Positions 1 to 8,923 of a stretch of 8,923 bases of DNA are shown in pieces. Source of the stretch: JBGPLH01 sp041486365 [NCBI: Thermodesulfobacteriota bacterium] (GTDB lineage: Bacteria; JAUYMQ01); the NCBI GenBank assembly GCA_041486365.1, contig JBGPLH010000116.1, positions 1-8,923 on the forward strand, written 5' to 3'. The position numbers and the translations under genes were made by a program. The notes beneath the pieces were generated by a model. That model saw nothing but the letters and a program-made list of their open reading frames with translations, ran no database searches and was not told where the DNA came from. Every line of letters starts with the position of its first letter. Position 1 is the first letter of the stretch.

Positions 1-1
1 A

Positions 2-574
2 GTCATGGCCGCCGTGGTGATCCTCTCGATCGCGCTCGTCTCGCTCCTGAATGCGAACAACCAGAGCGTCCTCCTCAAGGGGCGGGCGCAGAACGTGACG
101 ACGGCCACGCTGCTCGCCCGCGAGAAGCTCTCGGAGATCATGATCGATCCGAGCAGCCTGGAGGAGAGCCAGAAGGGCGACTTCGGCGATCGCTTCCCGT
201 ACTGGCGCTGGGAAGTGACGGCCGAGGACGAGGACGTTCCCTTCGACTTCGGAGGCTTCTCGTCCGATCAGGAACGCCGCAGCCAGGGAGGCGCGGGCGG
301 GGCCTCCGCGGGCGCGAAGCGCGCGGATACGACCGGCGCGAAGGAAGAGCAACCGGGGACGAGGAAGATCACGCTGACGATCTCCTGGCCCGAGGGAACG
401 AAGGATACTTCCTTCACGCTCACCGAATACGTGGCGCGCCTCGTGGCGCTCTCGTCCCCGACCGGGGCCGGCGACACACCCGGGGGAAACACCGGCTCGC
501 TCTCCTCCCCGGCCACGAGCGAGAAGAAGGCGCTCCCGACCGCGACCCCGGCGCCGTCCAGCGGGTCGCGATGA
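2..574 (+). CDS. gspI: Type II secretion minor pseudopilin GspI (5' partial)
   Basis: Minor pseudopilin of the T2SS, part of the GspI-J-K complex that caps and primes the periplasmic pseudopilus. The frame is open to the window edge and the first codons read VMAAVVILSIAL, which continues a prepilin motif (GFTLxEVM...). The ATG at 5 is therefore internal and the leader plus cleavage site lie upstream of the window. The hydrophobic N-helix is followed by the GspI-like stretch LLNANNQS...TTATLLAREKLSEI. A beta-rich globular part follows (PYWRWEV; KITLTISWPEG; TEYVARLVAL). Odd points: a Gly/Ala/Lys-rich low-complexity insert at about visible residues 84-120, and a Pro/Ser/Thr-rich tail over the last 40 residues. 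These make it about 190 aa plus the missing N-terminus, where GspI is usually about 120-130 aa. The stop overlaps the gspJ start (ATGA), so translation is probably coupled. GspI identity is supported by position before gspJ and by the N-terminal pattern. Confidence 0.88.
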   Translation, partial: VMAAVVILSIALVSLLNANNQSVLLKGRAQNVTTATLLAREKLSEIMIDPSSLEESQKGDFGDRFPYWRWEVTAEDEDVPFDFGGFSSDQERRSQGGAGGASAGAKRADTTGAKEEQPGTRKITLTISWPEGTKDTSFTLTEYVARLVALSSPTGAGDTPGGNTGSLSSPATSEKKALPTATPAPSSGSR

Positions 575-1416
575 AGCGGAACGGATTCACGTTGATCGAA
601 GTGCTCGTCTCCCTGGTGATCAGCGCGATCGTCCTCGCCGCGGTATACGCGTCCTTCACGGCGGTGATGGAGACGCGCCGCCGGGTGGAGGCGGGATCGA
701 ACATCGACATGGAGGCGAGATTCGTCCTGACCCGCCTCTCGCGCGAGATCGAGAGCGCGTTCCTTGTGAAGCGGGCGCAGGACGCGCCGCCTGAGTCCCG
801 TTACACGGTCTTCTCCGGATCGCAGTCGGAGGTCGCCGGCCTCCCGGGGGACCGGGTCTCGTTCAGCGCCTTTGCGCACACGAAGCGCGGCGTGGACGCG
901 AAGGAGTCGGATCAGGCGGTCATCGAATACACGACGGAGGAAAACGAGCCCGGCCCGGAGGACCTCGGCGGAGCCGGTGCCGCCCGGGGACAGGATGACG
1001 GCGTGCCGAGCCTGGCGCTGCTGCGCCGCGAGTGGCGGCGGATCCCCTCTCCCCGGGACACGCAGCGGATGGAGCCGAAGGCGATCGCGCTGGTGGACCG
1101 CATCCGGGGTTTCCGCGTGCGCTTCCGCGACGCGGAAGGCGAGTGGTCCGAGCGCTGGGACTCCACCGAGGTCCGCACGCTCGACCTGCTGCCGACCGCC
1201 GTGGAGATCACCCTCACGCTGCGGGACGGCAGCGGACGCGACCGCGATTACGTGACGGTGGCCTCCCCGCGAATCGCCCCCTTCGAGCGCCAGACGCCCC
1301 AGGGCGCAGATCAGGGAACCGCGCTTACCACGCAAATGGGTGAGACGGCGACGGGCGACGGGACGGCGCAGAAGCCCGCGGGTAGCCCGGCCACCCGTGG
1401 CGGGGGCGGGCGATGA
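571..1416 (+). CDS. gspJ: Type II secretion minor pseudopilin GspJ
   Basis: Minor pseudopilin that packs with GspI and GspK at the pseudopilus tip in the periplasm. The start is fixed by a short basic leader MKRNG and a textbook type IV prepilin site: cleavage after Gly5, mature Phe6, Glu10 at mature position +5, then a hydrophobic helix to about residue 30. GspJ family signs are the conserved segment after the helix (METRRRVEAG...ARFVLTRLSREIES, residues 33-62) and the C-terminal half with LVDRIRGFRVRF (174-185) and LPTAVEITLTL (207-217), the usual closing strands. At 281 aa it is longer than typical GspJ (about 200 aa). The excess is an acidic/Gly linker near 122-145 and a Gln/Gly/Thr-rich tail after about residue 240. 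It overlaps gspI and gspK by 4 nt (ATGA) on both sides, as expected inside one operon. Confidence 0.93.
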   Translation: MKRNGFTLIEVLVSLVISAIVLAAVYASFTAVMETRRRVEAGSNIDMEARFVLTRLSREIESAFLVKRAQDAPPESRYTVFSGSQSEVAGLPGDRVSFSAFAHTKRGVDAKESDQAVIEYTTEENEPGPEDLGGAGAARGQDDGVPSLALLRREWRRIPSPRDTQRMEPKAIALVDRIRGFRVRFRDAEGEWSERWDSTEVRTLDLLPTAVEITLTLRDGSGRDRDYVTVASPRIAPFERQTPQGADQGTALTTQMGETATGDGTAQKPAGSPATRGGGGR

Positions 1417-2549
1417 GGTTCCGCGACGAGGGCGGCGTGGCGCTGCTCATGGTGCTCCTGGTCATCTCGCTGCTCACGGCGGTGGTCGTCGACTTCAGCT
1501 TCCAGACCCGTCTGGACGCGCGGATCGCCGCGAACGTGCGGGATGATCTCCGGGCGGAGACGATCGCGCGCTCGGGCTTCCAGATGGCGCTCGCCGTGCT
1601 GAACAAGGACGCCCTGTCGGACAAGCCGAGCACCCCCGCGGCGACGAACGAGGGCGCGGTGAGCGAGCTGCTCAACCAGGCGCGCCGCCAGGCGTCCCAG
1701 GCACAGCAGGGAGAGGGAAAGGCGCAGGCAAACGCGGGCGTCGATTCGCTCATGGATCCCTGGGCCCGGATGGACTATCTGCGCCTTCCGCTCGGGCGGG
1801 GGGAGTCGCTTGACGTGCGGGTGACCGATCTCGCCGGCCTGATCGATCTGAACGCGATCATCACGGTGAACCAGGCGGGCCAGCCGTCGCTCAACCAGCC
1901 GGTTTTCGACGAGCTCGTGATGCTGATCACCGCCGCGCGCGAGGCGCAGCATCTGGGGAAGGAGGACACCGGCGGGGAGGAGATGAGCCCGGAGGAGATC
2001 GCCTACGCGATCGCCGACTGGGTCGATCCGGACGAGATCCGGATCGCCGACGGCGGCTTCGAGGACGAATCCTACAACAGCCTCCCCGAGCCTTACTCCT
2101 CCAAGAACGGCCCTTTCGACTCGGTCGCGGAAGTCCAGCTCGTGGCCGGCGTGGACGACAGGCTCTACGAGGCGATCCGGAAGTACCTGACGGTGTATCC
2201 CTGGACCGGCGGAGGGGCGATCAACCCGAACACGGCGCCGGCCGGCGTGCTCGCCTCGATCCGGGTGCGGGAGAACGCCGCGATCGAGGCGCCGGAGCCC
2301 CTCACCCAGGACCGGGTCCAGGCCATCCTCGACGCGCGGGAGAAGGGGACCGTCCTGGGCAGCGACCAGGACCTGAAGGAGCTGCTCGATCTCGATGCGG
2401 CGGCGGTTTTCAGCCCGTCGCTGGTCTACGGGGGCAACACCTTCCAGGTGGACGCATCCGCCACCGTGAATGGAACGCTTTGCCGCCTGCACGCCGTGGT
2501 GGACCGCGGCGGGGACAAGCCGACGATTCTCTACTGGCGGATCGACTGA
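1413..2549 (+). CDS. gspK: Type II secretion minor pseudopilin GspK
   Basis: Largest minor pseudopilin, placed at the tip of the pseudopilus. Residues 1-28 (MRFRDEGG, then VALLMVLLVISLLTAVVV) form a prepilin-type leader and helix. The processing site is probably after Gly8, and as usual for GspK the Glu normally found at mature position +5 is absent. After a Gln/Ala-rich linker (about 85-108) comes the GspK body: VTDLAGLIDLNA (137-148), IAYAIADWVDPDE (196-208), the metal-site-like GGFEDESYNSL (214-224), FDSVAEVQLVAGVDDRLYEAIRKYLTVYP (235-263) and INPNTAPAGVLASI (270-283). This helix-hairpin-helix-like order is characteristic of the family. Length 378 aa is normal. The start overlaps the gspJ stop by 4 nt. 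The next gene, gspL, begins 67 nt downstream, the widest gap in this operon segment. Confidence 0.95.
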   Translation: MRFRDEGGVALLMVLLVISLLTAVVVDFSFQTRLDARIAANVRDDLRAETIARSGFQMALAVLNKDALSDKPSTPAATNEGAVSELLNQARRQASQAQQGEGKAQANAGVDSLMDPWARMDYLRLPLGRGESLDVRVTDLAGLIDLNAIITVNQAGQPSLNQPVFDELVMLITAAREAQHLGKEDTGGEEMSPEEIAYAIADWVDPDEIRIADGGFEDESYNSLPEPYSSKNGPFDSVAEVQLVAGVDDRLYEAIRKYLTVYPWTGGGAINPNTAPAGVLASIRVRENAAIEAPEPLTQDRVQAILDAREKGTVLGSDQDLKELLDLDAAAVFSPSLVYGGNTFQVDASATVNGTLCRLHAVVDRGGDKPTILYWRID

Positions 2550-2556
2550 AAGAACC

Positions 2557-2565
2557 TGATAAGAT
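2557..2565 (+). promoter_or_regulatory. Possible extended -10 element between gspK and gspL
   Basis: TGATAAGAT just after the gspK stop fits an extended -10 (TGn-TAnnnT, four of six in the hexamer). It lies in the only sizeable gap of the gsp cluster and about 45 nt upstream of the gspL start region. I see no good -35 at the right distance, so this is a weak candidate for an internal promoter and may be chance. Confidence 0.2.
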
Positions 2566-2616
2566 GGCGCCGGTCTCCCGCGGGGGCGGGGGCCGATCGT
2601 CCACAGGGAGACTCTC

Positions 2617-4227
2617 TTGTACGGTCAAGTGCTCGGACTGGACATCGGTAGCTGGAGCTTGAAGGGCGTCGTGGCGCGCGGCGGACTCGGCCGATTCGAA
2701 ATCCTTCGCTACACGGGTGAGGTCCTCCGCGAGGAAGGCGCCTCGGAGATCGGCGATCCGGCGGCCGCCCTCTCCCACGCCCTGTCCCTCTTCCGCGACA
2801 TCCACCGCCTGGCCGGGATGGATCCGATCTGCACCCTGCCGGGTCCCATGACCTCCACCCGCCGGCTCTCCCTCCCCTTCTCCGATCCGAAGAAGATCCG
2901 CCAGACGGTCCCCTTCGAGGTGGAGTCGCAGGTTCCCTTCGGGATCGACGAGATCGTGCTCGACTACCAGGTACTCGAGACGGCGTCCGAGGGGGCCGAC
3001 GTGCTGGTGGGCCTGGCCCGGCGCGAGCTCATCGCGCGGCACCTCCGGCTGCTCGAGGACGCGGGCCTCGATCCCCGGATCCTCGAGCTGGACGCGCCCT
3101 CGCTCGCGAACCTGGCCCCCTTCATCGAGAACGCAGACGGCTTCGCGTTCCTCGCCGACGTGGGCCACGCGAAGACCGCGCTGTGCGCCCTCAGCGGACG
3201 CAAGCTTCACTCGGCGCGCACGCTGCCCTTGGGGGGCCTCGCGCTCACGCTTGCGCTCGCCGACGACCTGCGCGTCGAGCGCGGGGAAGCCGAGCGGCGA
3301 AAGCACGAAGCGGGGCTCGATCTGCTTCACCCTTCGCACCCGGCCTTCGCCCGCGCGCTGGACCGGTTCGTCCGCGAGATCGACCGCACCTTCACCGCGC
3401 CCGAGAACGCCCGCATCGGGCGCCCCGACCGCATCGTCCTGTTCGGCGGGAGCGCGCGCATGCGGGGGCTCTCGGAATTACTGCAGGAGCGGCTCGGCAT
3501 CCCGGTGGAGGCGCCCGTCTTCCGCGCCGATGAGCGTTTCGCCTGGCGCCCGAACGCGGAGGAGGCGCTCGTGGGGGCCGCCGCGCTCGCCCTGGCGCTT
3601 CGCGGCGTCCTGCGTCCGCCGCTGTCTCGCCTCAACCTCCGCCAGGAGGAGTTCGCCTACAGGCGTGATTTCACCGTGCTGCGCCGCCGGTTCCTGCCGA
3701 CCGTCTCGATCGCGGGGGCGCTGCTCCTCCTGGTCCTGGTGAACATCGGCGTGATCATGGTGCAGGACCGGCGGCAGATAGCGAAGCTCGACGCGCAGAT
3801 GGCGGAGATTTTCCGCCAGACGCAGCCGGGCGTGACCCGGATCGTGGACCCCCTCTCGCAGATGCGCTCCGGTGTCTCGGAGATGCAGCGTCGCGCGCAG
3901 GCGCTGGGGATTTACGGCGCAAACGTCACGGCGCTGGGCGTGCTGCGGGAGATTTCCAGCCGGGTGCCAACGGGGGTTGACGTCACGATCACGGATCTCT
4001 CGATCGACGAGGCCCGCATCCGCGTGCACGGCAGCACGCCGAGCTACGAGCTGGTAGACCGGCTGAAGTCGGATCTCCAGCAGGTCTCCTTCTTCCGCGA
4101 AGTGAACGTGGCCGACGTGAAGACGGATCGCGACGGAGGGAAGAGTTTCAATCTCACGATCACGATGGGGACGCCGGGCGCCCCCGTCGCGCCCGCGGGC
4201 ACGGCCCCGCGGCGCCGGGGGGCGTGA
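2617..4227 (+). CDS. gspL: Type II secretion inner-membrane protein GspL (PilM-like + PilN-like)
   Basis: Inner-membrane platform protein that links the cytoplasmic secretion ATPase GspE to GspM and the pseudopilus. Start is TTG at 2617, with GGGAG at 2606-2610 six nt upstream; it puts the first actin-fold strand right at the N-terminus. Residues 1-330 are an actin/PilM-like domain: phosphate-1 motif GLDIGSWSLKGV (7-18), VPFEVESQVPFGIDEIVLDYQVL (98-120, very PilM-like), phosphate-2-like DVGHAKTAL (181-189) and adenosine motif LFGGSARMRGL (275-285). A linker LSRLNLRQEEFAYRR (336-350) precedes one transmembrane helix (about 359-382). Then come a coiled segment and a periplasmic ferredoxin-like GspL-C/PilN-like domain (about 440-518). 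Length 536 aa is a little longer than common GspL. gspM follows after 1 nt. By sequence alone it could be called a PilM-PilN fusion, but its position between gspK and gspM makes GspL the better name. Confidence 0.93.
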   Translation: MYGQVLGLDIGSWSLKGVVARGGLGRFEILRYTGEVLREEGASEIGDPAAALSHALSLFRDIHRLAGMDPICTLPGPMTSTRRLSLPFSDPKKIRQTVPFEVESQVPFGIDEIVLDYQVLETASEGADVLVGLARRELIARHLRLLEDAGLDPRILELDAPSLANLAPFIENADGFAFLADVGHAKTALCALSGRKLHSARTLPLGGLALTLALADDLRVERGEAERRKHEAGLDLLHPSHPAFARALDRFVREIDRTFTAPENARIGRPDRIVLFGGSARMRGLSELLQERLGIPVEAPVFRADERFAWRPNAEEALVGAAALALALRGVLRPPLSRLNLRQEEFAYRRDFTVLRRRFLPTVSIAGALLLLVLVNIGVIMVQDRRQIAKLDAQMAEIFRQTQPGVTRIVDPLSQMRSGVSEMQRRAQALGIYGANVTALGVLREISSRVPTGVDVTITDLSIDEARIRVHGSTPSYELVDRLKSDLQQVSFFREVNVADVKTDRDGGKSFNLTITMGTPGAPVAPAGTAPRRRGA

Positions 4228-4228
4228 C

Positions 4229-4876
4229 GTGGCGATCAAGCGGGCGGCGGAGGTGCTTGAACAGGTCCGGGGGGCGCAGGCGAAGGCGGCCGAGTTCCTC
4301 GACAAGCGCACGCCGCGCGAGCGGCAGATGCTCGCGCTCATGGCCGTCGCGGTCGGTCTGTGGCTGCTCTACTGGCTCGTGCAGGGGCTGATCCTGGCTC
4401 CGATGGAGGGTGCGAAGCGCACGATCGCGGCCAGGGAGGTGGCGCTGCGGCAGATGCGGATCCTCCAGTCCGACTACCGGCGCGTGCAGGGGCAGGTCTC
4501 GCTCCTGGAGTCGCAGATCCGCTCCGGCCAGCAGGGCAACGTGCTCTCGATGCTCGAGGAGATGGCCAACGAGGTCCAGATCAAGGACAAGATCACCTCG
4601 ATGGACCCGCGCAGCACGCCGCCCAACGACGTCTATCGCGAGAGCGTGATCGAGGTGCGACTCCAGCAGGTGAACCTGAAGCAGCTCGTCGACTACCTGT
4701 TCAAGATCGAGAACTCGGGCTCGTTCCTGAAGATCAAGCGCCTGCGACTGAAGACGCGCTCCGACGACCCGGGCCACCTCGACGTGACCTTCCGCGTCTC
4801 GAGCTTCGAGCCGATCAACCCCGCGCCCGCGGGGGCCCCGGGCGCGCCCCGCCCGCCCGTGGAGGCGGCGCGCTGA
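4229..4876 (+). CDS. gspM: Type II secretion inner-membrane protein GspM
   Basis: Bitopic inner-membrane protein that dimerises with GspL in the T2SS assembly platform. GTG start at 4229, one nt after the gspL stop, with a G-rich tract in the end of gspL serving as ribosome site. Residues 1-30 are cytoplasmic and basic, containing the motif KRTPRERQML (26-35) that precedes the membrane helix in this family. Residues about 35-55 form the transmembrane helix (LMAVAVGLWLLYWLVQGLIL). Residues 60-98 look like a periplasmic coiled coil, and 104-195 a ferredoxin-like alpha/beta domain (VIEVRLQQVNLKQLVDYLFKI at 140-160; DVTFRVSSF at 185-193). A short Pro/Ala-rich tail follows. Length 215 aa is somewhat longer than the usual 160-180 aa. 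It is the last gsp gene on this strand here. The next gene converges on it with only 13 nt between stop codons. Confidence 0.9.
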   Translation: MAIKRAAEVLEQVRGAQAKAAEFLDKRTPRERQMLALMAVAVGLWLLYWLVQGLILAPMEGAKRTIAAREVALRQMRILQSDYRRVQGQVSLLESQIRSGQQGNVLSMLEEMANEVQIKDKITSMDPRSTPPNDVYRESVIEVRLQQVNLKQLVDYLFKIENSGSFLKIKRLRLKTRSDDPGHLDVTFRVSSFEPINPAPAGAPGAPRPPVEAAR

Positions 4877-4889
4877 CGGCGGCGAAGAT

Positions 4890-5195
4890 CTAGACGAAGC
4901 CCCGGGACCTTCCCCACCGGAGGATCAGCAGCATCACGCCCGTCTCGTACAACTCCTCGGCGAGGAAGAAGACGCCGAACCAGAAGAAACCTTCCGAATC
5001 AGTCAACCGCCCGATCGCGATAGACGAGAAGGCCGCCGAGACGATGAACGCCCGGATGCCCCGGACCAGGACCAGGGGCGCTCCGTCCCCCTCGGGCCGT
5101 CGCAGCACTCCGTAGATCCGGGGAATGCCGTACGCCGCAGCGAGAACGGCAAGAACGCCGAGCATGCAGACCAGAAGCTCCTCGCGGATCCCCAT
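4890..5195 (-). CDS. Small integral membrane protein, function unknown
   Basis: Predicted 101-aa inner-membrane protein that I do not recognise. The start at 5195 (MGIREELLV) is preferred because GAGGGAG sits five nt upstream. An in-frame ATG 18 codons further upstream would add a Ser/Arg-rich N-terminus without a membrane segment. Three hydrophobic stretches are visible: about 7-25 (LLVCMLGVLAVLAAAYGI), 41-62 (LVLVRGIRAFIVSAAFSSIAIG) and 69-93 (GFFWFGVFFLAEELYETGVMLLILR). Short charged loops (RRPEGDG; RLTDSE) lie between them. The paired Glu in FLAEELYETG lies within or beside the third segment and may be functional. It converges with gspM, with stops 13 nt apart, and diverges from the next membrane-protein gene. 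A role in secretion cannot be inferred from this position. Confidence 0.68.
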   Translation of the reverse strand: MGIREELLVCMLGVLAVLAAAYGIPRIYGVLRRPEGDGAPLVLVRGIRAFIVSAAFSSIAIGRLTDSEGFFWFGVFFLAEELYETGVMLLILRWGRSRGFV

Positions 5196-5220
5196 GCGGC
5201 TCCCTCTTCCCCTCGATAAA

Positions 5221-5249
5221 AAACTAGGCTCCAGGGCGGGGGCCGGCAA
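5221..5249 (-). promoter_or_regulatory. Possible promoter of the 101-aa membrane protein gene
   Basis: Reading the minus strand, TTGCCG (5249-5244), a 17-nt spacer and TAGTTT (5226-5221) give a plausible but poor sigma-70-type promoter. It would place the transcript start about 20 nt before the ATG at 5195. An A-tract (5219-5223 on the plus strand) overlaps it, locally A+T-rich in an otherwise G+C-rich intergenic region. Each hexamer matches consensus at only about three positions. Confidence 0.25.
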
Positions 5250-5322
5250 GGGTCGCGAACACCTTGCGTCCGATTCCAGGGATGGGTCAGTATCCGCCCG
5301 GGGGCCCGAGGGAGGTCAGGTC

Positions 5323-5826
5323 ATGGAATTCCTGAGTCGCCTGCAACTTTACTTTCGCGGCGAGAAGACCGAGAGCGCCGTCCTGCTGGTGGTCTCCCTC
5401 GGGCTTCTCGCCGGCGCCATCCTTCTCGCGTTCTGGGTGCGACAGCCGTTCACCCGGGGTCTCGGCGCGGTGCTGCTTCTCGCCGGGCTGATCGGCGTCA
5501 CGGTCGCGGGGACCGTCTTCTTCCGGACGGACGCCCAGGTTGCGCAATTGAGGGCCCTCCATGAATCGAGCCGGGCCGACTTCGCGCAGATCGAGGCCCG
5601 CCGGATGGACAAGGTGGTCGCGAGCTTCCGCTTCTACCGGTTCATGTACATCCTGGCGGGCGTCGCGGGCGTGTTGCTCGTCTCGCTCACGGCCCGTCCC
5701 GCCCTGCACGGCGCCGCGGTCGGCCTGTTCCTCTTCGCGGCCATGGGGTTCACGATCGACCACTACGCGGAGGAGCGCGCCAGGTGGTACGCGGCGGAAG
5801 TCCACGCCCAGGGGGCTCCAGACTAG
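5323..5826 (+). CDS. Four-helix integral membrane protein, function unknown
   Basis: Predicted 167-aa inner-membrane protein that I cannot assign to a named family. The start at 5323 (MEFLSRLQLY) is chosen because GGGAGG lies about 8 nt upstream. The same frame is open further 5', but it runs across the divergent promoter region and encodes nothing membrane-like. Two hydrophobic hairpins are seen: helices at about 18-38 and 45-66, then a charged 35-40 residue segment (RTDAQVAQLRALHESSRADFAQIEARRMDKVVASF, probably helical), then helices at about 106-123 and 127-146. The end is acidic-amphipathic (DHYAEERARWYAAEVHAQ). The 2+2 layout with a central amphipathic helix suggests a small membrane scaffold or accessory protein, which is inference only. 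It is divergent from the 101-aa membrane protein, with 127 nt between the starts. Confidence 0.75.
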   Translation: MEFLSRLQLYFRGEKTESAVLLVVSLGLLAGAILLAFWVRQPFTRGLGAVLLLAGLIGVTVAGTVFFRTDAQVAQLRALHESSRADFAQIEARRMDKVVASFRFYRFMYILAGVAGVLLVSLTARPALHGAAVGLFLFAAMGFTIDHYAEERARWYAAEVHAQGAPD

Positions 5827-5900
5827 ACGTTCTCCGCTACGGCGATCCGGGCCTTGCGCCCATGGAAGCAGACCCGGCGCGCGGGGCGACGTCGCGGCGG

Positions 5901-5936
5901 GAAAAAGAAAGGGCCTGGAGATCCCTCTCCAGGCCC
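5901..5936 (-). terminator. Intrinsic terminator downstream of the transsulfuration gene
   Basis: A perfect 11-bp stem GGGCCTGGAGA / TCTCCAGGCCC (5911-5921 with 5926-5936) with a 4-nt loop. On the minus strand it is followed at once by TTTCTTTTT (5910-5902), the classical layout of a Rho-independent terminator. It lies 42 nt past the stop codon at 5979. On the plus strand the stem is followed by CGTTCC, so it should act for the minus-strand transcript only. The upstream plus-strand membrane gene shows no intrinsic terminator of its own in 5827-5900. Confidence 0.88.
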
Positions 5937-5978
5937 CGTTCCAATATGTAGGTCCGCGTGGGCCCTCGCCCTCGCGGA

Positions 5979-7202
5979 TCAGACCCGATCCAGGCTCTGC
6001 TTCAGGTCCGCGACGATGTCCTCGACGTTCTCGATGCCGATCGAGAGACGCACAAGGGCGTCGGCGATGCCGAGATCGCGCCAGCCCTCGGGCCCGAGCT
6101 CGTAGTAGGACATGAGCGCCACGTTCTCGACGAGACTCTCCACACCCCCAAGGCTCGGGGCGATCTTCGGTATCCGCAGCCGGTCGATGAAGGCGTTGGA
6201 GTCCGCGAAGGTGCCGTCGATCTCGAACGATACGACGCCCCCGAACCCGTGCATCTGATCGCGCGCCACCTTGTAGTTCGGATGGCTCTCGAGCCCCGGA
6301 TAGTACACGCGCTTCACCTTCGGGTGCGTCTCCAGGAACCGCGCCACCGCCATCCCGTTCTCGTTGTGCCGCGCCATCCTGAGCTCGAAGGTCTTGAGCC
6401 CGCGCAGGAGCAGGTACCCCGCGTGCGGATCGAGCACGCAGCCGAGGATCCCCTGCAGGTCCCGGATCCCGGCGACCAGCGGCCCCGGCCCCGTGATGGC
6501 GCCCGCGAGGAGATCGTTGTGCCCCCCGAGGTACTTCGTGCCGCTGTGGATCACGAGGTCCACGCCGAAGTCCAGCGGCCGCTGGTTGTAGGGCGTGGCA
6601 AAGGTGGAGTCGATCAGCACCTTCACGCCCTTCTCACGGCCGATCTTCACCACGGCCGGGAGGTCCACGACGCTCAGGTAGGGGTTCGTCGGCGACTCGG
6701 TGAGAATGAGCCGTGTCTCGGGGCGGATGAGCGTCGCGATCTTCCGGTAGTCGCTCGGCTGGACGAGCGAGGTCTCCACGCCGTAGCGCGCCAGCAGCGT
6801 GGTGCAGAACTGCCGCGTACGCCGGTAGCACTCGTCGGTGAGAATCATGTGGGCGCCGGGCGCGAGCAGCGCGAGCAGCGTCGTGGTGACCGCGCTCATC
6901 CCCGACGGGAAGACGAGCGCGTCCTCCGCATGGTCGAGCGCGGCAAGCTTCGACTCCGCGGCACGCAACGTCGGGTTGCCGTAGCGGCCGTACTCGTCCC
7001 GGACGATCCGGTTTTCCTTGAAGTCGAGGAGTTCCGCCGAGTCGCGGAACGTGTAGGTGCTGGTCTGGACGATGGGCTGCGTGAGGGAGCCGTAGGGCTT
7101 CTCGGCCTCCTCCCCCGCGTGGACCGAGCGGGTGCCGAGCCCCGGGTCTCCGGGTCGGCGTTCGGGCGGGTTGCCATTTCCCTGGGATGGCCTGTCGGAC
7201 AT
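5979..7202 (-). CDS. Cystathionine gamma-synthase-like PLP enzyme (Cys/Met metabolism family)
   Basis: Cytosolic fold-type I PLP enzyme of the Cys/Met transsulfuration family. The most likely reaction is gamma-replacement of an activated homoserine by cysteine to give cystathionine, on the way to methionine. Family hallmarks (407 aa, normal length): YGRYGNPT (71-78; Tyr71 and Arg73 bind the neighbouring subunit's PLP phosphate), SGMSA (100-104), DECYRRTRQF (123-132; Tyr126 at the position that stacks on PLP), Asp198 in VLIDSTFATP (pyridine nitrogen), the PLP lysine Lys223 in SGTKYLGGHND, and Arg385 in LVRLSIGIE (substrate carboxylate). CYRRTR, LGGHND, HPKVKRVYYPGLESHP and IAPSLGGVESL...MSYYELG resemble plant cystathionine gamma-synthase. 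The first 22 residues are Pro/Gly-rich and outside the fold. Start at 7202 has a GAGG seven nt upstream. It lies 310 nt downstream of nadE, beyond a candidate regulatory leader. Gamma-lyase or O-acyl-homoserine sulfhydrylase activity cannot be excluded. Confidence 0.9.
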   Translation of the reverse strand: MSDRPSQGNGNPPERRPGDPGLGTRSVHAGEEAEKPYGSLTQPIVQTSTYTFRDSAELLDFKENRIVRDEYGRYGNPTLRAAESKLAALDHAEDALVFPSGMSAVTTTLLALLAPGAHMILTDECYRRTRQFCTTLLARYGVETSLVQPSDYRKIATLIRPETRLILTESPTNPYLSVVDLPAVVKIGREKGVKVLIDSTFATPYNQRPLDFGVDLVIHSGTKYLGGHNDLLAGAITGPGPLVAGIRDLQGILGCVLDPHAGYLLLRGLKTFELRMARHNENGMAVARFLETHPKVKRVYYPGLESHPNYKVARDQMHGFGGVVSFEIDGTFADSNAFIDRLRIPKIAPSLGGVESLVENVALMSYYELGPEGWRDLGIADALVRLSIGIENVEDIVADLKQSLDRV

Positions 7203-7311
7203 GATGCGCCTCGTGCATGAACGGCATCCCCGCCGCGCACGCTCATGCGCCGCGCGGAGCGGATCGCCGGTTGAACGGGCCGACCTGTTGAGCCGGAGCG
7301 ACCGGGTCGGT

Positions 7312-7332
7312 CCGGGCGAACAGCTCGCCCGG
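7312..7332 (-). other. GC-rich hairpin in the leader of the transsulfuration gene
   Basis: Perfect 8-bp stem CCGGGCGA / TCGCCCGG with a 5-nt loop, 110 nt upstream of the start codon at 7202. No T-run follows on the minus strand, so it is not an intrinsic terminator. The rest of 7203-7311 is G+C-rich and can form more pairs, such as GGTCGC with GCGATC on the minus strand, and CCGCGC 7233-7238 with GCGCGG 7252-7257. It may simply be structured 5' UTR. Confidence 0.35.
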
Positions 7333-7357
7333 GGGCCGGAGGGGCGCGCAAGGGGCT

Positions 7358-7400
7358 AAAAAAAGGCCCCGTGCTGCAAAGCAAGAGGCGTCTGACGGGG
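7358..7400 (-). terminator. Candidate intrinsic terminator/attenuator between nadE and the transsulfuration gene
   Basis: On the minus strand CCCCGT (7400-7395) pairs with ACGGGG (7372-7367), six bp, followed by CC and seven T (7364-7358). The 22-nt loop contains a small TGC-TTT-GCA hairpin. The loop is longer than ideal, but the G+C stem plus the clean U-tract make it credible. It lies 155 nt before the start codon at 7202, so it could end read-through from nadE, end a small RNA started at about 7470, or act as an attenuator. Confidence 0.5.
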
Positions 7401-7470
7401 TGTCTCAAGACCTCAGCTTCTTAGCACTTTTTATAGTGGCTGCAAGATGCCCCAAATCAATCCACTTGGC
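7358..7470 (-). ncRNA. Candidate small RNA or regulatory leader, family unknown
   Basis: Inferred transcript of about 110 nt from a promoter just after nadE to a U-tract. Composition is about 51% G+C over 7371-7470, clearly below its surroundings, and no frame on either strand looks like a protein. On the minus strand I see CAGC/GCTG (7442-7439 with 7417-7414) stacked on CACT/AGTG (7438-7435 with 7428-7425) around an A-rich loop. There is a small GTC-TTGA-GAC hairpin (7411-7402), and a possible closing helix GGGG/CCCC (7453-7450 with 7400-7397). That closing helix uses the same C-run as the terminator stem, so the two exclude each other. AGTGG (7466-7462) can also pair with CCACT (7439-7435). 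I do not find SAM-I, T-box, TPP, cobalamin, 6S, tmRNA, SRP or RNase P signatures. It may be a leader of the downstream gene rather than a free RNA. Confidence 0.35.
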
Positions 7471-7475
7471 CTTCG

Positions 7476-7503
7476 AGCCTATCACGGGAGGCAGGGGTGT
7501 CAA
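7476..7503 (-). promoter_or_regulatory. Sigma-70-type promoter downstream of nadE
   Basis: On the minus strand a consensus -35 TTGACA (7503-7498), a 16-nt spacer and TAGGCT (7481-7476) preceded by TGA make an extended -10 (TGnTAnnnT). The -35 starts 9 nt after the nadE stop codon, so transcription would begin near 7469. It is the best promoter I can find in the window, and it suggests that the transsulfuration gene and/or an intergenic RNA is transcribed separately from nadE. Confidence 0.55.
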
Positions 7504-7512
7504 CAGGTAGTT

Positions 7513-8923
7513 TTACCCCAGCCGATACCTCGCCGCGATCGGGTACCGCCGCCCGATGCCGAAGGCCTTGCCGGTCACCCGGAGGCCCGGTGCGGCCTGC
7601 TGCCGCTTGTACTCGTTCGTGCGGATCATCTTGAAGACGCGCTCCACGATCGACCGATCGAACCCGCGCTCGACGATCTCCTCCGCCGGCAGGCTCTCCT
7701 CGATCGCGGCCTCGAGGATCGGGTCGAGCACCTCGTAGGGCGGGAGCGTGTCCTGGTCGGTCTGGTCGGGCCGGAGCTCGGCCGACGGCGGCTTCGTGAG
7801 GCAGGCCGCCGGGATGACCTCCCGCTCGCGGTTCACCTCCCGCGAGACGGCGTACACGGTCGTCTTGGGGAGATCGTTGATCACCGCCAGCCCGCCCGCC
7901 ATGTCGCCGTAGAGCGTGCAGTAGCCCACCGCCAGCTCGCTCTTGTTCCCCGTCGAGAGCACGAGATGGCCTTGCTTGTTCGAGAGCGCCATCAGGATGT
8001 TCCCCCGGATGCGCGCCTGGAGGTTCTCCTCCGTCGCGTCGGCCGGGAGACCCCCGAATTGCGGCTGGAGCTCGTCGAGGAACGTGCGGAAGGTCTTCTC
8101 GATCGGGATCACCTGGTAGTGGATCCCCAGGTTCTCCGCGAGCGCCTTCGCGTCGGTGAGGCTTCCCTGGGACGAGTAGGCCGAGGGCATCGAGACGCCC
8201 CAGACGTTCCCGGGGCCGAGCGCGCGGGCCGCGATGACGGCCACCAGCGACGAATCGATCCCGCCCGAAAGCCCGACGACGGCCGAGCGGAAGCCGCACT
8301 TGTGCGCGTAGTCGCGCGTGCCCAGAACGAGCGCTTCGAGCAGGCTCTTCTCGGTGCTCCCCAGCGGGCGGCGCATGTCGCCTATTCCCGTGTCGAGATC
8401 CCAGAGGATCAGGTCCTCCTCGAAGGCTGAAGCGTGCGCGGCCACCCGGCCTCGCCGGTCCACGGCGAAGCTTTCGCCATCGAAGACGAGGCTGTCGTTC
8501 CCGCCGACGAGGTTCACGTACACCGACGGGATTCCGTGCTCCCGCGCCACGCGCTCGAAGATGCGCTGCCGGTGGGAGAGCTTTCCCACCTCGAAGGGCG
8601 AGGCGGAGAGGTTCAGGATCACCTCCGCGCCCTGCCGGGCCAGCTCCGCCACCGGATCCTTCCGGTACAGTCTCCGTCCCGAGAAGCTCTCCTCCGCCCA
8701 GGCGTCCTCGCACACCGTGACACCCAGCCGCCGTCCGCGAAACTCCTTCACCCGCACCGTGGTGGCCGGCTCGAAGTAGCGCACCTCGTCGAAGACGTCG
8801 TAGTTGGGCAGGAGGCACTTCGCGGTGAGGGAGCGGACGCGGCCGCCGTCGAGCAGCGCGGCCGCGTTGAGCACGCGGCGTCCGGGCTGGCGTGGATTCG
8901 GCACGGCGACTCCGACGAGGACG
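7513..8923 (-). CDS. nadE: Glutamine-dependent NAD+ synthetase NadE (5' partial)
   Basis: Last step of NAD biosynthesis: amidation of nicotinic acid adenine dinucleotide to NAD+ with ATP, using ammonia released from glutamine. The frame is open to the window edge (VLVGVAVPNP...), so the GTG at 8904 is internal and roughly 80-100 N-terminal residues, including the catalytic Glu, are missing. Numbering from the Val at 8904: nitrilase/glutaminase domain to about 165, with catalytic Lys29 in AKCLLPNYDVFDE and nucleophile Cys65 in GVTVCEDAW. Then the synthetase domain with the ATP pyrophosphatase P-loop GLSGGIDSS (211-219), RGNILMALSN (300-309), STGNKSELAVGY (317-328), YGDMAGGLAVINDLPKT (332-348) and an end rich in basic residues (NEYKRQQAAPG...). 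The two-domain form means glutamine, not only free ammonia, is the N donor. The stop is TAA, followed by the promoter described at 7476-7503. Confidence 0.96.
   Translation of the reverse strand, partial: VLVGVAVPNPRQPGRRVLNAAALLDGGRVRSLTAKCLLPNYDVFDEVRYFEPATTVRVKEFRGRRLGVTVCEDAWAEESFSGRRLYRKDPVAELARQGAEVILNLSASPFEVGKLSHRQRIFERVAREHGIPSVYVNLVGGNDSLVFDGESFAVDRRGRVAAHASAFEEDLILWDLDTGIGDMRRPLGSTEKSLLEALVLGTRDYAHKCGFRSAVVGLSGGIDSSLVAVIAARALGPGNVWGVSMPSAYSSQGSLTDAKALAENLGIHYQVIPIEKTFRTFLDELQPQFGGLPADATEENLQARIRGNILMALSNKQGHLVLSTGNKSELAVGYCTLYGDMAGGLAVINDLPKTTVYAVSREVNREREVIPAACLTKPPSAELRPDQTDQDTLPPYEVLDPILEAAIEESLPAEEIVERGFDRSIVERVFKMIRTNEYKRQQAAPGLRVTGKAFGIGRRYPIAARYRLG

What the first reader, a model, noticed from the sequence alone, without database searches (positions are those of the whole stretch)
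7358..7512. Low-GC intergenic element with its own promoter, competing helices and a U-tract: candidate sRNA or terminator-type riboregulator
Seen: TTGACA/16 nt/extended -10 right after nadE, then about 110 nt of roughly half G+C in a GC-rich genome, no ORF, ending in a GC stem plus seven T on the minus strand. The closing helix (7453-7450 with 7400-7397) and the terminator stem (7400-7395 with 7372-7367) compete for the same C-run. A second exclusive pair exists (7466-7462 with 7439-7435 versus 7438-7435 with 7428-7425). Inference: a transcription-control leader or stand-alone sRNA. The downstream gene is in methionine/cysteine synthesis, where ligand-sensing leaders are common, yet I recognise no known SAM, SAH or T-box signature.
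Basis: partly seen in the sequence, partly recalled or inferred. Interest (0 to 1): 0.62.

Follow-up and report, generated by a model that had tools for sequence, protein, structure and literature searches.

The report
SAM-II riboswitch before a methionine gene
This stretch is most likely an ordinary RNA switch of the known SAM-II class, which senses the cofactor S-adenosylmethionine and, when there is plenty of it, stops transcription of the methionine-synthesis gene behind it.

Summary
The element is real: a SAM-II riboswitch (minus strand, about 7469-7358) with an intrinsic-terminator platform, upstream of a metZ/metB-like gene (7202-5979). Rfam's SAM-II model matches the whole aptamer at 31.0 bits, E 4e-4, below its gathering score of 44, so the default scan is empty. 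A profile from four relatives without the window finds it at 44.2 bits; the best of 200 shuffled windows reaches 9.1. P1 and pseudoknot P2 are present; P1 covaries over 42 distinct rows. All 20 loci fetched by the aptamer model alone from the phylum of L017 (Latescibacterota) have a metZ relative next downstream. The pseudoknot's 3' strand is also an antiterminator strand: predicted terminator pairing rises from about 0.1 to above 0.8 when the aptamer is taken out of the fold. SAM-II before metZ is published for Sinorhizobium (PMC9373788), so this is a new member of a known kind. SAM binding and termination are inferred, not measured. Side lead: a compact SAM-II-like motif before planctomycete metZ genes, without a SAM-riboswitch match in the five loci scanned with Rfam.

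The parts
7498..7503 (-). -35 hexamer TTGACA
   Evidence: sequence, coordinates; promoter scan lists no site
7476..7481 (-). -10 hexamer TAGGCT (3 of 6), 16-nt spacer; start expected near 7469, about 3 nt before P1 (inferred)
   Evidence: sequence
7462..7466 (-). SAM-II stem P1, 5' strand AGUGG
7453..7458 (-). conserved GAUUUG of loop L1 (third strand of the SAM-II triplex, by analogy)
7442..7451 (-). pseudoknot P2, 5' strand GGCAUCUUGC
7435..7439 (-). SAM-II stem P1, 3' strand CCACU
7415..7425 (-). pseudoknot P2, 3' strand GC(U)AAGAAGCU
7411..7427 (-). antiterminator 5' strand, contains the whole P2 3' strand
7371..7388 (-). antiterminator 3' strand, overlaps the terminator hairpin
7366..7389 (-). 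intrinsic terminator hairpin GCCUC-U-UGCU(UUGC)AGCA-C-GGGGC
   Evidence: part of it
7358..7364 (-). U7 tract of the terminator
   Evidence: sequence
5979..7202 (-). regulated gene: PLP-dependent trans-sulfuration enzyme, metZ/metB-like, 407 aa
   Evidence: best NCBIfam match 374.8 bits; none of the 25 models shown (of 50 matching) reaches its curated cut-off, so the exact reaction is open

Best explanation
The minus-strand leader 7469-7358 is a SAM-II riboswitch that turns off the downstream metZ/metB-like gene by premature transcription termination. Shown from sequence: the P1 and P2 elements of the SAM-II pseudoknot, the conserved core letters, homologous leaders, and a mutually exclusive terminator and antiterminator. 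Inferred: with little S-adenosylmethionine, 7427-7411 pairs with 7388-7371 (antiterminator) and RNA polymerase reads on into metZ. When S-adenosylmethionine is plentiful it binds the pseudoknot, P2 captures 7425-7415, the antiterminator cannot form, the hairpin 7389-7366 folds, and polymerase stops at the U tract 7364-7358, leaving a leader RNA of about 112 nt.
For: Rfam SAM-II RF01726 matches full length 1-60 at 31.0 bits, E 3.8e-4, and SAM_alpha RF00521 at 18.4 bits over the same place. A profile without the window finds it at E 8.5e-14; the best of 200 block-shuffled windows scores 9.1 bits against 44.2. L017 and L008, two of the four leaders in that profile, pass Rfam's own SAM_alpha cut-off (44.0 and 39.7 bits against 36). 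Covariation on 42 distinct rows, window included: 32 cells changed on both sides against 10.6 in shuffles, score 0.209 against 0.095, 0 of 500 shuffles as high for either; slid controls at most 0.058. P1 has double changes in 4 of 5 pairs and 99.5% of cells paired. 25 of 48 hits, window included, have a metZ orthologue downstream; 20 of the 20 loci fetched by the aptamer model alone in the phylum of L017 do. Terminator pairs have probability 0.11-0.13 in the free leader and 0.83-0.99 with the aptamer removed; the same with P1 enforced and the P2 strands masked, for starts 7470 to 7467. Outer antiterminator pairs 0.83-0.85 in the free leader.
Against: The match is below Rfam's gathering scores and the default scan finds nothing. 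The covariation lies mostly in P1 (27 of 32 double-changed cells); the core of P2 (UUGC with GC-AA) does not vary, so it says nothing for or against the pseudoknot. On the count of further pair types, 16 of 500 shuffles reach the observed value. C7446-G7420 is C-G in only 1 of 42 rows, and 39 rows do not pair there. The alignment was fitted to a model that held P1. If the transcript began at 7471, the masked fold would give the outer terminator pairs only 0.21. The free-to-terminator switch shows in only 9 of 29 distinct leaders that had a T run; in 17 the terminator is predicted stable in both states. The two closest aptamers, L001 and L002, have no terminator by my rule. The promoter is not supported by the scan. 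0 of 20 loci from the phylum of L022 have a metZ match. No binding or transcript data exist.
Confidence: 0.93

Rival explanations
1. It is a SAM-II aptamer but control is mainly translational or Rho-dependent, and the terminator is of minor use.
For: The stretch between T run and start codon is long (155 nt), L001 and L002 carry the aptamer without a terminator by my rule, and a published SAM-II leader acts on translation (PMC9373788 passages).
Against: The P2 3' strand ends about 210 nt before the start codon, too far to mask its ribosome site directly (inference); a hairpin with U7 sits behind the aptamer and overlaps the antiterminator; 42 of 48 hits, some near-identical, have a terminator-like site within 220 nt.
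Confidence: 0.06
2. A stand-alone small RNA with an ordinary terminator, unrelated to metZ control.
For: A promoter-like sequence and a terminator bound a roughly 112-nt transcript (sequence).
Against: Aptamer core, P1 covariation and position before metZ in 25 of 48 hits point to a cis-acting leader.
Confidence: 0.03
3. Only the terminator of nadE; the aptamer resemblance is chance or a decayed relic.
For: It starts directly behind the nadE stop codon, and the Rfam score is below cut-off.
Against: Leave-one-out score 44.2 bits against at most 9.1 in 200 shuffles; the conserved core blocks are intact.
Confidence: 0.02

Closest known systems
Sinorhizobium meliloti metZ SAM-II riboswitch with sRNA RZ (PMC9373788; abstract and passages seen)
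   Same: SAM-II aptamer, intrinsic terminator predicted on SAM binding, metZ downstream, an RNA of about 100 nt detected.
   Different: Another lineage, which I could not place; the window's aptamer scores under Rfam's cut-offs; no expression data here.
SAM-II metA element, Rfam SAM_alpha RF00521 (PMC1273637; passages seen)
   Same: P1 plus pseudoknot P2, terminator between P2 and the gene, methionine gene; a promoter-like sequence just before P1.
   Different: Loop L1 is 2 nt longer (AUUGAUUUG) and L3 2 nt shorter than in L017 and L008; 18.4 bits against a cut-off of 36.
Rfam SAM-II long loop RF01726 (listed in PMC2864571 for Bacteroidetes and marine sequences, passage seen)
   Same: Best Rfam match, full length, 31.0 bits.
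   Different: One of the model's inner loop pairs is not a standard pair here; below the cut-off of 44.
SAM-V riboswitch (PMC6061858, PMC2704228; passages seen)
   Same: H-type pseudoknot with a closely similar binding core to SAM-II.
   Different: SAM-V is described as translational with a 2-bp P2a over the Shine-Dalgarno; here a terminator follows, and no SAM-V match was listed.

Membership tests
[quoted passage not shown]
   P1 7466-7462/7439-7435, P2 7451-7442/7425-7415; covariation mainly in P1, P2 core invariant
SAM-II riboswitch class | conserved core letters GAUUUG, UUGCA, GCUAA in order | tested here: met
   present in the window and conserved in most rows of the alignment
SAM-II riboswitch class | lies before a methionine or SAM synthesis gene | tested here: met
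   metZ/metB-like gene at 7202-5979; 25 of 48 hits before a metZ orthologue
SAM-II riboswitch class | promoter elements a few nt before P1 (described as usual) | tested here: inconclusive
   TTGACA-16-TAGGCT, 9 nt between -10 and P1, but the scan lists no promoter
SAM-II riboswitch class | binds SAM and rejects SAH | not testable with these tools
   needs in-line probing or calorimetry
Rfam RF01726 and RF00521 automatic assignment | score at or above the gathering cut-off (a detection threshold, not a biological feature) | tested here: not met
   31.0 against 44 and 18.4 against 36; the related leaders L017 and L008 do pass RF00521, L001 and L002 do not
Transcription attenuator | mutually exclusive terminator and antiterminator, the latter sharing a strand with the aptamer | tested here: met
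   pair probabilities; computed only, and dependent on a start at 7470 or later
SAM-I (S box), SAH, T-box | Rfam match | tested here: not met
   none at gathering nor at E up to 10 in 7200-7560

The most novel reading that the evidence does not exclude
The terminated leader of about 112 nt, made when SAM is plentiful, may also act in trans as a small RNA that tunes other sulfur genes; a role in trans has been raised for the Sinorhizobium SAM-II leaders (PMC9373788, passage seen). Nothing here tests it.
Probability: 0.05. Interest if true: 0.45.

Novelty: new member of a known kind. Interest (0 to 1): 0.2.

Why it matters
It explains the leader and predicts how the gene is controlled. It shows SAM-II leaders before metZ in lineages known from metagenome assemblies, where default Rfam cut-offs can miss them. 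Relatives of the same gene carry SAM-I, SAM-II or a compact SAM-II-like motif upstream, so one gene family has several RNA sensors, presumably for one ligand, that can be compared directly.

Tried and rejected
Whole-genome context of the window: not held. Taxonomy: the NadE part is at most 59% identical to relatives in the sampled phyla of both G029 (its locus L022 is labelled uncultured Acidobacteria) and G023 (its locus L045 is labelled Deltaproteobacteria), and 34-41% in the best matches of five genomes of the phylum of the Entotheonella record L001. I do not assign a phylum. Conserved nadE-metZ neighbourhood: no metZ in the nadE loci L083-L107, which have short flanks; of the 80 metZ loci only L055 has a (distant, 27%) NadE relative in reach. 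Model R2 in 282 genomes of the phylum of G023: 0 with a match; only 16 candidates per genome were scored in the rows shown, so this is weak. R2 in the phylum of L017's genome: 25 of 64; in that of L022's genome: 32 of 297. In the latter the downstream genes were not identified; none of the 20 loci taken (L128-L147) has a metZ match at E 1e-8 within at most 1.5 kb. Viral contigs with the window-type pattern: 0. Fold-energy z-score: uninformative. My first constrained fold (start 7471) did not show the terminator; the repeat with five starts shows it for 7470-7467 but not 7471. Model R1 had P1 in the wrong register by my mistake; it was used only, and I rebuilt it as R2. No covariation claim rests on R1. 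Papers: searches in an open-access library; I claim no absence from print beyond those listings.

Full report
What is there. On the minus strand the nadE-type gene stops at 7513 and a metZ/metB-like gene starts at 7202. Between them lies a lower-G+C stretch (54% at 7380-7499). A default Rfam scan of the window gives nothing. With relaxed filters on 7200-7560 the best match among 4227 families is SAM-II (RF01726), full length, 31.0 bits, E 3.8e-4, and the second is the sister family SAM_alpha at 18.4 bits over the same bases. Both are below the curated cut-offs of 44 and 36.

Is it real. I fetched 80 metZ-like loci from named genomes (the best 80 of 586). A motif search with the SAM-II core found the same kind of leader upstream of the gene in L001 (Entotheonella), L002 (a proteobacterium MAG) and L017 (Latescibacterota), and Rfam found L008 (Latescibacterota). 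L017 and L008 pass the Rfam cut-off of SAM_alpha (44.0 and 39.7 against 36); L001 and L002 stay below that of SAM-II (41.5 and 37.1 against 44). A profile built from these four, without the window, finds the window at 44.2 bits, E 8.5e-14, at 7469-7407; the best score in 200 block-shuffled windows is 9.1 bits.

Structure. P1 is 7466-7462 with 7439-7435. P2 is 7451-7442 with 7425-7415: C7442-G7425, G7443-C7424, U7423 unpaired, U7444-A7422, U7445-A7421, C7446-G7420, U7447-A7419, A7448 opposite A7418, C7449-G7417, G7450-C7416, G7451-U7415 (from the sequence, columns). With model R2 I collected 48 hits from 45 sources, 42 distinct rows. On them 32 cells have changes on both sides against 10.6 in shuffles; the covariation score is 0.209 against 0.095, no shuffle of 500 reaches either, and slid structures reach at most 0.058; on further pair types 16 of 500 shuffles reach the observed 14. 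P1 carries most of this (4 of 5 pairs, 27 of the 32 cells, 99.5% of cells paired). In P2 four pairs never vary, three have some double changes, one varies on one side, and one (C7446-G7420) is C-G in the window alone. Related sequences can inflate such counts, and the alignment was fitted to a model that contained P1.

Switch. In the free leader 7469-7358 the outer antiterminator pairs (7427-7411 with 7388-7371) have probability 0.83-0.85, and the terminator 7389-7366 has 0.11-0.13. With the aptamer region removed, which imitates the SAM-bound state, the terminator rises to 0.83-0.99. With P1 enforced and the P2 strands masked it is the same for starts 7470, 7469, 7468 and 7467; with a start at 7471 the outer terminator pairs reach only 0.21, because the first four bases pair with the foot of the terminator. 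Of 29 distinct leaders with a T run, 9 including the window show the switch (free at most 0.6, bound at least 0.75), 17 have a terminator stable in both states, and 3 fit neither; 12 further rows had no T run by my rule and 7 repeated another row. So the two-state design is clear in the window but not general by this crude measure.

Neighbours. A metZ orthologue lies downstream in 25 of 48 hits, the window included. Four of these loci (L001, L002, L008, L017) were fetched through metZ, so they do not count as independent. The 20 loci taken from the phylum of L017 were found by the aptamer alone, and 20 of 20 have metZ next downstream; two of them, L110 and L115, appear to be the L017 and L008 loci again, and several others are near-identical. 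Of 20 loci from the phylum of L022, 0 have it. 42 of 48 hits have a terminator-like site within 220 nt by my own rule; L001, L002, L127, L132, L144 and L146 have none. Some other metZ relatives carry SAM-I instead: 5 of 18 loci scanned.

What is known. SAM-II was described with P1, a pseudoknot, usually a promoter just before P1 and in many cases a terminator (PMC1273637, passages). [quoted passage not shown] In S. meliloti the metZ SAM-II leader is predicted to terminate transcription and an RNA of about 100 nt is seen (PMC9373788, abstract and passages). The window fits this in what I could test, apart from the Rfam score and the unsupported -10 box. I therefore call it a new member of a known kind, with SAM binding and termination inferred.

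Noticed in passing
L050, L052, L055, L060, L062, L064, L066, L067, L072-L078, L080 (e.g. L055:3701-3748); L159-L165: Compact SAM-II-like motif before planctomycete metZ-family genes: same core letters (GAUUUG or GAUUUA, UUGCA, GCUAA), P1 of about 3-5 bp and only about 2-6 nt between P1 and P2 (9 in the window, 11 in L017). The 16 named loci were fetched through metZ, so their position is by construction; but 7 of 7 compact hits found by pattern alone in 392 genomes of the phylum (some are the same genomes as named loci) also precede metZ, and the 4 longer-loop hits do not. Reversed pattern: 0. P1 covariation is mixed: 10 double-changed cells against 3.9 (0 of 500), but pairs with such changes 2 against 1.8 (395 of 500), and 6 of 16 rows do not pair at the outermost position. 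No Rfam SAM-riboswitch match in the 5 loci scanned with relaxed filters. Model R3 found 7 of 246 genomes, 4 compact and 3 longer-loop, with few candidates scored. Only 3 papers in the library hold SAM-II, riboswitch and Planctomycetes together; the published candidate Rhodopirellula-1 could not be compared.
   Followed up: partly
L136, L138, L139 (about 1359-1575, minus strand): Two SAM-II hits in tandem in three loci from the phylum of L022. Tandem SAM-II is a published arrangement (PMC9481103, 44 examples; passages seen).
   Followed up: partly
L006, L007, L010, L011, L013: metZ-like genes of three Chloroflexi-type genomes, one Myxococcales-labelled genome and one unclassified bacterium carry a SAM-I riboswitch upstream, so different SAM sensors serve the same gene family.
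   Followed up: no
window 571-4873: Type II secretion genes on the plus strand: gspJ-like, gspK, a GspL/PilM-like protein and a gspM-like gene; gspK and gspL pass NCBIfam cut-offs, the gspJ and gspM models do not.
   Followed up: no
L044:3705-3760: A Myxococcales-labelled metZ leader with a long uninterrupted P2 (GGCACUUGC with GC-U-AAGUGCC) but a poor P1 (read); not tested further.
   Followed up: no
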